This document shows, one piece after another, positions 1-64,000 of a DNA stretch of 64,000 nt. The notes below the pieces were generated by a model that searched no databases, was not told where the DNA came from, and saw only the letters and a list, made by a program, of their open reading frames with translations. Numbering within the stretch: position 1 is the first letter of the stretch; each line of letters starts with the position of its first letter. The position numbers were made by a program, and so were the translations under genes. Where the stretch lies: positions 1 to 64,000 of the forward strand of contig JAAZFC010000020.1 of the NCBI GenBank assembly GCA_012511955.1, in the 5' to 3' direction. Source of the stretch: Fibrobacter sp. (GTDB lineage: Bacteria > Fibrobacterota > Fibrobacteria > Fibrobacterales > Fibrobacteraceae).

Positions 1-620
1 TAGCTCGAGAGCAAGGTTTTTACAATGCCGATGTTATAGCAGCTGAAGAGGGTTATATAGAAATGGCCTATCAAAACTGTGCAGCTTTCTTTGAAGTTGC
101 TGATGCTTTTGCAAACTCTCCTAGATTGGACAAGAAAGATTTAATCGAAGAGTTTTTATACGACGGCTTAGCTAAAGAAGATGCTGAAATGTTAGCAGAA
201 GATGAAGTTGCTGCCTATGATGAAGAGATTGAATTAAAAGTAAACACTGCTCGTGAAGCAGGAGTACCTAAATGCGCCACAGGAATTAAAGCTTCACAGC
301 ATTATCAAATCGATAACCAGTGGACCCAAAAATTATTTGAGTTAGTTAGAGATGCTGATCCTGAAAACGAAGCGCTCTCAATCAAAATTGTCAAGTTCGA
401 TCCAACAACTCTGTTTAGAGATACTCGCTACTTTAGAACCAAAGCACGTCTAGAGCAGATTGCAGCTTCTGAAGTTATGACAGCTCAAGAGCAGATTAAA
501 ACTTATAATGATATTATTAAAGAAGCCAAAGCTGATAACAAGAAGTTGAAAGCTGAGTTGGCTCAATTACAAAAAAGGTTGCGTGATATAGAAGCAGAAA
601 ATACACCAACAGAACAATAA
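1..620 (+). CDS. C-terminal part of a coiled-coil (possibly TPR) protein, 5' truncated
   Basis: The reading frame is open from base 3 with no stop, so the gene begins before the window; the ATG at 63 is probably internal. About 205 residues are visible. They are acidic and alpha-helical, and the last 60 or so residues form a charged heptad-like coiled coil ending in a Glu-rich tail. The first visible stretch has the small/aromatic alternation seen in tetratricopeptide repeats, but I cannot assign repeats with confidence. It ends 130 bp before an exbB-like gene on the same strand, so it may belong to the same envelope module; such modules often carry a TPR protein. Function not recognised. Confidence 0.6.
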   Translation, partial: AREQGFYNADVIAAEEGYIEMAYQNCAAFFEVADAFANSPRLDKKDLIEEFLYDGLAKEDAEMLAEDEVAAYDEEIELKVNTAREAGVPKCATGIKASQHYQIDNQWTQKLFELVRDADPENEALSIKIVKFDPTTLFRDTRYFRTKARLEQIAASEVMTAQEQIKTYNDIIKEAKADNKKLKAELAQLQKRLRDIEAENTPTEQ

Positions 621-626
621 ATAAAG

Positions 627-658
627 TTACAGCTCTCTATTATAAATGAGAGCTGTAA
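627..658 (+). terminator. Perfect 11-bp hairpin after the truncated first gene
   Basis: TTACAGCTCTC (627-637) pairs perfectly with GAGAGCTGTAA (648-658) around a 10-nt AT-rich loop, 7 bases after the stop codon. The position suits a terminator, but only a weak broken T-run (ATAATTTT) follows. It could instead be an RNA processing or attenuation hairpin between this gene and exbB. Confidence 0.4.
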
Positions 659-753
659 ACATAATTTTACAGCAAATTTTAACTAATATATCGAAATAAA
701 AGATATATCTAAACAAGAATTAAAAAACAAACTAAAACAATTAAGGAGTTATC

Positions 754-1380
754 ATGGAACAAATTATTAGTAGCTTTAGCCCTGATTCAGCAGGATATGG
801 TTTTATGTGGGTTATTCTTTTTGTAGGAATGGCCGCCGGTGGTATTGCTATAGAAAGATTCATTTATATTATTTTAAGAAGTTCAAAAGGGCGTGGTGAG
901 TTCATGAAGAATTTAGCCAGTCTTTTACAAGCAGATAAAACTGATGAAGCTTTAAATTACTCCCAAGCATCAAAATTGCCTTTGGGAAAAGTTATTTATA
1001 GTGTATTGGTTAATAAAGATGAAGGTCGTGCAGCAATGGAAAATGGCTTAGATGAAGCTTATTTGACAGAGGCTCCTCGTATTAACCGTTATTTGAATAT
1101 GATTTCAGTAGTAGCTAACATCGCAACGTTGTTAGGATTGCTTGGAACAATTTATGGTTTGATTTATACTTTTGATGCTGTGGCAAACAAGCCTGCGGCA
1201 GAAAGACCTGCAGCTCTAGCTGATGGTATCGCCGTAGCTATGGGAACTACATTTATGGGATTGGTTGTTGCTATTCCATTGATGTTCATCCAAGGTGTTT
1301 TGGCTATGCAAAGTGAGCGCATCATTCAAGAAATGGAAGAAAAAGGCCTCAAAATTGTTAATATTCTTGTAAAAGAATAA
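754..1380 (+). CDS. MotA/TolQ/ExbB-family proton channel subunit
   Basis: The 208-residue protein has the three-helix layout of the ExbB/TolQ family: a membrane helix near residues 17-38, a cytoplasmic loop, and two helices near 115-135 and 155-182 that carry the conserved Gly/Thr-rich pore motifs (LLGLLGTIYG, then AVAMGTTFMGLVVAIP). The family couples the proton gradient to work in the periplasm through an ExbD/TolR partner, and two such partners follow directly. An AAGGAG Shine-Dalgarno sequence fixes the ATG. Gene order exbB-exbD-exbD-AgmX suggests a dedicated envelope or gliding-type machine rather than classical Tol-Pal or TonB, as no tolB, pal or tonB is nearby. Confidence 0.9.
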   Translation: MEQIISSFSPDSAGYGFMWVILFVGMAAGGIAIERFIYIILRSSKGRGEFMKNLASLLQADKTDEALNYSQASKLPLGKVIYSVLVNKDEGRAAMENGLDEAYLTEAPRINRYLNMISVVANIATLLGLLGTIYGLIYTFDAVANKPAAERPAALADGIAVAMGTTFMGLVVAIPLMFIQGVLAMQSERIIQEMEEKGLKIVNILVKE

Positions 1381-1413
1381 TTATTTGGTATCCATTTAAT
1401 ATAGGAGACCGTA

Positions 1414-2229
1414 ATGGCAAAATCAAGATTTAAAAGTGAAGAGCCACCAGAGCTGGATCTTCTCCCCATTATGAACCTTTTTTCTATTTTGATTCCGTTT
1501 TTGATAACTATTGCTTCTTTCCAAAAGTTAGGGATAGTAGAAGTTAATTTGCCGGAACGAAGTGATATGGTTATGGGGGAAGATAATCCTGAGCCAGATG
1601 AGCAAGCATTAAACTTAACTGTAGCAATAACTGATAGTTATTTACAGATAGTAGCTCGAGGTGGAATGTTACCTAAGATTTTCTACAAAGAAATGTGGAC
1701 TTTCCGCTGCAAATCAGATGGGGATACTATAACTTATGATCCTTATGATTTGGTAGATAGAGGTGGTTCTCAAATACCAAAATGCAGAGATGGTTCAGAA
1801 ACTGACAAGTATGAAATCGATGTTATACATCTTTGGACACTAGAAAGAACTAGTGAAGAGGATGCTGGTACTATTCTAACTTCATTGTATTCTGACACTG
1901 ATAGTGCATATCTAGATGATAATCAAGAGTTTGTACCAAACAAACAAGGAATACAAGTTGGTTCTAGATTATCAACTTTAGCAGAAGGTTCCCGTCGTGA
2001 AATAAAACCTGATGTCTTTAATAAAATGACTGTAAGACCTCGTTCGGCTTATGATGAATTAGCTAAAACTTTAGCACAGATTCATAACAGATTTATCGAC
2101 GCACCCGACGCAGACAATATTATTGTTCTCGCAGATGACCACGCTGCTTTTGATAAAATAATTGGTGTAATGGACCGTGCGCGAGACGCAGGTTTTTACA
2201 AAATTTCTTTAGCAAAGTTGGGAGGTTAA
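1414..2229 (+). CDS. ExbD/TolR-like subunit with an unusually long periplasmic part
   Basis: The N-terminus has the ExbD/TolR signature: a short cytoplasmic stretch, Asp in ELDLLPIMNLF, and one membrane helix near residues 18-36. The family Asp in or next to this helix takes part in proton coupling with the ExbB-type channel. At 271 residues it is about twice the usual 130-145. The extra length is a polar middle insert (about residues 85-190) with two Cys residues that could form a disulfide. The end (NIIVLADDHAAFDKIIGVMDRARDAG) returns to the normal ExbD fold. AGGAG precedes the ATG. Start and stop are tightly packed against the second exbD gene. Confidence 0.85.
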   Translation: MAKSRFKSEEPPELDLLPIMNLFSILIPFLITIASFQKLGIVEVNLPERSDMVMGEDNPEPDEQALNLTVAITDSYLQIVARGGMLPKIFYKEMWTFRCKSDGDTITYDPYDLVDRGGSQIPKCRDGSETDKYEIDVIHLWTLERTSEEDAGTILTSLYSDTDSAYLDDNQEFVPNKQGIQVGSRLSTLAEGSRREIKPDVFNKMTVRPRSAYDELAKTLAQIHNRFIDAPDADNIIVLADDHAAFDKIIGVMDRARDAGFYKISLAKLGG

Positions 2230-2230
2230 T

Positions 2231-2722
2231 ATGTCTAGAAGAGGTAGAGATTTACCAAGTGTTGGAGGTGGCCTAAACATTACATCTATGATGGATATGT
2301 TTACTATTGTTCTCGTGTTTTTATTTAAGCAAGTGGATTCGGAAGGAAACCTTCTTACTTCAGCTGACAACTTAGTGCTTCCCCTTTCAACTTCTTTGAA
2401 AACACCTAAAGAAGTAAACCTATCAGTTGTGGTTGATGCTGAGCATGTTTTGATTGATAATGAAAAAATCGAAGAAACTGAAGTGGTAACCAAGCAAGAC
2501 TCTCTGTTGGTAGGAAAAATGGTACCAGTTCTTGAAGAAAAACGAGAAATCGAAAAGAAAGCGGCTCTTGCTAAAGGAGAGGACGCTGAAGAAGCTGGTA
2601 GCATTATTGTTCAGCTAGATAAAAACATGGCTTATGATGTTATGTATAAAGTTATGGCTACTTGTGGGTGGTCAGGCTATACAAATATTTCATTTGCTGT
2701 TATCATGATAAATGCGGAGTAG
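2231..2722 (+). CDS. ExbD/TolR-family biopolymer transport protein (second copy)
   Basis: A 163-residue ExbD/TolR protein: short basic N-terminus, a membrane helix around residues 16-33 with the conserved Asp in SMMDMFTIVLVFL, then a periplasmic domain. It starts one base after the upstream exbD-like stop, with GGAGG overlapping the end of that gene, so translation is probably coupled. Two different ExbD proteins with one ExbB is typical of AgmX-associated clusters, where the partners may form a mixed complex. A charged insert near residues 90-125 lengthens it slightly over the family norm. It ends with TAG, showing that amber is an ordinary stop codon here. Confidence 0.88.
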   Translation: MSRRGRDLPSVGGGLNITSMMDMFTIVLVFLFKQVDSEGNLLTSADNLVLPLSTSLKTPKEVNLSVVVDAEHVLIDNEKIEETEVVTKQDSLLVGKMVPVLEEKREIEKKAALAKGEDAEEAGSIIVQLDKNMAYDVMYKVMATCGWSGYTNISFAVIMINAE

Positions 2723-2725
2723 AAA

Positions 2726-3676
2726 ATGGCAAAAGACAAAAAAGTAAAAAAAGAAAAAACTGAAGATCGTTTTGTCTCCAACCTAATGGTTGAGTCTGAT
2801 AAAAAGATATTTAGCTTTTCTGGTGTTATGGCCGTAATTGGCCTAGGACTAGCCTTCTTTCTCTCTACTGTTGAGTTGGTTGTTGATGAAGTCTTCTTTG
2901 AACAAGCAGACACTGAAGATCTAACTGCAACAATGAAAATTGAAAATAAGAAAGAAGAAAAGAAAGAGAAAAAGGAAGAGAAAAAAGCTGAAAAACCTAG
3001 AAAAAAAGCAGGTGGTGGTGGAAAACCACGCGGAAAAGGGAACCCAAAGGCTCCTCAAAGTCGTGGTGTTTTAAAGCTATTAACTGCAAGATCTTCCAAA
3101 GCTAACCTTAGTGGTTACGATTTAATGAAAGACCAAAAGTTTGCTAAAGACATTAACAAAGTATTGGAAAATGTAGCTGGTTTGCAAAAATCAGGAAAAA
3201 CAGTGCTTGGTGGTCGTCGTGGCGTTGCTGATGGTGCTTTCAATGAAGGTTATGCTGAGGGTGGTTCTGGTGGAATCGGTGATATGCTCGGAGGCTTGTT
3301 AGGCGGTGGCGGTGGAGCCATTGGTACAAAAGCAAAAGGCAATATTAAAGCTCCTTCAGCCCGTGACATTGATATGGGTTCAGGAGGTGGTTCTAGGTCT
3401 GTTGCTGAAATTATGCGCGTAGTAAGAGCGAGAACCCCTGGCTTAAGACATATTTATAACCAACACCTAAAAAAGAAACCTGGTTTTAGTGGTAAAGTTA
3501 CCTTAACTTTTACTATTGCTCCTGGTGGAAATGTAATTAGTATTAAAATTGCTGATTCAACCACAGGTTTTGGTGAATTTGACCAGGCCATTAGGGCACA
3601 AGTTGGTCGATGGACTTATGGAAAAATTAAATCAGGTAACACAACTGTAACGATTCCATTTACTTTCTCAGAATAA
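2726..3676 (+). CDS. AgmX/PglI C-terminal-domain envelope protein (TonB-like)
   Basis: The 316-residue protein has a cytoplasmic basic N-terminus, one membrane helix (about residues 33-52), a Lys/Glu-rich charged stretch, a long Gly-rich linker (about residues 165-230), and a C-terminal domain of about 95 residues starting at the SVAEIMRVV segment. That domain has the AgmX/PglI pattern: conserved R..P.lr..Y, a central G.v.l.f.I.p.G.V, and a final f.f. AgmX/PglI proteins were described in myxobacterial adventurous gliding and resemble TonB in layout. Placed directly after exbB-exbD-exbD, it is the likely moving arm that transmits proton energy to the outer membrane. A strong terminator follows, closing the operon. 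Confidence 0.85.
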   Translation: MAKDKKVKKEKTEDRFVSNLMVESDKKIFSFSGVMAVIGLGLAFFLSTVELVVDEVFFEQADTEDLTATMKIENKKEEKKEKKEEKKAEKPRKKAGGGGKPRGKGNPKAPQSRGVLKLLTARSSKANLSGYDLMKDQKFAKDINKVLENVAGLQKSGKTVLGGRRGVADGAFNEGYAEGGSGGIGDMLGGLLGGGGGAIGTKAKGNIKAPSARDIDMGSGGGSRSVAEIMRVVRARTPGLRHIYNQHLKKKPGFSGKVTLTFTIAPGGNVISIKIADSTTGFGEFDQAIRAQVGRWTYGKIKSGNTTVTIPFTFSE

Positions 3677-3682
3677 TTATTA

Positions 3683-3714
3683 AAAAAAGTTCCTCTTTAA
3701 TGAGGAACTTTTTT
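3683..3714 (+). terminator. Rho-independent terminator after the exbB/exbD/AgmX operon
   Basis: AAAGTTCCTC and GAGGAACTTT form a strong stem around a TTTAAT loop, preceded by an A-run and followed by a T-run (3709-3714). It starts 6 bases after the AgmX-type gene stop. The A-run on the left arm means it could also work in the other direction, but no minus-strand gene needs it. Confidence 0.85.
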
Positions 3715-3755
3715 ATATTATTTTAAAAATCAAGCTATTAACCTTTGGAGATATC

Positions 3756-3965
3756 ATGATAAATAAAAAGAATCTTATTAAGGGTTTGTTTTTTGTCTTT
3801 ATAAGCATAAGTATTTCTTTTGCTTCATATGCAAGAATTGAATCCATGGGAAAAAATGCTGCGTACATAATGGACGACATAAGCATTTTTGACAACCCAG
3901 CAAACATCAATATTTTCCCTAATTTTCTTATAGGTGAATTTGGTAGTTATTACATAATGATTTAA
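3756..3965 (+). pseudogene. 5' fragment of a frameshifted outer-membrane protein gene
   Basis: This 69-codon fragment starts with a clear signal peptide (basic start, hydrophobic core, cleavage near ASYA-R) and continues into the start of a mature protein of the kind that describes a sample-like barrel (IESMGKNAAYIMDDISIFDNPAN). It stops at a TAA at 3963-3965, but the next frame is open from 3947 to 5089 and carries on the same kind of sequence. A single missing base between about 3947 and 3962 would restore one protein of about 444 residues. Either the gene is broken or the base was lost in sequencing. Gene family not named; these proteins commonly follow AgmX clusters. Confidence 0.65.
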
Positions 3966-5089
3966 CTCCAGGAGTTAATCTCGATCCACAACAACCTTGG
4001 TTTGGTGGAATTTTCTCAATAGCACTGGGTAAAGAAAAGGTTAGGGATCCTCGTTTTACCATTGGTGGTGCTTTAAATAGAATTGATGAAAATTTATATA
4101 GGTTTTTACCTGATTCTGTCTATCAAGAGGATCGCAGTGTAGCTTCAGGCTATAAAAGCATCGTTGTTCCTAAGCCAGTAACAAATTTTGATGGTTTTTT
4201 AGGTTTTACTTTGCCAAATGGTAATTCTATAGGTACCCATATTTATATAGCTCACCAACAAGGTGCTTCCAAAGAAGGGGAAAATTACAATATAGATGCA
4301 GATGCTTTCTCCTCTATAGTTAAGTTAGACGCTGGTATAAATTGGCGATTTTCTCCAGACATAGATGGTGAAATTTCGGCAGGTTTGGCTAGGTTACAAT
4401 TCGGTCCAGAGTCTAGAAGCTTTATTGATTCTGAATTAATGTCAGGAATGATAAATGCTAGGCTTTTTTCTACATGGAGTTTAATTAACGGAGAAATTGT
4501 TCCAATTTTGAACTACAGCTTCATTCAAGCTCCTGGCATTGATGAGCGTAATCTTATAACTGGTATGGGCGTTAATGTAGCTTTAGATAGAGGATTCTTT
4601 TGGTTAGGAGCTGATTATGTTTATACAGTGGAAAGGTCACACGATTGGTCTTATAATAATAAAACTGGTGTAAGAATATTTACCAATAGTGATGTTAAAG
4701 GCAATTGGGATGTGAAAGAACAGTGGGGTGGCCGAGTTTCTTTTGGTATAGAAAGAAATATATGGTGGGACTGGTTTGTTATTCGTGTGGGTGGCATGAA
4801 AGTCTTGACTTATGTGGATTGCCAACATAATGATAAAAATCAAGTTATTAAAAATAAAGGTATGCCCGCAGCAGGTTATTCAACACTTTGTCCCCAAGAT
4901 GGTAACTATTTTTACTCTAATCCCAATGGTGACGGAACTTGGGGAGATCATGTAGGCTTTGGTATAGGAATAAATGTTGAAGAAAAACTCAAAATTGATG
5001 CCACCATAACTGAAGATGTGATTTTCAGAAATCCATTCCAGGGAACTGGAAGGCTGTTATCTAGGGTATCTGCAACTTATTCATTCTAA
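3947..5089 (+). pseudogene. 3' part of the frameshifted outer-membrane beta-barrel protein
   Basis: The frame is open from 3947 (just after a TAG at 3944) with no ATG, GTG or TTG until a TTG at 4211, so most of it cannot be expressed alone as a secreted protein; the signal peptide lies in the other frame upstream. The protein alternates polar and hydrophobic residues with many aromatic girdle residues and ends LLSRVSATYSF, with the C-terminal Phe that BamA-dependent barrels use. This fits an outer-membrane beta-barrel of about 14-16 strands. The coding sequence is otherwise intact, so the lesion is recent or artefactual. Placed after the AgmX operon and its terminator. Confidence 0.65.
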
Positions 5090-5094
5090 ATTTT

Positions 5095-5119
5095 AAGGCT
5101 TCACTTTGAAGCCTTTTTT
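5095..5119 (+). terminator. Rho-independent terminator after the barrel gene
   Basis: GGCTTC-ACTTT-GAAGCC followed by six T residues, beginning 6 bases after the barrel stop codon. It lies immediately before the next start codon (5128), so that lipoprotein gene either depends on read-through or has a promoter within the barrel gene. Confidence 0.75.
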
Positions 5120-5127
5120 AAATTATC

Positions 5128-5472
5128 ATGAGACTTACCTATCTCCTTTTACCTTTACTTGTTTTTTCATGTTCAGAACCTAAATTTTTAATTCATGAAA
5201 AATTAGAGGATATGCTTCAAAATGACTTGAAATTTATGGTTTCTGAGATTATTGCTGGTAGTAGTGATACTAATGTTTTAGAAGAACCATATTATATTGT
5301 AGAAAATTTATTGTTTTTTTATGGCGATACGGCATGGATTTACTCATCTTATGCAGAGGTTGATTTTTATTATTTTAGAGATATACCAATAAAGCAAAAA
5401 AGGAAATATAGATACGATGTCCGTTTTAAAAGTTGGGATAGGTACCATAAAGAGCTTTATTATACAAAATAA
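5128..5472 (+). CDS. Small hypothetical lipoprotein
   Basis: A 114-residue protein with a short lipoprotein signal peptide and lipobox LLVFSC (Cys15). The mature part is rich in Tyr, Phe, Glu and Lys with no family I recognise. It would be anchored to the inner or outer membrane from the periplasmic side. The start codon has no clear ribosome-binding site and lies 8 bases after a terminator T-run, so expression is probably low or depends on read-through. It precedes mreB by 84 bases but there is no evidence that it belongs to the cell-shape operon. Confidence 0.65.
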   Translation: MRLTYLLLPLLVFSCSEPKFLIHEKLEDMLQNDLKFMVSEIIAGSSDTNVLEEPYYIVENLLFFYGDTAWIYSSYAEVDFYYFRDIPIKQKRKYRYDVRFKSWDRYHKELYYTK

Positions 5473-5494
5473 TGCGAAAAAATCTGTTAAGCGG

Positions 5495-5524
5495 TTGCAA
5501 GTATAGCTTAGCAATAACTATATT
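5495..5524 (+). promoter_or_regulatory. Candidate sigma-70-type promoter for the mre operon
   Basis: TTGCAA (5495-5500), an 18-base spacer and TATATT (5519-5524) lie in the 84-base gap before mreB, about 32 bases ahead of its TTG start. This is a consensus resemblance only; in AT-rich DNA such matches are common. Confidence 0.35.
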
Positions 5525-5556
5525 TATAAAAAACAGCTTTAGCAAAGGGGCTCTAC

Positions 5557-6582
5557 TTGTTTCGTTTTATGAATTGTGATATTGGGATTGATTTGGGTAC
5601 CGCTAATACATTAGTACATGTAGCAGGCAAAGGTATTCTAATCAATGAGCCCACAGTAGTGGCAGTTGACCGTAAAAATGACGATCGCGTTGCTTATATA
5701 GGTTCAGAAGCCAAAAAAATGTTGGGGCGGACTCCTGGTGAAATGGTTGCAATAAGGTCCATGAAAGATGGAGTTATAGCAGATTTTAGGTTGGTTGAAG
5801 CCCTTTTACAAAATTTTATTAAAAGAGTACAGAAATATCCTCAATTTTTAGTTAAGCCACGGGTGGTAGTAGGCGTTCCTTCAGGAATTACTGAAGTTGA
5901 AAAAAGAGCTGTAATCGACGCTGTGCGCCAATCTGGTGCTCGCGAGGTGCATCTAGTAGCTGAACCCATGGCAGCAGCTGTGGGGATGGGAATACCTGTG
6001 GAAGACCCCAGTGGTAATATGATAATTGATATTGGTGGTGGAACTTCTGAAATTGCAGTTATAGCCCTTTATGGTATTGTTTGCGATGCTTCGGTTAGGG
6101 TTGGTGGCGATGAAATGGATGATGCCATTATTAATTATTTGCGACGCACTTATAATTTACTTGTGGGTGAATCTACAGCTGAGCAAATTAAATTTCAAAT
6201 AGGATCAGCTTTTCCCTTAGAAGATGAGTTAGAAATGGAAGTTAAGGGTAGAGATTTAACTGCTGGTATCCCTCGCACAATGAAAATATCATCTGTGGAA
6301 ATACGAGAAGCTCTCAATGAGCCTGTAACACAAATAGTTGATTCAGTGAAGCAAGCGTTGGAAATAACACCTCCTGAATTATCTGCTGATATTCTTGACA
6401 AAGGAATCATTATGACAGGTGGAAGTTCACAACTTCGCGGTTTAGATGAAAGGCTTCGCCATGAAACAAATTTACCTGTAAATGTCATAGATGATCCTCT
6501 GATTTGCGTTTGTAAAGGTTCAGCTAAAATTTTAGAAGATATTGATAAATATCGTAAAGTTTTAATGGCATCTTGGAACTAG
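5557..6582 (+). CDS. mreB: Rod shape-determining protein MreB (actin homologue)
   Basis: The 341-residue protein has the MreB fold signatures: phosphate-1 loop IGIDLGTANT, MPV-type adenosine and phosphate-2 region (DIGGGTSEIAV), and the C-terminal GGSSQLRGLDERL loop. MreB polymerises with ATP under the inner membrane and guides side-wall peptidoglycan synthesis through MreC, MreD, RodA and PBP2, all encoded next. I chose the TTG start because AAAGGGG lies 6-7 bases upstream; the ATG at 5569 is spaced too far. The N-terminus (MFRFMNCDIG) offers a short membrane-touching segment. Ends with TAG. Confidence 0.97.
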   Translation: MFRFMNCDIGIDLGTANTLVHVAGKGILINEPTVVAVDRKNDDRVAYIGSEAKKMLGRTPGEMVAIRSMKDGVIADFRLVEALLQNFIKRVQKYPQFLVKPRVVVGVPSGITEVEKRAVIDAVRQSGAREVHLVAEPMAAAVGMGIPVEDPSGNMIIDIGGGTSEIAVIALYGIVCDASVRVGGDEMDDAIINYLRRTYNLLVGESTAEQIKFQIGSAFPLEDELEMEVKGRDLTAGIPRTMKISSVEIREALNEPVTQIVDSVKQALEITPPELSADILDKGIIMTGGSSQLRGLDERLRHETNLPVNVIDDPLICVCKGSAKILEDIDKYRKVLMASWN

Positions 6583-6592
6583 GGGTGATTGT

Positions 6593-7417
6593 GTGAAGTC
6601 GACTCTTCAAGCGGCACTAAAGTTTTTAACCTTTGGTCGAGGAGTTCTTGTTTATTTATTAGTACTAATTTTTTCTTATGGAGTATTTAAAAGCACTTCC
6701 AAAGAAAAAATGATAATTGCTGATTTTGCAGTGAGTTCTTTTTTATATCCAGCCCAATATATTACCCACTCAATTTTAAATTGGGAGCAAATTCACAAAA
6801 AAAATCTGCAGCTAAAACAAGAAAATGCACGATTAAGATTGAGCTACGATATTTTAAAGCAAGAATTAGCCAAAGAAAAACGCATTGATTTATTAAGAAA
6901 GTTTGAAACGGAATTTGCTGATACTGTAGTTATTTCCCAGATTATAGCTAAAAATCCTGGTCGCTTGCACACAAGCGTTCTTGTGGACAAAGGCGTTAAC
7001 AGTGAGGTTGAACCTACTATGCCTGTTTTCACTTCAAAAGGTCTTGTAGGTAAAATATCTAAGGTATATTTACGCCACTCTGTTGTCCAATTATTATATG
7101 ATCCTCAATTTAAAGTTTCTGTTATGGTTTTGCCATCTAGGATAATAGGTGTTATGGAATCCCCTGATGCAACTAAGTTGAAAGTAGATGTGCCTATCTA
7201 TTCAGAAATAAATTTGGGTGACTCATTAATTACATCAGGATTGGGGGGAATATTTCCTAAGGGTGTGGCTATAGGGATAGTAAGCGATATTTATAATAGT
7301 AGCATTGGAGTGCTCAAAACCTTAGAAATAAAGCCTTTTCAAAATCATTATGAAATGGAAGAATTGCTTATTTTAAGAAAATCAGGTGATTGGGTGGTCC
7401 AGGAGTTTGCCTTCTAA
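6593..7417 (+). CDS. mreC: Rod shape-determining protein MreC
   Basis: A 274-residue bitopic inner-membrane protein: short cytoplasmic N-terminus, one membrane helix near residues 18-36, a coiled coil near 62-105 (HKKNLQLKQENARLRL region), then the two beta domains of MreC (VISQIIAKNPGRLHTSVLVDKG and the GLVGKI segment). MreC links MreB to RodA/PBP2 and is thought to switch PBP2 on. GTG start with AGGGGTG just upstream, 10 bases after mreB. Its stop overlaps the mreD start by one base. Confidence 0.94.
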   Translation: MKSTLQAALKFLTFGRGVLVYLLVLIFSYGVFKSTSKEKMIIADFAVSSFLYPAQYITHSILNWEQIHKKNLQLKQENARLRLSYDILKQELAKEKRIDLLRKFETEFADTVVISQIIAKNPGRLHTSVLVDKGVNSEVEPTMPVFTSKGLVGKISKVYLRHSVVQLLYDPQFKVSVMVLPSRIIGVMESPDATKLKVDVPIYSEINLGDSLITSGLGGIFPKGVAIGIVSDIYNSSIGVLKTLEIKPFQNHYEMEELLILRKSGDWVVQEFAF

Positions 7418-7899
7418 TGCGAGTTGTTTGGTTTTTAGTTTATTTTGCTTTTGCCTTTGTGTTGCAAACCATCATAGCCCCCATGATTAGCATAGTGGGT
7501 ATAAGTCCTGATTTTATACTTTTTCTAGTAGTTTTCTTATCATTGCGCTATGGGGCTGTTTGGGGGGTTTTGTGGGGCTTTTTTGCAGGTTTTACTGAAG
7601 ATATATATAGAGATGTTGATTGGCTAGGCGCAGCGGCAATGGTTAAATCTTCTATAGGGTTTATTGTGGGACAATTAGAGGAGAAGTTTTTTAATTTAGG
7701 TCTTTTAACTAGAGTAATTGTTTTAGCTATAGCTTTTATTGCTAATGACATTTTATTTGCCTTGATTATAGGGATGGATAAAGATTTAGTATTAGATATG
7801 TTTATGACAAGAACTTTGCCGTCAGGCTTATACACTATGGTTCTTGGTACCTTAGCCTTTAATTTTTTGTATTCTCATGCCTCAAAACCTAAATCATAG
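7417..7899 (+). CDS. mreD: Rod shape-determining protein MreD
   Basis: A 160-residue, very hydrophobic protein with about five membrane helices and the MreD pattern (SPDFILFLVVFLSLRYG, then FFAGFTEDIYRDV). MreD is a small integral partner of MreC in the elongasome. The ATG at 7417 overlaps the mreC stop (TAATG) with AGGAG 11 bases upstream; a longer in-frame extension from 7390 lies inside mreC and is unlikely. Its end overlaps the PBP2 start by 23 bases, consistent with a tightly coupled operon. Confidence 0.93.
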   Translation: MRVVWFLVYFAFAFVLQTIIAPMISIVGISPDFILFLVVFLSLRYGAVWGVLWGFFAGFTEDIYRDVDWLGAAAMVKSSIGFIVGQLEEKFFNLGLLTRVIVLAIAFIANDILFALIIGMDKDLVLDMFMTRTLPSGLYTMVLGTLAFNFLYSHASKPKS

Positions 7900-9745
7900 C
7901 ACTGCTGACATTGGGGAGCAACAAGAACGAAATTTAAGGGTTTTTTATACTTTAAGTGCGGTGTTTTTCCTTTTTTTGATACTAATATTCAGGCTATTTT
8001 GGTTACAGGTTGTTAAATATGAAGATTATTTTAGACGATCTGAAGAAAATCGAATTCGCAAAACCATCGTTACTGCTGAAAGAGGGTACATATATGATAA
8101 AAATGGTCAAATTTTAGTCCGGAATAGGCCTTCTTATAATATTTCCATATTGCCTTACCAAGTAGATAATCGGGATAGTGTTTATAACCGGTTAATGAGA
8201 GTTTTGGATACTAATGGGCAAAATGTTTTTGATCCTGCACTATTAGAATGGGCTTTTGAGAGGGGAAAATATCAGCGATTTAGACCTTTAAGAATTTTGG
8301 AAGATGCAACTGATATGCAAGTGGCATTTATAGAAGAACGCAGCGAACTTTTTCCAGGGGTTGTATCTTATGTTGAGTCACGTCGTGATTATCCTTATGG
8401 AACTATGGCTTCTCATGCTTTAGGTTATACAGGAGAAATTTCTGAACAGCAATTAAAAGATTCTGTGTACATAGAGCAGGGCTACGCTTTAGGCGATCGT
8501 TTAGGGCAAAAAGGTTTAGAAAAAGAGTATGAGCATTATTTCCGTGGGCATGATGGAGTAAAATATGTAGAAGTTAACGCTTATGGTAGGGAAATTGGTT
8601 TAGTCGAGGAAATGCAGTACGAAGATGCTGTTGCTGGACACAATATACATACCACACTAGATTGGAATTTGCAAAAAGTTGCAGAAGATGCGGTTCCTGA
8701 TACAGTGAAAGGTGCTGTGGTGGTTTTGAACCCTCAGAATGGAGAAATTCTTGCCATGCTTTCTTCTCCTCGTATTAATCCCAATATATTTTCTTTGAAT
8801 AAAAAGGCCTTGAAAAAATCTTGGGCAGAAGTGGCCTTAGATAGTGCGAGACCGCTAAACAACAGGGCAATTCAAGGCACTTATCCCCCTGGGTCAATTT
8901 TTAAGTTTATTACAGCAGCTGCGGGTTTAGAAAGTGAAGTTATTGACTCATATACTCGCTTTCCAAAGCCTTGTACAGGAGGCTTTTATTTTGGGCGGCG
9001 TTATCAAAGATGTTGGTTGGGTGCTGGCCATGGTTACACTAATGTAGTTTCTGCATTGCGAGAATCGTGTAATGTTTTCTTTTACCAATGCGGCTTAGAG
9101 TTGGGGATGGATAAAATCAATGATTTGGCTCGAAAATATGGCTTAGGAAGGCGCTTAGGAGTAGATTTACCTGGCGAAAAACAAGGCTTATTGATGGACA
9201 GTGTTACTTATAATAAGCGATTTGAACGCTACGGCTGGAAGTGGTCTCGTGGTCAAATATTAAATTTAGCCATAGGCCAAGGGGAATTAGTAACGCCATT
9301 GCAAATTGCCAGTTTTTTTGGTGCTATGGCTTACGGTAAAGGGTTGTATAGACCTCATTTAGTTAAAGAAGTACGCTCTAGTGATGGAGAGTTAATAAAG
9401 ATGTATCCAATTACAAAAATTAGTGAAGCAAAGTTAAGGGCCGAAAACCAAGATATAATTTTACATTCCATGGAAGAAGTTGTTTCTGGTGTGAGAGGAA
9501 CTGGACGCAGAGCACAAATTCGTGGGGTCAAGGTAGGTGCAAAAACTGGTTCAGCAGAGAACCCCCAAGGGGATAAAACTCACGCTTGGTTTGCTGCAGT
9601 TGCTCCATTAGAATCCCCAACGATTTCTGTGGCTGTATTATTAGAAAATACAGGTTCAGGGGCTGCTACTGCAGGACCCATAGCTGCTAAAATTTTGCAA
9701 GCATATTTTTCTGAAAAAAATGATAAAACAGGTACTAATCCATGA
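7877..9745 (+). CDS. mrdA: Penicillin-binding protein 2 (elongation transpeptidase)
   Basis: A 622-residue class B PBP: one N-terminal membrane helix (about residues 26-47), a PBP dimerisation domain beginning with the conserved ERGYIYDKNG segment, and a transpeptidase domain with the three active-site motifs, S340-I-F-K343 in PPGSIFK, S397-C-N399, and K556-T-G558. It cross-links peptidoglycan for side-wall growth together with RodA. The dimerisation segment ALGYTGEIS and the GLEKEYE motif are typical of PBP2 rather than PBP3. Starts inside the end of mreD and overlaps rodA by four bases (ATGA). Confidence 0.96.
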   Translation: MPQNLNHSTADIGEQQERNLRVFYTLSAVFFLFLILIFRLFWLQVVKYEDYFRRSEENRIRKTIVTAERGYIYDKNGQILVRNRPSYNISILPYQVDNRDSVYNRLMRVLDTNGQNVFDPALLEWAFERGKYQRFRPLRILEDATDMQVAFIEERSELFPGVVSYVESRRDYPYGTMASHALGYTGEISEQQLKDSVYIEQGYALGDRLGQKGLEKEYEHYFRGHDGVKYVEVNAYGREIGLVEEMQYEDAVAGHNIHTTLDWNLQKVAEDAVPDTVKGAVVVLNPQNGEILAMLSSPRINPNIFSLNKKALKKSWAEVALDSARPLNNRAIQGTYPPGSIFKFITAAAGLESEVIDSYTRFPKPCTGGFYFGRRYQRCWLGAGHGYTNVVSALRESCNVFFYQCGLELGMDKINDLARKYGLGRRLGVDLPGEKQGLLMDSVTYNKRFERYGWKWSRGQILNLAIGQGELVTPLQIASFFGAMAYGKGLYRPHLVKEVRSSDGELIKMYPITKISEAKLRAENQDIILHSMEEVVSGVRGTGRRAQIRGVKVGAKTGSAENPQGDKTHAWFAAVAPLESPTISVAVLLENTGSGAATAGPIAAKILQAYFSEKNDKTGTNP

Positions 9746-10983
9746 AAAAGATTTTACAAAAAGTCAGGGAACCCCGTCGTTTTGATTTTTTGATGTTGGG
9801 TATAGTTCTGTTGCTAATGGGCATTGGTATAGCGATGGTTTATAGTGCTACAGCTAATACTGAATTGCCGTGGTATCAAACATTTTGGTTTAAACAAATA
9901 ACTTATTTTGCATTTGGTTGGCTTATTGCTTTTGGAATATTACTTACCAAACCCCATTTTTGGCATGAGTTTGCTTACCCTGCTTATATTATTTCCCTTA
10001 TAGGCTTAGTTCTAATATTGTTTGTAGGTGCCACTGAAAGTCATGGAGCTGTGCGTTGGATATCTTTCGGTTTTATAAAAATTCAACCTTCGGAGTTCGC
10101 TAAAATAGGGTATTTGTTGGCGCTTTCTCGATATTTTAGTGTGAAAAAGGTGAGTTTAGAACGGTTATCAAGCTTTGTAGTTCCCATTATACTGTTTATA
10201 GTCCCTTTCTTATTGGTCTTAAAACAGCCAGACTTAAGTACAGCTTTAGTTTTTTTTAGTATTACATTAATGGCTTTTTATTGGTCAGGATTAACCTTTG
10301 CTGAAATGTTTTTGTTATTAAGTCCTGGTTTGAGTGTAATCGCAGTATTGAGTAAACTAGCATGGGGAGGTTTAATGACTGCAGTTACTGTGGCTTTATG
10401 GCGTAGAAAACTCCCAATTTGGCTGAGTGTCTTGATTTTAACATTAAACATTGCTGGAGGTTTTGCCAGTTACACGGTATGGAATTCTCTTGAAGGTCAT
10501 CAAAGGTCCCGAATAATGACCTTTATAGATCCTATGCAAGACCCAAGAGGTGCAGGTTATCAAGTAATACAATCTCAGCTTGCCATAGGCTCTGGAGGCG
10601 TGCATGGTAAGGGTTTTGGAGAAGGTTCTCAAACGAACTTATCATTTTTGCCAGAAGAGCATACGGATTTTATTTTTAGCGTGTTGGGGGAACAATTTGG
10701 TTTTTTAGGTGGCTTTGTTTTATTGGGCTTGTTTTTTCTGCTACTGGTGAGAACTTATGGAATAGCACAAATACATAGTAATTTGTTTGTTGTGAATGTA
10801 TGCGTAGGAGGGTCAACAATATTGCTTTTCCACATTTTTGTTAATATTGCCATGACTTTGGGAATAATGCCAGTAACTGGATTGCCCTTGCCTTTTCTTT
10901 CCTATGGCGGTTCTTTCGTAGTAACCTGCATGATTTTAGTGGGTTTCTTTATGCTTATGCGTGTTAAGGGCGATGATATTTAA
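9742..10983 (+). CDS. rodA: RodA, SEDS-family peptidoglycan glycosyltransferase
   Basis: A 413-residue polytopic protein of the FtsW/RodA/SpoVE (SEDS) family with about ten membrane helices. Landmarks are AVRWISFGFIKIQPSEFAK, the conserved KQPDLSTALV segment with the catalytic-type Asp, HQRSRIMTFIDP, the FLPEEHTDFIFSVLGEQFG loop, and the final LPLPFLSYGGS. It polymerises glycan strands at the side wall with PBP2, encoded just upstream with a four-base overlap. The mre-mrd order is complete here, so the cell should be rod-shaped. Confidence 0.96.
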   Translation: MKKILQKVREPRRFDFLMLGIVLLLMGIGIAMVYSATANTELPWYQTFWFKQITYFAFGWLIAFGILLTKPHFWHEFAYPAYIISLIGLVLILFVGATESHGAVRWISFGFIKIQPSEFAKIGYLLALSRYFSVKKVSLERLSSFVVPIILFIVPFLLVLKQPDLSTALVFFSITLMAFYWSGLTFAEMFLLLSPGLSVIAVLSKLAWGGLMTAVTVALWRRKLPIWLSVLILTLNIAGGFASYTVWNSLEGHQRSRIMTFIDPMQDPRGAGYQVIQSQLAIGSGGVHGKGFGEGSQTNLSFLPEEHTDFIFSVLGEQFGFLGGFVLLGLFFLLLVRTYGIAQIHSNLFVVNVCVGGSTILLFHIFVNIAMTLGIMPVTGLPLPFLSYGGSFVVTCMILVGFFMLMRVKGDDI

Positions 10984-11024
10984 TAAAGCGTAACAAATAA
11001 GATCTTTTTAGCGTCATATAAGGT

Positions 11025-11741
11025 ATGGCGAATATTATAAGTTATTGTATGGAAGCGGTGGCTGATTATCTATCACCAAAATTGTGCGTAAATTGTGGTA
11101 CAGCAATAAAATTGCAAAGCAAATCTAAATTTTTATGTACTACTTGCTTTGATTGGTTAAAAAATTGCGGAAATGGCTATTACAATATAAATGGAACTCA
11201 TTCTTTGTATCCACTTAATGATGTAGTGCGCTCTTTAATGCACGGCTTAAAATACCACGGAATGACTGACATTGCTATAGAAATGATCAATGTTTTGCCT
11301 TGGGAAGACACTTCTTTTATGGGGTGGGGCAATAAAATTAATATCGTGCCGGTTCCGGTAAATTCTGCTCGTTTGCGAGAAAGAGGCTACAATCAAGCAG
11401 AATGCATTGCTCGAGCCATGCAAAAAAAATGGGGAGGCAGATTATTTTTAGGTGTGTTAAAAAGGAAAAAATACAATGTTTCTCAGACGAGATTAGGGGC
11501 TGAAGAACGGGCATGGAATGCAGCAGGAGCATTTACGGCACGACCACCTTTGCCTGCGGAGATATTACTTGTAGATGATGTTTATACCACTGGTGCAACC
11601 ACAGAAGCTTGTAGATATGCATTAATGCGAGCAGGCGCAGAAAAGGTAGAGGTTTTGACAATGGCTTATAAATTAACAGATGATGGTTCTTCAGACTGGA
11701 GAAAAGACTGGGATTATTTTAAAAATAAAAAAGTTCCTTAA
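11025..11741 (+). CDS. comF: ComF-family phosphoribosyltransferase-like protein
   Basis: A 238-residue ComF protein. An N-terminal zinc-finger-like region has Cys21, Cys24, Cys38 and Cys41, and the C-terminal phosphoribosyltransferase-like domain has the PRPP loop ILLVDDVYTTGAT (Asp184-Asp185). The RERGYNQAE motif typical of the family is present. In transformable bacteria ComF acts in the cytoplasm during DNA uptake, probably on incoming single-stranded DNA; comEC is also in this window but far away. It follows rodA by 41 bases and may share that transcript. Confidence 0.9.
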   Translation: MANIISYCMEAVADYLSPKLCVNCGTAIKLQSKSKFLCTTCFDWLKNCGNGYYNINGTHSLYPLNDVVRSLMHGLKYHGMTDIAIEMINVLPWEDTSFMGWGNKINIVPVPVNSARLRERGYNQAECIARAMQKKWGGRLFLGVLKRKKYNVSQTRLGAEERAWNAAGAFTARPPLPAEILLVDDVYTTGATTEACRYALMRAGAEKVEVLTMAYKLTDDGSSDWRKDWDYFKNKKVP

Positions 11742-11756
11742 GTGTATCTAAGGAAC
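11721..11756 (-). terminator. Rho-independent terminator for tRNA-Ser (minus strand)
   Basis: On the minus strand an 8-bp perfect stem, GTTCCTTA / TAAGGAAC (11756-11733), is followed by six T residues, an A and more T residues. It begins 5 bases after the tRNA and lies partly inside the 3' end of comF. The plus-strand reading has no T-run, so it serves the tRNA rather than comF. Confidence 0.7.
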
Positions 11757-11760
11757 ATAA

Positions 11761-11842
11761 CGGAGGATGAGGGACTCGAACCCCCAAGCCCAAAGGGCGG
11801 CGGTTTTCAAGACCGCTGACTTACCAATTAGCCTAATCCTCC
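11761..11842 (-). tRNA. tRNA-Ser(UGA)
   Basis: The minus-strand sequence folds as an 82-nt cloverleaf: acceptor GGAGGAT/ATCCTCC with discriminator G, a D-arm with GG in the loop, anticodon stem GCGGT/ACCGC around CTTGAAA giving anticodon TGA (complement at 11807-11809), a class II variable arm with a GCCC-TTT-GGGC stem, and a T-arm with TTCGAGT. Discriminator G and the long variable arm are identity elements for serine. CCA is not encoded and must be added afterwards. Confidence 0.95.
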
Positions 11843-11930
11843 TCAAAGTACTAACAAATATAAAAATGTTGTGAACAGTTGTCAAAAATAAATTACTTTT
11901 AGATAAAATATAACTTAGGAGTTTTTAGGT

Positions 11931-13076
11931 ATGAAAAAGGATATAGAGACTGAAGAAGTTCTCAACTTGTTGTTTTCTTTTATGCCTAAAATAGCTGGAG
12001 AAAATCGTTTAGAAAATTTACTTGAGACCATGGCTGATTTGGGTAAACAATTAGTGGTGGCTGATAGATGTTCTTTATGGTTGCTAGACAAAGAAAACAA
12101 TGAATTGTGGACTCGAGTGGCACAGGGCCTAGAGGGGATAACATTGCGAATGTCAGCGGACAAAGGTTTTGTGGGCTATGCTGTGCAAACAGGAGAAAGC
12201 ATTTCTATAAAAGATGCCTATAATGATAAAAGGCACAATCCAACTTCAGATACAGAAAATAATTATAGAACTAGGTCAGTTTTGGTTATTCCCATAAAGG
12301 ATACCGCAGGGGAAATAATAGGAGCTTACCAAGCCATAAATAAATTAACTCCTCCGTTAAAGGGTGAAAAACATTCATATTTTTCTGAAAGAGATAGAGA
12401 ATTTTTAGGACTAACTGCTGTTTATTCAGGTAAAACCTTGGAATCTGCGATTTTAATGAATGAAATTGAACGCACTCAACGAGAAGCTTTGTTTATGATG
12501 GGAGAAATTAGTGAAAGTCGATCCCGTGAAACAGGAAATCATGTGAAAAGAGTTGCGCAATACTGTAGGCTTTTGGGAAAATACTACGGCATGCCCAAAA
12601 GCGAACTAGAATTAATGGTTTTAGCGAGCCCCATGCACGATGTAGGAAAGGTTGCTACTCCAGACTCTATTTTGAAGAAGCCTGGTCGTTTAACCGACGA
12701 AGAATTCGATGAAATGAAACGCCACACTATAATAGGTTATGAAGTCATGAAGCGCTCACCAACTCGCGTGTTTCAAGAAGCGGCTATTATAGCTTATACT
12801 CACCATGAGAAATGGAATGGTTTTGGATACCCTAATGGTTTATCAGGTGTTGATATACCAATTAATGGTAGAATCTGTGCAGTGGCTGATGTCTTTGACG
12901 CTCTTTCTAATGATCGATGTTATAAAAAAGCGTGGCCTTTAGAAAAAGTTATTGCTTTGTTTGAGGAAGAAAAAGGCGAACATTTTGATCCAGATATTGC
13001 GCAAATATTGTTGGATAACATCGATAGATTTGAAGAAATAAATTTCAAATATCACGACGAATTTATAGAAGAATAA
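11931..13076 (+). CDS. GAF/HD-GYP cyclic-di-GMP phosphodiesterase
   Basis: A 381-residue soluble protein: an N-terminal GAF sensor domain (about residues 25-180) and an HD-GYP domain (about 195-375). The HD-GYP part has the metal-binding His236-Asp237 in HDVGK, the LLHPxD-like substrate region, His291-His292 and the G299-Y300-P301 triad in HHEKWNGFGYP. HD-GYP proteins hydrolyse cyclic di-GMP, which usually raises motility and lowers biofilm formation; a flagellin gene is in this window. The GAF ligand is unknown. A TAGGAG lies 10 bases before the ATG. Its stop codon touches the stop codon of the convergent gene with no gap. Confidence 0.92.
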   Translation: MKKDIETEEVLNLLFSFMPKIAGENRLENLLETMADLGKQLVVADRCSLWLLDKENNELWTRVAQGLEGITLRMSADKGFVGYAVQTGESISIKDAYNDKRHNPTSDTENNYRTRSVLVIPIKDTAGEIIGAYQAINKLTPPLKGEKHSYFSERDREFLGLTAVYSGKTLESAILMNEIERTQREALFMMGEISESRSRETGNHVKRVAQYCRLLGKYYGMPKSELELMVLASPMHDVGKVATPDSILKKPGRLTDEEFDEMKRHTIIGYEVMKRSPTRVFQEAAIIAYTHHEKWNGFGYPNGLSGVDIPINGRICAVADVFDALSNDRCYKKAWPLEKVIALFEEEKGEHFDPDIAQILLDNIDRFEEINFKYHDEFIEE

Positions 13077-13781
13077 TTATTTTCGCTCAATTAGAGTTAA
13101 ACAGCCTTTAGGATTGTACAAATCATCCCCCTTTTTAAAAAGTGGGGCAGGAGTTTTTTGAGTTATATAATTTTTTCCATCTTCAGCAGTCAAATTTAAT
13201 CCAGATTCTAACTCAATTTCATCATTAAGATGCGCTTCAATTAATGTGAGTAAGAGGTTTTGCTTTGACTCGAGATCTTCTTGATTAACCACAGAGGTTT
13301 TAATATCTGAGCTTTGTAGAGCTGCTAAGCCTAAAGTCCACAAATCTTTTTTAGTATAAATAAAATTTATCCAAGGCATTATATCATCATGTAAGTTGTT
13401 ATTGTGCCAGTTTTTAGCTGTATAGGCTGTTCCACAATGTTCAAAATATACACCAGTTGCTACTTTTTGTAGTAAATTAGTTGTAACTCTTTGTACACTT
13501 TCAAGTTTTTCTTTGGTGTTTATTAAACCTTGTAGAAATAATAAGGATTTATGTTCATTGAGTATGTTTTTTTCACTTTCATCTAGAGCTAAATGTTCGT
13601 CGAAAATTTCAACGATTTGCTTATTAGCTTTTTGTATTTGGTGCCAGAATCCAAAAGTCTCGCCTCTAAAAAATATTTCCGCTTCTGTGGGCGCTTGGAC
13701 AATAAATTGTGCTTTTATCAATTCTTCATAAATAGTTTCCGCAGAGTGTTTCATGGTAAAACATAGGGTGAATTTATTCAT
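13077..13781 (-). CDS. Hypothetical protein
   Basis: A 234-residue soluble protein with no signal peptide or membrane helix and no family I recognise. The middle (about residues 60-150) is Leu/Asn-rich and helical, with an aromatic FGFWHQIQKANKQI segment. It overlaps the upstream glycosyltransferase gene by 8 bases on the same strand and is therefore the last gene of a three-gene block (membrane coiled-coil protein, glycosyltransferase, this protein). No functional claim is possible from sequence alone. Confidence 0.6.
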   Translation of the reverse strand: MNKFTLCFTMKHSAETIYEELIKAQFIVQAPTEAEIFFRGETFGFWHQIQKANKQIVEIFDEHLALDESEKNILNEHKSLLFLQGLINTKEKLESVQRVTTNLLQKVATGVYFEHCGTAYTAKNWHNNNLHDDIMPWINFIYTKKDLWTLGLAALQSSDIKTSVVNQEDLESKQNLLLTLIEAHLNDEIELESGLNLTAEDGKNYITQKTPAPLFKKGDDLYNPKGCLTLIERK

Positions 13782-14823
13782 AAGTAGGTTTCCGTTGGCT
13801 AAAAAGGTCAGGGAGCGAAGCTATACATTCTTCTAATAAATTAGTTGGATGTTCTTTTAAAGATAGGCTTTTTAATGGCTCTTGGTGGATTTCTGCTAAA
13901 TATTCCTGCTCTGTCTGCCCCAGTGTTGGATACCATTCCACTTCTTTGTTGAAATGTGCGAGATCCATGATTGTTGAGTAGCCTGAACGGCAGATGATTT
14001 TATTAGCTTGCTTAATCCATCTACTTAATTGTTTGGCTGAAGCATGATTGTGTATTTCAGCTACACCCTGCCTTGTAACTTTAGCAGGTAAATTAGGCAG
14101 TCCCCTAACAATAATGCTTTTATTGCGCCATCTATTTGCGTATTTGAGGGCGAATTCTTCAAAATTGGTGCGTTGGGGTTCAGGCCCTGAGATTATAGCT
14201 AAAATCTCTATTTTTTCTTCTGAACTATTTTCTTTTGCGTATGGTTTTAGGCGGCTTAGAGCGCCTAGCCATTGGGTGGGTAAAGGGCAAGGGGCATGGC
14301 TAAGTTTTGCGGCTAAACCAGGATATTTGGGATAGTCAGGTATCCAAACTTGGTCAAAACCTCTGTACAAATAAGCATGAAATTTAGCACCCCAAGATTC
14401 AAAAAACCGCCAAATTCTTGGAAAGGATATTAGTATTTGGTGAGTTATATAAATATTTAATGTCTTTTTATTAAAACAGCCAAATCTATTGTCTGAAATA
14501 ATGACATCAATATCTTCCAAAGTAACGATCTTTTCAATAAATTTATTCTCCCGTTTTTTGATACTTAAAAGCCTTGGAATTTCTTTGAAAATCCAAAAAG
14601 GCATTTGCCAGCTTTTTTGAGGGTATTTTATGCTATAGGCAGGTATTTTTATTTGCTGGACTTTAGGAAACTCTCCTTGAAAAAACCTTTTTTGCTTGCT
14701 ATCAGCTACTGCTATAAGAACTTTATGTTCTTGTTTTAAAAGCTCTTTTATTATGGGAGCACATCTAGTGGCATGGCCAAGCCCCCAATCTAGGGGGCAA
14801 ATAAGTATGTTTAGTGGTTTCAT
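13774..14823 (-). CDS. GT-B-fold glycosyltransferase (UDP-GlcNAc transferase-like)
   Basis: A 349-residue cytoplasmic protein starting MKPLNILICPLDWGLGHATR, the hallmark of a glycosyltransferase family that is widespread in Bacteroidota and resembles MurG/GT28 enzymes. It has the Gly-His-Ala/Thr acceptor-side loop at the N-terminus, an IISDNR segment, a linker, and a C-terminal donor-binding half with CRSGYSTIMDLA. The substrate is unknown. It overlaps both neighbours (8 bases downstream, 4 bases upstream), so the three genes are one transcriptional unit. Confidence 0.78.
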   Translation of the reverse strand: MKPLNILICPLDWGLGHATRCAPIIKELLKQEHKVLIAVADSKQKRFFQGEFPKVQQIKIPAYSIKYPQKSWQMPFWIFKEIPRLLSIKKRENKFIEKIVTLEDIDVIISDNRFGCFNKKTLNIYITHQILISFPRIWRFFESWGAKFHAYLYRGFDQVWIPDYPKYPGLAAKLSHAPCPLPTQWLGALSRLKPYAKENSSEEKIEILAIISGPEPQRTNFEEFALKYANRWRNKSIIVRGLPNLPAKVTRQGVAEIHNHASAKQLSRWIKQANKIICRSGYSTIMDLAHFNKEVEWYPTLGQTEQEYLAEIHQEPLKSLSLKEHPTNLLEECIASLPDLFSQRKPTYE

Positions 14824-16151
14824 TCTATAGCAGATTTCAAAGTGTGTACAGTATTTTTTATGCAGTTACTTAGTTCGTCTAGTTTTTGCATGTTTGCATT
14901 AAAAACATTTACAAAAGCTTCAAAGTTGTTGATTTCGCCTTGTAAACTGATATTAGAGTCTCCTAAGGTTTCTAATGCCTGGGCTAAATTAGCGCTGTCA
15001 CTTTGAATGTTTCCTAAAATATCGCCTAGTTTATCAGCATATTCACTTAAATTGGCTGAACGAAGTTGGGTTTCTAGTTTTTGTAAGTTTGTAGAAGAAA
15101 AAGTTAAAAAACTGCCAGTTATACTTTTTAGTGCTCTAGTTTGAGTATCAATAGCTTCAGTGTCTTGTTGCATATTGTTTATTTTATTTAAGTCCGTTTT
15201 AGTTGTAGCAACCATATTGGCAATAAATTTATTTAGTTCTCTTAACGACGCGCTAAGTTCATTTGCTTCAGCTAAAACAGTAGCCTTACCCCTAGGTGAA
15301 AGCATAGTATTTAAGTGGGGATTCTTGTATATTGCTCTTTGGGTTATTAAAGCTAATAATGCTAAACTTAAGAGCATTATTGAATACATAAGACTATAAC
15401 TTTTGTTCAGTTTTTGATGTTTTAAAGCTTCATTTTGTAAAACCATAGCATAGCTGGTAAGTTTGGATGTGGCAGCTTTTTTTTGTTCGTAAAAAGATTT
15501 TTCTTCTAGTAATTGCTCTTGGGTAATAGTCATCCAGTTGGTCCAATTCTGTCTAATCTTTATGGTTTGTGGGTTCTTTGTGTCTGCATGAACCAAACTA
15601 TCGGCTTTTTTGATTTGAAAATCTAGCATGCTGACTTCATTTTCACGCTGGGATTGTGAAGCTGGTGGTGATTTTAAGATGTGCTTTATTGTTTGAGCAG
15701 CTTCTAAAATGCTTAAACTAAATTCTGTGTTGTATTTGCTAGTTGCGACCAGGTTATTGCATTGGGTATTAAGCTCAATAAAGGCTTGATTTGATTTATC
15801 TGTTAGTTCTTTCCAGGCAGACTCGCTTTGGATTAAGCCGTTGAGATAAATTTGCGCGCTATCTAGCTGTTTAAAAGCCTGCTTAAATTTTTTATTTTTA
15901 GGTAAGGGGGAGAGGGCATTTAACTGTTCGAGTTGAAACAAGCTAGCTTCACTGTCTAACTTATAACTCTCTAGCTGATTTTCAGCTTGTCTTAGAGTTG
16001 TTTTTGCTTTAAAAACCCTTTGCTCTTTATCTTTGATTTTATTAAAAACAAACCATTGACTGATTAGTACAATAATTATTAAAATTAGTGAAATTTGCGA
16101 AATGCTAAGTAACATTTTACGCGTTTTTTTGAGTTCAGATACAGCATTCAT
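14820..16151 (-). CDS. Two-helix membrane protein with long coiled coils (chemoreceptor-like topology)
   Basis: A 443-residue protein with a membrane helix near residues 14-34, a periplasmic helical domain of about 200 residues, a second helix near 245-266, and a cytoplasmic coiled coil to the end. The layout resembles methyl-accepting chemotaxis proteins, but there is no HAMP domain and no conserved signalling tip (the E.GxGF and EVRxLA hairpin), so it should not bind CheA/CheW. The cytoplasmic part is Asn/Ser/Leu-rich with many heptads. AGGAGCTAAT precedes the ATG. First gene of a block with a glycosyltransferase; perhaps a scaffold or structural protein. Confidence 0.65.
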   Translation of the reverse strand: MNAVSELKKTRKMLLSISQISLILIIIVLISQWFVFNKIKDKEQRVFKAKTTLRQAENQLESYKLDSEASLFQLEQLNALSPLPKNKKFKQAFKQLDSAQIYLNGLIQSESAWKELTDKSNQAFIELNTQCNNLVATSKYNTEFSLSILEAAQTIKHILKSPPASQSQRENEVSMLDFQIKKADSLVHADTKNPQTIKIRQNWTNWMTITQEQLLEEKSFYEQKKAATSKLTSYAMVLQNEALKHQKLNKSYSLMYSIMLLSLALLALITQRAIYKNPHLNTMLSPRGKATVLAEANELSASLRELNKFIANMVATTKTDLNKINNMQQDTEAIDTQTRALKSITGSFLTFSSTNLQKLETQLRSANLSEYADKLGDILGNIQSDSANLAQALETLGDSNISLQGEINNFEAFVNVFNANMQKLDELSNCIKNTVHTLKSAIE

Positions 16152-16207
16152 ATTAGCTCCTATTGCTTCTAATATGATTTTCCTAAAAATTCAAGCAAAT
16201 TTCAATG

Positions 16208-16279
16208 AAAAAAAACAAACCCCTAGTGTGGAGAGGCTAACGCACTTTGCGAAATGAGGGTAAATCACACTAGGGGTTT
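16208..16279 (-). ncRNA. Candidate small RNA / very strong terminator hairpin
   Basis: A 14-bp perfect inverted repeat, AAACCCCTAGTGTG (16217-16230) and its complement (16266-16279), encloses 35 bases that hold a further CGCA-CTT-TGCG mini-hairpin. On the minus strand the outer stem ends in TTTG then eight T residues (16215-16208), a classic intrinsic end. The minus-strand loop exposes two C-rich single-stranded segments (ACCCTC and CCTCTCC), as seen in small RNAs that pair with Shine-Dalgarno sequences. It is about 170 bases beyond the nearest minus-strand gene, and another hairpin terminator intervenes, so it may end an independent short transcript. No known RNA family recognised. Confidence 0.4.
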
Positions 16280-16343
16280 AGTTTTAATACGACAACTTTG
16301 ACTCAGTACCAAGTAAATACAGAAGCAATAAGTGTGCCGAATT

Positions 16344-16371
16344 AAAAAGCCGTTAAATCAAGCGATTTAAC
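16344..16371 (-). terminator. Intrinsic terminator after the first GT-C/NPCBM gene
   Basis: On the minus strand GTTAAATC-GCTT-GATTTAAC forms an 8-bp perfect stem with a 4-base loop, followed by GGC and five T residues. It lies about 80 bases after the stop of the minus-strand gene ending at 16449. The stem is AT-rich, so efficiency may be moderate. The rest of the gap 16280-16448 holds nothing else I can identify. Confidence 0.5.
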
Positions 16372-16448
16372 CTCTTTATAAAAGTTAGTCTATCATAAAG
16401 GCCTAAATCTTAGATAGTAAAGCTTAGCTGCTCTATCAAAATGAGTGT

Positions 16449-18947
16449 TTAATGCAGCCATGCATTTGCCCAATTGCTATGGTCACAGAAGTTGTTTTCG
16501 CCTTCGTAAGTTTCAAGCACTAATTTATTTACATCGCTAATGTTAATATTAATTGTATCAACCATTTGCGCAGTTAGTCGTGGCGAGCGATAGATTTCCT
16601 TATTGTCACCTTTTAGAATCCAATAAGCACCATCCCCACAGGAACTTTCATCATCTAAACCAATTATGGCTGAAAAATAGCGATACTTTTTAGCCGTTTT
16701 ATATACTATACTAGAGTTAGCGTGAGTACCTATTCCAAAGCGGAAGCTAGAACCGCCTAGCAGGGATATTTGGTTGTTTTCCACAGATTTTCCCAATTGT
16801 GGGACGCCCCATGCTTGGGTATAAGTTTCTATGGCTAAGTTTTGTAACAAGCTTATGGTAGGAGACTCTACGAAAATGTAATCTTGAACTACTATAGTGT
16901 CTTCAGGAGCTTGAATTACAGCACTAATACGATGCAATCCTGGAGGGATTTTCACACCCTTTAAGTTAATTGTTGTTTTAGGAGCTTGCAAGGAGCCCCG
17001 CTCTATTATTTTGTCGTTTATGTGAAAAACAAAATCTAATGTGTCTTCTAGGCTTTTAGTAATGTGTATTTCTAGGTTTTCAATGTCCTGTACTTGATAT
17101 TCAGTGGCGGTCAAAGCTAAATTTTTGCTGTAATGGGAGCTGCCTTTGCGTATTCCAATCTTGTAAATAGTAAGAGGATAACCAAAATCTTGGGAGTTAA
17201 TTAATATTCTTTCATGGTCAAACTCTTCGAGAATTCTTTCTACGGGTTCAGTGGTTTTAAAACCCACTACCCTAGACTTTCTATCCACTTGACCATAGCC
17301 ATCTTGTCCCCTTACTAAGTAGATATTATTGTCTGTGAACTGCCTCCAATAAGCCAATTCTTGGTTGGTCCAGTTTAAGATAGAGTTTTCGTTAAAAGAA
17401 TTAAATCGAGAACAAAGCATTTGCCAAGGTCTTGAATAAAGAAAGAGTGAGTTTTCAGGAAGTTTCGCTAGTTCCGCGTTCAAAAAATTCTCTTCGGTTA
17501 AAAGTTTGTTCCTTTTATAGAGAATGTTAGCCTGAAAATCAGTTTGGTGTTTGTGGCTAAGAAAAACTCCTAATGCTATGGCAATGATAAAGCTAAGAGC
17601 ATAAGCATGTTTTTTGATAGGATTATTTTTTGTGGGAAAGGTTTTAAAGAAGTCTCCTAAGCCCATGGCCATAATCCAAGCAAATGAAGGCAGTGCAATT
17701 AATACATAGCGCTGGTTAATATCTATTTCAAAAGTTCCTGAAACATTGACTAAAATTACTAGGCTCTGAATATGGAATAAAATAAATAATAAAGCTTCCC
17801 AAACATACTTTCTGTGGGTAATCATACGCACAACTAGCCAAGATGAAGAAAAGATAAGGATGATGGTGTGAATGCTATAAAACGGGTTCTTTAGTAAGCC
17901 CTGGCCGTCTATGCCTGGATTTAACATAATAGCAAGGTTTGATTTAATGTTGAACCATAAATTGGCTAGGCTGTGGGCATCAAATTCTCCGCCCTGAAAG
18001 TCATATCCTCTATATGCAGCCATGGTATTGATGGCAGGCCAACTCGCCAGAATTAATAAAAGAACGATTAAGGGGAAGTGCCAAGATTTTTTTCGTAAAA
18101 AGTCGTGGTAATAAAGCACAAATGGTATAAAACAGAAAATACTTTCTTGCCTAGTCCCCGATAAGAAACCTAAAATACCAATGGCTAACAATAATTGCTT
18201 CCAATTTACTTTGTTCGGGGGAAATAATGAATAAATAAAGAGTATTGCACTTAAAAGAAAAATATAAAGGACTTCGGTGGATGCGGACTTAGATTGCAGC
18301 ATCATTATAGGCATGGTTCCCAAAAATGTGATAGCACTTAGTGCGATCCAATGGGAGTTGCTAAAACGATAAATTGCAAAGAAGAGAAGTATAAGTGAGG
18401 CTAAGTAAAATGGTAAGCTAGTGGCAAGAGCAGTATCTCTGTGAGCAGGGAAAATCCTAAATATTATTGAATAAACAAAAGATAAAGATTTACCTTTAAA
18501 GTTATTAACTTCGTCGGTGCATTTAAGTTTGGCTGCTTCCCATATACCTTGGTTACAAACGCCTCCGCTTTGATGATAAAGCATTTGTAGTCCCATGGAT
18601 TCCCAAGAGTTTTCATCGCTTAGCACTCGGTGTTGTTTGGAGATGTTTAAATGGATAAATAGGCCTAAACCAGTAGTTATTACCGCAACAATTATAATAG
18701 AAGAAATAGGGGGGATTTTTTGCTTAAAGCTTTTAAAAATATCAGGTATATTAATAAGTAAAGAAACGAAGCTAAAAATGCCTAGAGCTAAAAACCACCA
18801 ATATCCCCACTTTATATCCCAGGCTTTAGCAGCATCGTTTGTTAAGCTATTAAAAACTATAAAGGCTATGGCTATGATTACAGCCCCAATGCCTAAACCA
18901 AGAAATTGAGCTCGATTCCACCGCATTAGTTCTCGAAAATTTTGCAT
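16449..18947 (-). CDS. GT-C (GT39-like) membrane glycosyltransferase with C-terminal NPCBM domain
   Basis: An 832-residue protein. The first half has about 12-13 membrane helices with the Asp-containing first periplasmic loop (VLSDENSWESMG) typical of GT-C enzymes using polyprenyl-phosphate sugars. The middle is a periplasmic domain, and the last 130 or so residues form an NPCBM carbohydrate-binding module (FRFGIGTHANSSIVY, IGLDDESSCGDGAYW, DHSNW). Such enzymes transfer sugar to proteins or envelope glycans on the periplasmic side. A clear paralogue with the same layout is at 37899-40496, next to a GtrB-like enzyme that could supply the donor. This copy stands alone between two terminators. 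Confidence 0.82.
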   Translation of the reverse strand: MQNFRELMRWNRAQFLGLGIGAVIIAIAFIVFNSLTNDAAKAWDIKWGYWWFLALGIFSFVSLLINIPDIFKSFKQKIPPISSIIIVAVITTGLGLFIHLNISKQHRVLSDENSWESMGLQMLYHQSGGVCNQGIWEAAKLKCTDEVNNFKGKSLSFVYSIIFRIFPAHRDTALATSLPFYLASLILLFFAIYRFSNSHWIALSAITFLGTMPIMMLQSKSASTEVLYIFLLSAILFIYSLFPPNKVNWKQLLLAIGILGFLSGTRQESIFCFIPFVLYYHDFLRKKSWHFPLIVLLLILASWPAINTMAAYRGYDFQGGEFDAHSLANLWFNIKSNLAIMLNPGIDGQGLLKNPFYSIHTIILIFSSSWLVVRMITHRKYVWEALLFILFHIQSLVILVNVSGTFEIDINQRYVLIALPSFAWIMAMGLGDFFKTFPTKNNPIKKHAYALSFIIAIALGVFLSHKHQTDFQANILYKRNKLLTEENFLNAELAKLPENSLFLYSRPWQMLCSRFNSFNENSILNWTNQELAYWRQFTDNNIYLVRGQDGYGQVDRKSRVVGFKTTEPVERILEEFDHERILINSQDFGYPLTIYKIGIRKGSSHYSKNLALTATEYQVQDIENLEIHITKSLEDTLDFVFHINDKIIERGSLQAPKTTINLKGVKIPPGLHRISAVIQAPEDTIVVQDYIFVESPTISLLQNLAIETYTQAWGVPQLGKSVENNQISLLGGSSFRFGIGTHANSSIVYKTAKKYRYFSAIIGLDDESSCGDGAYWILKGDNKEIYRSPRLTAQMVDTININISDVNKLVLETYEGENNFCDHSNWANAWLH

Positions 18948-18957
18948 AAATCCTCAC

Positions 18958-18987
18958 AAAAAAAGCCCCAAATGGGGCTTTTTTTTT
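18958..18987 (-). terminator. Rho-independent terminator after the lipoprotein gene
   Basis: AAAAAGCCCC-AAAT-GGGGCTTTTT is a near-symmetric stem with A- and T-runs on both sides, between the start of the GT-C/NPCBM gene and the stop of the lipoprotein gene, both on the minus strand. It ends the L31-lipoprotein transcript. Confidence 0.85.
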
Positions 18988-19004
18988 ACAATAATGTTAA
19001 AAAA

Positions 19005-19781
19005 TCATTCAACATCTACAAGATAAGCTCTGACAACTTTGTCGCCTTGCATAATAGTAAGAGCTTGTCTGCCCTTGGGGAGTTTACCTTTTAATTCAAA
19101 CAGATTAGTGCTTTTATAGGCTGTAGTTAGCTCCACAGCTTTGTCTTTTTCTGGGAAAAAACCAGCTCTATCTTTTTTATCAAATTCGGTGCAATCACTG
19201 TAAGCACTTGGGTTAGCTCTTTTCAAAGGGAAGGAGCTAACATTGATACTTTCTACTACATTTCCAGCTTGTAAGTAAAGCATATTAACATCTTCTGTGA
19301 TTTTTACAGCTTCTGGTAGGTCAAAAGTTTTTTTGCTTTTTTGGTCTGTGTAACTGGTGCGATAAGCAAAAAGACTTTCTTTGCATAAAACTTCCCAATT
19401 TAACCAGCGGTTAGGGATTTTTTTGTTTTCTTCTGAAATGTTTAAGTCATATAAACCAGGATCTATAACTTCTTTAGAGAAAATGTAAATATTTTGTTTT
19501 ACATCTAAGTTTTCTTCATCAAGAATAACATTTAGAGCTGATTCTGAATGTTTGTTTTTACCAGCATTTAGGCTATATTCACCTTTCTTAAGGTTCTCAA
19601 ATTTAAAAGACCCATCAGGACTTTTAATCATGTTGGGGGTTCCTTTTAGCCATACTGTGGTGTTGGTGATGGGCTTGTTAGTTATGGGATCTAAGACTTG
19701 ACCTTCGATGGATCCTTTTTTACAAGATAATAATCCAACACTTAAGAAAACTACTGCAACAGAATACAAAAATTTTTTCAT
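19005..19781 (-). CDS. Lipoprotein with carboxypeptidase-regulatory-like (Ig-type) domain
   Basis: A 258-residue lipoprotein with signal peptide and lipobox VGLLSC. Directly after the Cys comes a carboxypeptidase-regulatory-like beta-sandwich (SIEGQVLDPITNKPITNTTVWLKG ... SPDGSFKFENLKKGEYSL, given here in part), a domain common in FCB-group surface proteins. The remaining 160 residues are of unknown type and include three Cys residues. It lies 29 bases after the L31 gene on the same strand and is probably co-transcribed with it. Role unknown, exposed in the periplasm or at the surface. Confidence 0.72.
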   Translation of the reverse strand: MKKFLYSVAVVFLSVGLLSCKKGSIEGQVLDPITNKPITNTTVWLKGTPNMIKSPDGSFKFENLKKGEYSLNAGKNKHSESALNVILDEENLDVKQNIYIFSKEVIDPGLYDLNISEENKKIPNRWLNWEVLCKESLFAYRTSYTDQKSKKTFDLPEAVKITEDVNMLYLQAGNVVESINVSSFPLKRANPSAYSDCTEFDKKDRAGFFPEKDKAVELTTAYKSTNLFELKGKLPKGRQALTIMQGDKVVRAYLVDVE

Positions 19782-19810
19782 TTATATTACCTTATTAAAT
19801 AACTTGATAA

Positions 19811-20107
19811 CTATTGATTATCTTGCTGTCTAACAGCTTTACGAGTTTTGCGTTTGGCTCCAACAATTTGGTCGCCAAAGCGTTTGTTAAATCGATCTAT
19901 GCGACCCGCAGTATCAATGCGATGCATTTTCCCTGTCCAATAAGGATGCGTATCAGAAGTGATTTCCAATGTAACTACATTGTGCATTACTCCATTAATT
20001 TCTCTTTGCTCATTACTTTTCTTGGTTGAGCGTGTGATAAATTCACGGCCAGTATTAGCATCTACAAAAACTGTAGGATAGTATTCAGGGTGTAAACCTT
20101 GCTTCAT
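19811..20107 (-). CDS. rpmE2: 50S ribosomal protein L31, zinc-free (type B)
   Basis: A 98-residue protein matching L31 type B: MKQGLHPEYYPTVFVD at the start, the VTLEITSDTHPYWTGK core, and DTAGRIDRFNKRFGD near the end, followed by a short basic tail. It has no Cys residues, so it is the form that does not bind zinc. In many bacteria this form replaces the Cys-containing L31 when zinc is short; here no second L31 is visible, so it may be the only copy. It has a 21-residue basic C-terminal tail. Divergent from the LysM-like lipoprotein gene. Confidence 0.92.
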   Translation of the reverse strand: MKQGLHPEYYPTVFVDANTGREFITRSTKKSNEQREINGVMHNVVTLEITSDTHPYWTGKMHRIDTAGRIDRFNKRFGDQIVGAKRKTRKAVRQQDNQ

Positions 20108-20237
20108 TATATTACCTTTAATTTACAAACTAAGTTAAAAATTTAATATTTTACTCATTAATTTCAATATTTAACCACAAAGATACATAATTTGTAGTAA
20201 TTCTTCTTTATTTTGTACAGAGAATTAAATTATAAAC

Positions 20238-20777
20238 ATGGAAAAAATTAAAATTACATTAATGCTTGGCTTAGCACTGCTTTATTCTTGCTCATCAAGC
20301 GAAAGGCGAGACTTTGAAGTTAAGGCTAAAACAAAATATCCCTTAAAAGAGTGGCCAGATTCTATGTACATAGCTTCCATAGATTCTATCCTTAAAGCTG
20401 AAGTTGTAAAGCCACAGCCTCGGAAAACAGCAGAAGTTTCTATGCCTGGTTTGCTGAAAGCAGATGACTTGCTATCCAAGCCCGTTGCGGGAAAGGGCGG
20501 TGAGTTCAAACAAAAAGCTGTGGTGCAATCGGTTTCTCCCGAAACTTTTTTGCAAAAATTTCAGCAAGCTTTAGAGGCGAGCCTAATTGATCCTAAACTA
20601 ACTCAAGAAATTTCTTCACGCCAAGGCGAAGCGCTTACTACCCTTTTGCAGCGCATTTATGGCCCTCATGCAGAACATATACCACTATTTGTGGCAAAAA
20701 CTCAAATAGCTAAGTTAAATCCAGGGGTAGATTTAGATGACTTGCAAGGAGAAGTTGTGGTTTTACCCCAACTTTAA
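20238..20777 (+). CDS. Lipoprotein with LysM-like C-terminus
   Basis: A 179-residue lipoprotein: signal peptide and lipobox LLYSC (Cys18), a Pro/Lys-rich linker to about residue 95, then a helical segment and a final 50 residues resembling a LysM module (RQGEALTTLLQRIYG, AKLNPGVDLDDLQGEVVVLP). LysM modules bind peptidoglycan or other GlcNAc polymers, so the protein may tether an envelope component to the wall. The LysM match is by eye and moderately diverged. Its TAA stop overlaps the stop of the convergent thrH gene (shared TTAA). Confidence 0.62.
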   Translation: MEKIKITLMLGLALLYSCSSSERRDFEVKAKTKYPLKEWPDSMYIASIDSILKAEVVKPQPRKTAEVSMPGLLKADDLLSKPVAGKGGEFKQKAVVQSVSPETFLQKFQQALEASLIDPKLTQEISSRQGEALTTLLQRIYGPHAEHIPLFVAKTQIAKLNPGVDLDDLQGEVVVLPQL

Positions 20778-21391
20778 AGCTTTTTTAGCCAATCTTTAAT
20801 AATTGTTAAAAGTTCGCTAAACTCTCGGGTAGTGGGGAACTGAGGGTATTCTTTGATTATGGTGTCGGGAGCTCTAAAAAGCACGCCTTGGTGGGCGCTA
20901 CTGAGCATTTCCGTGTCATTGTATGAATCTCCTGCGGCTAAAACATTAAAGTTTAGATTGCGCAATGCTTCAACAGCACGGCCTTTTTGGTTTTTCATAC
21001 GCAAATTATAGCCAGTGATAAAATCATCTTTGATTATCAAGTTATGGCAAAAAATGGTGGGAAAGTCTAGTTTTGCCATAAGCGGGTAGGCAAATTCTTG
21101 GAAAGTATCGGAAAGAATAATGATTTGCGTCATCGTTTGCAATTCATCTAAAAACTCTTTGGCTCCTTCTAAGGGTTCAAGAGTTCCGATGACTTCTTGT
21201 ATGGCCGAAAGAGTTAGTTTTTCTCTCTCTAAGATTTCTAAACGGTTTTTCATTAGCGTGTCGTAATCAGGAATGTCCCGTGTGGTAAGGTGCAATTCTT
21301 CGATACCTGTTTTTTCTGCCACGGCAATCCATATTTCAGGAGTTAATACTCCCTCGAGGTCTAGAGTTACTACGCTTTGTTTTGTGAACAT
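20774..21391 (-). CDS. thrH: Phosphoserine phosphatase / homoserine phosphotransferase ThrH
   Basis: A 205-residue HAD-family enzyme closely resembling ThrH of Pseudomonas: LDLEGVLTPEIWIAVAEKTG (nucleophile region, Asp11 with Glu13 in place of the usual second Asp), TTRDIPDYDTLMK, ILSDTFQEFA, and AAGDSYNDTEML. ThrH removes phosphate from phosphoserine and can pass phosphate from phosphoserine to homoserine, linking serine and threonine metabolism. Length matches the family. It stands alone; the gene ends tail-to-tail with the LysM-like lipoprotein gene. Confidence 0.9.
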   Translation of the reverse strand: MFTKQSVVTLDLEGVLTPEIWIAVAEKTGIEELHLTTRDIPDYDTLMKNRLEILEREKLTLSAIQEVIGTLEPLEGAKEFLDELQTMTQIIILSDTFQEFAYPLMAKLDFPTIFCHNLIIKDDFITGYNLRMKNQKGRAVEALRNLNFNVLAAGDSYNDTEMLSSAHQGVLFRAPDTIIKEYPQFPTTREFSELLTIIKDWLKKL

Positions 21392-21496
21392 TGTTTACCA
21401 CCTAAATTTATAGTAGTCTTTTTTTATGCAAAATTACATCTAGCTAGAACTATGGTCAACTTAGTATTTTTTTCGGGAAATTTTATATAGCTATTC

Positions 21497-22369
21497 CTAG
21501 ATATTTCTTTTGTTAATAATGTGGATTATTTCTTGGGTAGTTATTATATACCTAGTCCTACAATAGTCACAACTGATGTTTAAATCTTCCTCTTCTTTTA
21601 CCAACTCGCTTAAATCTTCAGTGGGAATAGTAGCCAGAACCTCTAAGGTGCGCACTTTATTACAAGGGCAGTAATGCTGGGGGGCTATTTCTTTTAAAAT
21701 TTCAGTTTCCACATCTCCCGCAATTTTATCTAATAGTGTTCGCAATGAAAGCCCATATTTTTCATAAAATTGATCTATGTGTTTTAGGGAGCGCACATTT
21801 TTGTCGAGAATTTCTAAATCGGCTTCGGAGGCGTTGGGAAAAGCTTCCACAAGAAAGGCGAGAGCATATCGTAGTTTACTATCATCTTCGGGATGTAGCT
21901 TGGTAAAAACCCCCACTGCAGAGCGCACTTGCTCAGATTGCATCATATAAGCTGATAAATTGGGACCCATTTGTGAAGATATTGCATTGACAATGCTTTC
22001 TTGCACAATTTTACCCTTTTCATTGATGCGGCGTACCCGCATTTTTTGTGGGGAAAGTAAAAGCTCAAAGTTTTTTACTTTTTGCAGTTCTTCTTGGGGA
22101 ATCATAGCCCGCACTAATCCTGTGGGAGTGCTATCTGCATTGATAAAACTCAAATCACCTGAAACTTCGAAACTCAAAGAAACTGTACCAGGAAATTTTA
22201 ATCCAGAGGCTAAAAGCAAAGAGCTCATGGCTACTTCTGAAAGTAAACTTAAGCCTTGTCCGCGAGCGCGGTGTATTTCTCCTAACTGATTGGATGTGCG
22301 AGTTAAGTTAACCAACACAAAACGAAAGGGGAGCTGGGCAGCAGTGGCGCGAATAATGTTATCGTTCAT
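21497..22369 (-). CDS. hslO: Hsp33 redox-regulated chaperone
   Basis: A 290-residue Hsp33 protein with the conserved RGQGLSLLSEV-type N-terminal region and the C-terminal zinc switch C234-P-C236 plus C267-D-Y-C270, spaced by 30 residues as in the family. Under oxidative stress the four Cys residues lose zinc and form disulfides, turning on holdase activity against unfolded proteins in the cytoplasm. I start at the ATG (MNDN...); a TTG two codons upstream has no better ribosome-binding site. Divergent from the DJ-1-family gene, another oxidative-stress-type protein. Confidence 0.92.
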   Translation of the reverse strand: MNDNIIRATAAQLPFRFVLVNLTRTSNQLGEIHRARGQGLSLLSEVAMSSLLLASGLKFPGTVSLSFEVSGDLSFINADSTPTGLVRAMIPQEELQKVKNFELLLSPQKMRVRRINEKGKIVQESIVNAISSQMGPNLSAYMMQSEQVRSAVGVFTKLHPEDDSKLRYALAFLVEAFPNASEADLEILDKNVRSLKHIDQFYEKYGLSLRTLLDKIAGDVETEILKEIAPQHYCPCNKVRTLEVLATIPTEDLSELVKEEEDLNISCDYCRTRYIITTQEIIHIINKRNI

Positions 22370-22479
22370 AAGCAAAATAAAGAATAATTTTGTGTCTTTA
22401 CCAAGTATTATTAAATTATCATTTAATTTATTGTAAATATAAATAGAAGCGTAAATATAATTTTAACAAAGGGTTTCTT

Positions 22480-23052
22480 ATGTCCATAAGTCAAAAATCT
22501 GCATCAAAAACTTGCGTTTTTCTTTTAGCTAACGGTTTTGAAGATATAGAATTTGTCGCACCTTGGGATATTTTAAAGCGTGGTGGGGTAGATCTGCTTA
22601 GTGTTTCTATCCATGACACTTTGGAGGTTAAATCTGCCCATGAATTGACGGTTAAAGCCGATGTTTTATGGAGCGACGAGTGGAAAGTAGGTGATATGCT
22701 GGTGTTACCTGGGGGCGGAGAGGGTACACAAAATTTGCGAGCCCACGCGGGGGTGATTGAAGCAGTGCAAAAACAATTGGAGGCCGATAGGCTAGTGGCG
22801 GCTATTTGTGCGGCGCCAACAGTTTTAGGCGATGCTGGAGTGATTAAAGATCGTCAGGTAACTTGTTATCCTTCCATGGCCACCGAAGTAGAAACTATGG
22901 CTGCAAAAGTTTTAGGCGATGCGGTGGTAGAAAGTGATAAGGTAATTACCGGCAGAGGTCCTGGCGTGGCCATAGATTTCGGTTTTGCTTTGTTAACCAA
23001 GCTAAAAGGGGAAGAAGTTGCTGCAGAAGTGCGCGCACAGATGGTGTTTTAA
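22480..23052 (+). CDS. yajL: DJ-1/PfpI-family protein (YajL-like)
   Basis: A 190-residue DJ-1 superfamily protein. The nucleophile-elbow Cys110 lies in AAICAAPTVLGDAG, and Glu24 (in FEDIEF) is placed to interact with it, as Glu18 does with Cys106 in human DJ-1. The ITGRGPGVAIDF segment is typical of the YajL/DJ-1 branch. Members protect against oxidative or carbonyl stress; the exact chemistry is debated. AAAGGG precedes the ATG. It shares a short intergenic region with divergent hslO. Three bases separate its stop from that of the convergent MFS gene. Confidence 0.88.
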   Translation: MSISQKSASKTCVFLLANGFEDIEFVAPWDILKRGGVDLLSVSIHDTLEVKSAHELTVKADVLWSDEWKVGDMLVLPGGGEGTQNLRAHAGVIEAVQKQLEADRLVAAICAAPTVLGDAGVIKDRQVTCYPSMATEVETMAAKVLGDAVVESDKVITGRGPGVAIDFGFALLTKLKGEEVAAEVRAQMVF

Positions 23053-23055
23053 AAG

Positions 23056-24201
23056 CTAATTTGCAATCTCTTTGCTTTCTTTGAAGGCAAAAAGGCCTAG
23101 CAAAGATGCAAATATGAGCGCAATAAAGGCGTATAAATAAACATTGCGTAAACCTTGGTGATGCCAAATTAGTCCTATGGCTTTACCGCCTATAACTCCT
23201 GCTAAACCTCCATATATGGATTGGGAGATTAAGTTGATTTTCTGCATGTTTTTAGTGCCAAATTTGCGGCCAAAATATATTCCCACCCCAGATAGCGAAG
23301 CACCGAAAAACATTCCATGTAAGGTCTGCACAGCATAGAGTTGGTGTAAGTTGTTTATTTGACTGATGGCGCCCATGCGGAATGTGCTTAAAAATATCCC
23401 TACTAAAATCAAACCTTTGATGCCGAATTTTTGTAAAAAGTAAATGCTGGCAAAAATCATGGGGATTTCTGCAAAAGTGGCGATGGTCCAAGCTAAGCTC
23501 ACTTGGCTATTTGTGGCTTTTAATTCCGTAAAGATAAAGTTGGAAAGCACAGAAGTTGCTCCGTTTATAGACATATTGGCAATAAAAATGACAATCAACA
23601 GCACTATAATATCGGGGCTCCACATTTTGCGTAAAGATTCTTTAGTACTTAGACTTTTTTCTTGGGTATGTAAAATAGCTCCCGACATCTTTGAGGCGGG
23701 TATAGATAACAAAGCCCATATTGCAAAAACTATATATAAGCCAGTGTAAGAAAAATATTTGGCGATGCCGATGCTGATTAGACAAGATACTGCGTAACCT
23801 AATGTTCCCATGGAGCGTATAATCAAGGTCCATTTGTCGCCGTGAGGCTTAGTGGCAGCTATGAGAGCGATTCCTTGCAAAGCCGCGCAAACGCTGAGAG
23901 AAAACACAATACCGTAATAGTTTAACATAGCTAAACTGTAACCTTTTACCCAAGGAAAGCATAAAAGAAAAAAAGCTAAGCAAAAGTAAGCTCGTCGCAA
24001 GATTTGGTCATAATTGCGCAACCATTTGCCTGCTAAAATTATCAACCAAGGTAAAAATATCTGCGAAGTGGCTCCTAAGGCTACAGCGTCACCGATTTGA
24101 GATGCACTAAAACCGTGAAGATGCTCTAAAACCAAAGTGTGGTATTGATTCGAAGCCATGGCAGCAAATCCGCCGAATAACATTAGTGCAGGAAATAGCA
24201 A
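23056..24201 (-). CDS. MFS transporter (LacY/nucleoside-symporter-like branch)
   Basis: A 381-residue protein with 12 membrane helices and the pattern of the MFS_1-like family (F..G...P....yl....G.s..qig......t....P), which includes LacY, NupG and HcaT types. The substrate cannot be told. The start is a TTG at 24201 with AGAGG about five bases upstream, overlapping the queC stop; the next ATG (24183) would trim the first helix. The 8-base gap to queC suggests co-transcription, so a nucleobase, nucleoside or preQ-type substrate is conceivable but unproven. Confidence 0.78.
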   Translation of the reverse strand: MLFPALMLFGGFAAMASNQYHTLVLEHLHGFSASQIGDAVALGATSQIFLPWLIILAGKWLRNYDQILRRAYFCLAFFLLCFPWVKGYSLAMLNYYGIVFSLSVCAALQGIALIAATKPHGDKWTLIIRSMGTLGYAVSCLISIGIAKYFSYTGLYIVFAIWALLSIPASKMSGAILHTQEKSLSTKESLRKMWSPDIIVLLIVIFIANMSINGATSVLSNFIFTELKATNSQVSLAWTIATFAEIPMIFASIYFLQKFGIKGLILVGIFLSTFRMGAISQINNLHQLYAVQTLHGMFFGASLSGVGIYFGRKFGTKNMQKINLISQSIYGGLAGVIGGKAIGLIWHHQGLRNVYLYAFIALIFASLLGLFAFKESKEIAN

Positions 24202-24209
24202 AAAGGCCT

Positions 24210-24878
24210 CTAGGTGTATTTGTCGCGATGGAGTAAAGGGTCAGATATTTGTGCTTGGGCAAATCCTTGGGCTCGCAAAATACAAGCAGGGCAAGTTCCA
24301 CATGGAGGAAATTCACCGTTGTAGCATGTATGAGACCAGGCTAAAGCTTTTAATGTATCAAGTTTTTGGGCTAATTTTACTGTTTGAGCTTTGTCTAAAT
24401 CCATCAAGGGGGTATGAATTTTAAATTTCGCATCCATACCTAAAGAAATAGTTTGACTGAGAGAATCCATGGTGTCTTGACGGCAGTCGGGATAGCCACT
24501 GTAGTCAGTATGGCCAACCCCTGTGACTAAATCAAATATTTGTCTATTCCATGCCCAAGCGGCAGCATAGGTTAAAAAAATCAAGTTTCTGCCAGGAACA
24601 AAAGAATTGGGGAGTGTTTTGTCTTTTTCGCTACTAACTGCAATGTTGTCAGTTAAACTGTTGCCACCAATGGCATTAAAAGTGTTAATGGGGAGAACTA
24701 TATGTTCGATTTCATACAGTTTACATATTTTTTTGGCGCTTTCTAGTTCTATTTTATGTCTTTGTCCATAATCAAAAGAAAGAGCCACCACTTTGGAGAA
24801 TTTTTGTCGAGCCCAAAATAGTGCTGTGGTGGAGTCTTGCCCCCCAGAAAAAGCTACTACTGCAGAGGAAGTACTCAT
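24210..24878 (-). CDS. queC: 7-cyano-7-deazaguanine synthase QueC
   Basis: A 222-residue QueC. The ATP-pyrophosphatase loop S11-G-G-Q-D-S16 is at the N-terminus, FVPGRNLIFL is in the middle, and the zinc site is Cys185, Cys193, Cys196 and Cys199 (in FPPCGTCPAC). The enzyme converts 7-carboxy-7-deazaguanine to preQ0 with ATP and ammonia on the way to queuosine in tRNA. Other que genes are not in this window. It lies two bases after a barrel-protein gene and 8 bases before an MFS gene on the same strand. Confidence 0.96.
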   Translation of the reverse strand: MSTSSAVVAFSGGQDSTTALFWARQKFSKVVALSFDYGQRHKIELESAKKICKLYEIEHIVLPINTFNAIGGNSLTDNIAVSSEKDKTLPNSFVPGRNLIFLTYAAAWAWNRQIFDLVTGVGHTDYSGYPDCRQDTMDSLSQTISLGMDAKFKIHTPLMDLDKAQTVKLAQKLDTLKALAWSHTCYNGEFPPCGTCPACILRAQGFAQAQISDPLLHRDKYT

Positions 24879-24880
24879 AG

Positions 24881-25594
24881 TTAAAATAAAGATGTTAAAT
24901 GCAGGGCGATGCGGTTAGGGTTGTTGCCAGTTATGTTGATGGCGTATTCTCCCATAAGACTTAAATGTGAGAAAAGTTTTAATTGAAAGCCAGGGAAAAT
25001 ATAAAGATTAAATGATTTTATAGGATGTTTTATGGTTGTGCCCATGGCTGCACCTAATCTTAAGATGCCAGCATCGGTAATTTGTAGGCTAGGGTGAGCA
25101 CCCAATTCTATCTTTGTCCACTCATTGTTCACCACATCTCCAAAAAAAGCTATTCGTGCTTCAAAAATATTTTGGATTTTAGAAGTGTGTCTAATTAATT
25201 TTCCATAGCTAAAAATCAAACTGGTTCCAGGATTGCTGTTTATTCCCACTATGCCATCAATTTGTACGAAATCATCCTCAAAAAGCGCTATTTTTGTTCC
25301 TAAATTTAAAAGTACGGTGTTTTTTTCAAAGCGCCTTTCTGTTTCCGTAAATATTTTGCCGCCCACTTCAAATCTATCGTTGATGCCAAATTGCGTACTG
25401 CCTATAAAGCTACCGTCCGCTTGCCATTTTGTTTGAAAACTTGCTGAAATAAAGGCGCGGTCAGGGATAAAAGGGTCGGGATATAAGGTGTAACGGATAT
25501 CATGAAGTTTTATTAGTGCCCATGCTGGACTACTTAGGAATAAAAATAAAGCTCCTGTTATTGTTAAAATAAGAGAAAAGCTGTTTTTTCCCAT
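24881..25594 (-). CDS. Outer-membrane beta-barrel-like protein
   Basis: A 237-residue secreted protein with a signal peptide (cleavage near SPAWA-L) and alternating beta-strand pattern. It ends in HLTSLF, with the terminal Phe expected of BamA substrates. About 10-12 strands fit the length. I do not recognise a named family. It is the first gene of a three-gene minus-strand group with queC and an MFS transporter; its stop is two bases before the queC ATG. That could make it the outer-membrane route for the same substrate, but this is only context. Confidence 0.65.
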   Translation of the reverse strand: MGKNSFSLILTITGALFLFLSSPAWALIKLHDIRYTLYPDPFIPDRAFISASFQTKWQADGSFIGSTQFGINDRFEVGGKIFTETERRFEKNTVLLNLGTKIALFEDDFVQIDGIVGINSNPGTSLIFSYGKLIRHTSKIQNIFEARIAFFGDVVNNEWTKIELGAHPSLQITDAGILRLGAAMGTTIKHPIKSFNLYIFPGFQLKLFSHLSLMGEYAINITGNNPNRIALHLTSLF

Positions 25595-25675
25595 GAAAAC
25601 CTCTGAAAAGAAAGACGCATAAAGGCGATAACTCTAAAAATTATAGTATAAAATACTAAATTATGCATATACATT

Positions 25676-26767
25676 ATGATTCCAACAAGAAAAGAAATAT
25701 TCAAGCTTAAAGATTATGTGCCAGGTAAATCTATCCAAGAAATCCAGGAGCGCACAGGTTTAAAAAGCATAATAAAATTAGCTTCTAATGAAAATCCTCT
25801 AGGGCCTTCGCCTAAAGCTTTAAATGTTTTAGCAAAATACGCTCAAGAACTGCATTTGTATCCTATAGGAAGTTCCCCAGATTTAAGTAAGGCCTTGGCA
25901 GCCAAATACGAATTAAATTCTGATCAAGTGATTGTGGGTAATGGTTCTGACGAGATCTTAAGTCTAGTTGCCCTGGCTTATTTAGAACCGGGTACCAGCG
26001 CTGTTTCAGCCCGTGAAACATTTTCTGTTTATGAGTTTGTAACTTTGAGCATGGGGGCAGATTTTAAAACATTCCCCTTAAAAAATCATAGTTTTGACTT
26101 AGAAGCAATTGCCACCGAAGCGCAAAAAGAGTCCACTAGGGTTGTTTTTATATGCAATCCCAATAATCCTACGGGGACATGGTCAAATTTTACTGAAATT
26201 TCAGAATTTATGGACAGTATCCCTGAAAGAGTGTTGGTGGTAATGGATCAAGCTTATGGAGAATACGCTTTAGAAGATGAATATCCTCAGATGATTGCTG
26301 ATTTAGCCAAATATCCCAACTTACTTTTGGTGCGTACTTTCTCAAAAATATGGGGCTTGGCTGGTTTGCGAGTAGGTTATGCTTTGGGGAATCCAGATGT
26401 TTTACAAAAATTGTGGAAAGTAAAAGCGCCTTTTAGTGTAAATATTTTAGCCCAACGAGCTGCCCAAGCAGCTTTAGACGATGGCGAACATTTAAAAAAC
26501 AGCTTGACTGCCAATGAAAGAGGTAAAGAATTTCTTTATCAAAGCTTTGCGAATATGGGGTTAGAATATTTGCCCACCGCAGCTAACTTTATTGCGGTAC
26601 AAATTGGCCCCCGAGCATCTGCGGTGGTCAGCGATTTGGAAAGCCGTGGCCTTATTGTGCGTTCCATGGCTAGTTTTGCCATGCCCCACTGGATACGAGT
26701 AACCGTGGGCACGGAAAATGAAAATAAAATTTTTATTGAGCAACTAAAAGCAGTTTTGGAGCAATAA
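25676..26767 (+). CDS. hisC: Histidinol-phosphate aminotransferase
   Basis: A 363-residue class I/II aminotransferase of the HisC type: LASNENPLGPSPKA at the N-terminus, NPNNPTGT, the PLP-binding Lys224 in RTFSKIWGLAGLRVGY, and a final RVTVGTENEN. HisC transaminates imidazole acetol phosphate to histidinol phosphate with glutamate. One base separates it from a gene of the histidinol-phosphatase type, which supports the histidine assignment. The next most likely alternative is an aromatic aminotransferase of the same family. No clear ribosome-binding site precedes the ATG. Confidence 0.93.
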   Translation: MIPTRKEIFKLKDYVPGKSIQEIQERTGLKSIIKLASNENPLGPSPKALNVLAKYAQELHLYPIGSSPDLSKALAAKYELNSDQVIVGNGSDEILSLVALAYLEPGTSAVSARETFSVYEFVTLSMGADFKTFPLKNHSFDLEAIATEAQKESTRVVFICNPNNPTGTWSNFTEISEFMDSIPERVLVVMDQAYGEYALEDEYPQMIADLAKYPNLLLVRTFSKIWGLAGLRVGYALGNPDVLQKLWKVKAPFSVNILAQRAAQAALDDGEHLKNSLTANERGKEFLYQSFANMGLEYLPTAANFIAVQIGPRASAVVSDLESRGLIVRSMASFAMPHWIRVTVGTENENKIFIEQLKAVLEQ

Positions 26768-26768
26768 T

Positions 26769-27575
26769 ATGCAAAAAGAAAACAAAGATTTTATGAACTT
26801 AGGGCTTAAAGCTTTGCAAAAAGCTGAAAAAGTTATTTTAAAGTATTATAATCAAAATATAGATGTTCAATGGAAAGCTGATGCTACTCCGGTTACTATT
26901 GCTGATCAAAAAGCAGAAGAAGTGGTACGAGAGTTTTTAGCAAAAGAAACCCCAGAGTGTGGTTTTATTGGTGAAGAATTTGGAACTAGCGATTCAGAGC
27001 TAGAATTGAAATGGATTTTAGACCCCATCGACGGCACTAAGTCTTTTATTCGCAGCGTACCACTTTTTGGCTCTATGTTAGCTTTGTGGCGCGGCAACGA
27101 AGCTTTAGTAGGAATAATAAACTTACCCGCCCAACAGTCTGCGGTATATGCAGCTAAAGGTTGTGGTGCTTTTTTAGATGGCAATAAAACCCAGGTGTCT
27201 AAAATAGATGATTTGTCTAAAGCTACGATTTTATCGGGTACAATCAATACCGTGGAAGATTATGGTTATGGGGAATCATTTACCCATTTGCGCCGACAAG
27301 CGGAATTGTACCGTGGTTGGGGAGATTGTTATGGTTATTACATGGTTATTAGTGGCCGTGCAGAAATCATGTTTGACCCCATTGTCTCTATTTGGGATAT
27401 TGCTCCCTTGCCAATCTTACTGATTGAAGCAGGGGGGAGTTTTACAGAACTTAACGGTAAAGTAGAACTTTTTGATCAGCAAGGAGCTCCGCGCTCTCGA
27501 GCTGATACCTATTCGGGCCTAGCATCCAATGGAATATTACACCCAACAGCTTTGAAACTGTTAAATAAAACTTAG
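26769..27575 (+). CDS. hisN: Histidinol-phosphatase of the inositol-monophosphatase family
   Basis: A 268-residue metal-dependent phosphatase of the IMPase fold. Metal-ligand motifs are GEEFG (Glu), WILDPIDGTKSF (two Asp) and WDIAPLPILLIEAGG (Asp). The WILDPIDGTKSFIRS form and the lack of other IMPase hallmarks fit HisN, which takes the product of HisC to histidinol. Position one base after hisC makes this the best call; a 3'(2'),5'-bisphosphate nucleotidase or inositol phosphatase is less likely. Together they provide two consecutive steps of histidine synthesis. Confidence 0.85.
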   Translation: MQKENKDFMNLGLKALQKAEKVILKYYNQNIDVQWKADATPVTIADQKAEEVVREFLAKETPECGFIGEEFGTSDSELELKWILDPIDGTKSFIRSVPLFGSMLALWRGNEALVGIINLPAQQSAVYAAKGCGAFLDGNKTQVSKIDDLSKATILSGTINTVEDYGYGESFTHLRRQAELYRGWGDCYGYYMVISGRAEIMFDPIVSIWDIAPLPILLIEAGGSFTELNGKVELFDQQGAPRSRADTYSGLASNGILHPTALKLLNKT

Positions 27576-27636
27576 TTTTAATAAAAGTTTCTTAAAACGC
27601 TTGTTTGTTTGTTTTTTTGTAATAAAATGAAGTAGT

Positions 27637-28770
27637 ATGAATTGGAAGAAGCAAATCCGTGGTCAGTATCTGTTTTATACTCTGCCATCTGAGTTTACAG
27701 TTTCAGCATTGTTGAAGCAGACAAAAGCCATTAACGATGATCTCAAGGATAGTCCTTTGGATGTGGCTTTGGATTTACGGGGATTAGAAAAACTTGATGG
27801 AGCAGGTGGGCGTTTTATTAATAATTTAAGCGCGAGCTTAGAGAAACAGGGGAGAAAAATAGTTTATATAGGCGGTAAAGAAGAGGTTTTAGTCGCTTTA
27901 GAAGAATCTTCTTTTGTAAAAAAATATGAAAACATTGCTGATTTTGAATTGGAATTTCATGAAATGTCTCCCGCTTTTGCTGAATCTCTTTTGAAACTTG
28001 CTCCGGTTAATGCTGGATTGAGTTCTTTAAGCTTGATATGTCCTTTGTGTGGTAATAGAGAAGTCAGTGGCTTTATTTTAGATGAACAGAAGTATAAACA
28101 AGAGTGGAATGACTCAGAAATAACCCCTATGTGGGAGCCTGCCTCATCAAAAGTTGAAAGTTTAGACTTTGCTGTATATCAAGTAGCAGTGTGTACCACT
28201 TGTTATTTTGCCTCTTTAAGACCAGATTTTTTTACCATTGTTTTTCCAGAAGGTGAAGTTCTTAGCCGCTTGAAAACAGATGAGATAAATAATCTAAAGA
28301 TGACAACTTCCACGCGTAAGCAAATAATGAATCAGTTTAGAGATGCTGATGGAGATAAGTATTTTAACCCTCCTCGAGAAAAACAGGTAGCTTATTTATC
28401 TTGGTTGCTCCATGAGGCTTGCCAAAAGCAAATGCATTCCGATAGAAAACTGATAAATGCTTATGATTTGGTGTTGGCTAATTTATATATGTGTAAATAT
28501 GCTGAAAATGAGGAGCAAATAAATGAGCATTTGCATACAGCTTTAGCTTGGTCTAACAGTTTAGTTGAAAATAGACAGCTTTATTCTGGCAAAAGATTAA
28601 TGATGGGGCTAAGTTACCAAATAAGTATATTATTAGCATTAGGTAAAGTGGAAGAAGCTAAAGCAGTTTGGACTGGATATCGCCAGGAATATGCCCCTCA
28701 ATCTGAATATCATTTTTGGGTTAAGCGGGTGGCTTCATTGATGAGTGGTTATTTGGGTGAAGTTGAGTAA
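27637..28770 (+). CDS. STAS-domain / DUF2225 fusion protein
   Basis: A 377-residue cytoplasmic protein. The first 105 residues form a STAS-like domain (anti-sigma-antagonist fold) with DLRGLEKLDGAGGRFI at the usual phosphorylation-site loop. Then comes a DUF2225-type module: CPLCGN and VCTTCYFAS give two CxxC pairs likely to bind zinc. The last 130 residues are helical and TPR-like. DUF2225 proteins are widespread but of unknown function. I have not met this STAS fusion before. Its last 36 bases overlap the 3' end of convergent comEC. Confidence 0.72.
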   Translation: MNWKKQIRGQYLFYTLPSEFTVSALLKQTKAINDDLKDSPLDVALDLRGLEKLDGAGGRFINNLSASLEKQGRKIVYIGGKEEVLVALEESSFVKKYENIADFELEFHEMSPAFAESLLKLAPVNAGLSSLSLICPLCGNREVSGFILDEQKYKQEWNDSEITPMWEPASSKVESLDFAVYQVAVCTTCYFASLRPDFFTIVFPEGEVLSRLKTDEINNLKMTTSTRKQIMNQFRDADGDKYFNPPREKQVAYLSWLLHEACQKQMHSDRKLINAYDLVLANLYMCKYAENEEQINEHLHTALAWSNSLVENRQLYSGKRLMMGLSYQISILLALGKVEEAKAVWTGYRQEYAPQSEYHFWVKRVASLMSGYLGEVE

Positions 28771-31059
28771 ATAAGGGTTAGCCCGCAAATCTTTAGCATT
28801 AATTTTTAAGAAAATGCTTCCGTCCGTGGCAGTATTGAAGGTGGGGATTAGCAAAGAATCCAAGCGTGCTAAGGTTTTGGCACTGGGATGTCTATAGCGA
28901 TTTCTATATCCTGCCGAAGCTATGGCAATCTGTGGTTTTAAAGCTTTTAACCAGCGAGTGCTGCTAGAATAATGACTACCGTGGTGACCTAATTTAAGAA
29001 TAGGACTTTGAATTTGTTGGTGTGTGGTCATAATTTGATCTTCCTCTTTAGAACCTAAATCTCCAGGTAAAATGCTAAGGTCGCGGTTTTGGTATTGCAA
29101 TAGGGCTACTATAGAAATGCTATTCCAATCCGCAGGGTTTACGGGGCTATTAATATAAGGGAATAAAAACTTCATATTCCAGGGTTTTAGGCCTATGACT
29201 TTTTGTCCTTCATAAACATCATGAATGGGTATATTCAAGTTTTGCACTTTTTGCAAAGCTTTTTGCCAAAAAGGATTGTCGCAAAAACGCGCTTGCCAGG
29301 GGATCCAAATTTGCTGAACCTTAACTTCATCTAAAAGGCTTTCTAAACCGCCAAAATGATCGCTATGGGGGTGGGTTATGATTAAGGCGTCAATTTGATG
29401 AATATTATTCCTGCGCAAAAAGGGAGCTAATTGCTGGACACCATAATTACCCCTATTGGCTTCGTTTCCCACATCAATGACTATAGCTTTGCCGTGGGAA
29501 AATTTTAAAATCGTACAATCCCCTTGACCAGCATCTAAAAAGAATATTTCTGCACTAGGATTTAGGTGGTGATAAATTACGCTTCCTCCTTGATAGGCAC
29601 CAAAACAAGCCAAGCCCAGGGAAACAAGCAACTTGGCTTTTAGATGGTTTTTATGCAATAATAGGGGCAAAAAAAGCATGGTAAAAATCATAATCAGTGT
29701 AATGCTTTGAGGCCAAGGCCCTAGTGTAACTTTTGCTCCAGGAATTTCGCTGAGTAATTTGGCAAAAATCACTGAATAAGAAAGTAAGGTTTCGGTGGTG
29801 GAGGCAAAAACTTGAGCAATTTGGCTACTAAAAGAAAATAAGATCATAAAAATACCACTCTGCATGGCTAAGCTAATCAAAGGAACCACGCACAAGTTTC
29901 CTATCCAAGCCAAAGGTGCAAAGTTTTGGAAGTTGTAAATCAATATGGGCAAAGTACCGCAGGTGGCGCCAAAGCTTATCCATATAGAAGAGGCGATAAT
30001 TTTTTTAAAGCCTTTTAGCTTTTCTAGGGGAGAAACCATATTGCTAATTAAAATCCCTGCGGTGGCTCCACAAGAGAGTTGCATTCCCAAGTCCCAAACT
30101 GCTGCTGGGTTAATAATAATGATAGCACTAATGGCTATACCCAGTCTTTGCATGGAATTTACCGGTCTTTGTAGAATAGCAGTAAGCTGTTCGCTGATAA
30201 ACATAATCACAGCACGCATAACTGATGGGCTGGCTCCAGTGATGAACATATATGCGAAGAGTAAAATGCTGGCGAAAATTCGTTGGAAATTTTTGTTTAA
30301 ACGCAAGTTTTGCACTAAAATTTGCAAAATAGTGGCTATTAATACCACATGAAACCCTGAAACTGCTAGAACATGGACTAAACCGCTATTTCTAAAGCTA
30401 GTGCTAATATCCCGATCCAAAAGGCTGCGGTCGCCAGTTAAAAGTGCAGGCACTAAGCCCGCGGTTTTATTAGAAATGTATTTGGTAGAGGTGTTTAAAA
30501 CATATTGGCGTATTTGGTAAATTATCTTTGCAAAAGATTTCTGTGGGAATATTTGAGCTTGCAATATTCTTCCTTGGCCTTGAATATTTTGCCTGTGCAT
30601 CCAGCTGCGCAGATTAAAGTTTCCAGGGATATTTAACTCTCTTTTTAATGGATGAATAACTATTTGTGCAGTAATGGAGTCCCCAGGATATACAATTACA
30701 CTGTCCATGGGGTTGTATAATAATCTTAGATTTCCCCAGCGGGCAGTTGCTATGCTAAGACTAGTGCGTGCATTTTTATGCTCTACGGCATTGATTTTTC
30801 CAGAAATTTCTGTTTTTAAAACTTTTTTAAAAGGTAAAAAGGCCGAAGTGCGTGGACTGTGAATATTAAAAATGCAAATTAAAAAGGCCAGCATAAAGGG
30901 GATGCGCACCCTATTAGACCAAAATATGGCGAAAAAGCTGAGTAGAGCAACTAAAAGGATAATATTACTTTGGCTGTTTAACAAAGCTCCTAAAACAGCT
31001 CCTGCTGCTGATGCTAGACCAGGGAGTATATATATTTGAATTTTAAAATTATTGTTCAT
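28735..31059 (-). CDS. comEC: ComEC/Rec2 DNA-uptake channel
   Basis: A 774-residue polytopic protein with N-terminal helices and DUF4131-like region, a central Competence domain (TGDRSLLDRDI, NSGLVHVLAVSGFHV, ASPSVMRAVIM), and a C-terminal metallo-beta-lactamase-like domain with LDAGQGDC, THPHSDHFGG and LGHHGSHYSS. ComEC carries single-stranded DNA across the inner membrane during natural transformation, and its beta-lactamase-like domain is thought to degrade the second strand. With comF in the same window, natural competence is plausible. The start is only 31 bases from the divergent metzincin start. Confidence 0.94.
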   Translation of the reverse strand: MNNNFKIQIYILPGLASAAGAVLGALLNSQSNIILLVALLSFFAIFWSNRVRIPFMLAFLICIFNIHSPRTSAFLPFKKVLKTEISGKINAVEHKNARTSLSIATARWGNLRLLYNPMDSVIVYPGDSITAQIVIHPLKRELNIPGNFNLRSWMHRQNIQGQGRILQAQIFPQKSFAKIIYQIRQYVLNTSTKYISNKTAGLVPALLTGDRSLLDRDISTSFRNSGLVHVLAVSGFHVVLIATILQILVQNLRLNKNFQRIFASILLFAYMFITGASPSVMRAVIMFISEQLTAILQRPVNSMQRLGIAISAIIIINPAAVWDLGMQLSCGATAGILISNMVSPLEKLKGFKKIIASSIWISFGATCGTLPILIYNFQNFAPLAWIGNLCVVPLISLAMQSGIFMILFSFSSQIAQVFASTTETLLSYSVIFAKLLSEIPGAKVTLGPWPQSITLIMIFTMLFLPLLLHKNHLKAKLLVSLGLACFGAYQGGSVIYHHLNPSAEIFFLDAGQGDCTILKFSHGKAIVIDVGNEANRGNYGVQQLAPFLRRNNIHQIDALIITHPHSDHFGGLESLLDEVKVQQIWIPWQARFCDNPFWQKALQKVQNLNIPIHDVYEGQKVIGLKPWNMKFLFPYINSPVNPADWNSISIVALLQYQNRDLSILPGDLGSKEEDQIMTTHQQIQSPILKLGHHGSHYSSSTRWLKALKPQIAIASAGYRNRYRHPSAKTLARLDSLLIPTFNTATDGSIFLKINAKDLRANPYLLNFTQITTHQ

Positions 31060-31090
31060 ATAAATTTTGAAAAAAGTGGTACATTATTAT

Positions 31091-32317
31091 ATGACGATAT
31101 TATTAAAGGAAAAAGCCATTTTAATTCTGCTATTATTTTTTTTCTTGGTTTCTTGTTCCACAGATGCGCCAGAAATACCTGTACCTCCTGGAGTTAAAGC
31201 TGGGATATATCAACTACGGCCCAATACATTTTGGGCAGGGGATAGTATTGAAAAGTATTTATCCCATGGTGTGGTTATGGTGGGGCAACCCGGAGCTCAA
31301 TATGAGCTTTCATTTGTTCAGGATAAGAGCGTGGTTGCGCCAAAGTTGCGATTATATAGACTTTTTCCCCATGAAGACCGTCTGCGTTATGTAAATGAAC
31401 AATTGCTAAAAGCTGAAATTCGAGATAATCGCTATGTTTATGAGTTTTCCCCCCAAGGGAGTGCGCAAGTTTTTTGGTTGACTGTCTTAGAGGATGAAGG
31501 AGAAAGGTGGGAAGGAATTGTTAAAGGTTTGCATTATGAAGGACATGGAGCTAATTCAGATAGCTTAAATGTAAATTTATGGTTTGCAGGGGAGTTTAAT
31601 GGTTTTGCACAAAATATGGGCGTACAAGATTTAGCGCAACAATTAAAAAGTGATTTATTGAAGTATTATACACCTGTGGGTTTTAAAATAGGCGATATTA
31701 GAGTTTTACAAGCCCATGAGCATCCTCAATACGGTCATTTATTCCCTTCCCAAGAAAAAGTTGTGGTAGAAGATTTCGAAAATCGTTTTGATTCTTTAAA
31801 CTTTGGTTTTGATGCTACATATTATCGCGCTATAGATTTGTTAATGGTACATAGTTTTCAGAAGTATGGAGTGTTGGGATTATCTCCTCTTTATGGTTTT
31901 AATATAAGGGAGGGTATGGGTGGGGTGATTTTACTTGCTACCCATGGACCAGGCATGATGGGGATAGAAAAGATGACTGTGGCAGAAATAAGCAAAACTG
32001 CCATGCATGAAATGGGGCATTTTTTTGGTTTGCGTCATACTACTACTACTGCTAGGGATTTATTGGCTTATTTAGATGCTTCGTTGTACGAAGATGGTCT
32101 TAGTGACACCCCTTGGTGCCCGGGATTAGAAGATTTGTCCCAGGTTGATATTTCCATGAGTTTTGCTTACACTGCTCTGCGTAAAGTGGCGAATTTTCCC
32201 GATTATTGTCCAGATTTTAAAAATCTTATGTTTCCTTATGCTTATGAGGGTGAAGCAGAACAATTTAGTACCCAGCAAGGGGAAATAATGCTTAAAAACC
32301 TTAGATTGTACCCATAA
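31091..32317 (+). CDS. Lipoprotein metalloprotease of the metzincin type
   Basis: A 408-residue lipoprotein with lipobox FFLVSC and a complete metzincin zinc motif, HExxHxxGxxH, at His306-Glu307 to His316 (HEMGHFFGLRH). A candidate Met-turn, NLMFPY, follows near residue 378. The N-terminal 200 residues look like beta-rich pre-domains. It should be an extracytoplasmic zinc protease anchored to the membrane. I prefer the ATG at 31091 over a TTG at 31067 because it directly starts the signal peptide. Its stop overlaps the DUF4416 start (TAATG). Confidence 0.78.
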   Translation: MTILLKEKAILILLLFFFLVSCSTDAPEIPVPPGVKAGIYQLRPNTFWAGDSIEKYLSHGVVMVGQPGAQYELSFVQDKSVVAPKLRLYRLFPHEDRLRYVNEQLLKAEIRDNRYVYEFSPQGSAQVFWLTVLEDEGERWEGIVKGLHYEGHGANSDSLNVNLWFAGEFNGFAQNMGVQDLAQQLKSDLLKYYTPVGFKIGDIRVLQAHEHPQYGHLFPSQEKVVVEDFENRFDSLNFGFDATYYRAIDLLMVHSFQKYGVLGLSPLYGFNIREGMGGVILLATHGPGMMGIEKMTVAEISKTAMHEMGHFFGLRHTTTTARDLLAYLDASLYEDGLSDTPWCPGLEDLSQVDISMSFAYTALRKVANFPDYCPDFKNLMFPYAYEGEAEQFSTQQGEIMLKNLRLYP

Positions 32318-32838
32318 TGAAAGAACCAGTTAAAAGAATAGCCTTTATTTTGCATGGAGAAAATTTAGACCACGCCGATTTAATCATCGCTTTGGAGCAG
32401 CATTTTGCCACCGTAGAATATATGGGATCGGCTTTTGATTTTGAGCAAACCAAATATTATGAAAAAGAAATGGGGAGAGGGTTACAACGCAGTGTGTGGA
32501 GTTTTGAAGGCTTAATAGATGCCAGTGAAGCTGTGAATGATAAATTGTTAGCGGTGCAAATTGAAAATGATTTGCGCAACAGTTCAGCAGGGAGAAAATT
32601 TAATGTAGATGTGGGCTACTTGGATAGTGATAAAGTAATTTTAACTTCTTTTAAAAAAGGGCCTTATAAAATATATGCTCACAGCGGAGTGTGGTTAGAT
32701 TTAGTGATGAACTATAGCAAAGGAGTCTTTACTGGCACTAGCTATACTTTTAGCGATTTTAAAATAAACCCTTACCAAAAAGATTTGATGCGCATTAGAG
32801 AGTTTTTTAAAAGAGATTTAAAAAAACTACGCAGTTAA
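32317..32838 (+). CDS. DUF4416 family protein
   Basis: A 173-residue cytoplasmic protein matching the DUF4416 pattern: FDFEQTKYYEKEMGRGLQRS, SFEGLIDASEAV, a central RKFNVDVGYLDSDKVILTSFKKGPYKIYAHSGV region (quoted in part), and TYTFSDF-like end. The family is of unknown function and is found in deltaproteobacteria-like and related lineages. It starts on the last base of the metzincin gene (TAATG), so its translation is coupled to a secreted protease, an unexplained pairing. Its end is three bases from convergent ruvX. Confidence 0.75.
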   Translation: MKEPVKRIAFILHGENLDHADLIIALEQHFATVEYMGSAFDFEQTKYYEKEMGRGLQRSVWSFEGLIDASEAVNDKLLAVQIENDLRNSSAGRKFNVDVGYLDSDKVILTSFKKGPYKIYAHSGVWLDLVMNYSKGVFTGTSYTFSDFKINPYQKDLMRIREFFKRDLKKLRS

Positions 32839-32841
32839 GAC

Positions 32842-33252
32842 TTAAAGATTTTCGTCTAGCCAGTTTTGTAAAATAATAGTAGCGGCGGCTCTATCTATGC
32901 GCCCTTTATCTCTTTTTTGACGCTTTTTAAGGTGTTGGGTTCTCGTTTTGGCACTTACAGAGCTGTAAGATTCGTCTTGGTAATAGATGGGGAGATTAGT
33001 TTTTTGCTTTAACTTTTGAGCAAAGGCTTCTACATCCAAATTCTTGCCATCTTTGCGACCGTCAGGGTGATAAGGCATCCCTAAAATGATGGTTTTTATT
33101 TTTTCCTTATCAATAATCTCTTGTAGGGCATGCCATAAATCGGTTTTTTCTCTATCGATGGTATCATAAGGAAAAGCTATGGGAACTTCTGCGTCGGCTA
33201 AAGCCAAGCCTACTCGTCGGTCACCATAATCAATTCCTAAATACTTTGTCAT
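32842..33252 (-). CDS. ruvX: RuvX/YqgF family RNase-H-like nuclease
   Basis: A 136-residue RNase-H-fold protein: LGIDYGDRRVGLALAD at the start (first Asp ligand), IILGMPYHPDG, YYQDESYSS (Glu ligand) and DRAAATIILQNWL near the end (final Asp). YqgF/RuvX acts in pre-16S rRNA 5'-end processing and has been proposed as a Holliday-junction resolvase. Its ATG overlaps the typA stop by four bases, so it is co-translated with that ribosome-associated GTPase, which favours the rRNA role here. Confidence 0.93.
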   Translation of the reverse strand: MTKYLGIDYGDRRVGLALADAEVPIAFPYDTIDREKTDLWHALQEIIDKEKIKTIILGMPYHPDGRKDGKNLDVEAFAQKLKQKTNLPIYYQDESYSSVSAKTRTQHLKKRQKRDKGRIDRAAATIILQNWLDENL

Positions 33253-35075
33253 ACTTCGCCAACTTCTTTTGCGGCTCTTTTGCGACGATGGGGGTTCAAT
33301 TCCAGTTTGCGTAAACGCAACACTTCGGGAGTAACTTCCACGGCTTCGTCACTGTTTACAAAAGCAATACATTCTTCTAAAGTGAGGTGGCGGTAGGGAG
33401 TTAAGCTAATGTGATCGTCTGAACCTGCAGCGCGAATATTGGTCAATTGCTTGCCTCGAGTAACATTTACAATCAAATCACCCTCGCGATTACTTTCGCC
33501 AATGATCATACCTTCGTAAACTTCGGCGCCAGGGGGAATTAGCATTTGCCCGCGATCTTCCAATTTATATAAGGCATAAGCGGTGGCATCTCCAGGATCT
33601 TTGGCTATCAAAACCCCATTGCTACGCGCTGGAATTTCACCTTTAAAAACTTCGTAACCATGGAAAAGCGATTGTGTAACAGCATAACCTTTGCTTAGGG
33701 AAAGCAAAATAGAGCGAATGCCCATTAAACCGCGGGCCGGAATTTTGTATTCGATCATAACCCGACTTTCATCTTGGGCCATATTCACCATTTCGCCTTT
33801 GCGACGACCTAGTTCTTCTATTACAGGACCTGAATAGCTTTCTGGAACTTCTACTTTAAAAAGCTCTATGGGTTCTAAAGTGCGTCCTTTTTCATCTTTT
33901 TTAAAGATAACTTGGGGGGAACCCACGGTAAATTCATAGCCTTCACGGCGCATGTTTTCAATTAAAATTGTGATATGCAATACACCGCGGCCTGAAACAT
34001 TAAAAGACGAAGCGCCGTCTATTTTCTCTACTTGTAGTGCTGGGTCGGCAATATGCGCTCTTTCTAGTCTTTCGAGTAAATGAGAGCCTGTTAAGTATTT
34101 TCCTCCGTTTTTTCCTGCCAAAGGAGATGTGTTCACTGTAAACATGGTGGATATAGTAGGAGGATCAATATCAATGCGTGGCAGAGCTATGGGGTTCTCA
34201 GGGGAAGATATGGTATCACCAATATCAAAACTATCAAGCCCAGCTAAGAGTATGATTTCTCCTGGACCTGCTTTTTCAATGGTTTCAGTGGTGATGTTTT
34301 TATGTCGCATGATTCTTTGCAAACGCACATTTTTGAACTTGCCATCACTAGTGGCTTGGGCGCAGGTCATATTGCTTTTAAAAGTTCCTTGTTGCACTCG
34401 CCCCACTGCTAACCTTCCCAAAAAAGAAGAGTATTCTAGCGAAGTGATTTGTAACAAAGGCTCTGCCTGAGGATCTCCTTGGGGTGGGGGGATTTTCTCA
34501 ATAATTAAGTCTAATAATGGGGATAAATTTGTGTCGGGATCTTCAATTTCTAGGCGACAAATTCCTCTGCGACCTGAAGCAAAAACATGGCTGAAATCTA
34601 GTTGTTCATCAGTGGCATCTAGCTCGCAGAATAAATCAAAAACTTTATCTAAAGCAAGGTGAGGTTTGCAGCCATCTCTGTCAATTTTATTAACCACTAC
34701 TATGGGCACTAAACCCATAGATAATGCCTTTTCTGTAACAAAACGGGTCTGAGCCATGGGACCTTCAAAGGCATCAACTACCAAAATTACCCCATCCACT
34801 GTGCCTAAAACTCTTTCTACTTGGCCACCGAAATCAGCGTGTCCAGGGGTATCTACAATGTTGATACGAATGCCTTTGTAAATTACACTAGCATTTTTAG
34901 ATAGTATGGTAATGCCCCGTTCTTTTTCTAAGTCATCGGAGTCCATTACCCGATCTTGAATTTCTTGATTGCTGTGAAAGCCACCACCTTGTTTAAGTAA
35001 TTGATCTACTAAGGTGGTTTTGCCATGGTCAACATGTGCTATGATAGCTATATTTCTAATATTGTTTGATAACAT
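33249..35075 (-). CDS. typA: Ribosome-associated GTPase TypA/BipA
   Basis: A 608-residue translational GTPase of the BipA type. G1 is AHVDHGKTT (Lys19), followed by [11 protein letters not shown] (switch I), [10 protein letters not shown] (G3) and NKIDRDG (G4), then EF-G-like domains II, III and V and the BipA-specific C-terminal domain ([20 protein letters not shown]-type end). BipA helps assemble the 50S subunit, especially in cold or stress. I start at MLSNN; a TTG three codons earlier is in frame but the ATG is more natural. Overlaps ruvX. Confidence 0.96.
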
Positions 35076-35141
35076 AAGTCGCAAATTTAGCTTAATTAAT
35101 GTGATTTGTTTTAATTTGTAAAAACAAAAATGAGGCTCACT

Positions 35142-35729
35142 ATGAATAGGATAAAAGTTTTTGGAGTTTTAATTTTTCTTTTATTTTTTAGTGCAGAGGC
35201 AAAAGCAACCAATTATTTTTTAGAAAAAAACTGGTTTAATTTGGGCGCAGGCATGACTTTTGGAGGCAAGTTTTTCGCTGTAGGGGGTGCAAATGTAGCC
35301 ATAAGTGACCCTTGGTCTTTGGGGGCAAATGTTGAATATAGAAATATAAAAAGGGGAAACTATTTGGCTGTGCAACCGAGTTTTGCTTATTCTTTTGCAT
35401 CTAAATTAGAAAACCCCAGTGCTGTTAACCCTTTTGTTCAAGGGGGATTACGCTTAAGATATAGCAGTCATAAAGGAGAAGACGATGTTAAATACACCAG
35501 CACTGACTTTAAGCTTTTGTTGGGAGCTGGGGCAGAGTTATTTCTGGGACCTAAAGTATTATTTAAGCCTTATGCCCAAATATTTATATGGGATCATAGC
35601 TACGCAGTAATAGGTTTTGATGGAAATTATTTACTTAGTGATGCAGTAGCTGTAGGTATAGGTTTTAACTTTTCTGACTTGATGCTAAATAGCGGAAAAA
35701 TTCAAGGAATGGCTACGGTAGCCTTTTAA
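35142..35729 (+). CDS. Small outer-membrane beta-barrel protein
   Basis: A 195-residue secreted protein with signal peptide (cleavage near AKA-T) and about eight beta strands, ending ATVAF with the terminal Phe typical of outer-membrane barrels. It resembles OmpW/OmpA-like eight-stranded proteins in size, but no family motif is certain. I prefer the ATG at 35142, because GAGG lies six bases upstream and the signal peptide starts there; the ATG at 35130 would use that same GAGG inside its own coding sequence. Divergent from typA. Confidence 0.7.
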   Translation: MNRIKVFGVLIFLLFFSAEAKATNYFLEKNWFNLGAGMTFGGKFFAVGGANVAISDPWSLGANVEYRNIKRGNYLAVQPSFAYSFASKLENPSAVNPFVQGGLRLRYSSHKGEDDVKYTSTDFKLLLGAGAELFLGPKVLFKPYAQIFIWDHSYAVIGFDGNYLLSDAVAVGIGFNFSDLMLNSGKIQGMATVAF

Positions 35730-35732
35730 AAA

Positions 35733-35805
35733 TACCCCCACCGCGACTCGAACGCAGATCTAACCCTTAGGAGGGGCTTGCTCTATCCAGTTGAGCTATG
35801 GGGGC
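35733..35805 (-). tRNA. tRNA-Arg(CCU)
   Basis: On the minus strand a 73-nt cloverleaf: acceptor GCCCCCA with TGGGGGT (first pair G-U) and discriminator A, D-arm GCTC-AACTGGATA-GAGC, anticodon stem AGCCC/GGGTT around CTCCTAA giving anticodon CCT, variable loop AGAT, and T-arm CTGCG-TTCGAGT-CGCGG. CCA is not encoded. It follows the small basic protein gene on the same strand by five bases and is probably processed from a shared transcript. Confidence 0.93.
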
Positions 35806-35810
35806 AAATT

Positions 35811-36056
35811 TTATTTTTTTTGCGTGTCTTTAGCAAATTCTTTGGAAGCTTGTTGCACTTTGGGATTGGACATTAGTTTACGGATTTTTTTCTTTTGATT
35901 TTCTTCCACAGATTTCCGGAGTTTGCCTGCTAAGTCATCACCTAAAGAATCAAAAATAGATTCTTTAAAAGTCCCAGAGGCTTTAGGTGCGCTTGTTCGA
36001 GGTTTGGAAAAATTCTTTTTACTTTTATTTTTTCTTTTTTTGTGCTCAGCACTCAT
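35811..36056 (-). CDS. Small basic hypothetical protein
   Basis: An 81-residue, strongly basic protein (Lys/Arg/Ser-rich start, then a helix near residues 30-75). There is no signal peptide and no family I recognise. Its size and charge are compatible with nucleic-acid or ribosome binding, but this is only composition. It lies between gmk (66 bases upstream) and tRNA-Arg (5 bases downstream) on the same strand. The coding call rests on codon pattern, a clean ATG and the fit in the operon. Confidence 0.55.
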   Translation of the reverse strand: MSAEHKKRKNKSKKNFSKPRTSAPKASGTFKESIFDSLGDDLAGKLRKSVEENQKKKIRKLMSNPKVQQASKEFAKDTQKK

Positions 36057-36121
36057 TCTGCAACCTCACGATGATTTATAAACCACCGCAATTTACAAAA
36101 ATAACTGAATATTTCAAGTTA

Positions 36122-36685
36122 TTAGAGATAAAGACTGATGATTTGGCTTAGTTTTTCGATGCTTTTGGCTAAATCATCGTTGATTATGGTGTGTTCGTAT
36201 TTGCCTTTTTTATGAGCAAATTCTATTTCTTTGCGTGCATTTTCTAAGCGGGTTTTAATAACCTCTTCAGAGTCAGAACCTCTCGCTCTGAGTCGTTCTT
36301 CTAGCACTTCTAAATTGGGCGGTAAAATTAATAGTCCCACGGCTTGAGGATACACTAAGTCAAAATTAGGTTTGCCAAAAACATCTATATCAAAAATTAA
36401 GCTAATTCCAGCTTCAAGTTTATCTGCAACAAATTGCTTGGGTGTTCCATAATAATTACCATGTACTAAATTCCATTCCACTAATTCTTGGTTGGCAATC
36501 ATTTTTTTAAAATCTTCTACGCTGTGAAAAAAATAATGCTTGCCATTTTCTTCTCCAGGTCTTGGCGGCCTAGTGGTGGCAGAAATAGAGTATTCTATTT
36601 GAGGAAAATGCTTTAAAATATGGTCTTTTAAGGTGGTTTTCCCAGCTCCGGATGCAGCTGACATAACAAAAAGCTGAGCGGACAT
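36122..36685 (-). CDS. gmk: Guanylate kinase
   Basis: A 187-residue guanylate kinase. The P-loop is SAASGAGKTT (Lys16), the GMP-binding lid has SATTRPPRPGEENGKHYFF, and EWNLVHGNYYGTP and DIDVFG follow. It phosphorylates GMP to GDP with ATP. The P-loop Pro of the usual GPSGAGKS is replaced by Ala, a tolerated change. Its ATG overlaps the last base of the small membrane protein gene, tying it to the glycosylation genes upstream. Confidence 0.96.
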   Translation of the reverse strand: MSAQLFVMSAASGAGKTTLKDHILKHFPQIEYSISATTRPPRPGEENGKHYFFHSVEDFKKMIANQELVEWNLVHGNYYGTPKQFVADKLEAGISLIFDIDVFGKPNFDLVYPQAVGLLILPPNLEVLEERLRARGSDSEEVIKTRLENARKEIEFAHKKGKYEHTIINDDLAKSIEKLSQIISLYL

Positions 36686-36969
36686 TAAGATTTTCCTTTA
36701 CTAGTGCGCACCAATGGAATGGCAAGCAAAGCTTCTTGACGAAGTTTATGATCCATAGCATTTATAAGGCGTAAACGGTTTTGTTTAAACATGTTTAGAT
36801 AGATATTAATACGCGTTTCTGCTTCAGTTTTGGCTAAGCTTTCAAAACGGTCTAAAAGATGATTGATAGTGCCAATGGAATGCATCATTAATGACACAAA
36901 AATGACTGTGCAACCCATAAGTGTGCTAGCCATAAGTAAGGTTAGTTTAATTTCAGGAGTCCATGTCAT
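36685..36969 (-). CDS. Small single-pass membrane protein
   Basis: A 94-residue protein with one membrane helix near residues 9-30 and a cytoplasmic or periplasmic helical tail rich in Arg, Lys and Glu. No family recognised. It overlaps the upstream GT2 gene by 17 bases and gmk by one base, so it is embedded in an operon of polyprenyl-phosphate glycosyltransferase, this protein and gmk. It might be a small accessory subunit of the glycosyltransferase, but the only evidence is position. Confidence 0.6.
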   Translation of the reverse strand: MTWTPEIKLTLLMASTLMGCTVIFVSLMMHSIGTINHLLDRFESLAKTEAETRINIYLNMFKQNRLRLINAMDHKLRQEALLAIPLVRTSKGKS

Positions 36970-37894
36970 ATTTTTTACCTCGGGAGCTCTTATCTAATAT
37001 ATATAAAGGTCTTTGTTTAATCTCTTCATATATACGGCCGATATATTCTCCTAAAATACCAATGGTAATAAGTTGTACGCCGCCGAGAAAAACCACAGCG
37101 ATTATTATAGAAGCCCAACCATCAGTGGTGGTTGTGGGATGAAGTAATTTTTGCGCAAAACTCCAAACGCCTAAAGCAAAGCTAATTGCGGTGGCCCACA
37201 TGCCTAAAACCAAAGAAAATTTTAGGGGAGCGGTGCTAAAAGAGGTAATGCCATCAATGGCCAGTCCCATCATTTTGCGCAAAGGATATTTTGTGGTTCC
37301 TGCTTCTCTTTTGGCGCGATCGTATTGTATTCCCGTGTGCTTAAAACCTACCCAGCATACTAAACCTCGTAAAAATCTGGAGCGCTCTGGTAAGCGATTA
37401 ATGTTATCCACCACGGCGCGATCCATAAGGCGGAAATCTCCTGTATCCACAGGGATTTTTATACTGGTTAAGCTGTTTAAAATGCGATAGAACCAGCGGG
37501 CGGTGATAAGTTTAAACCAGCTTTCTCCCTGGCGCTTTCTTCTTTGGGCATAGACCACATGGTAGCCTTCACGCCATTTACTTAGCATTTCTAAAATTAG
37601 CTCAGGGGGATCTTGTAAATCTCCGTCAATTATCACCACCGCATCCCCTTGGGCGTGATTTAAACCTGCGCTAAAAGCCGCTTGATGACCAAAGTTGCGC
37701 GAAAAGCTCAATACCTTGTGTGGGGAGTCTTCAGGGATAAGATTTTCTAAAATTTCTCGGGTTTTATCAGTAGAGCCATCATTGATAAAAAGCAGTTCGT
37801 ATTCCAAATCTTTTAATACATCAACTAAAGTAGTATAGGTTTTGGCTGCTATTTCTTCTTCATTGTACATGGGAACTATAACAGATAAAAGCAT
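36953..37894 (-). CDS. GtrB/DPM1-like polyprenyl-phosphate glycosyltransferase (GT2)
   Basis: A 313-residue GT2 enzyme. The GT-A catalytic domain has SVIVPMYNEEE, FINDGSTDKT, and the metal-binding DGDLQDPPE, plus DTGDFRLMDR and KRQGESWFK; two C-terminal membrane helices (near 225-250 and 262-285) end in a cytoplasmic tail, the GtrB/DPMS arrangement. Such enzymes load a sugar from a nucleotide donor onto undecaprenyl phosphate. The preceding gene on the same strand is a GT-C enzyme that would use exactly that lipid-linked sugar on the periplasmic side. Four bases separate them. Confidence 0.88.
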   Translation of the reverse strand: MLLSVIVPMYNEEEIAAKTYTTLVDVLKDLEYELLFINDGSTDKTREILENLIPEDSPHKVLSFSRNFGHQAAFSAGLNHAQGDAVVIIDGDLQDPPELILEMLSKWREGYHVVYAQRRKRQGESWFKLITARWFYRILNSLTSIKIPVDTGDFRLMDRAVVDNINRLPERSRFLRGLVCWVGFKHTGIQYDRAKREAGTTKYPLRKMMGLAIDGITSFSTAPLKFSLVLGMWATAISFALGVWSFAQKLLHPTTTTDGWASIIIAVVFLGGVQLITIGILGEYIGRIYEEIKQRPLYILDKSSRGKKYDMDS

Positions 37895-37898
37895 ATTA

Positions 37899-40496
37899 TC
37901 ACCTAAATAAAAGAGGTTCTAGCCAGTTGGCATGGTCAAAGTTTTTGTTTTGCAAAGAATCAACCTGTAATTGTAACACATTTATTCCTTCCACAGAAAT
38001 TTCAGCGGGGATAATTTGGTCTCCTTTAACAATTTGCTCCCAAATTAGCTTATTATCTCCCAAAATTCTAAACTTCATGCCATCTCCGCCTAAATCTTCA
38101 TCATCTTGGCCTACCAAAACGCTAAATTTTTGGTATTGCCCCAACAGTTCATATTCTATATAAGATTGGGCGTGGGTGCCTAAACCGTTTTCAAAAGATT
38201 GCCCATTAACCGTCAGTATATTGCCGTTTACTGAACGGTTTTTCATAAGTTTGCCCCAACTTTGTTGCTGAATTTTAGGGCTTAAATCTGTAAGCTTGGT
38301 TATTTGACTCTGCAAAGGGAAAAAACTTCTGATGCTCTTGGTGACGATTACTTGGTTTTTGAGGGTGTCTAAAATGCTCACCTTGGCATTGTTGTAGCCA
38401 GCTTTGAGTGAGTCATAATCGAAATACTTTGTGAAAAAACCAGTGCTAAAGGGTAAATTGCTAATTAATTGATCATTAATATAAACTAGCTTGCGCCAGG
38501 GCTTGCCAGAGTTGAGCTCTGCTATTTCATATTCCAACAAGAGTTTGGAATGGGCAGAATCTAAGGTAAAAGAATTGATTTGCAAAAGCTTCTCTACATT
38601 AAAATCGCGGACATTGCCCATACGAGCAATGTTTAAGCGATAATTATTAGTAATTAGAGTGCTAAAAATCATTTGGTGTTCGAATTTATTTTCAAATTGG
38701 TCACAAACACTACCAATTCGCCGTTCCACGGCTTTTTTGTGCCAGGTTTCCCTATCCCAGCAGTCTAAACCCCGCACATAATAAACTTCGTTTTGATATT
38801 TATCCAACAGATTTTGCAGTTCTCCTGCAGACATTCTATTGATAGCGTTGTAGTGCATGGCAGAATGGCCGTATCCTATAAAATGCCAAGGCCGAGAATA
38901 AATAAAGAGACGGTCTTTTTGGGGTTGAGTTTTTAGCCATTGCAAAATTTGGTATTCTTCTGTGGCCAAATGGTTGCGATTGTACATAATATTTGCTTTA
39001 AAACTTTCTTGATGATTTAAAGTTAAGCCAGCAATGACTATGGAACAGGCTAAGGCTAGGGTTAGAGTAATTCCCTCTTTTTGCAGCGATGGTTTGTAGT
39101 TGCTAATTAAAGGAATTAAAGTAAAGATAAGCCAATTTAAGAGATAGGCGCTTAAAAAAGCGATGGTGGGGAATATCACTAAGGCATAGCGTTGGTTAAT
39201 TTCGATGGTGAAATCCCCAGAAACATTTTCAAAAACCATATAGCTTTGAATGTGATACAGTAGTAAAAATCCAAAGATTTTAAGAGCAAATTTATCTTTG
39301 CGTATCGCTTGTATTATAAGCGCGATTAGTCCACCCAAGGCTAGCCAGGTGGAACTTGTTAAAAAGGGGTTAGTTAGTAGTCCATTAGCTTGTAATGGGC
39401 TTTGGGTCATCACCTTCCAATTAACTGCGATATGCTTAAAAAAGTGTCCATGGGCTTCAAACTCCCCCCCTTGAAAACCATAGCCCTGATAATAACTAAT
39501 GGTGAGTAAAATAGGAATGGAAAAAATGGAAAGAGTGCTTATAAAGGCAGGAAAACGCAGGTCTTTTTTAGATAATTGCTTGTAAACAGCAGGAATTATA
39601 AAAGCAGCTAAACAAAATACGGTTTCTTGACGGGTTTGCCCAAAAAATGCTAGAACTATGGCTAGTAATGTCCAATGCCGTACGGTGTCTTTGGTCCAAG
39701 CCCAGTGCATTACCAATAAAGAAAGTGCTGAAAGAAAAACATAGAGAGGCTCCACCGAACTAGAGCGAAATTGGAACATGACAGTGGGCTGAAACATTAG
39801 CGCCACAGTGCCTACCAAGGCTAAAAGCTTGTTTTGAGACCAAGCTAAAAGCGCCCAAAAGAATACTAAAGCACTCAAGGCAAATAAAATGATGTGAAAG
39901 GCGAAGATCCATTGTAAATCTTTACCAAAAATAGGCATTCCCAAAGCGTAAATATACGACAAGCCAAAAGCTTTAAAATTATTGGCGTGGGCGGTGCAAT
40001 TTAGCTTGCCTTGGACAAATTCACCTTCATCACAAGACCCAGCAATTTTATTGTGATAAAGGTTTTGGGCAGCGCTGAGCATAATAGATTCATCGCTCTG
40101 CACCCGGTGGCGACCTTCTATCCAAAAGCTAGTGGCAAAAACGGCAATAGCTGTAAAAGTCAAAAATACCAGCCACCAATTTTTACCAGGGTTGAGCTCT
40201 TTAAGATAGCTTTTGGCATCTTCTCGCAAATCTATCAGCAAAATAACAGTTAACATGCCTTGGATGGAAAAAAGCCAAAAAGCGAGGTTTAGGTCTAATT
40301 TGCCAATCAAAGCTTTGTTTTCGGCACCTGCAAGTTGAGAATTGCCTAAAAATGCGATAAGTAGGGGGATTCCTAAGCTAAATAGCAGAGAAATAATGGC
40401 AACAGGATGAATTGCGTTCTTTAATAATGTGCGAATTTTTGTCATTAAATGAAATATAACCAAAGCTTTAGAACTTGGAGGTTTGGAAATTACCAT
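37899..40496 (-). CDS. GT-C (GT39-like) membrane glycosyltransferase with C-terminal NPCBM domain (second copy)
   Basis: An 865-residue paralogue of the protein at 16449-18947. It has about 12-13 membrane helices, an Asp-bearing first loop (RVQSDESIMLSAAQNLY), a periplasmic region with IYSRPWHFIG and YVRGLDCWDRE, and a final NPCBM module (FENGLGTHAQSYIEY, VGQDDEDLGGDGMKF, FDHANW). It probably transfers a sugar from polyprenyl phosphate made by the adjacent GT2 enzyme to a periplasmic acceptor, with the NPCBM module binding glycan. An alternative ATG at 40445 (MTKIRTLL) is about as likely as the one used here; neither has a clear ribosome-binding site. Divergent from tkt. Confidence 0.82.
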   Translation of the reverse strand: MVISKPPSSKALVIFHLMTKIRTLLKNAIHPVAIISLLFSLGIPLLIAFLGNSQLAGAENKALIGKLDLNLAFWLFSIQGMLTVILLIDLREDAKSYLKELNPGKNWWLVFLTFTAIAVFATSFWIEGRHRVQSDESIMLSAAQNLYHNKIAGSCDEGEFVQGKLNCTAHANNFKAFGLSYIYALGMPIFGKDLQWIFAFHIILFALSALVFFWALLAWSQNKLLALVGTVALMFQPTVMFQFRSSSVEPLYVFLSALSLLVMHWAWTKDTVRHWTLLAIVLAFFGQTRQETVFCLAAFIIPAVYKQLSKKDLRFPAFISTLSIFSIPILLTISYYQGYGFQGGEFEAHGHFFKHIAVNWKVMTQSPLQANGLLTNPFLTSSTWLALGGLIALIIQAIRKDKFALKIFGFLLLYHIQSYMVFENVSGDFTIEINQRYALVIFPTIAFLSAYLLNWLIFTLIPLISNYKPSLQKEGITLTLALACSIVIAGLTLNHQESFKANIMYNRNHLATEEYQILQWLKTQPQKDRLFIYSRPWHFIGYGHSAMHYNAINRMSAGELQNLLDKYQNEVYYVRGLDCWDRETWHKKAVERRIGSVCDQFENKFEHQMIFSTLITNNYRLNIARMGNVRDFNVEKLLQINSFTLDSAHSKLLLEYEIAELNSGKPWRKLVYINDQLISNLPFSTGFFTKYFDYDSLKAGYNNAKVSILDTLKNQVIVTKSIRSFFPLQSQITKLTDLSPKIQQQSWGKLMKNRSVNGNILTVNGQSFENGLGTHAQSYIEYELLGQYQKFSVLVGQDDEDLGGDGMKFRILGDNKLIWEQIVKGDQIIPAEISVEGINVLQLQVDSLQNKNFDHANWLEPLLFR

Positions 40497-40533
40497 TATC
40501 TAGTTAAATTTGACTTCTTTAATAGAGGTGAAA

Positions 40534-42615
40534 GTGCAAAATTCTGTGATTTTAAAAACTGCTGACAATATTAGTGTCCTTTCTGCGGCTATGGTGCAAA
40601 AAGCTAAATCCGGTCATCCAGGTGGAGCTATGGGGGCTGCTGATTTTACATCTGTATTGTTTGGTGAGTTTTTGCGCTGGAATCCAGACGACCCCCAATG
40701 GGCTGGTCGCGATAGATTTTATATGGATCCCGGGCACATGTCACCTTTGCTGTACTCTATTTTGCACATTACTCAGCGTTTGGAAATGGATTCATTGCTT
40801 AATTTTAGGCAATTGGGTAGCAATACTCCAGGTCATCCAGAGTTAGATCCGCTAGTGGGCATTGAAAATACTTCTGGACCTTTGGGCTTAGGGCATGGCT
40901 TAGCTTTAGGTTCTGCGGTGGCAGAACGCTTTATGCGCGAGCGCTTTGGCGATATTCATGCTCATAAAACTGTGGTGTTAATTTCTGATGGGGGCATCCA
41001 AGAAGAAATAGCCTACGGTGTGGGGCGCATTGCAGGGCACCTCAAATTAAATGATTTTATCATGTTTTACGACTCCAATGATGTGCAGCTATCTTCTCTT
41101 TGCGAAGATGTTATGACCCATAGTGTGCGCAAACAGTACGAATCCTGGGGCTGGAATGTCATAGAAATAGACGGTTACGACATAGATTCTTGTCGCAGTG
41201 CTTTGCAAACAGCTTGGGATGAAAAAGAAAAACCCACTTTGATAATTGGCGATACTACTATAGGTAAAGGGGTGCGCACCAGTGATGGCGAACTGTGGGA
41301 AGGACAAATATCTGTGCATGGACAGCCTTTAGATGCTGCTGGAGCTTCTACTGCTGCAACCATCGAGGGTTTAGGGGGAAATCCTGAAAATCCTTTTGTA
41401 ATAGATGTAGAAGTTCAAGAGGCTTTTGCGGCTCGCATTGAAGAATTACGCGTTCAAGCGCAAAAATGGCAAGAAACTAAAAGACAGTGGGATTCAGAAA
41501 ACCCTGAATTATCAACCCAACTTAAGCAATGGCTTAGTGGTAAAGCTCCCGAAATCAATTTATCTACCCTTCCCCAAAAAGAAGGGGTGGCTACGCGAGT
41601 GAGTTCGGGAACTGTACTTAGTTGGTTGGCAGATAATGTGAAAAATATTATTGCCAGTAGTGCGGATTTATCAAATTCCGACAACACCCAAGCATTTTTA
41701 GATAAAACAGGGATTTTTATGCCTGATAATTTTAACGGTGCTTTTTTACAGCCAGGAGTGGCTGAGCTTACCATGGCTAGCATGGCTGCAGGTATGGCCT
41801 TGCATGGTGGTATCATTCCCGTTTGTGCCACTTTCTTCGTGTTCTCTGACTTTATGAAGCCCGCCATCCGTTTAGCTACGCTCATGGGCTTACCTGTGAA
41901 ATATGTCTTTACCCATGATTCTTTTAGAGTAGGTGAAGATGGTCCTACCCATCAACCCATTGAGCACGAAGCGCAAATTCGTTTATTAGAACTTTTGACC
42001 CGGGAAGATGGGAGTTCTGAGTTGTTGGTATTGCGTCCCGCCGATGCTTTTGAAACCAATGTGGCATGGCAAATGGCCATGGAAAACACCACATCGCCCA
42101 CGGTTTTGATATTTACCCGTCAAAATGTTGAAACTTTAACTTTGCATGCAGAAAAAAATCGCCAAGAAGCCGCAGAAAAGTGTCGTCAAGGGGCTTATGT
42201 GGTTTCTGATAACAGCGGTGGAAAACCAGACTTAACTTTAGTGGCCAATGGATCCGATGTGAATCTTTGTCACGCCGCCGCCGAAATTTTGCGCAGGGAA
42301 GATAAGTTGGTACGAGTGGTGAGTATGATTTCGCCACGGCTATTTCAACAGCAAGATCAAACTTTGCGCGATAGTGTTTTGCCTCCTTGGCGCCCAGTAT
42401 TAGCCTTATCTTCAGGCTTGCCTTTGGTTTTTGACAAAGTAGTGGGACCCATGGGAAAAACTGTTGGTTTAGAAAGGTTTGGTTGCTCAGGCCCCTTTAC
42501 AGTGTTAGAAGAATATTTTGGTTTTACACCTGAAGTTGTGGCAGAGCAGGGAAGAAAATATTTAGCAGAATTTAAAATTTCCTGTGATTCTATGCGAGTA
42601 GAATTAGGTTTTTAA
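40534..42615 (+). CDS. tkt: Transketolase, Bacteroidota-type variant
   Basis: A 693-residue full-length transketolase: N-terminal thiamine-diphosphate domain with SGHPGGAMGAADF and the metal/TPP motif SDGGIQEEIAYG with a downstream Asn in YDSNDVQLSS; pyrimidine domain with LQPGVAE (Glu) and DGPTHQPIEHEA; and a C-terminal domain. The RDRFYMDPGHMSPLLYS segment differs from the usual SAGHGS form and is the variant I associate with Bacteroidota. It moves two-carbon units in the pentose phosphate pathway. I start at the GTG 40534 because AGAGG lies six bases before it; longer TTG/GTG starts upstream are less supported. Confidence 0.9.
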   Translation: MQNSVILKTADNISVLSAAMVQKAKSGHPGGAMGAADFTSVLFGEFLRWNPDDPQWAGRDRFYMDPGHMSPLLYSILHITQRLEMDSLLNFRQLGSNTPGHPELDPLVGIENTSGPLGLGHGLALGSAVAERFMRERFGDIHAHKTVVLISDGGIQEEIAYGVGRIAGHLKLNDFIMFYDSNDVQLSSLCEDVMTHSVRKQYESWGWNVIEIDGYDIDSCRSALQTAWDEKEKPTLIIGDTTIGKGVRTSDGELWEGQISVHGQPLDAAGASTAATIEGLGGNPENPFVIDVEVQEAFAARIEELRVQAQKWQETKRQWDSENPELSTQLKQWLSGKAPEINLSTLPQKEGVATRVSSGTVLSWLADNVKNIIASSADLSNSDNTQAFLDKTGIFMPDNFNGAFLQPGVAELTMASMAAGMALHGGIIPVCATFFVFSDFMKPAIRLATLMGLPVKYVFTHDSFRVGEDGPTHQPIEHEAQIRLLELLTREDGSSELLVLRPADAFETNVAWQMAMENTTSPTVLIFTRQNVETLTLHAEKNRQEAAEKCRQGAYVVSDNSGGKPDLTLVANGSDVNLCHAAAEILRREDKLVRVVSMISPRLFQQQDQTLRDSVLPPWRPVLALSSGLPLVFDKVVGPMGKTVGLERFGCSGPFTVLEEYFGFTPEVVAEQGRKYLAEFKISCDSMRVELGF

Positions 42616-42621
42616 CAGTAA

Positions 42622-43116
42622 TTATTGCTCTTTAAGCTTTTGATAGTCTGACAGATGCTGTTCCATTTCTACAGCGTCCATATAGAAACTCACTTTGTCT
42701 GAGCGATCAATGGCACCCATGTTGGTGAAAAACCTTCGTAAATCCAAGCGGTCGCGGCTACATTCCCATGCTAAATTTGCATTGTTCTTCAATGCTATTT
42801 GCTCTAGTTTTAAAAAGATATTAGTGCCTACAGATTTTTTTCGCCATAAGGGTTGTACATATAAATCCTCTAAATAAAGAGTTTTTTTGCCTTTCCAAGC
42901 AGAGTACATGGTAAACCATAGGGCAAAACCCACAGCTTCATCGTTTTTCCAAGCCAACAAAGCTTGAAAGGCTGGACAATTGCCAAAAGCATCTTCGGTT
43001 AACTGTTCTACCGTAGAGCTAACTTCATTTTGACTGCCATATTCTAAGGCGGACTCCAAAATGAGTTCATGCAATAAAGGCATGGTGTCAGGGGTAACTA
43101 ATTTGTATGTAAACAT
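42622..43116 (-). CDS. GNAT-family N-acetyltransferase
   Basis: A 164-residue GNAT protein. The acetyl-CoA core has LYLEDLYVQPLWRKKSVGTNIFLKLEQIA, in which the usual R/Q-x-x-G-x-G/A loop is R-K-K-S-V-G, followed by an NLAWECSRDR strand and RRFFTNMGA. The pattern resembles spermidine/spermine and thialysine acetyltransferases (SAT2-like), but the substrate is not determined. I start at the ATG 43116, which has AAGGA five bases upstream; an ATG ten codons earlier (43146) has no ribosome-binding site. Ends six bases from convergent tkt. Confidence 0.8.
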   Translation of the reverse strand: MFTYKLVTPDTMPLLHELILESALEYGSQNEVSSTVEQLTEDAFGNCPAFQALLAWKNDEAVGFALWFTMYSAWKGKKTLYLEDLYVQPLWRKKSVGTNIFLKLEQIALKNNANLAWECSRDRLDLRRFFTNMGAIDRSDKVSFYMDAVEMEQHLSDYQKLKEQ

Positions 43117-43179
43117 AGCATCCTTGGAACGAAGTAAATCTGACATTATTAAGAAAATAGCTTTTTAAAAAATAAAAGC

Positions 43180-43206
43180 TAAAGATTGTTAAAAAACTGC
43201 CGATAA
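43180..43206 (+). promoter_or_regulatory. Sigma-28 (FliA) flagellar promoter of flagellin
   Basis: TAAAGATT (43180-43187), exactly 11 bases, then GCCGATAA (43199-43206). The classical sigma-28 consensus is TAAAGTTT-N11-GCCGATAA, so the -10 element is perfect and the -35 element has one mismatch. Transcription should start near 43213, giving a 5' leader of about 118 bases before the flagellin ATG. This is strong evidence that the genome encodes a FliA-type factor and a full flagellar cascade. Confidence 0.85.
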
Positions 43207-43213
43207 ATATAAT
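43186..43213 (+). promoter_or_regulatory. Overlapping sigma-70-like promoter before flagellin
   Basis: TTGTTA (43186-43191), a 16-base spacer and a perfect TATAAT (43208-43213) overlap the sigma-28 promoter. If used, transcription would start about seven bases further downstream. In AT-rich DNA this could be chance; the two could also compete. Confidence 0.35.
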
Positions 43214-43259
43214 GGGAAGATTATGTCTTATTTGATATAATTAAGATAAATTATAAACA

Positions 43260-43326
43260 GGGGGAAACCCCAGTTGGAGAAAGGAATCTCCTCCTTCAAA
43301 CAGGCACGGATGTCTGAATCGGAGGA
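43260..43326 (+). promoter_or_regulatory. Structured flagellin leader with candidate CsrA-binding sites
   Basis: Three elements lie in a row. GGGG-GAAA-CCCC (43260-43271) is a hairpin capped by a GNRA tetraloop. GGAGA-AAGGAA-TCTCC (43276-43291) displays GGA in a six-base loop, the structure CsrA prefers. CACGGATGT (43305-43313) matches the core of the CsrA consensus (ACARGGAUGU-like), and the Shine-Dalgarno GGAGGA (43321-43326) adds a third GGA 5 bases before the ATG. This resembles the Bacillus hag leader, where CsrA bridges an upstream site and the ribosome-binding site. Confidence 0.5.
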
Positions 43327-43330
43327 TTAC

Positions 43331-44158
43331 ATGAGAATCAACGCTTCGTTAATGTCTCAACAATCTGCGCAGAACTCAAAAGTTCAGCGTAGTATGTCGA
43401 AGATTTTAGAAAAGCTTTCCACGGGAAAACGCATCAATCGCGCTTCAGACGATGCGGCGGGATTGGCGGTGGCTAAGCGTTTAGAGGCTATGACTAGAGG
43501 TTATAAGCGCGCGGGTGCTAATATTTCAGATGCCATGAGCGCCTTGAATATCGCCGATGGCGGTGCCAATGAATTGACTGAAATTTTGCAAAGGCAGCGA
43601 GAATTAGCTACGCAAGCGTCTAATGGTACGCTCACCGACACTGATCGCGAGGTTTTAGACCGTGAATATCAACAATTAAATCAAGAGTTGGAGCGAGTTG
43701 TAAAATCTACGCAGTTTAATACCATGGACTTACTCAGTGGTCAAGGCCCGTTGGCAGACGGCACTGGAGTAGCCCAAGTGGGGCCTGGTGCTACTGAAGA
43801 AAATCAAATGAATTTGCCTGCCACTGATATGACCGCTGCAAGTGTTGGTTGGGGAGGCGATATTTCCACAGTGGGAGGCGCCCAAGCTGCTTTATCTATT
43901 ACATCTAGTGCTTTAGATAATATTTCTGAGCAAAGATCCACCATAGGGGCGCAAACCAATAGGTTGGAATCTGCTTATAGAAATAACAGCACCATGGAAA
44001 TCAATACCTTGGATGCCCAATCTCGTTTAGAAGATTTGGATTACGCCCAGGGGTTGATGGATTTAGCTCGCAGCAATATTTTAGGGCAAAGTGGTACTAA
44101 TGCCCAGCGGTATTTTATGCAAGTATCTCAGCATACGGTAATGGGATTGCTGCAATAG
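43331..44158 (+). CDS. fliC: Flagellin
   Basis: A 275-residue flagellin with the conserved N-terminal D0/D1 helices (MRINASLMSQQSAQNS, LSTGKRINRASDDAAGLAVA, ISDAMSALNIADGGANE) and C-terminal D1/D0 helices (RLESAYRN, SRLEDLDYAQGLMDLAR, QRYFMQVSQHTVMGLLQ). There are no D2/D3 outer domains; only about 45 variable residues (about 150-195) link the two halves, so the filament should be slim, as in spirochaete FlaB. GGAGGA precedes the ATG at 43331; an in-frame TTG at 43274 lies within the leader structures and is not the start. Transcribed from a sigma-28 promoter; fliS follows. Confidence 0.95.
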   Translation: MRINASLMSQQSAQNSKVQRSMSKILEKLSTGKRINRASDDAAGLAVAKRLEAMTRGYKRAGANISDAMSALNIADGGANELTEILQRQRELATQASNGTLTDTDREVLDREYQQLNQELERVVKSTQFNTMDLLSGQGPLADGTGVAQVGPGATEENQMNLPATDMTAASVGWGGDISTVGGAQAALSITSSALDNISEQRSTIGAQTNRLESAYRNNSTMEINTLDAQSRLEDLDYAQGLMDLARSNILGQSGTNAQRYFMQVSQHTVMGLLQ

Positions 44159-44167
44159 GATAGCTTT

Positions 44168-44497
44168 ATGCTTAGTGAAAAAGCAGTGCGGGCTTATGCG
44201 CAGACCTCGGCGGCTACCGCTGGGGTCTTAAAGTCTTATCAACTATTAGTGGAAAAAGCCTTAACTAGCTTGTTAAGGTTTCGCCAAGATAATCACTTTA
44301 GTCATAGAGATTTAGCCCAAGATATTGTGGCGCAAATTCAGCATGGTTTGAACTTGAGCTTTGAAGCAAGTGCATGGCTTTACGAAAGCTTAGGGATTAT
44401 TTGGGATAGTTTAGAAGGCGGTCCAGAGGAGCTCAATCGCGCCGAAGATCTATTGCGCCAATTGCGAGAATTATTGGTTGAAATGCAAAAAAAATAA
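44168..44497 (+). CDS. fliS: FliS-like flagellin export chaperone (divergent)
   Basis: A 109-residue, all-helical protein nine bases after flagellin. The pattern fits FliS: a Y-Q-T-S-like first helix (RAYAQTSAATAGVL), a helix with L..F....., then AQDIVAQIQHGLNL, YESLGIIWDSLE and NRAEDLLRQLRELLVEM. FliS binds the C-terminus of newly made flagellin in the cytoplasm and hands it to the export apparatus. It is shorter than usual (about 125-130) and lacks the common TASPxxLxxMLYDG motif, so the call rests on helix pattern plus position. Confidence 0.7.
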   Translation: MLSEKAVRAYAQTSAATAGVLKSYQLLVEKALTSLLRFRQDNHFSHRDLAQDIVAQIQHGLNLSFEASAWLYESLGIIWDSLEGGPEELNRAEDLLRQLRELLVEMQKK

Positions 44498-44542
44498 GAT
44501 TAAGCACAGCTAAATCTAGGGGCAAAAAGCTATGTTTTGTAT

Positions 44543-45436
44543 ATGCACAAAATAATATCATTGCTTTTGCTCTTCTCTAGTTTTTTGTTTTGGTCTTGTA
44601 ATAATAAAGATGCGGAAACTCAAACTAAAGTGGTGCTAAGCTCGGTAAGTTTAGAAGCTTTAACTTATAATTTAGTAGAAAATACCGGATTTTCACAAAT
44701 CCATCGCATAGGCGGCGCTCAAGGAACTTGCGACCATAATCGTTCCCTATCCGTACATGATTTTAAAGAAATTTGCGCGGCAAAAATAGTTTTGCACAAT
44801 GGCGAAGAATTTATAACCGAAGCTTTGGCTAAATGTTCACAAGTTACCAGCGTAAATGTGGTTGATAAATACGATTCTTTACGCTACTTTGCTAGTGGCG
44901 AAGCAGATATGCATCTGTGGTTTAGTCCCCGAGCTTTGAGTTTTATGGTGGAAAATATTTTTAAGGCTTTAAGTGAAAATTTAGCCTTAGATACGCTAGT
45001 TTTACAAGAAAATCTTGCCAAAACCCTCCAGAATATTGAAAAATTACAAGCTTCTTTAAGTCAATTAAGCTTGCGTACCCAGGAAAAGAATGTGGCCATG
45101 TTCCACGAAGCTTATGGCTATCTTTTGCGAGAATTGGGAATGTCTTTGTCTATATCTTGGGGAGGGAATGAAATGGCGCCACCCAGTGCCAAAGAATTAG
45201 CAAATTGGATCAAAAAAGTTGAAAGTGATAGCGTGGCTTTTATTTTTGCTAGCCCCGAAGATGCTCATAGTCAAGCTTTTACTGTGGCTCAAGCCACAGG
45301 AATACCCGTTTTAACCCTAAACTTACTCACAGAAGAATGGGAAGCATTGCAAAAGCCATCTTGGGAAGTCTGGGCGGGAAAGTATTTAGAAAATTTGCGC
45401 TTTATCGAGGCTGCTTTAGACGGTGAAAGTCCATAG
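44543..45436 (+). CDS. znuA: ZnuA/TroA-type metal-binding lipoprotein of an ABC transporter
   Basis: A 297-residue cluster A-I substrate-binding protein with a lipoprotein signal (FLFWSC). Likely metal ligands by family position are His in GTCDHNRS, His in ADMHLWFSP, His in MFHEAYGYLL, and an acidic residue in ASPEDAHS. There is no His-rich loop, which many zinc-specific ZnuA proteins have, so manganese or another metal is possible. A TTG two codons upstream is in frame; the ATG at 44543 starts the signal peptide. First gene of znuA-znuC-znuB, 45 bases after fliS with no terminator between them. Ends with TAG. Confidence 0.82.
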   Translation: MHKIISLLLLFSSFLFWSCNNKDAETQTKVVLSSVSLEALTYNLVENTGFSQIHRIGGAQGTCDHNRSLSVHDFKEICAAKIVLHNGEEFITEALAKCSQVTSVNVVDKYDSLRYFASGEADMHLWFSPRALSFMVENIFKALSENLALDTLVLQENLAKTLQNIEKLQASLSQLSLRTQEKNVAMFHEAYGYLLRELGMSLSISWGGNEMAPPSAKELANWIKKVESDSVAFIFASPEDAHSQAFTVAQATGIPVLTLNLLTEEWEALQKPSWEVWAGKYLENLRFIEAALDGESP

Positions 45437-45448
45437 TTGACTATAGAT

Positions 45449-46195
45449 ATGAAACAAAAAAATCAATATAGTCCCAACCTTTGCTGCACAAAAATTGAAA
45501 ATATTTCAGTCTGGGCGGGGAAAAGTCTGCTCATTGATGCGGTGAATTTGCATTTGCATTGTGGGGAAATTTTGGCCTTAATTGGACCTAATGGGGCTGG
45601 AAAAAGCACACTATTGCGCTCTTTGGCAGGGGAGTTACGCCATACGGGCGAGGTAAAATTGCTAGATACCGCTGGCAATAAGCTCAACAGTTTTAGCATG
45701 GGCTATGTCCCTCAAACCCCTAAATTTAAGGTGGGCAGTCCCATTACTGTTTTAGATTTATTTGCGGTTACGCTTACTCGTCGCCCTCTTTGGCTGGGTT
45801 ATGGAGCTGGTTTTAAAACTAGAGTTTTAGAACTATTAGCTTTAACCAGTGCCCAAGATCTTATAGATCGTCAATTAGGGGCCTTGTCCGGAGGAGAAAC
45901 CCAACGGGTATTATTGGCCTTGGCATTGGAACCTAAACCCAACATTTTGCTTTTAGATGAGCCAGTTTCAGGGGTGGATCAATCCGGTCGCCTCAAATTT
46001 TATGAATTAGTAGATGAATTAAGTCGCTCTTTGAATATGGGGGTAATTATGGTTTCCCATGACTTTGATGCCATTGCTAAATTTGCGGATAGAGCGGTAT
46101 TGATGAATAAAAAAATGCTTAAATCAGGAACCGTGACTGAAGTTTATGAAAGCCAGGAGTTTCAAGAGCTTTTTGGAGTGAAAATAGAAGCCTAA
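45449..46195 (+). CDS. znuC: ABC transporter ATP-binding protein (Zn/Mn uptake)
   Basis: A 248-residue ABC ATPase: Walker A GPNGAGKST, Q-loop GYVPQTPKF, signature LSGGETQRV, Walker B ILLLDEPVSGVD and the switch His in VSHD. It energises uptake by the ZnuA/ZnuB pair on either side of it. The in-frame TTG at 45437 directly follows the znuA stop and could extend the protein by four residues; I take the ATG. The stop overlaps the znuB ATG (TAATG). Confidence 0.9.
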   Translation: MKQKNQYSPNLCCTKIENISVWAGKSLLIDAVNLHLHCGEILALIGPNGAGKSTLLRSLAGELRHTGEVKLLDTAGNKLNSFSMGYVPQTPKFKVGSPITVLDLFAVTLTRRPLWLGYGAGFKTRVLELLALTSAQDLIDRQLGALSGGETQRVLLALALEPKPNILLLDEPVSGVDQSGRLKFYELVDELSRSLNMGVIMVSHDFDAIAKFADRAVLMNKKMLKSGTVTEVYESQEFQELFGVKIEA

Positions 46196-47040
46196 TGCTC
46201 GATATCATATACAATTTATTGAGTTTTTTGCCTTTTGAATGGGCGCGCAACGAAAGTTTCGTTTTTATGAAGCACGCTTTTATGGCTTTGCTTTTTACCA
46301 TGCCGGTTTTGGGATTGGTGGGAACTGTGGTGGTGGAAAAACGCATGGCTTTCTTTTCCGATGCTTTGGGGCATGGTGCATTTGCCGGCGTGGCGGTGGG
46401 CGCGGTGGTGGGAATGTCCAAACCTTTGCTTTCGGCCTTGATTTTTGCAGTGATTTTTGCGGTTACTGTAACTGGGGTTTCCCATCGTTTGCGTTTAAGT
46501 ATGGATGCCTCCATTGGCGCTTTAGCTTCGTTTTTCATGGCTTTAGGACTTTTTGTGGCTACTTTTGGCGGAGGAAATTTAAACGCGTTGACTAACTTTT
46601 TGGTGGGGGATATTCTTACCGTAACTGTTAGCGATATTGCGGTGGTTTTCTTGGTGTTTATCTTCACGATTTTAGTTTGGTCGCTTCTGTACAACCCTTT
46701 AACTTTAAGCAGTGTTTATAAACAAATAGCCATTAGTCGTGGGGTGCGTGTGCTGCTATTAGATATGCTTTTTGCCTCGTTATTAGCGGTAATTGTTACG
46801 GTGGGCATTCAGTGGTTGGGAATGTTAACTGTCAATGCTTGTTTGGTTTTACCCGCCACCACAGCGCGAATTTGGGCTCGCCAAGCCAAGTCTTATCAGT
46901 GGATAGCTACCTTGTTGGCTCTAGTTGCCGGCATTAGCGGTTTGCTACTTTCTTGGTATTTGGGTACGCTGGTGGGTGCCACTTCGGTATTGGTATTGTC
47001 TTTGTTTTTTGCTGTTTCTCTTTTGTGGCAACGCAAATAA
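46195..47040 (+). CDS. znuB: ABC-3-family permease (Zn/Mn uptake)
   Basis: A 281-residue permease with eight or nine membrane helices, matching the ABC-3 family: FMKHAFMALLFTMPVLGLVGTVVVEKRMAFFSDALGHGAFAGVA region (quoted in part), the ALFSFFMALG-type coupling segment, and VTVGIQWLGMLTVNACLVLPATTAR. It forms the channel for the ZnuA-delivered metal. Translation is coupled to znuC by one-base overlap. Only one permease gene is present, as in zinc systems; many manganese systems also have one. Confidence 0.92.
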   Translation: MLDIIYNLLSFLPFEWARNESFVFMKHAFMALLFTMPVLGLVGTVVVEKRMAFFSDALGHGAFAGVAVGAVVGMSKPLLSALIFAVIFAVTVTGVSHRLRLSMDASIGALASFFMALGLFVATFGGGNLNALTNFLVGDILTVTVSDIAVVFLVFIFTILVWSLLYNPLTLSSVYKQIAISRGVRVLLLDMLFASLLAVIVTVGIQWLGMLTVNACLVLPATTARIWARQAKSYQWIATLLALVAGISGLLLSWYLGTLVGATSVLVLSLFFAVSLLWQRK

Positions 47041-47076
47041 TTCATTTATAAGCCAAAGAAGATTATATTTGCCTAT

Positions 47077-48186
47077 ATGCGTTCGCGGTTAGTATTTTTG
47101 TTGAGTTTAGCTCTGGTGTGGAATAGCTGGGGAAGTTTTGTATTAACTCCTGAAAACCTGCATAAACAAGTGGAAATTACCTTTAATCAACATTTATTGG
47201 AGTTGCACCAAGCTTTTAAACCTCAATATAACGGATATTTTGCTTTGGGGGCGGTGTGGTTGCCGTCTTTTAAGCAAAGTAGTTTTTTAAGCCCTTATGG
47301 CGAGCATTATGGTTTCGCTTTTAGGCAGCAAGCGGCACTTTTATGGCAGAATCCCATAGAACAAACGGCTTTTAAAGCGGGTTTTGCTTGGTGGGGCGAA
47401 AGACAAGGTTTTGATTCCCAAGATTTTATATTTTTCCCTTCTTACGATAAATTTAGTTCGGTGCGTAATTTACACAGCTTTGCTTTACTGCTTTCTAATA
47501 CACAGTTAAATGCCAATTTCGCCATGGGTCTGCAATGGAGTCATTCCGAATTTATGTCAGAGTTTGTGGGGAAAGAAAAAGATAGTCTTAGGTATTTTGC
47601 CACTTTGGGATGGAACTTTTTAACCATACAAGGGGTGATAAATCATAGATCTTTGCAAGGGCTTATGGTACACGCCGATTTAGCTAGTCGCAGTTTGCGA
47701 GGGCAAAACAGCAGTGGGTGGCGAACTTATTTGCCCGATTTAGCGATGATTTTGCCCTGGGAAGATAAAAATACTTGGCAATTGAGTTGGAGACAAAATT
47801 TATATGGTCAAAAACTTTATTTGCATAGTAAATGGTGGCCCAAGCAAGAGCAACGCTGGGAAAGTTCTTTGCAATGGTTTATGGATGCTTCACAATTGGT
47901 GGGGATGGAGTTGAGTTATTTGCAAAAAGCCCCAGGGGAAAGCTTTTGGGGCATTGGCGTAGAAATGCCTTTTGTGCGGGTGGCTTATAATTTGCCTCGG
48001 GATTTTCACGGTTTTTTCCACAGCAAATCCACCATCATTGTGGAGTGGCAACTAAGCATTGGCTCCAATGAAAAAAATGAGTTTTTTGGGCTAAATGCTG
48101 CTCAAAGTGCCCCCATGGAAACCCAAGTTAAAAGCGCTCCTGCTGCGGTAAAAGAGGCGGATAGAACTTTAGAAGGTAATGAATGA
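47077..48186 (+). CDS. Putative outer-membrane barrel protein, co-located with the metal transporter
   Basis: A 369-residue secreted protein (signal peptide, cleavage near SWGS-F) rich in Trp, Phe, Gln and Ser with alternating strands through about residue 330, then an Ala/Pro/Glu-rich tail. I do not recognise a family. It starts 36 bases after znuB and overlaps the next lipoprotein gene by four bases (ATGA). It could be an outer-membrane pore for the metal uptake system, but no metal-binding motif is evident. Confidence 0.6.
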   Translation: MRSRLVFLLSLALVWNSWGSFVLTPENLHKQVEITFNQHLLELHQAFKPQYNGYFALGAVWLPSFKQSSFLSPYGEHYGFAFRQQAALLWQNPIEQTAFKAGFAWWGERQGFDSQDFIFFPSYDKFSSVRNLHSFALLLSNTQLNANFAMGLQWSHSEFMSEFVGKEKDSLRYFATLGWNFLTIQGVINHRSLQGLMVHADLASRSLRGQNSSGWRTYLPDLAMILPWEDKNTWQLSWRQNLYGQKLYLHSKWWPKQEQRWESSLQWFMDASQLVGMELSYLQKAPGESFWGIGVEMPFVRVAYNLPRDFHGFFHSKSTIIVEWQLSIGSNEKNEFFGLNAAQSAPMETQVKSAPAAVKEADRTLEGNE

Positions 48187-48536
48187 GAATATTTATTTTA
48201 CTTTTGATGTTTAGCGGTTGCAGTCATTGGTTTATGGAAAATGATTCCCGCTTGCAATTGGTAAATGAAAGTTCGTATTCCGTGCGTAACTTGCGTTTAG
48301 TTGGCGACAATAACCAAGATGAATTATGGATTCCCGTAGAAATCTTAGCTGGAGAACAGAGCGAAGTTTATAGTAAAATATGGAGTGGCAGTTTTAAATG
48401 GAAAATAGATGTAAAAGATTCTTTATGCGGAAGTTCTTGGTGCAGTTACGATCTTGGTGAAAAAACAATCTTGAGAGGAAGCACCTTATGGAGCTTGAAA
48501 AGTTCCGATTCCTCCTATGTTCTAGAAACTAAATAA
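48183..48536 (+). CDS. Small hypothetical lipoprotein
   Basis: A 117-residue lipoprotein: signal peptide with lipobox MFSGC (Cys13), then a beta-rich mature part with a Cys pair (DSLCGSSWCSYDLG) that may form a disulfide. No known family. Its ATG overlaps the stop of the upstream barrel gene, so the two products probably work together, perhaps as an outer-membrane barrel and its lipoprotein partner. Followed by smc after 13 bases. Confidence 0.62.
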   Translation: MRIFILLLMFSGCSHWFMENDSRLQLVNESSYSVRNLRLVGDNNQDELWIPVEILAGEQSEVYSKIWSGSFKWKIDVKDSLCGSSWCSYDLGEKTILRGSTLWSLKSSDSSYVLETK

Positions 48537-48549
48537 CTATTTTATCAGC

Positions 48550-51500
48550 GTGTATTTATCTAAGCTCAAAATTTTTGGTTTTAAATCATTTGCCCAACGG
48601 GTGGAAATCAACTTTCCCGGCAATGGTTTAACTGCTGTGGTGGGCCCCAATGGTTGTGGTAAATCCAATATTGTCGATGCTATCCGCTGGGTGATGGGCG
48701 AACAAAGGGCTAGCCAGTTGCGTTCTTCTAAAATGCAAGATGTAATATTTTCGGGAACTGAAGATAGACCGGCGCAAAACATGGCGGAAGTTTCTTTGGT
48801 AATAGATAATTCCAGTGGACTGCTTCCCTACGAGTTTTCGGAAATTCAAATTACTAGGCGGGCTTTTCGCAATGGGGATTCCGAATACTTGCTCAACAAC
48901 CAAGAGTGTCGCTTGCGCGATATACAAAACCTGTTTTACGATACCGGTATGGGCGCCACGGCCTATTCTCTTATGGAACAGCGCATGATTGACTCAATCT
49001 TGTCGGACAAGGCCGAAGAAAGGCGCGTTTTATTCGAAGAAGCTGCCGGAGTGAGTAAATATAAGCAACAACGCCGCGAAACTTTGCGTCAATTAGATCG
49101 GGTGAGCTTAGATATGGAGCGCATCGAAGACAATTTGCGTCACGCTCGGCAAAGTGTGCGTCAACATGAGCGCCAAGTGCAACGCGCCGAAGAATGGCAT
49201 CGGGTACGCAATCGTTTAAAATCTTTGGATTTGTCCATAACCATGGATAATTACCTAGAAAATGCCGAACACATAAAGCTTTTTGCGCAAAATCATGAGA
49301 AGTTGGAAGATGAGCGTAGTAAATTGCAAAGCCGTATTACAGAGTTAGAGACTCAAGTGGCGGAGCGCAGATTAGACATTGCCGCGGACGAAGAAACTTA
49401 TCGTAAGTTAGAAGCTTTGGTTTCACAAAATCACCGGGACATAGCCGCACTAAACGCAGATTACTCTGTGCAGCAAGGGCGCATTGAAAATATCGAAGCA
49501 AATATGAGCAAACTGCAACATGAGCTTTCCCATAGTGCTGAGCAGTTAGAGCTTTTAGAAGAAAAAAAGATAGAGATAGAAGCTCAAATAAGTCAAGCAC
49601 CCAGCGCAGAAGATGGAGATTTATTGCGGGAAATGGAACTTATTGAAGAAAGAGTTTTGGTTTTGCGCGATAAAGTAGAAGAGTTAAGGGAACGCAAGCG
49701 TGAGGCGACTTTAAAGCAGCGGGAGCAATTAGATATAGTTATTAATCTACGCAGTAAATGGCAGCATTCCGAAGGGGAACTAAGTCAAGTTTTAGCTCAA
49801 ATTGAAAATTTAGCTGTTGAATTGAGCACTTTTGCGGAGAAAAAACAAGAGTTATTAGATGAAAAGCAACGCATAGACGAAGAGCATGCTAAAACCCAAA
49901 AATTTTTAGAAGAAAATCAAATAAAAATAGATGAGTTTAACGAAGAGCATGGGGTTCAACAAGAAGAATGGCAAAAACTATTGTATCAAGAGCGGGTTTT
50001 AAGCGAGGAATTTATTTCTTTACAATCTCGGGTGCAAGTTTTAGAGCAGATGGAGGCCAGCGGTTCGGGAGTGGAAGAAGGCACTCGTTGGGCCATGGAT
50101 GAACAAAGTGAACGGGTACTGGGTATTTTAGGTGAGAAAATCACCGTGCATAAGCATCCTGTGTTGGTGGAGTTTTGTTTGGGTAATGCTTTGCAAGTGC
50201 TTTTGCTTAAAGACGGTGCTTCGGGAGAGCAGATTTTAAACGATTTGGAGCAAGCACAGTCTGGAAGACTATCTTTATTGTTACCGCAGTTTTCCCAGAA
50301 AACAGCTTCAGTACAGAAATTAGAAGATCCACGCATACAGGCTAATATTTTAGATTTCGTGGATTGTGATGGTGATTTTAAGACCTTTTTGCATAAAATT
50401 GCAGGTTCTTGGTATTTGGTGGAGGATTTCGCCACCGCTTTGGCTTTGGCAGAAGAATACGCCCAGGAAGACTTTTATTTTGTAAGTCCCCAGGGGAGAG
50501 TGGTGCATAGCTCTGGTTTGGTAATGGGAGGCGCTACTTTAAAAGGTGGAATGCTCAGTCGCCGTCAAGAATTGTCCGGAGCACAAGAGCTTTTAGAAAA
50601 GCTTGCGAAGCAACAAAATGAATTAGAGCTTAAAAAAGATGAAAAACACGAAGAATTAGCTGTATTAGCTCAAAAATTAGAAGATGCGCAAAATCTTTTC
50701 CGCGAAAAAACCATGGCTTTGCACGAGTTTTATTCTGCGACTAAAGTTTTGGAATCCAGACTGCAAACAGTTGCTCAGCAAAAGCAGAATGTTTTGAACC
50801 AACAAGCAAATTTAAAAGAAAAAAGAAAAAATCTTGTTGAATTGCGTGCAAACGATAGTGATTTAAGCGGTGCCGAAGAACTTTTACAAGAAAGAGAAAC
50901 TGCTTTAGAGAGAATATCGGAAATCCTAGAAGAGGAGGAAATGCAACTGCGCAATAACGAAGATGATTTTAGAGAACTGCAGGCAAAATCCTTCGAGTCA
51001 CGGAGCTTTTTACAGGGTTTGACTGGACAAATTAGTAACTTAGATGAACAAAAAAAGCTGCACGCATCAATGTTTGACAATCAAAACAAAGAACTTGAGC
51101 AACAAGTTATAGAATTAAAAAAATGGCAAGAAAGTCTAATAGCTTTACAGTCCTTAATTGAGCTTCGCAATGAAGAATTAAGCGTTAATGAAGTTAAGCG
51201 CGATGCGGCTCAAGAGAAGTATAGCGTACTTAGCTCGGGAATGGAAGCTTGGCACGATGAAATTCGTCAATTAAATACCGTTTTAAGGTCTAAGGATGGG
51301 GAAAATCATGAGATTATTCGTCGGGTAGAAACCCTGAAAATGAATCAAGATCGCCATAAAGAGCGCATTTACGAAGCTTGGGAATTTGATTTGGCCACAG
51401 ACACAGAATTTGAACGGGTGGATTACGATGTAGAATCGGTTTCTCAAGAAATGCGCGAATTAAGAGCTCAGCTAAAGAAGATTGGTCCGGTAAGTGCTTC

Positions 51501-52095
51501 TATAATGGAAGATTACGAAAAGGAAAAAGCTCGTTTAGCAGAGGTGGAAAAGCAGTTTGATGATTTAGATAGAGCGCGTTCTTCATTGGCGCGAACCATA
51601 GATAAGCTAGATCGCATCGCGCGGGAAAGGTTTTTAGATACTTTTAGGCAAATTCAAAAAAACTTCCAAGATGTATTTTCTAGTTTAATGGTAGGAGGAG
51701 AAGGACGGCTTAGTTTGGAGGAAGGTGTGGATCCTTTGGAGGCGGAAATAGAAGTAAATGCCAGGCCCACAGGGAAAAAAATGCGGGGAGTGCGTTTGCT
51801 TTCAGGTGGTGAAAGAGCTTTGACTGCAACTTCTTTGCTATTTGCTTTATATATGGTAAAACCTTCTCCTTATTGCATATTAGATGAGGTGGATGGTCCT
51901 TTGGACGACGCTAATATTGGTCGTTTTGTGCAATTATTGCGTCGTTTTAGCAGACAAACCCAGTTTATTATTGTTACACACAACAAAAGAACCATGGCAG
52001 CTTGCGATATGCTTTATGGCGTAACTCAAGAATACAAAGGCGTTTCGCGCATAGCTTCGGTAGAGCTAAATGAAGCTCAAGGTTTAGTGGGTTAA
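48550..52095 (+). CDS. smc: Chromosome segregation ATPase SMC
   Basis: An 1181-residue SMC. The head has Walker A GPNGCGKSN (Lys38) near the N-terminus and, near the C-terminus, signature LLSGGERAL (about residue 1083) and Walker B YCILDEVDGPLDD (about 1110). Two long coiled coils (about 170-500 and 670-1020) flank a hinge near 510-660. SMC dimers entrap DNA to organise and separate chromosomes; partners ScpA and ScpB are not in the window. GTG start (MYLSKLKIFGFKSF is the family N-terminus), with no obvious ribosome-binding site. Confidence 0.97.
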   Translation: MYLSKLKIFGFKSFAQRVEINFPGNGLTAVVGPNGCGKSNIVDAIRWVMGEQRASQLRSSKMQDVIFSGTEDRPAQNMAEVSLVIDNSSGLLPYEFSEIQITRRAFRNGDSEYLLNNQECRLRDIQNLFYDTGMGATAYSLMEQRMIDSILSDKAEERRVLFEEAAGVSKYKQQRRETLRQLDRVSLDMERIEDNLRHARQSVRQHERQVQRAEEWHRVRNRLKSLDLSITMDNYLENAEHIKLFAQNHEKLEDERSKLQSRITELETQVAERRLDIAADEETYRKLEALVSQNHRDIAALNADYSVQQGRIENIEANMSKLQHELSHSAEQLELLEEKKIEIEAQISQAPSAEDGDLLREMELIEERVLVLRDKVEELRERKREATLKQREQLDIVINLRSKWQHSEGELSQVLAQIENLAVELSTFAEKKQELLDEKQRIDEEHAKTQKFLEENQIKIDEFNEEHGVQQEEWQKLLYQERVLSEEFISLQSRVQVLEQMEASGSGVEEGTRWAMDEQSERVLGILGEKITVHKHPVLVEFCLGNALQVLLLKDGASGEQILNDLEQAQSGRLSLLLPQFSQKTASVQKLEDPRIQANILDFVDCDGDFKTFLHKIAGSWYLVEDFATALALAEEYAQEDFYFVSPQGRVVHSSGLVMGGATLKGGMLSRRQELSGAQELLEKLAKQQNELELKKDEKHEELAVLAQKLEDAQNLFREKTMALHEFYSATKVLESRLQTVAQQKQNVLNQQANLKEKRKNLVELRANDSDLSGAEELLQERETALERISEILEEEEMQLRNNEDDFRELQAKSFESRSFLQGLTGQISNLDEQKKLHASMFDNQNKELEQQVIELKKWQESLIALQSLIELRNEELSVNEVKRDAAQEKYSVLSSGMEAWHDEIRQLNTVLRSKDGENHEIIRRVETLKMNQDRHKERIYEAWEFDLATDTEFERVDYDVESVSQEMRELRAQLKKIGPVSASIMEDYEKEKARLAEVEKQFDDLDRARSSLARTIDKLDRIARERFLDTFRQIQKNFQDVFSSLMVGGEGRLSLEEGVDPLEAEIEVNARPTGKKMRGVRLLSGGERALTATSLLFALYMVKPSPYCILDEVDGPLDDANIGRFVQLLRRFSRQTQFIIVTHNKRTMAACDMLYGVTQEYKGVSRIASVELNEAQGLVG

Positions 52096-52149
52096 AGAAT
52101 ATTGCAAATTGTAGTGTTTTTTATGAGAATAAAGGCTAAAATATAAATT

Positions 52150-55100
52150 GTGTGGTTCTATAAAAAAATACTCTTAAGTTTTTTGTTGTTGCTGTGCAAT
52201 GCCAACGCTTTAATTGATTTTATGGAGCAATCTCAAAGCCTAAACTCTCATATTCAATATTTAAGCACAACTGCTGCTAAAGATTATAATGAGGCATTGA
52301 GTTATGATTCTAAAATTTGGAGTGAGACATCTTTTTTCAAGCCCATCCAAGAAGATTATTTTTATTGGGCAAAAGTAGATCTAAAATTAAAAGCAGGCTC
52401 GTATTATTTTGAAATAGTGCGTCCTTATTTAAAGGATTTTAAGCTTTTCGTATTAATAGAGCAACAGTTACAAGATTCAGTGGCGGCAAATCGTAGTTTA
52501 GATGCTAAAAAAAACACCTATGAACATTGGAGTTTTGTGCATGAAATTAAGGTAGAAAAAACTGAAAACATAACTTTATTGTTTAGATTCAAGGATCCGC
52601 ACAGTTTAACTTTGCCAATGAAGCTTTGGACGAAAAAAGCTTTTCATACTAATAATCATGAGCTTTCTCTTTTGTATGGTTTGTTAAGCGGCTTGATTAT
52701 TGGTATGGCTTTGCTTAGTTTTTTGTCATATTTAAACTTTAGAGATAAAACTTATTTTAACTACATATTTGTCATAATTTCCGCTGTGGCCTTTGTTGTT
52801 TTTTACAGTGGTTTTGGGACCAAGTACTTTATTCCTTCAGCTTGGGAAGAAAAACTCGGCTTTCTTCCTTTTTTACTCTTATTATTATTACTTGTATGTT
52901 TGGTAAGCTTTACTAGAGAATACGCCAAAACTGCTGAAAAACATCCTCTTTGGGACATGGTTTTAAAGTATTATAGTTACGGTTTGTTAGCAATTAGCTT
53001 TTTAGGAACGCTTTTTTCCCGTGCATTTATAATGAAGTTTGCAGCGTATTTCTCTTTAGTTGGTTTGTTGCTTTTTTTGTTACCGGGTATTCTTGTTAGA
53101 CGTAAAAACTCCAATTTTAATTGGTTGTTTTTTAGCTTATCGCCACCAATAATTGTTGGCCTTTTAATGACATTGCAGCGCGTTGGAGTTTTGAAAAATA
53201 ATTGGGTAGATGAAGATATATTATTTGTGAGTTTTTTTGCTAGTGTGGCTTTTATGGGGGTAAGGTTATCGCAAAATTTAAAAGTTATGTACGAGGAAAA
53301 CATTGTGCTTCAACAGGAAGTTGTGGAAAATTTAACCAAAGCAGACAAGCTTAAGGATTCATTTTTGGCAAATACCACCCATGAATTGAAAAAACCTTTA
53401 GATGCCATTATAAGTATGGTAGATAGTATGGGCGCTAGCGATGACAAAAAAAATAAAGATGATGTAGCTTTGAATTTGCATTTAATATCTACTTCAGGAC
53501 AAAGACTTTCAAGATTAATAGATGACATCGTTGATTACGCAGATCTGAAACAAGGGGGAATAACTCTAAGTTTTCAAGCTGTTTCCATAGACAAATGTTT
53601 AGATATGGTTTTACCAGTTTTAAAGCCTTTGGCGCAGAAGAAAAACTTAAAAATCATAAAAGATATTCCAGTGGATTTGCCTTTGGTAAAAGCGAGTTTT
53701 GAAAGATTGCAACAAGTTTTTTATAATCTCTTGGGGAATGCAATAAAATTTAGCGCCGAAGGTCGTATTGAAGTTAAAGCTAGAGTGCGCACAGATTCCA
53801 ATGTTGAAGTAAGTATAAAAGATTATGGCATAGGAATAGCACCAGAAAATCAAGCTCAGATATTTGAAATGTTTCAGCAAGTTGATGCTTCTATTTTTAG
53901 GACTTACGGAGGAACAGGAATTGGCTTAAGTATAGTGAATAGCTTAATAAAAGCCCACAATGGGAAAGTTTGGGTAAATTCCGAGTTAGGCAAAGGCTCA
54001 GTTTTTTCTTTTACCCTCGAACAAAGTTCAGAAAAAAAGTCCGAATTTAAAAAATTAGATTTTCAGCCAATGCATGTTAATGTTGATGATTCTCTTTGGC
54101 CTATAGCGGTGAAAAGCATAAATGATCAGGATAAGGGTACGATCTTGGTTGTGGATGATGATCAAATTAATTTGCAAGTACTGTTAAACCAGTTAATTGT
54201 TGAAGGTTACCAGGTTATTACAGCTTCTAATGGGCCTGATGCTTTGGAAATAGTTGAGTATGGAGATAAGCCTGATTTGATTTTACTCGATGTCATGATG
54301 CCTGGGATTTCAGGGTTTGATGTATGTGAGGCTGTGCGTTTAAAATATAACGCTTCGGTTTTACCAATAATTTTGTTGACTGCTAAAAACCAAGCCGCAG
54401 AGTTTTTAAAAGGCATGGAGTTGGGTGCTAATGATTTTTTGGCAAAACCTTTTTCTAAAATGGAGTTAATCTCGCGTATTAAAACTCATTTACAATTAAG
54501 TAAATTGCATAATTCCTATATGCGTTTTGTGCCCGCAGATTTTTTAAAGCAAATTAATTGTCAAAATATCGATGAGCTAAATTTGGGCAATCATTTAGAG
54601 AAGGAGTTGTCCATATTGGTGAGTGATATTCGTAATTTTTCTTTGTTTGCAGAAAAGTTAGAAGCCAAAACAGTGTTTGATATACTAAATAAATATTTAA
54701 ATAAAATAGTCCCTGTAATAAGAAAAAATAATGGTTTTATAATCAGGTTTGTAGGAGATGCTATAGTGGCTTTTTTCCCAGATGGAGCTGATTTAGCCAT
54801 GGCTACTGCAATTGAAATTAACAAAATCACTAAAGATTGGAAAACAATAAACCCTGTAAATCAAGAAGTTATTGAAATAGATGCGGGCATAGGTTTACAT
54901 TACGGTAAAGTGGTTTTGGGGACCATAGGCTTTGATAAACGCATGGATGCTGCGGCTATTTCCCATGATGTGGATAAAACTGTAGCTTTAGAGTCGTATA
55001 ACAAGTTATTTTTAAGTAACATACTTATTAGCGAAGAATTGTGGCAACAGTGTGATCAGAAAAGGTACAGAACTCAAACCATACAAAAACAGTCACCAGA

Positions 55101-55155
55101 ATTTCAAGTTATTATAAATGAAATTCGCGAATTATTAGGCTATACTGTTGTTTAG
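52150..55155 (+). CDS. 7TM sensor histidine kinase-REC-class III cyclase (C1-like half)
   Basis: A 1001-residue protein: signal peptide, extracytoplasmic 7TMR-DISM-type sensor (about 22-170), seven membrane helices (173-380), HisKA with His411 in THELKKPL, complete HATPase (NLLGNAIKFS, DYGIGI, GGTGIGLSIV), receiver with Asp714, and a class III cyclase domain (about 818-985). The cyclase keeps both metal-binding residues, Asp826 (SDIRNF) and Asp870 (FVGDA), but the substrate Lys is Arg866, the base-selecting residue is Ala935, the transition-state Asn is Asp942 and the Arg is Ala946. It therefore looks like a C1-type half that needs a partner; the paralogue at 56378 has the complementary set. 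HisKA position +4 is Lys instead of Thr, which predicts loss of phosphatase activity. GTG start. Overlaps or abuts three downstream genes. Confidence 0.88.
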   Translation: MWFYKKILLSFLLLLCNANALIDFMEQSQSLNSHIQYLSTTAAKDYNEALSYDSKIWSETSFFKPIQEDYFYWAKVDLKLKAGSYYFEIVRPYLKDFKLFVLIEQQLQDSVAANRSLDAKKNTYEHWSFVHEIKVEKTENITLLFRFKDPHSLTLPMKLWTKKAFHTNNHELSLLYGLLSGLIIGMALLSFLSYLNFRDKTYFNYIFVIISAVAFVVFYSGFGTKYFIPSAWEEKLGFLPFLLLLLLLVCLVSFTREYAKTAEKHPLWDMVLKYYSYGLLAISFLGTLFSRAFIMKFAAYFSLVGLLLFLLPGILVRRKNSNFNWLFFSLSPPIIVGLLMTLQRVGVLKNNWVDEDILFVSFFASVAFMGVRLSQNLKVMYEENIVLQQEVVENLTKADKLKDSFLANTTHELKKPLDAIISMVDSMGASDDKKNKDDVALNLHLISTSGQRLSRLIDDIVDYADLKQGGITLSFQAVSIDKCLDMVLPVLKPLAQKKNLKIIKDIPVDLPLVKASFERLQQVFYNLLGNAIKFSAEGRIEVKARVRTDSNVEVSIKDYGIGIAPENQAQIFEMFQQVDASIFRTYGGTGIGLSIVNSLIKAHNGKVWVNSELGKGSVFSFTLEQSSEKKSEFKKLDFQPMHVNVDDSLWPIAVKSINDQDKGTILVVDDDQINLQVLLNQLIVEGYQVITASNGPDALEIVEYGDKPDLILLDVMMPGISGFDVCEAVRLKYNASVLPIILLTAKNQAAEFLKGMELGANDFLAKPFSKMELISRIKTHLQLSKLHNSYMRFVPADFLKQINCQNIDELNLGNHLEKELSILVSDIRNFSLFAEKLEAKTVFDILNKYLNKIVPVIRKNNGFIIRFVGDAIVAFFPDGADLAMATAIEINKITKDWKTINPVNQEVIEIDAGIGLHYGKVVLGTIGFDKRMDAAAISHDVDKTVALESYNKLFLSNILISEELWQQCDQKRYRTQTIQKQSPEFQVIINEIRELLGYTVV

Positions 55156-55171
55156 TTTTAGAGGAGAAACT

Positions 55172-55729
55172 ATGAAAAAAATAACATTATTACTTAGTTT
55201 GGCATTAATTTATGTGTCGGCTCAAGAAATGGCGGTTACCGCATCGGGAAAACAGGTGGTGCTTCGCAATGATGGCGGTTGGGAATATTATGATCCCCAA
55301 AGACACTTGAATTTTAGAGATGTACGACAAACAGGACCCAAAATCTCTATTGAAATTCGTTATAAAGATTACCAATATTATTATGATGAAGTAAAAATGA
55401 TGCTCGAAGCTTTTGGGACATCCGAAAAAGAGTTACAAGATTCTTTGCAAAGAGTACCTAAAGGTGGAATTTTAATTTTGCAAACTCCTACAGTTGGTTT
55501 GAATCTCGATGATCCTCGACGCTATATTTATACTGTAAAAAGCTCTACAGGACAGGTGATTTTACAAAAAAAGGGCTCTGAGGCTGATGCAGTAGCTGCC
55601 GATCAAGCAGGTTTGTCAGATTTAGCTGTTTTAGAATTAAAATCCGCTCCCAAAGGTGATATTATTGTCGTGGTCAAAGATCTTACCACAGATATGGATT
55701 TTGAATATACCATACCCATAAGGAATTAA
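55172..55729 (+). CDS. Secreted hypothetical protein (DUF3157-like start)
   Basis: A 185-residue periplasmic protein with signal peptide (cleavage near VSAQ-E). The mature N-terminus VTASGKQVVLRNDGGWEYYD is a short beta motif seen in many secreted proteins of unknown function (DUF3157-like). The rest has no recognised fold. I start at the ATG 55172, which has GAGGAG six bases upstream. It sits 16 bases after the first sensor cyclase and one base before the esterase gene, so it could be an extracytoplasmic partner of the sensors. Confidence 0.68.
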   Translation: MKKITLLLSLALIYVSAQEMAVTASGKQVVLRNDGGWEYYDPQRHLNFRDVRQTGPKISIEIRYKDYQYYYDEVKMMLEAFGTSEKELQDSLQRVPKGGILILQTPTVGLNLDDPRRYIYTVKSSTGQVILQKKGSEADAVAADQAGLSDLAVLELKSAPKGDIIVVVKDLTTDMDFEYTIPIRN

Positions 55730-55730
55730 T

Positions 55731-56375
55731 ATGTTAGAATTTATAAGTTCACAAAATGCAGAAAACCCTGAATTTGCCGTAGTTTGGCTTCATGGTCTAG
55801 GTGCAGATGGCCATGATTTTGAGTCTATTGTGCACGAGTTAGAGTTATCGGAGCAAGCTAAGATAAAGTTTATTTTTCCCCATGCGCCTATTATGCCTGT
55901 AACTATTAATGGCGGAATGAAAATGCGCGCATGGTACGATATTGCTTATGCGGATCTTGGCTCAAAGCCAGATTTAAATGGAATTGTTAATAGCGCCAAG
56001 TTAATTCAAGAAATTTTAGATGATTTGCTAAAGCAAGGCTTTACTAGGGAAAAATGCTTTGTAGTAGGATTCAGTCAAGGAGGTGCGGTGGCTCTGCATC
56101 TGGCCACTGAAGAAAAACTTGCTGGAGTGGTGGCATTGTCTAGCTATGGTCCGACTTTGACAAATGCCAAGGAAATCAAGACGGAGAATATATGGCTAGG
56201 TCATGGTTCTTTTGATGGAGTGGTTCCCCCTGTTTTAGGTGAAAATACAGTAAAAGAACTGGAGCGTTTAGGTGTTGTTGTTCCCTTAAATACTTATCCT
56301 ATGCAACATTCCGTTTGTCTAGAAGAATTGTCAGATTTATCGCAATGGTTTAATAGGTCAGTGGCTGGTACCTAG
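55731..56375 (+). CDS. Alpha/beta-hydrolase, acyl-protein-thioesterase/carboxylesterase type
   Basis: A 214-residue cytoplasmic esterase of the phospholipase/carboxylesterase family (Abhydrolase_2). It has VVWLHGLGADGHDF (oxyanion region), nucleophile Ser115 in GFSQGG, Asp162 in GSFDGVVP and His193 in MQHSVC, in the usual order and spacing. Family members hydrolyse short acyl esters or thioesters. Its last base is the first of a GTG-ATG pair that opens the second sensor cyclase, placing a soluble esterase between two sensor paralogues in one operon. The reason for the pairing is unknown. Confidence 0.88.
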   Translation: MLEFISSQNAENPEFAVVWLHGLGADGHDFESIVHELELSEQAKIKFIFPHAPIMPVTINGGMKMRAWYDIAYADLGSKPDLNGIVNSAKLIQEILDDLLKQGFTREKCFVVGFSQGGAVALHLATEEKLAGVVALSSYGPTLTNAKEIKTENIWLGHGSFDGVVPPVLGENTVKELERLGVVVPLNTYPMQHSVCLEELSDLSQWFNRSVAGT

Positions 56376-56377
56376 TG

Positions 56378-58981
56378 ATGCGTTTTTTTTTAACCCTATT
56401 GTTGTGTTTAGCAGGGGGGCAGTCAGTCTTTGCTGCCCCTGTAGTTTTGGAAGCTGATTTTGAGAGGGTTCATGTCTCTAAATTTTTAAAAGTTGCCATA
56501 GACACAAATGCTAATTTAGGGTTAAAAGAAGCTTTATCTGGGGACTTAAACTTTGAACCTTCTCAAAAAGATATACCCTCTTGGGGCTTTCGCTCTTATG
56601 CAGTGTGGGCTTATTTAGATATATCAACAATGGACTTCGCTGGAAAATCTATGTTAGAAATAGATATGCCACTTTTAGACAAAGTTGATTTTTGGTTACT
56701 TCAAGGAGATTCTTTAATATCAGAAGTTAATACGGGCTATAGTTATCCATTTAAAAATAGACCCATTAAACATCGAAATTTTGTTTTTGAAATTCCGCCG
56801 TCTGTTAATAAAGATTATAGAGTTTTTATACGAATAAAAAGCATAGATAGATTAGAACTGCCCGTCATTCTTTGGGAAGAAACCGCTTTTTATCAGGCAG
56901 ATCAAAAAGAGCAGTTTTTTTCTTGGGTGTTTATGGGCTTGGTTTTAGGTTCCATTTTTCTTTTAGCACTGATGTTTATTGCTTTTAGGGATAAAGCTTA
57001 TTTGTATTATGCTTTTTTTATGTCCTTTTTTATAATTTTTATTGCGGGGCAGATGGGGTATGTTCACGAATACTTGTGGCCTGACTTTTTAGCGGGCTTA
57101 AACCATTATATGCATTTGTGCATTTTATGCATGCTGTTGTTTCAAGTTTTACTAATTACGAAGTTTTTAGATTCAAAAAATGAGATTCCAAAGCTACATG
57201 TAGTTTTAAAAATTTTGCTTTTCTATTTATTTGCTCTTTTTGCCTTAACCTTTGTCTTACCTTTAAATGTTTCTTTGATTTTAGCTGTGGCTTCGGTGAT
57301 TTTAGTTATGGGCACAATTTTTATGGTGTCGCTATATGCCTCTTCACGCTCTAAAGCTGCTTGGCTTTTTATGTTGGGATGGGGAGTAACCATAGTTGTG
57401 GGAATCCTGTATTCATTAAAGTCTTTTGGTGCAGTGCCTTATGATTGGGCACCCACGCAACTTTTATCTGGACCGTGGTTGTTGCAAATCATTATCTTGT
57501 CACTGAGCTTGGGCGAAAGGCTTACACAGACTCGCCTCAAAAAAGAAGAGTGGCAAAGAGAAGCCATTGAAAATTTAAAACGAGCCAACATAAAAAAAGA
57601 TGAGTTTTTAGCTACCACTTCTCACGAATTGAGAACACCATTAAATGGTATGATTGGGTTGTCTGAGTCTCTTTTAGACGGTGCGGCGGGAAATATTTCC
57701 CAAGAGAAATCTGAGAAATTAACCATGATTGTCGCTAGCTGTAGGCGTTTGGCTAATTTAGTCAATGATATTTTAGATCTATCTCAATACAACAACAAAG
57801 AACTGGATATAAAGCAAAATGCGGTGGATATTTCTCAAATTATAACAATGATGGTAGATATTCATCGACCTTTATCAGAGCAAAAAAATAACGAAATAAA
57901 ATTAATCTTTCACACAACCCTGCCTTTTGTGCTTGGTGACGAAGATAGAATACAACAAATTTTAAGCAATATTTTGAGTAATGCTATACGCTACACTGAT
58001 AATGGAATTATAACTGTGTCTGCATATACAGAAGACGTATGGATAAAAGTTTGCGTGCAAGATACGGGTGTGGGTATAGAAGCAAAGAATTTAAGCAGTT
58101 TGTTATCAGAAGATATAGACATAGATAACTCGCAGCGTCATAGTTTTATGGGTTTGAATTTATGCAAAAAAATTGTTGAACTGCACGGAGGAGAAATAAG
58201 TGTTGACTCTGAAATAAATCGAGGCTCAGAATTTTGCTTTACTCTTCCCATAGCCCAATTTGAGCGGGATTCAAAAGAAATAAATGTTCCTACAGTTACA
58301 AAATTACAACATTCAGAAAGTTTTTTAGCTATTGATTCTATTAGTTTTGCTAATGAAAAACAAAATTCTCATATATTAGTTGTTGATGATGAGCTAGTTA
58401 ATATTAAGTCTTTAAAAGAACAGCTAATCAAATATGATTTTAGGGTTAGTTCAGTAAGGAGTGGGGCCCAAGCCCTTGCATTTTTAGATAAATATCCAGT
58501 GCCAGATCTAATTTTGCTAGATGTGATGATGCCAGGAATGTCTGGCTTTGAAGTATGTAAAAAGATTAGAGAGAAATGGGATTTAAGTGTACTTCCAGTG
58601 ATTATGTTAACCACCAATAACCAAGTTACTGATTTAGTGGCTGGGTTAGACTCAGGTGCTAATGATTACTTGACTAAACCTTTTAATAATTATGAGCTAT
58701 TAGCGCGGGTAAATACGCATTTAGGCTTGACTAGAACAAACAACAATTATGCGCGATTTGTACCTCAACAATTTATACAACGCCTTAATAAAAACACCAT
58801 ATTAGATGTGCAATTAGGTGATTATGTTAAACAAAATATGTCAGTTTTCTTTTTAAGTGTTAAAAATTATGATAAACTTTCCCAGGCTATGAATATAGAA
58901 GAGAATTTTAACTTTTTAAATTCGTATTTACAACGCATAACCCCTTGTATAGAAGATTATTGCGGAGTGATCGATAAATAG
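56378..58981 (+). CDS. 7TM sensor histidine kinase-REC-class III cyclase (C2-like half), interrupted by TAG
   Basis: An 867-residue product as read, ending at TAG (58979-58981); the same frame stays open to 59389. Layout matches the protein at 52150: signal peptide, sensor domain, seven membrane helices (about 188-395), HisKA with canonical SHELRTPL (His416), HATPase, receiver with Asp715, then a cyclase domain cut in its first third. The HATPase lid is degenerate: the G2 box reads SFMGLNL (589-595). In the cyclase domain the first metal Asp is Ser827, and Lys867 of the substrate site is the last residue before the stop. I take the ATG at 56378; GTG at 56375 overlaps the esterase stop. Confidence 0.82.
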   Translation: MRFFLTLLLCLAGGQSVFAAPVVLEADFERVHVSKFLKVAIDTNANLGLKEALSGDLNFEPSQKDIPSWGFRSYAVWAYLDISTMDFAGKSMLEIDMPLLDKVDFWLLQGDSLISEVNTGYSYPFKNRPIKHRNFVFEIPPSVNKDYRVFIRIKSIDRLELPVILWEETAFYQADQKEQFFSWVFMGLVLGSIFLLALMFIAFRDKAYLYYAFFMSFFIIFIAGQMGYVHEYLWPDFLAGLNHYMHLCILCMLLFQVLLITKFLDSKNEIPKLHVVLKILLFYLFALFALTFVLPLNVSLILAVASVILVMGTIFMVSLYASSRSKAAWLFMLGWGVTIVVGILYSLKSFGAVPYDWAPTQLLSGPWLLQIIILSLSLGERLTQTRLKKEEWQREAIENLKRANIKKDEFLATTSHELRTPLNGMIGLSESLLDGAAGNISQEKSEKLTMIVASCRRLANLVNDILDLSQYNNKELDIKQNAVDISQIITMMVDIHRPLSEQKNNEIKLIFHTTLPFVLGDEDRIQQILSNILSNAIRYTDNGIITVSAYTEDVWIKVCVQDTGVGIEAKNLSSLLSEDIDIDNSQRHSFMGLNLCKKIVELHGGEISVDSEINRGSEFCFTLPIAQFERDSKEINVPTVTKLQHSESFLAIDSISFANEKQNSHILVVDDELVNIKSLKEQLIKYDFRVSSVRSGAQALAFLDKYPVPDLILLDVMMPGMSGFEVCKKIREKWDLSVLPVIMLTTNNQVTDLVAGLDSGANDYLTKPFNNYELLARVNTHLGLTRTNNNYARFVPQQFIQRLNKNTILDVQLGDYVKQNMSVFFLSVKNYDKLSQAMNIEENFNFLNSYLQRITPCIEDYCGVIDK

Positions 58982-58996
58982 ACAGGCAATGGAATA

Positions 58997-59389
58997 ATGG
59001 CACTGATTCCGAATGATTCAAATGATGCCTTAAAAGCTGCTTTAAAAGTGATGGAAAAAGGCAGGGTTTATAATATCCATCGCGCTCAAATCGGATATAA
59101 ACCAGTTCAGTTGAGTATAGGGGTACATTATGGACCATTGATGTTGGGAACCATTGGAGAAAGTTCTCGTATGGATGTTACGGTGATAGCCGATGCGGTA
59201 AATGTAGCTTCTAGAGTTGAAGAGCTTAACAAAGCGCATGGCTCAAGCATATTAATAACCAGAGCTATTTACGATAATTTAAAGACAACTTTTAAAAAAG
59301 CATGTCAATCTCTAGGTGAGCAAGAAATTAGAGGCAGGAAAAATAAAATAGAAGTTTATAAAATTAAAACTGACGCTAATTTGAGTTAA
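58997..59389 (+). pseudogene. 3' part of the C2-like cyclase domain, downstream of the in-frame TAG
   Basis: The frame of the 56378 gene continues without a break after the TAG; counted through it, the sequence reads Thr869-Gly870-Asn871, then MALIP, and the domain runs to residue 1003. The second metal Asp is replaced by Asn871, but Thr935 (base selection), Asn942 and Arg946 (transition state, VNVASR) are intact and well conserved. The first ATG after the stop is 58997, 15 bases on, so a separate 130-residue fragment could be made by reinitiation. Its stop shares TTAA with the convergent pentapeptide-repeat gene. Confidence 0.65.
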
Positions 59390-60117
59390 AAGTAGTTCAA
59401 GAAAGCTTTGGGAGAATTAAAAAGGCTTTTCTTTTTGCCATTAGGTAAAATGGTATTGTTGAACTTTGCTTTGCTAATATTTGCTTCAAATAAAATAGCC
59501 TGCCATAAATCGGCTTTACTCAAATCAGCTTTTTCAAGCTCAGCTCTGCTTAAATTTGCTCTAGTTAAGTCGCTGTTTATTAGGCTAGCATCTTTAAGAA
59601 TAGCATTTTGCAAGATTGCACCACTTAAATTACAAGATTCAAGTAAAGAGTTTTTAAAATTAGCGTTGGTAAAATTAGAACTAATGGCGCGGACACCGTT
59701 TAAATTACAGTTGGTAAAAATTGCGTCATTAAAATCACAGCGAGCTATATCCGCTGCACGCATATAAACGGAGTGAAATATAGCTCTTTGGCCTTCTGCA
59801 CTTTTCATGGAAATGGCACTAAGATCAGAGTTACTAAAGTCTGTGCCTTCTAGTTCAGCTTTATTTAGATGACTAGAGCTTAAATTAGTCCAAGAAAGGT
59901 TGGCTTTATTTAAAATGGTACCGTTTAGGGTTGCATAGCTTAAATCGGAACCGCTTAAATTTGCGCCACTGAGATCTGAGCCTGAGAAGTCCACCACATT
60001 AAGATTCATGTCAGAAAAATCTAATTCTCGTAAATCTCTATAGCTTAGTATAGGCCGTTCACTTCTTTCCCGTGCCTCCATGATTTCATTTTTTATTTTT
60101 AAAATCATTATTTCCAC
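59386..60117 (-). CDS. Pentapeptide-repeat protein
   Basis: A 243-residue protein that after about 28 residues consists of A(D/N)LxX pentapeptide repeats (for example SGANLSGSDLSYATLNGT), about 38 copies to near residue 220. Such repeats fold as a right-handed quadrilateral beta helix. Some members mimic DNA and protect gyrase (Qnr, MfpA) while others have unknown roles; I cannot distinguish. The break near residues 110-125 (SAEGQRAIFHSVYMRAAD) may be a loop. Its start overlaps the end of the yciO-like gene by 10 bases, implying co-transcription. Confidence 0.82.
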   Translation of the reverse strand: MEIMILKIKNEIMEARERSERPILSYRDLRELDFSDMNLNVVDFSGSDLSGANLSGSDLSYATLNGTILNKANLSWTNLSSSHLNKAELEGTDFSNSDLSAISMKSAEGQRAIFHSVYMRAADIARCDFNDAIFTNCNLNGVRAISSNFTNANFKNSLLESCNLSGAILQNAILKDASLINSDLTRANLSRAELEKADLSKADLWQAILFEANISKAKFNNTILPNGKKKSLFNSPKAFLNYF

Positions 60118-60707
60118 TCGCCTCTAACAACTTCAATATCGCCTTTAGTCATATTAATAATATTAGTAGGATTAATGGAGATTTCCCCACAATCAATGAT
60201 TAAATCTACTTGATGCCCAAAAACTTCTGCTATCATATCACCGCAGGTAAGTTCTTGTCCATCTTCCAATTTAGCGGCGGTGCTAATAATGGGATGCTCT
60301 AGTTGAGTTAAAATTTCTCGTAAAAAGGGATGGGTAGGCCAACGGCAACCAACTTCTGGCCTTTTTACTCCCAATAACCTAGCTATGCGGTAGTGTGAGG
60401 GTAAAATAAATGTATAAGGGCCAGGGATGCGAGGTTTTATCTGTCCAAAAGCAAAATTGTTTATCACTGCGTATTTGCTCGCATTGGTAAAATCACTAAA
60501 AAGTAGTGCCATGAAATATTTTTTCAAAGGCTTTTTAATTTGATAAACTCTTTTTAATGCCTTGGGACTATCGGCGCTACAACCTATAGCATAGCCTGAA
60601 TCAGTAGGGTATGCTACTACCCCGTCGTTTTGAAATACTTCTAAAGCTTGTTTTATCCAACGAGTTTGTGGGGTTTCTGGATGTACATTAAGTTTAATAG
60701 CTGACAT
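60108..60707 (-). CDS. yciO: YciO-type Sua5/YrdC-family protein
   Basis: A 199-residue YrdC-fold protein. The start (LNVHPETPQTRWIKQALEV) and VVAYPTDSGYAIGC are nearly those of E. coli YciO, and PRIPGPYTFILPS and STAAKLEDG follow. TsaC/Sua5 enzymes make threonylcarbamoyl-AMP for t6A37 in tRNA; YciO is a close relative with unclear activity. Because the protein is more like YciO than TsaC, I do not assign t6A synthesis. It overlaps the pentapeptide-repeat gene by 10 bases. Confidence 0.85.
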   Translation of the reverse strand: MSAIKLNVHPETPQTRWIKQALEVFQNDGVVAYPTDSGYAIGCSADSPKALKRVYQIKKPLKKYFMALLFSDFTNASKYAVINNFAFGQIKPRIPGPYTFILPSHYRIARLLGVKRPEVGCRWPTHPFLREILTQLEHPIISTAAKLEDGQELTCGDMIAEVFGHQVDLIIDCGEISINPTNIINMTKGDIEVVRGEWK

Positions 60708-60735
60708 AATATAAATCTAGCTATAAAATCAGAAA

Positions 60736-61125
60736 TTAAAAATAAGAGCGTGGACCAATAAAGGCGTTTTCATAATGTTTAAGGTCGAATTTGCCTTTTT
60801 TCCATAAAATAGCGATGATATCGAAGCGTGCGTAAGTATTTTGCAAACCTTTTTGCATTAGCCAATTATGAGCGGCCGACCATATTTGAGTCTGTTTTTT
60901 AAAATTTACGCGCAGCGATGGGAAACCATGATATTTATCCCAATTAGATTTAACTTCCACAAAGACAATAATATGATCTGGGGTTTTGGCGATTATGTCA
61001 ATTTCAGCGGAAAAAATGCGCACATTTCTCTCTAAGATTTTCCAGTTTAAAGATTTTAAAAATTTACAAGCAATGCTTTCGGTTCGCCGGCCTTTTATGT
61101 AATTTGATTTTTTATTTTGCATCAT
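60736..61125 (-). CDS. yraN: YraN family (UPF0102) putative endonuclease
   Basis: A 129-residue protein with the YraN pattern: GRRTESIACKFLKSLNW, ERNVRIFSAEIDIIAKT (usually GEIDLI, here AEIDII), IVFVEVKSN, and YARFDIIAILW. The E-D-ExK arrangement is that of PD-(D/E)XK nucleases. In E. coli-type organisms YraN is uncharacterised; in some bacteria it links to competence or DNA repair. It lies 28 bases upstream of the yciO-like gene on the same strand. Confidence 0.86.
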   Translation of the reverse strand: MMQNKKSNYIKGRRTESIACKFLKSLNWKILERNVRIFSAEIDIIAKTPDHIIVFVEVKSNWDKYHGFPSLRVNFKKQTQIWSAAHNWLMQKGLQNTYARFDIIAILWKKGKFDLKHYENAFIGPRSYF

Positions 61126-61192
61126 ACTTTATTAGACGGTAAAATATGAGCTTTTGTCCATTTTTTGTTGGTTTTTAACAATTTTTATGTTT

Positions 61193-62677
61193 TTAGGGAA
61201 GTTTTATTCCTAAAATTCTTAATTCTGAAAGTGCTAAGTTCATATTAGGGTTCATAGCAGGCCAAGTATCTTTAAATTCTAGGTATAAAACTTGGGTTTC
61301 TATGGGGGAGATAGTGGGATATTGCATTCCTTTGAGGTTTTGAAGCTTGACTTTTTGCTTGCTCCCGCTTTCAGTCTTAAGCACGACATTTTGCGGTTTT
61401 TGAAACATGGCAAAACGATCTTGAAACTCATCATCTTTTACTTTTTGATAACCCACAGCGTAGCCAATGCTAGTTATAAGCATAGGCTGTGGAAAACGAA
61501 TAGTGATAATTATAGGATTGATTTTAGACACTGGTGCAAGCCAGGCAGTTTGCAGCTTATTATCCCATAAATTTTTTAGTGGATATCCGTTGGGTTGGTC
61601 TTTTTCTAGGTTTCTTTGTTCATAAGGGGCTGAAACTTCAAAATTATCTACAATGTGAATGCCTTGTGGTTTGCTTTGAAAAAACACCAAAGCAACTTGC
61701 ATTACAGTAAGCAAGGCGATTATTCCTAAAGCTATTGGAAATAGGATTTCTGGATGTTTTTTGCGTTGAATAATAGAAGGAATTTTTTTTGTCAGTGATT
61801 TAAATTGATTATTTAGCGTAGAATGTTTTTCTGGGGGCGCATGGAGCTTATCTATATCTCGTAGAAACTCATCTATGTTGTTATAGCGATTGGCGCGGTT
61901 TTTTTCTAAACATTTAAGTAAAACATTCTCTAAATCGGGATTTATGTCGCCTCTATAAACGGTAGGAGCTTCGGGGTGATTGTGCACTTGTTTATAAGCT
62001 ATATCTAGTGGCTTGACTCCAGTAAAGGGAGGTTCACCACAAAGCATTTCATAAAAGATTATGCCTAGGCTATAAATATCAGATTGCAGGGTTATTTCTT
62101 CACCTTGGCATTGTTCTGGGGACATATACTCGGGTGTGCCCATGGCGGTGCCAGTATTGGTTAACCTGTCACTATCTTGCACATAAGAAATCCCAAAATC
62201 GGTGATATAAACTCTATTGTCGGGAGAAATAATAATATTTGATGGTTTTATATCGCGGTGTATAATCCCTTTATTATGAGCATACCGCAAACCTCTTGCT
62301 ACTTGCTTTATTATAAGTAGGGCTTCATCCACATCTAATTTTTTACGGCGATGTAACAAGTCGGATAAGGTTATACCCGTGGCATAGGTCATAGCGATAA
62401 AAAACTGATCGCCTTCACGGCCAAAATCGTAAACTTGCACGATATTTTGGTGGTCTAATTTTTTCATGGCCTGGGCTTCTAAGTTAAATCGTTTAACTGC
62501 TTCATCAGACTCGTCATTAAACCTTTTTTCTAAGACTTTCAGCGCTACTTCGCGGTTTAGGTTTTTGTGTATGGCTTTATATACTGTACCCATGCCGCCA
62601 CGACCTAAAATGCCAATAACATCGTAATCTTCATTAAAATATTGCGGGAAAGTTTCTTTTTCTATGGAATTGTTCAT
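61193..62677 (-). CDS. Receptor Ser/Thr protein kinase with extracytoplasmic glycan-binding-like domain
   Basis: A 494-residue Hanks-type kinase. The kinase domain (about 18-285) has GRGGMGTVYK, Lys47 in VALKVL, HRDIKPSN (catalytic Asp142), DFG (Asp160) and GTPEYMSPEQC. A membrane helix follows (about 308-330), and the last 150 residues form a discoidin-like beta sandwich outside (NLWDNKLQTAWLAPV, TSIGYAVGYQK, NMNLALSELRILG), matching the pattern of the NADase-type glycan-binding domain. The kinase may sense envelope glycan or wall state. It lies four bases after the ABC transporter gene on the same strand. Confidence 0.87.
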   Translation of the reverse strand: MNNSIEKETFPQYFNEDYDVIGILGRGGMGTVYKAIHKNLNREVALKVLEKRFNDESDEAVKRFNLEAQAMKKLDHQNIVQVYDFGREGDQFFIAMTYATGITLSDLLHRRKKLDVDEALLIIKQVARGLRYAHNKGIIHRDIKPSNIIISPDNRVYITDFGISYVQDSDRLTNTGTAMGTPEYMSPEQCQGEEITLQSDIYSLGIIFYEMLCGEPPFTGVKPLDIAYKQVHNHPEAPTVYRGDINPDLENVLLKCLEKNRANRYNNIDEFLRDIDKLHAPPEKHSTLNNQFKSLTKKIPSIIQRKKHPEILFPIALGIIALLTVMQVALVFFQSKPQGIHIVDNFEVSAPYEQRNLEKDQPNGYPLKNLWDNKLQTAWLAPVSKINPIIITIRFPQPMLITSIGYAVGYQKVKDDEFQDRFAMFQKPQNVVLKTESGSKQKVKLQNLKGMQYPTISPIETQVLYLEFKDTWPAMNPNMNLALSELRILGIKLP

Positions 62678-62681
62678 GGGT

Positions 62682-64000
62682 TTATTCTTTGTTGTATTTT
62701 AAATTTAACATAGCAATTATAATAAAGCAAAGGGAGATAATTAGTGGAGCTAAAATGAGCTCTGTGGAAATAGCTGTGGCCGTGAAAATGTTTTGCAAAG
62801 CTTTTTGAAAATACTGAGAACCTGTTATATAGGCGACACTTCTGCCTAGGGGGTGCATTTGGTCTAAAGGGACTATGGCTCCTGCGAACATAAGCTGTGG
62901 TATTAAAATTAAGGGTAGGGTGGCATTGGCTTGGTTGGAGTTTTTTACCATGGCACTAATGGCTAACCCTAAAGTTAATGTGGCTAAAAGCCCTGAACTT
63001 AAAGCTAAAATCATTGAAGCCCAGGGAAGCTTAATCTGTAAAATAGTTTGGAGAGCAAAAGCGCATATAGAACTTTGCAAAAGCGTAACCAAAAGAACAG
63101 CTAAGCTTTTTCCAAAAATTAATGCGTTTAATGGGGCGCCTCCTTGGAGTTCAACCAATAATCGCTCCCTTTCGGCGGTAATTTCTCTGATTCCCAAAGA
63201 TAAAGCAAACCATATAGAGCTCATATTTAAAGCAAAGGCGGCTACCCAAGTGGAGGAGTTTTTATTAAAAAGCAAGAAAAAGAGCAAGGAAATGATTAAA
63301 GGTTGGGCAATTAGGGTCCATAAACGCCCTTTATCACGATATATGGATTTTAAAAACCTATTTAAGGTTAATTTTAAATAGTTAAGATTTTTGCTCTCTT
63401 GTTTTTGTTGGGGAGCATAAGTTTTTTCTTGGGGCGTAAATTTATCGTAGCCAGGTCGTGAATCCTTAAAAGCTTGATTCCATTCTTTGCCGCTCTTTTC
63501 AGTTATTTTTTGCAAAATATGCGCCCCATTTCGAGCATTAAAAAAGCTAAGGGCTTGGCTAGGGTTTCCATAAAAGGCCATATAGCCTTCATGGACTATT
63601 AAAACCCTATCAGCTAAGGTGTATGTGCTTAGATCGTGGGTGGTGATAATCATGGAATAGCCTTGCCAGGAAATTTGTCGCAACCAATGGGCTAAATTGG
63701 CACTGTTTATGCTATCCAAGCCCGAAAAAGGTTCGTCCAAGAGCAGCAAACCAGGCTGGGAAAGAAGTTCGTTTACCAAAGCCACGCGTTTTTTTTCACC
63801 TCCGCTAAGCGTGCGTATTAAGGAGTTACGCAAATGCTCTAAACCCATAAGTTTTAAATAGTCGTCAATGATTTCTCTTCTTCGGCTTTGATCGAAATCC
63901 TTGGGTAAACGCAGTTGTGCTTGGTGATCCAAAGTCTCATAAACGGTAAGATAATTGCGTAAAGGAGTGTGTTGTTTTAAAAAAGCCACTCCTTGTTTTA
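62682..64000 (-). CDS. ABCG-like transporter: ATPase fused to ABC-2 membrane domain (5' truncated)
   Basis: The frame is open to the window edge; a GTG at 63989 is available, but the codons upstream also look coding (the strand into the Q-loop), so the start, Walker A included, lies outside. The visible 439 residues have the signature LSGGEKKRV, Walker B LLLLDEPFSGLD, switch HD (TTHDLST), a linker, then six membrane helices of the ABC-2 type. ATPase first and membrane part second is the ABCG/WHITE order. Substrate unknown; it is co-transcribed with the receptor kinase. Confidence 0.82.
   Translation of the reverse strand, partial: KQGVAFLKQHTPLRNYLTVYETLDHQAQLRLPKDFDQSRRREIIDDYLKLMGLEHLRNSLIRTLSGGEKKRVALVNELLSQPGLLLLDEPFSGLDSINSANLAHWLRQISWQGYSMIITTHDLSTYTLADRVLIVHEGYMAFYGNPSQALSFFNARNGAHILQKITEKSGKEWNQAFKDSRPGYDKFTPQEKTYAPQQKQESKNLNYLKLTLNRFLKSIYRDKGRLWTLIAQPLIISLLFFLLFNKNSSTWVAAFALNMSSIWFALSLGIREITAERERLLVELQGGAPLNALIFGKSLAVLLVTLLQSSICAFALQTILQIKLPWASMILALSSGLLATLTLGLAISAMVKNSNQANATLPLILIPQLMFAGAIVPLDQMHPLGRSVAYITGSQYFQKALQNIFTATAISTELILAPLIISLCFIIIAMLNLKYNKE

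Follow-up and report, generated by a model that had tools for sequence, protein, structure and literature searches.

GGA-loop hairpins in flagellin leaders suggest CsrA-FliW control of flagellin in Fibrobacterota

Control of flagellin by CsrA and its antagonist FliW is established in Bacillus subtilis and Campylobacter jejuni, as described in earlier reports (PMC7652899, PMC6529632, PMC4894983). Within the 64,000 nt of DNA analysed here (hereafter, the window), a flagellin gene is preceded by a long leader with several GGA motifs, which raises the question of whether this gene is subject to the same kind of control. We conclude that CsrA probably represses translation of the flagellin, through binding that is predicted, and that FliW relieves the repression, as in Bacillus and Campylobacter; we put the probability of this reading at roughly 0.8.

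Promoter and leader of the window flagellin

The 275-residue product of the gene matches both flagellin domains of Pfam (Flagellin_N, 7.9e-33; Flagellin_C, 2.5e-11). A reading made from the sequence only had proposed a sigma-28 promoter with one mismatch, followed by a leader of ~118 bases that holds a GNRA-capped GGGG/CCCC hairpin, a GGA in a six-base loop (AAGGAA), an element matching the CsrA core, and GGAGGA at the ribosome-binding site. All of these elements were recovered in our analysis (Table 1). The promoter differs at one position from the consensus TAAAGTTT-N11-GCCGATAA, and no other site in the window has fewer than three mismatches to it; when up to three are allowed, the window has three sites, compared to a chance mean of 1.69. 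FliA is encoded in the source genome (277.9 bits, above the curated cut-off), and another flagellin of that genome, L032, has a sigma-28 consensus with no mismatch. In the nearest relative (G010), the best upstream site has seven mismatches, and is not sigma-28-like. Judged by the promoter, transcription would start near 43213, and the leader, counted from there to the ATG, is 118 nt long. Directly after the flagellin gene lies a 109-aa ORF (44168-44497, plus strand) with a weak match to FliS (PF02561, E 0.045, below the cut-off), which may be a diverged form of this flagellin chaperone.

Table 1. Features at the window flagellin gene (SD, Shine-Dalgarno; H1 to H3, predicted hairpins)
Feature	Position	Strand	Basis or remark
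GNAT acetyltransferase gene, divergent	42622-43146	-	Other side of the promoter and leader region
Sigma-28 type promoter, TAAAGATT-N11-GCCGATAA	43180-43206	+	Sequence match; FliA in genome
Promoter element TAAAGATT	43180-43187	+	Followed by 11-base spacer
Promoter element GCCGATAA	43199-43206	+	
H1, GGGG-GAAA-CCCC, GAAA tetraloop	43256-43275	+	Fold
H2, GGAGA-AAGGAA-TCTCC, candidate CsrA site 1	43276-43291	+	Fold; GGA at 43283-43285
Strand predicted to pair with SD (UCCUUC with GGAGGA); encloses H3	43292-43297	+	Fold
H3, CAGGCA-CGGA-TGTCTG, candidate CsrA site 2	43301-43316	+	Fold; GGA at 43308-43310
SD, GGAGGA, candidate CsrA site 3	43321-43326	+	Sequence
Flagellin gene, 275 aa	43331-44158	+	ATG at 43331

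Folding added two features to that earlier description, namely that the CsrA-core element CACGGATGT sits in a hairpin of its own (H3), and that the Shine-Dalgarno sequence (SD) is predicted to pair with the strand preceding H3. The core within H3, CACGGAUGU, is similar to the CsrA SELEX consensus RUACARGGAUGU, as quoted in PMC7652899. The SD context is ATCGGAGGA rather than ACANGGA. The leader thus has at least two GGA sites, one of them over the SD. The GGA motifs of H2 and H3 are 25 nt apart, and that of H3 is 13 or 16 nt from the two within the SD; all of these spacings lie inside the range of 10-63 nt over which CsrA sites can be bridged, according to the same report (PMC7652899). No Rfam family matched the region 43150-43400 at an E-value of up to 5.

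Together with the first codons, the leader folds better than shuffled sequences (z of -3.3, with 1 of 200 shuffles as good). However, at least one GGA-loop hairpin arose in 1619 of 5000 shuffles of the leader, and two non-overlapping ones (of at least 5 bp) in 137, so that the window leader alone is modest evidence. The weight is carried by the comparison across relatives.

Distribution of csrA, fliW and flagellin

Control by CsrA presupposes csrA, and the earlier reading would have fallen had the gene been missing. This objection is excluded, as single copies of csrA and fliW (8.8e-39) lie next to each other in the source genome, downstream of a flagellin. Residues 1-71 of the 75-residue CsrA align with PDB 1t3o, which we take to be B. 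subtilis CsrA, and residues 2-72 with chain D of 5dmb, a FliW entry whose chain A is matched by the FliW of the source genome. Judged by these two CsrA alignments, the C-terminal extension, the part that FliW contacts, appears to be present. The protein also has L4 and R44, to which PMC7652899 assigns a role in RNA binding. Ahead of the flagellin-fliW-csrA cluster (L038; G000:C15, reverse strand), ~54 nt from the flagellin ATG, stands a sigma-54-like promoter, TTGGCACGGTAGTTGCTT, which would put csrA and fliW under a different sigma factor than the late flagellins.

We then considered a set of 60 genomes, the source genome included. TIGR02147 (Fsuc_second), a family presumably typical of Fibrobacter, was present in all 41 genomes of the set that were searched for it, the source genome among them, compared to none of 14 controls, from which we infer the phylum Fibrobacterota; a search for 16S in the source genome gave no match. 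Flagellin was found in 29 of the 60 genomes. Among these, csrA was present in 24 and fliW in 25, and fliW lay beside csrA wherever the latter was found; the 31 flagellin-free genomes yielded neither gene. The flagellated genomes with no csrA match were G007, G026, G029, G056, and G058 (73%, 78%, 90%, 94%, and 91% complete, respectively). Families f1 and f3 each include genomes with and genomes without csrA, fliW, and flagellin, so that joint loss of the three likely happened more than once. PMC4704652 describes flagellar genes as an ancestral trait of the phylum that F. succinogenes and its relatives have lost, and credits Chitinivibrio alkaliphilus, a cultured member of the phylum, with a polar flagellum; CsrA and FliW are not mentioned in that text.

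GGA-loop hairpins in the flagellin leaders of the phylum

The survey began with 120 flagellin-like genes, each taken with the region upstream of it; eight with a model score below 190 were dropped before counting. A GGA-loop hairpin (score of at least 12, within the last 100 nt) precedes 60 of the remaining 112 flagellins, compared to 16 of 161 other genes of the same loci, and hairpins of the same score occurred in 79 of 1120 dinucleotide shuffles. Similarly, ACANGGA overlaps the SD in 53/112 flagellins and in 7/161 other genes. The recurrent arrangement is thus one of GGA-loop hairpins followed by ACANGGAGG, and it is accompanied by compensatory changes. When the core was chosen by sequence alone, which was possible in 45 of the 112 leaders, the flanking positions at offsets 3-6 could pair in 64-76% of cases, compared to 39-47% after permutation, a level that none of 1000 permutations reached. 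The 32 control cores gave no such pairing as a series, and the signal was weak in family f1 taken alone (14 leaders).

A structural alignment points the same way. A first alignment (A1), of 19 out of 22 selected leaders, was set aside because it split the 3′ arms of the hairpin, and A2 was used instead; from a second selection of 21 leaders, L021 was omitted from A2 and from the model derived from it, because its SD end aligned badly. In the resulting 20 leaders, all from outside the window's family, all eight stem pairs have changed on both sides and 86.6% of cells are paired. As these leaders were picked for having a hairpin, their pair counts lean towards structure, and the sequence-only core test is the fairer of the two.

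The same 20 leaders served to train R1, a covariance model that combines the hairpin with the SD. When the 2.68 Mb source genome was scanned, contig C42 supplied the top four places (24.3-27.0 bits), each the leader of one of its four flagellins; the next place scored 14.4 bits. Over the 60 genomes, R1 gave 59 matches at E up to 0.1, of which 53 are linked to flagellins (51 just upstream of one and two before flagellins at contig ends). Where a genome had contributed leaders to the training set, its matches are in part a product of construction. In the window's own family, on which the model was not trained, 21 of 22 matches are flagellin leaders. The six other matches are distributed one each among G046, G057, G058, G017, G037, and G041, the last three of which have no flagellin. 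That in G046 (L049, C39:112337-112379, minus strand) is a complete-looking element followed by AACACGGAGG and no start codon, located 194 nt before a flagellin and inside a flagellin array, and may be what remains of a lost gene. The one in G057 (L143, C5:66840-66881) consists of a GGA hairpin and SD; the 337-aa ORF behind it matches no family and is a candidate non-flagellin target of CsrA. Under R1, the window leader itself scored 13.2 bits and an unrelated stretch of the window 12.9, so that the leader does not rise above background; it represents a divergent form, in which two hairpins lie near the SD.

The closest comparison for this form is L004 of G010, the nearest relative, whose flagellin is 62% identical. 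It keeps H2 as GGAGA-ACGGAT-TCTCC and H3 as CAGGCA-AGGA-TGCCTG, followed by CGGAGGA, and the changes within H2 and H3 are compatible ones. At the place of H1, ahead of H2 and H3, L004 has a hairpin of different sequence. Ten other orthologs from the same family (49-52% identical) lack both H2 and H3, which are therefore kept in 1 of 11. Lack of conservation in close relatives had been named in advance as an outcome that would count against the proposal, and it applies in part: 10 of the 11 orthologs are without the window's sites, but L004 retains them, and paralogs in the source genome carry the element, including an H3-type hairpin in L035 and L036. Conservation with compensatory changes is hence strong when the phylum's flagellin leaders are taken together, whereas that of the window leader's own sites is confined to one ortholog. 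In many of the same-family relatives (L005-L014), another ORF, the end of which reads alike between genomes, immediately precedes the ortholog of the window flagellin, which has a weak purine-rich SD with neither H2 nor H3. A flagellin search of the named genome contigs returned two distant loci only (L033 and L034).

Is a protein needed to explain these leaders? Conceivably, the RNA acts on its own, with the SD held in the stem formed by 43292-43297 and 43321-43326 until temperature, ribosomes, or another trigger opens it, and with the GGA loops incidental to purine-rich mimicry of the SD. The window SD is indeed predicted to be closed (unpaired probability over GGAGGA of 0.00-0.13; opening cost of 6.27 kcal/mol). 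However, the corresponding stem is weaker in L004 (3.87 kcal/mol), and the loops retain GGA while the stems covary. Moreover, the SDs of 111 flagellins in which one is recognisable are not less accessible than those of the 161 other genes (median 0.49 vs. 0.35), and we rejected SD sequestration as a general mechanism on these grounds. We consider control by RNA alone to be unlikely. Even less probable, in our estimation, is a role of the hairpins in stability or processing of the flagellin mRNA with no action on translation. H1 with its GNRA loop, which in the sequence-only reading may protect the mRNA 5′ end, and the hairpin of different sequence at its place in L004, would fit such a role, but the conserved parts are the loop GGA and ACANGGAGG at the SD, which points to protein binding at the ribosome site.

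Whether that protein is CsrA was brought into question by G056 and G058. Two genomes with no match to csrA or fliW might be expected to serve as a hairpin-free negative control, but this simple expectation failed, as GGA hairpins precede three of their flagellins (L101 twice, and L102). Neither draft has a close ortholog of the flagellin that adjoins fliW in the related G057. Either both drafts miss the csrA/fliW cluster, or something else reads the hairpins. Another protein, be it an unknown one or a diverged CsrA, could do so in at least part of the phylum, and these two genomes speak for it; incompleteness of the metagenome-assembled genomes could explain them, though, and csrA, where found, lies beside fliW and encodes a protein that retains its RNA-binding residues, while both genes are missing from the flagellin-free genomes. 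We regard a reader other than CsrA as improbable, somewhat more so than control by RNA alone. CsrA-type control of the window flagellin, as the sequence-only reading had it, is well supported by inference: adjacent csrA and fliW, the sites kept in L004, and the phylum-wide element argue for it, and the ten orthologs without H2 and H3 against.

Proposed mechanism and relation to known systems

Under CsrA-FliW control, transcription of the flagellin gene by sigma-28 would come late in the assembly of the flagellum, and a CsrA dimer would bind the GGA motifs of H2, H3, and the SD and block ribosome entry. FliW would remove CsrA when cytoplasmic flagellin is low, and would itself be titrated by cytoplasmic flagellin, as the Bacillus and Campylobacter systems suggest. 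In the window gene only, CsrA on H3 could additionally clamp the SD-pairing stem shut, because that stem encloses H3.

The C. jejuni flaA leader is alike in that it belongs to a sigma-28 gene with FliW as antagonist and forms a pair of stem-loops whose loops carry ANGGA, with compensatory changes; the second of the two lies over the ribosome site. The genes csrA and fliW are likewise missing in certain non-flagellated Campylobacter species (PMC4894983). In contrast, the flaA leader has 45 nt and two sites, rather than 118 nt with three GGA sites and H1, csrA and fliW are not adjacent in C. jejuni, and the source genome has several flagellin paralogs with such leaders. The hag gene of B. subtilis, as described in PMC7652899 and PMC6529632, also has two CsrA sites, one of which is over the SD, and FliW as antagonist, but belongs to another phylum and differs in the same paralogs, in H1, and in the third site. 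As the sequence-only reading proposed, the control considered here may be of independent or of ancient origin. CsrA also represses a flagellin, flaB, in Borrelia burgdorferi, a lineage far from Bacillus, to go by the title of that report. The control as such is therefore already known; a literature search, judged by titles and the opening of abstracts, found no report of it for Fibrobacter, and Fibrobacterota is a phylum for which we found none.

From the co-occurrence of the genes and the genome-wide ranking of sites, csrA appears to be mainly devoted to flagellins in this phylum. A stronger version, which we advance tentatively and at slightly less than even odds, is that CsrA of Fibrobacterota is a single-purpose flagellin regulator, the targets of which are essentially the flagellin paralogs, each with a leader of GGA hairpin and ACANGGAGG, and which is lost together with flagella; the window gene would be a three-site form, with a CsrA hairpin inside the stem that closes the SD.

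CsrA-FliW control of flagellin, shown by experiment for Bacillus and Campylobacter, would thereby extend to a phylum of which the non-motile Fibrobacter was long the defining genus, and the case for it draws on many leaders. That csrA, fliW, and flagellin are absent together supports the proposal, made in PMC4894983, that the flagellar role of CsrA-FliW is possibly the more ancient, with the assembly of flagella perhaps the earlier task of this pair. The leader elements also offer a compact signature, open to testing, by which the regulation of flagellin could be recognised in uncultured genomes.

Follow-up and report, generated by a model that had tools for sequence, protein, structure and literature searches.

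In mammalian adenylyl cyclase the metal-binding aspartates of the catalytic site come from one cyclase domain and the lysine, the base-selecting residue, the asparagine, the arginine and Lys1065 from the other; these C1 and C2 domains are fused in one chain, and the dead site binds forskolin. Soluble guanylate cyclase splits its site between separate homologous genes, with the alpha subunit supplying two Asp residues and the beta subunit Asn548, Arg552 and Lys593 (PMC3591389). It is a eukaryotic, GTP-selective enzyme, with Glu and Cys replacing the Lys and Asp, and its sensor is an H-NOX domain. Prokaryotic class III cyclases have been described as typically homodimers (PMC4886424), and searches of the open-access literature by title, abstract and term, a body of work outside which most subscription journals lie, returned no bacterial obligate heterodimeric class III cyclase. 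In the CyaC-like proteins of cyanobacteria and spirochaetes, histidine kinase, receiver and class III cyclase domains follow one another.

Here we analyse a stretch of 64,000 nucleotides from a Fibrobacter sp. genome (GCA_012511955.1, contig JAAZFC010000020.1; hereafter the window) that holds two related genes, A and B, whose cyclase domains retain complementary parts of one class III site. As in the mammalian enzyme, the metal-binding residues are found in one domain, that of A, and the remainder, including the Lys1065 equivalent, in the other, and as in soluble guanylate cyclase the halves lie in separate homologous genes. Unlike C1 and C2, A and B are two genes with a seven-transmembrane (7TM), kinase and receiver input, one of which carries a stop codon. 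The parallel with C1/C2, which had been drawn from the letters of this DNA only (the sequence-only reading), holds for the division of labour but not for a fused pseudo-heterodimer.

Results

A and B are the outer members of four co-directional genes that overlap or adjoin one another at 52150-59389 and enclose a 193-residue protein and an esterase (Table 1). The two proteins share one Pfam domain order, 7TMR-DISMED2, 7TMR-DISM_7TM, HisKA, HATPase_c, receiver and cyclase. Residues of B are numbered from an alternative ATG start at 56378. The small protein between A and the esterase, for which a Pfam search at E<=1 returned no match, occupies the same place in the orthologous locus described below (L035:7634-8215) and may act together with the A and B sensors in the periplasm. 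A scan for promoters and terminators gave a signal no greater than in shuffled sequences.

Table 1. Features of the A/B locus, in positions of the window.
Feature	Position	Strand	Basis
Protein A, 1001 aa: 7TMR-DISMED2, 7TMR-DISM_7TM, HisKA, HATPase_c, receiver, class III cyclase domain	52150..55155	+	Six Pfam matches, all above cut-off
Cyclase domain of A, metal half retained, base/transition-state half gone	54505..55152	+	Alignments, AlphaFold2, Foldseek
Conserved protein, 193 aa, probable signal peptide, no Pfam family	55148..55729	+	44% identity to G010 counterpart
Phospholipase/carboxylesterase (Abhydrolase_2), 214 aa	55731..56375	+	Pfam PF02230, E=7e-42; same place in G010
Protein B as annotated, 868 aa from GTG: 7TMR-DISMED2, 7TM, HisKA, HATPase, receiver, partial cyclase domain to Lys867	56375..58981	+	Pfam
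In-frame TAG in B	58979..58981	+	Codon alignment: B' has TAT (Tyr)
Remainder of B cyclase domain, same frame: Asn871, Thr935, Asn942, Arg946, Lys1065-equivalent Arg	58982..59389	+	PF00211, E=1.4e-13 on this piece alone

The sole orthologous pair found, A' and B', lies in G010, an uncultured Fibrobacteres MAG of the same family (Loclat_bin-05108, CAIRAY010000187.1). Architecture and gene order match those of the window, with A', the 193-residue protein, the esterase and B' followed by a pentapeptide protein, a Sua5 family member and a UPF0102 protein. In a tree of the cyclase domains A groups with A' and B with B' (SH-aLRT 98 and 95; long-branch warnings apply), which makes the duplication older than the split of the two lineages. 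The terminal branches measure 4.15 for A, 1.87 for B and 0.31 for B'.

At the six catalytic positions A has Asp826, Arg866, Asp870, Ala935, Asp942 and Ala946, and B, counted as read through its stop codon, has Ser827, Lys867, Asn871, Thr935, Asn942 and Arg946. Written in the order first metal, second metal, lysine, base, asparagine, arginine, the states are DDRADA in A, SNKTNR in B, DDKTGL in A' and DDKTNR in B'. A MAFFT alignment and the family HMM agreed on this register, and the A' and B' domains were also placed by phmmer against two cyclases of solved structure, Pseudomonas aeruginosa CyaB and Cya2; together with the translations they bear out the assignment made in the sequence-only reading, with no position mis-registered. 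Neither A nor B holds all six residues; A has kept the metal half, and B the base/transition-state half. The positions lost in A, A' and B are all dispensable for one A-B site, and the Lys and the Asp that lie four residues apart in one hairpin have met opposite fates in A and B. Both domains are recognised by the class III profile PF00211 (A 33.1 bits, B read through 60.5 bits; cut-off 21.9). In CyaC-type enzymes Lys plus Thr go with ATP, and by this analogy it is reasonable to predict ATP as the substrate of a composite A-B site.

The split extends beyond the six residues. It recurs at two further substrate-contact sites: the phosphate-loop positions F400 and T401 (Phe/Thr; F,S in A and Y,D in B), and the Lys1065 equivalent (Gln in A, Ala in A', Arg in both B and B'). 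An Arg of position 4, tentatively mapped, is present in all four proteins. The roles of the eight active-site positions were taken from PMC3591389. Scored against a profile of 98 family domains, among which canonical ones were chosen, so that conservation in 98 of 98 is partly by construction, the metal strand gives 29.3 in A, 40.4 in A', 4.0 in B and 54.4 in B' (family 55.7, sd 3.9), and the base/transition-state segment gives 4.2, 13.0, 56.6 and 58.8 bits in the same order (family 66.1, sd 5.2). Erosion is thus reciprocal and segment-wide, along half-sites. The base/transition-state segment of B is less eroded than 175 of the 196 windows in B.

Six losses that all fall within the six expendable of 12 positions have a chance of 1/924, and the four losses later than the A/A' split a chance of 1/210; both figures wrongly assume independence between positions and overstate the case because residues within one half-site go together. 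A circular-shift test of joint reciprocity on whole-segment profile scores gave 226 of 45,369 (about 0.5%). Counting conserved columns in a Fisher test yielded no significant result (p 0.13 joint, 0.07 for B).

The TAG in B is the codon directly after Lys867, so that the annotated protein ends before Asn871, Thr935, Asn942 and Arg946. It is one base away from a Tyr codon. The 135 codons beyond it are open in the same frame and retain their codon-position composition, and no second stop or frameshift was detected in B. Identity between B and B' within the cyclase domain is 54% ahead of the TAG and 42% past it. Reassignment of TAG was considered and rejected, since TAG is an ordinary stop here, ending 12 of the 59 listed open reading frames of the window (B itself among the 12), and no PylS scored above the cut-off. 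The sequence-only reading knew of this codon and gave it no weight in treating B as a usable half-site; the cyclase domain of B is interrupted, and only one partner is encoded intact. Either the nonsense codon arose very recently, or it is peculiar to the strain, or it reflects an error of assembly. Judged by the present assembly, B stops before most of its half-site, and an A-B pair would make nothing.

With an alignment of relatives as input, AlphaFold2 predicts the cyclase domain of A at pLDDT 91.5 and pTM 0.88 and that of B, with the TAG read as Tyr, at pLDDT 90.1. The top Foldseek matches of the predicted domains are the class III cyclases OaPAC, CyaB, Cya2, bPAC and CyaC, so that the class III fold is predicted for both; the input alignments consist mostly of complete relatives, and the predictions therefore speak to compatibility with the fold, not to activity.

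In A the H, N, G1 and G2 motifs of the kinase and the Asp and Lys of the receiver are all intact. B has lost the ATP lid and G2 box of its kinase (GGTG is absent, and HSFMGLNL stands where GGTGLGLS is expected), keeping the His and an intact receiver; the kinases of A, A' and B' retain the G2 box. By Pfam domains both proteins carry sensor, 7TM region, kinase and receiver, as proposed, but the kinase of B has no ATP lid. Kinase activity, too, may be divided between the two: the intact kinase of A and the retained His of B suggest that A probably phosphorylates B in trans. Relative to B', the branch of B is 6.9 times as long in the receiver and 9.4 times as long in the cyclase domain, compared with 0.46 times in the sensor and 0.80 times in the 7TM region, a distribution that also fits relaxed constraint.

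A scan across the genome contigs with A alone returned no relative. A scan with the four cyclase domains retrieved G010 and 79 other loci, none with the split, and in a phylum-wide search with B' (168 genomes) and a search of relatives with A (61) the pair was found only here and in G010. DDKTNR dominates the retrieved loci (115 domain matches, duplicates included), and, with the exception of A, A' and B, every complete domain among them has retained both metal Asp as well as Asn and Arg; the 80 loci were ranked by similarity to the complete B', so this sample is biased towards complete relatives. The other cyclases of the window's genome are DDKTNR and DDQANR, the latter (G000:C76, L037 4890-6071) with Gln and Ala at the lysine and base positions; A alone has the metal half only. 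Five matches to cNMP-binding domains in the same genome mark proteins that could read the product. Separately, in Fibrobacter genomes five PF00211 matches (L041-L045) score above 190 bits, far above the rest, and each was flagged with one TAG inside, which may only be the terminal stop.

The nearest cyclase domains outside the pair are those of the CyaC-like proteins, with at most 58% identity to B'. Tandem pairs of kinase-receiver-class III cyclase genes occur in Oscillatoriales and relatives (L100, L102, L105, L106), an independent tandem arrangement without degeneration. They were considered as a second split pair and rejected: unlike in A and B, both copies have the full DDKTNR set, and in place of 7TMR-DISM they carry a dCache-HAMP sensor (L100, L102).

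The strict split is also confined to this genome when it is set against its ortholog. A' has both Asp, the Lys and the Thr and, like A, is without the Asn and Arg, whereas B' has all six residues in an uninterrupted frame. Loss of the Lys and Thr in A and of both Asp in B belongs to the window lineage only, and the complete B' means that the strict split is not ancestral. B' could, from its residues, act as a homodimer, and an A'-B' pairing would not be obligatory in G010. Conservation of the split in orthologous pairs is thus contradicted by the one pair available, in which B' keeps both Asp, an outcome that the sequence-only reading had itself named as counting against it. Its proposal of complementary half-sites in A and B is strengthened by the additional residues, the reciprocal erosion and the predicted folds, and its interpretation as a whole is supported in part.

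Discussion

The reading towards which we lean slightly is that a duplication was followed by loss of one half-site in A and then of the other in B, giving an obligate heterodimer; the nonsense codon of B would be a later addition, recent or spurious. A and B would be tandem-duplicated membrane hybrid sensor kinases in which a C-terminal class III cyclase domain is under the control of the receiver, both copies having been complete after the duplication. The Asn/Arg half-site of A would have been lost before the window lineage and G010 parted, after which the one way for A to take part in a working site would have been to provide the metal half of a site shared with B. The window lineage would then have seen A lose its Lys and Thr, and B both metal Asp and the phosphate-loop residues. 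The outcome would be one composite site, with metals bound by A and the Lys, Thr, Asn and Arg contributed by B, converting ATP to cAMP in an A-B heterodimer. Ligand at one or both periplasmic DISMED2 domains would act through the 7TM region and the kinase; the kinase of A would phosphorylate itself and possibly the His of B in trans, and phosphorylation of the receivers would set the geometry of the C-terminal domains. In favour of this course of events we count the restriction of all losses to positions that an A-B site can spare, the additional residues that follow the split, the reciprocal segment scores with the circular-shift result, the grouping of A with A' and B with B' in the tree, the intermediate state shown by G010, the gene order, the folds, the composition past the TAG and the five cNMP-binding matches. 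Against it stand the TAG itself, the complete B', the long receiver and cyclase branches of B, the drop in identity from 54% to 42%, the restriction to two loci and the Fisher test.

Alternatively, both cyclase domains would be vestigial, A having become a pseudo-cyclase early and B having decayed in the window lineage before acquiring its nonsense codon. The complementarity would then be coincidental, and the pair would now serve as hybrid histidine kinases. This main rival, which we regard as possible if rather improbable, accommodates the TAG, the faster change of the cytoplasmic domains of B and its degenerate kinase lid, the long cyclase end branches of A and B beside the short one of B', and the Fisher result; moreover, where the losses in each protein take a whole half together, the halves will be opposite ones in half of cases. 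It fits poorly with a base/transition-state segment in B that still scores 57 bits against 66 in the family and is more mildly eroded than 175 of 196 windows, with the lack of any further stop or frameshift in B, with the confidently predicted folds, and with the opposite fates of Lys and Asp within one hairpin. That the Asn/Arg segment of B has stayed near family level despite the loss of its metal site is best understood if B has a partner. The half kept by B is useless without a metal supplier, and A is the only cyclase of the genome that has the metal half only, which argues against plain decay.

A complete B' on a short branch and an A' already without Asn and Arg are what one would see if A were a regulatory pseudo-cyclase of a B homodimer, with B the sole catalyst, since dead here, and an A-B site never the working one. 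We think this distinctly unlikely, as it leaves unexplained both why A and A' kept the two metal Asp while losing the opposite face and why the Asn/Arg face of B survived the loss of both Asp. A variant of the heterodimer reading differs only over the stop codon, which would be a draft artefact, a strain variant or a codon that is read through, leaving B full length and the heterodimer functional today. The single base that separates the TAG from the TAT of B' and the 135 open downstream codons with coding composition speak for it, but this genome uses TAG as an ordinary stop and no PylS exceeded the cut-off; we entertain the variant tentatively. On balance an obligate heterodimer, either former or dependent on the strain, is plausible at this locus, and G010 provides an informative intermediate, but the pair is not a demonstrated bacterial C1/C2 enzyme.

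We hold it doubtful, if conceivable, that A and B form a living obligate heterodimeric adenylyl cyclase built from two separately encoded full-length 7TM hybrid sensor kinases, with half of the active site in each and kinase activity in one partner only, the two sensors acting as a coincidence detector and G010 preserving the intermediate. The stop codon is a warning that function read from six residues can overlook a broken gene. Of equal weight, a pair standing between a complete homodimer, as B' could form in G010, and a split site, as in A and B, would be a natural bacterial parallel to the evolution, in mammalian adenylyl cyclase and in soluble guanylate cyclase, of a single working site beside a dead one.
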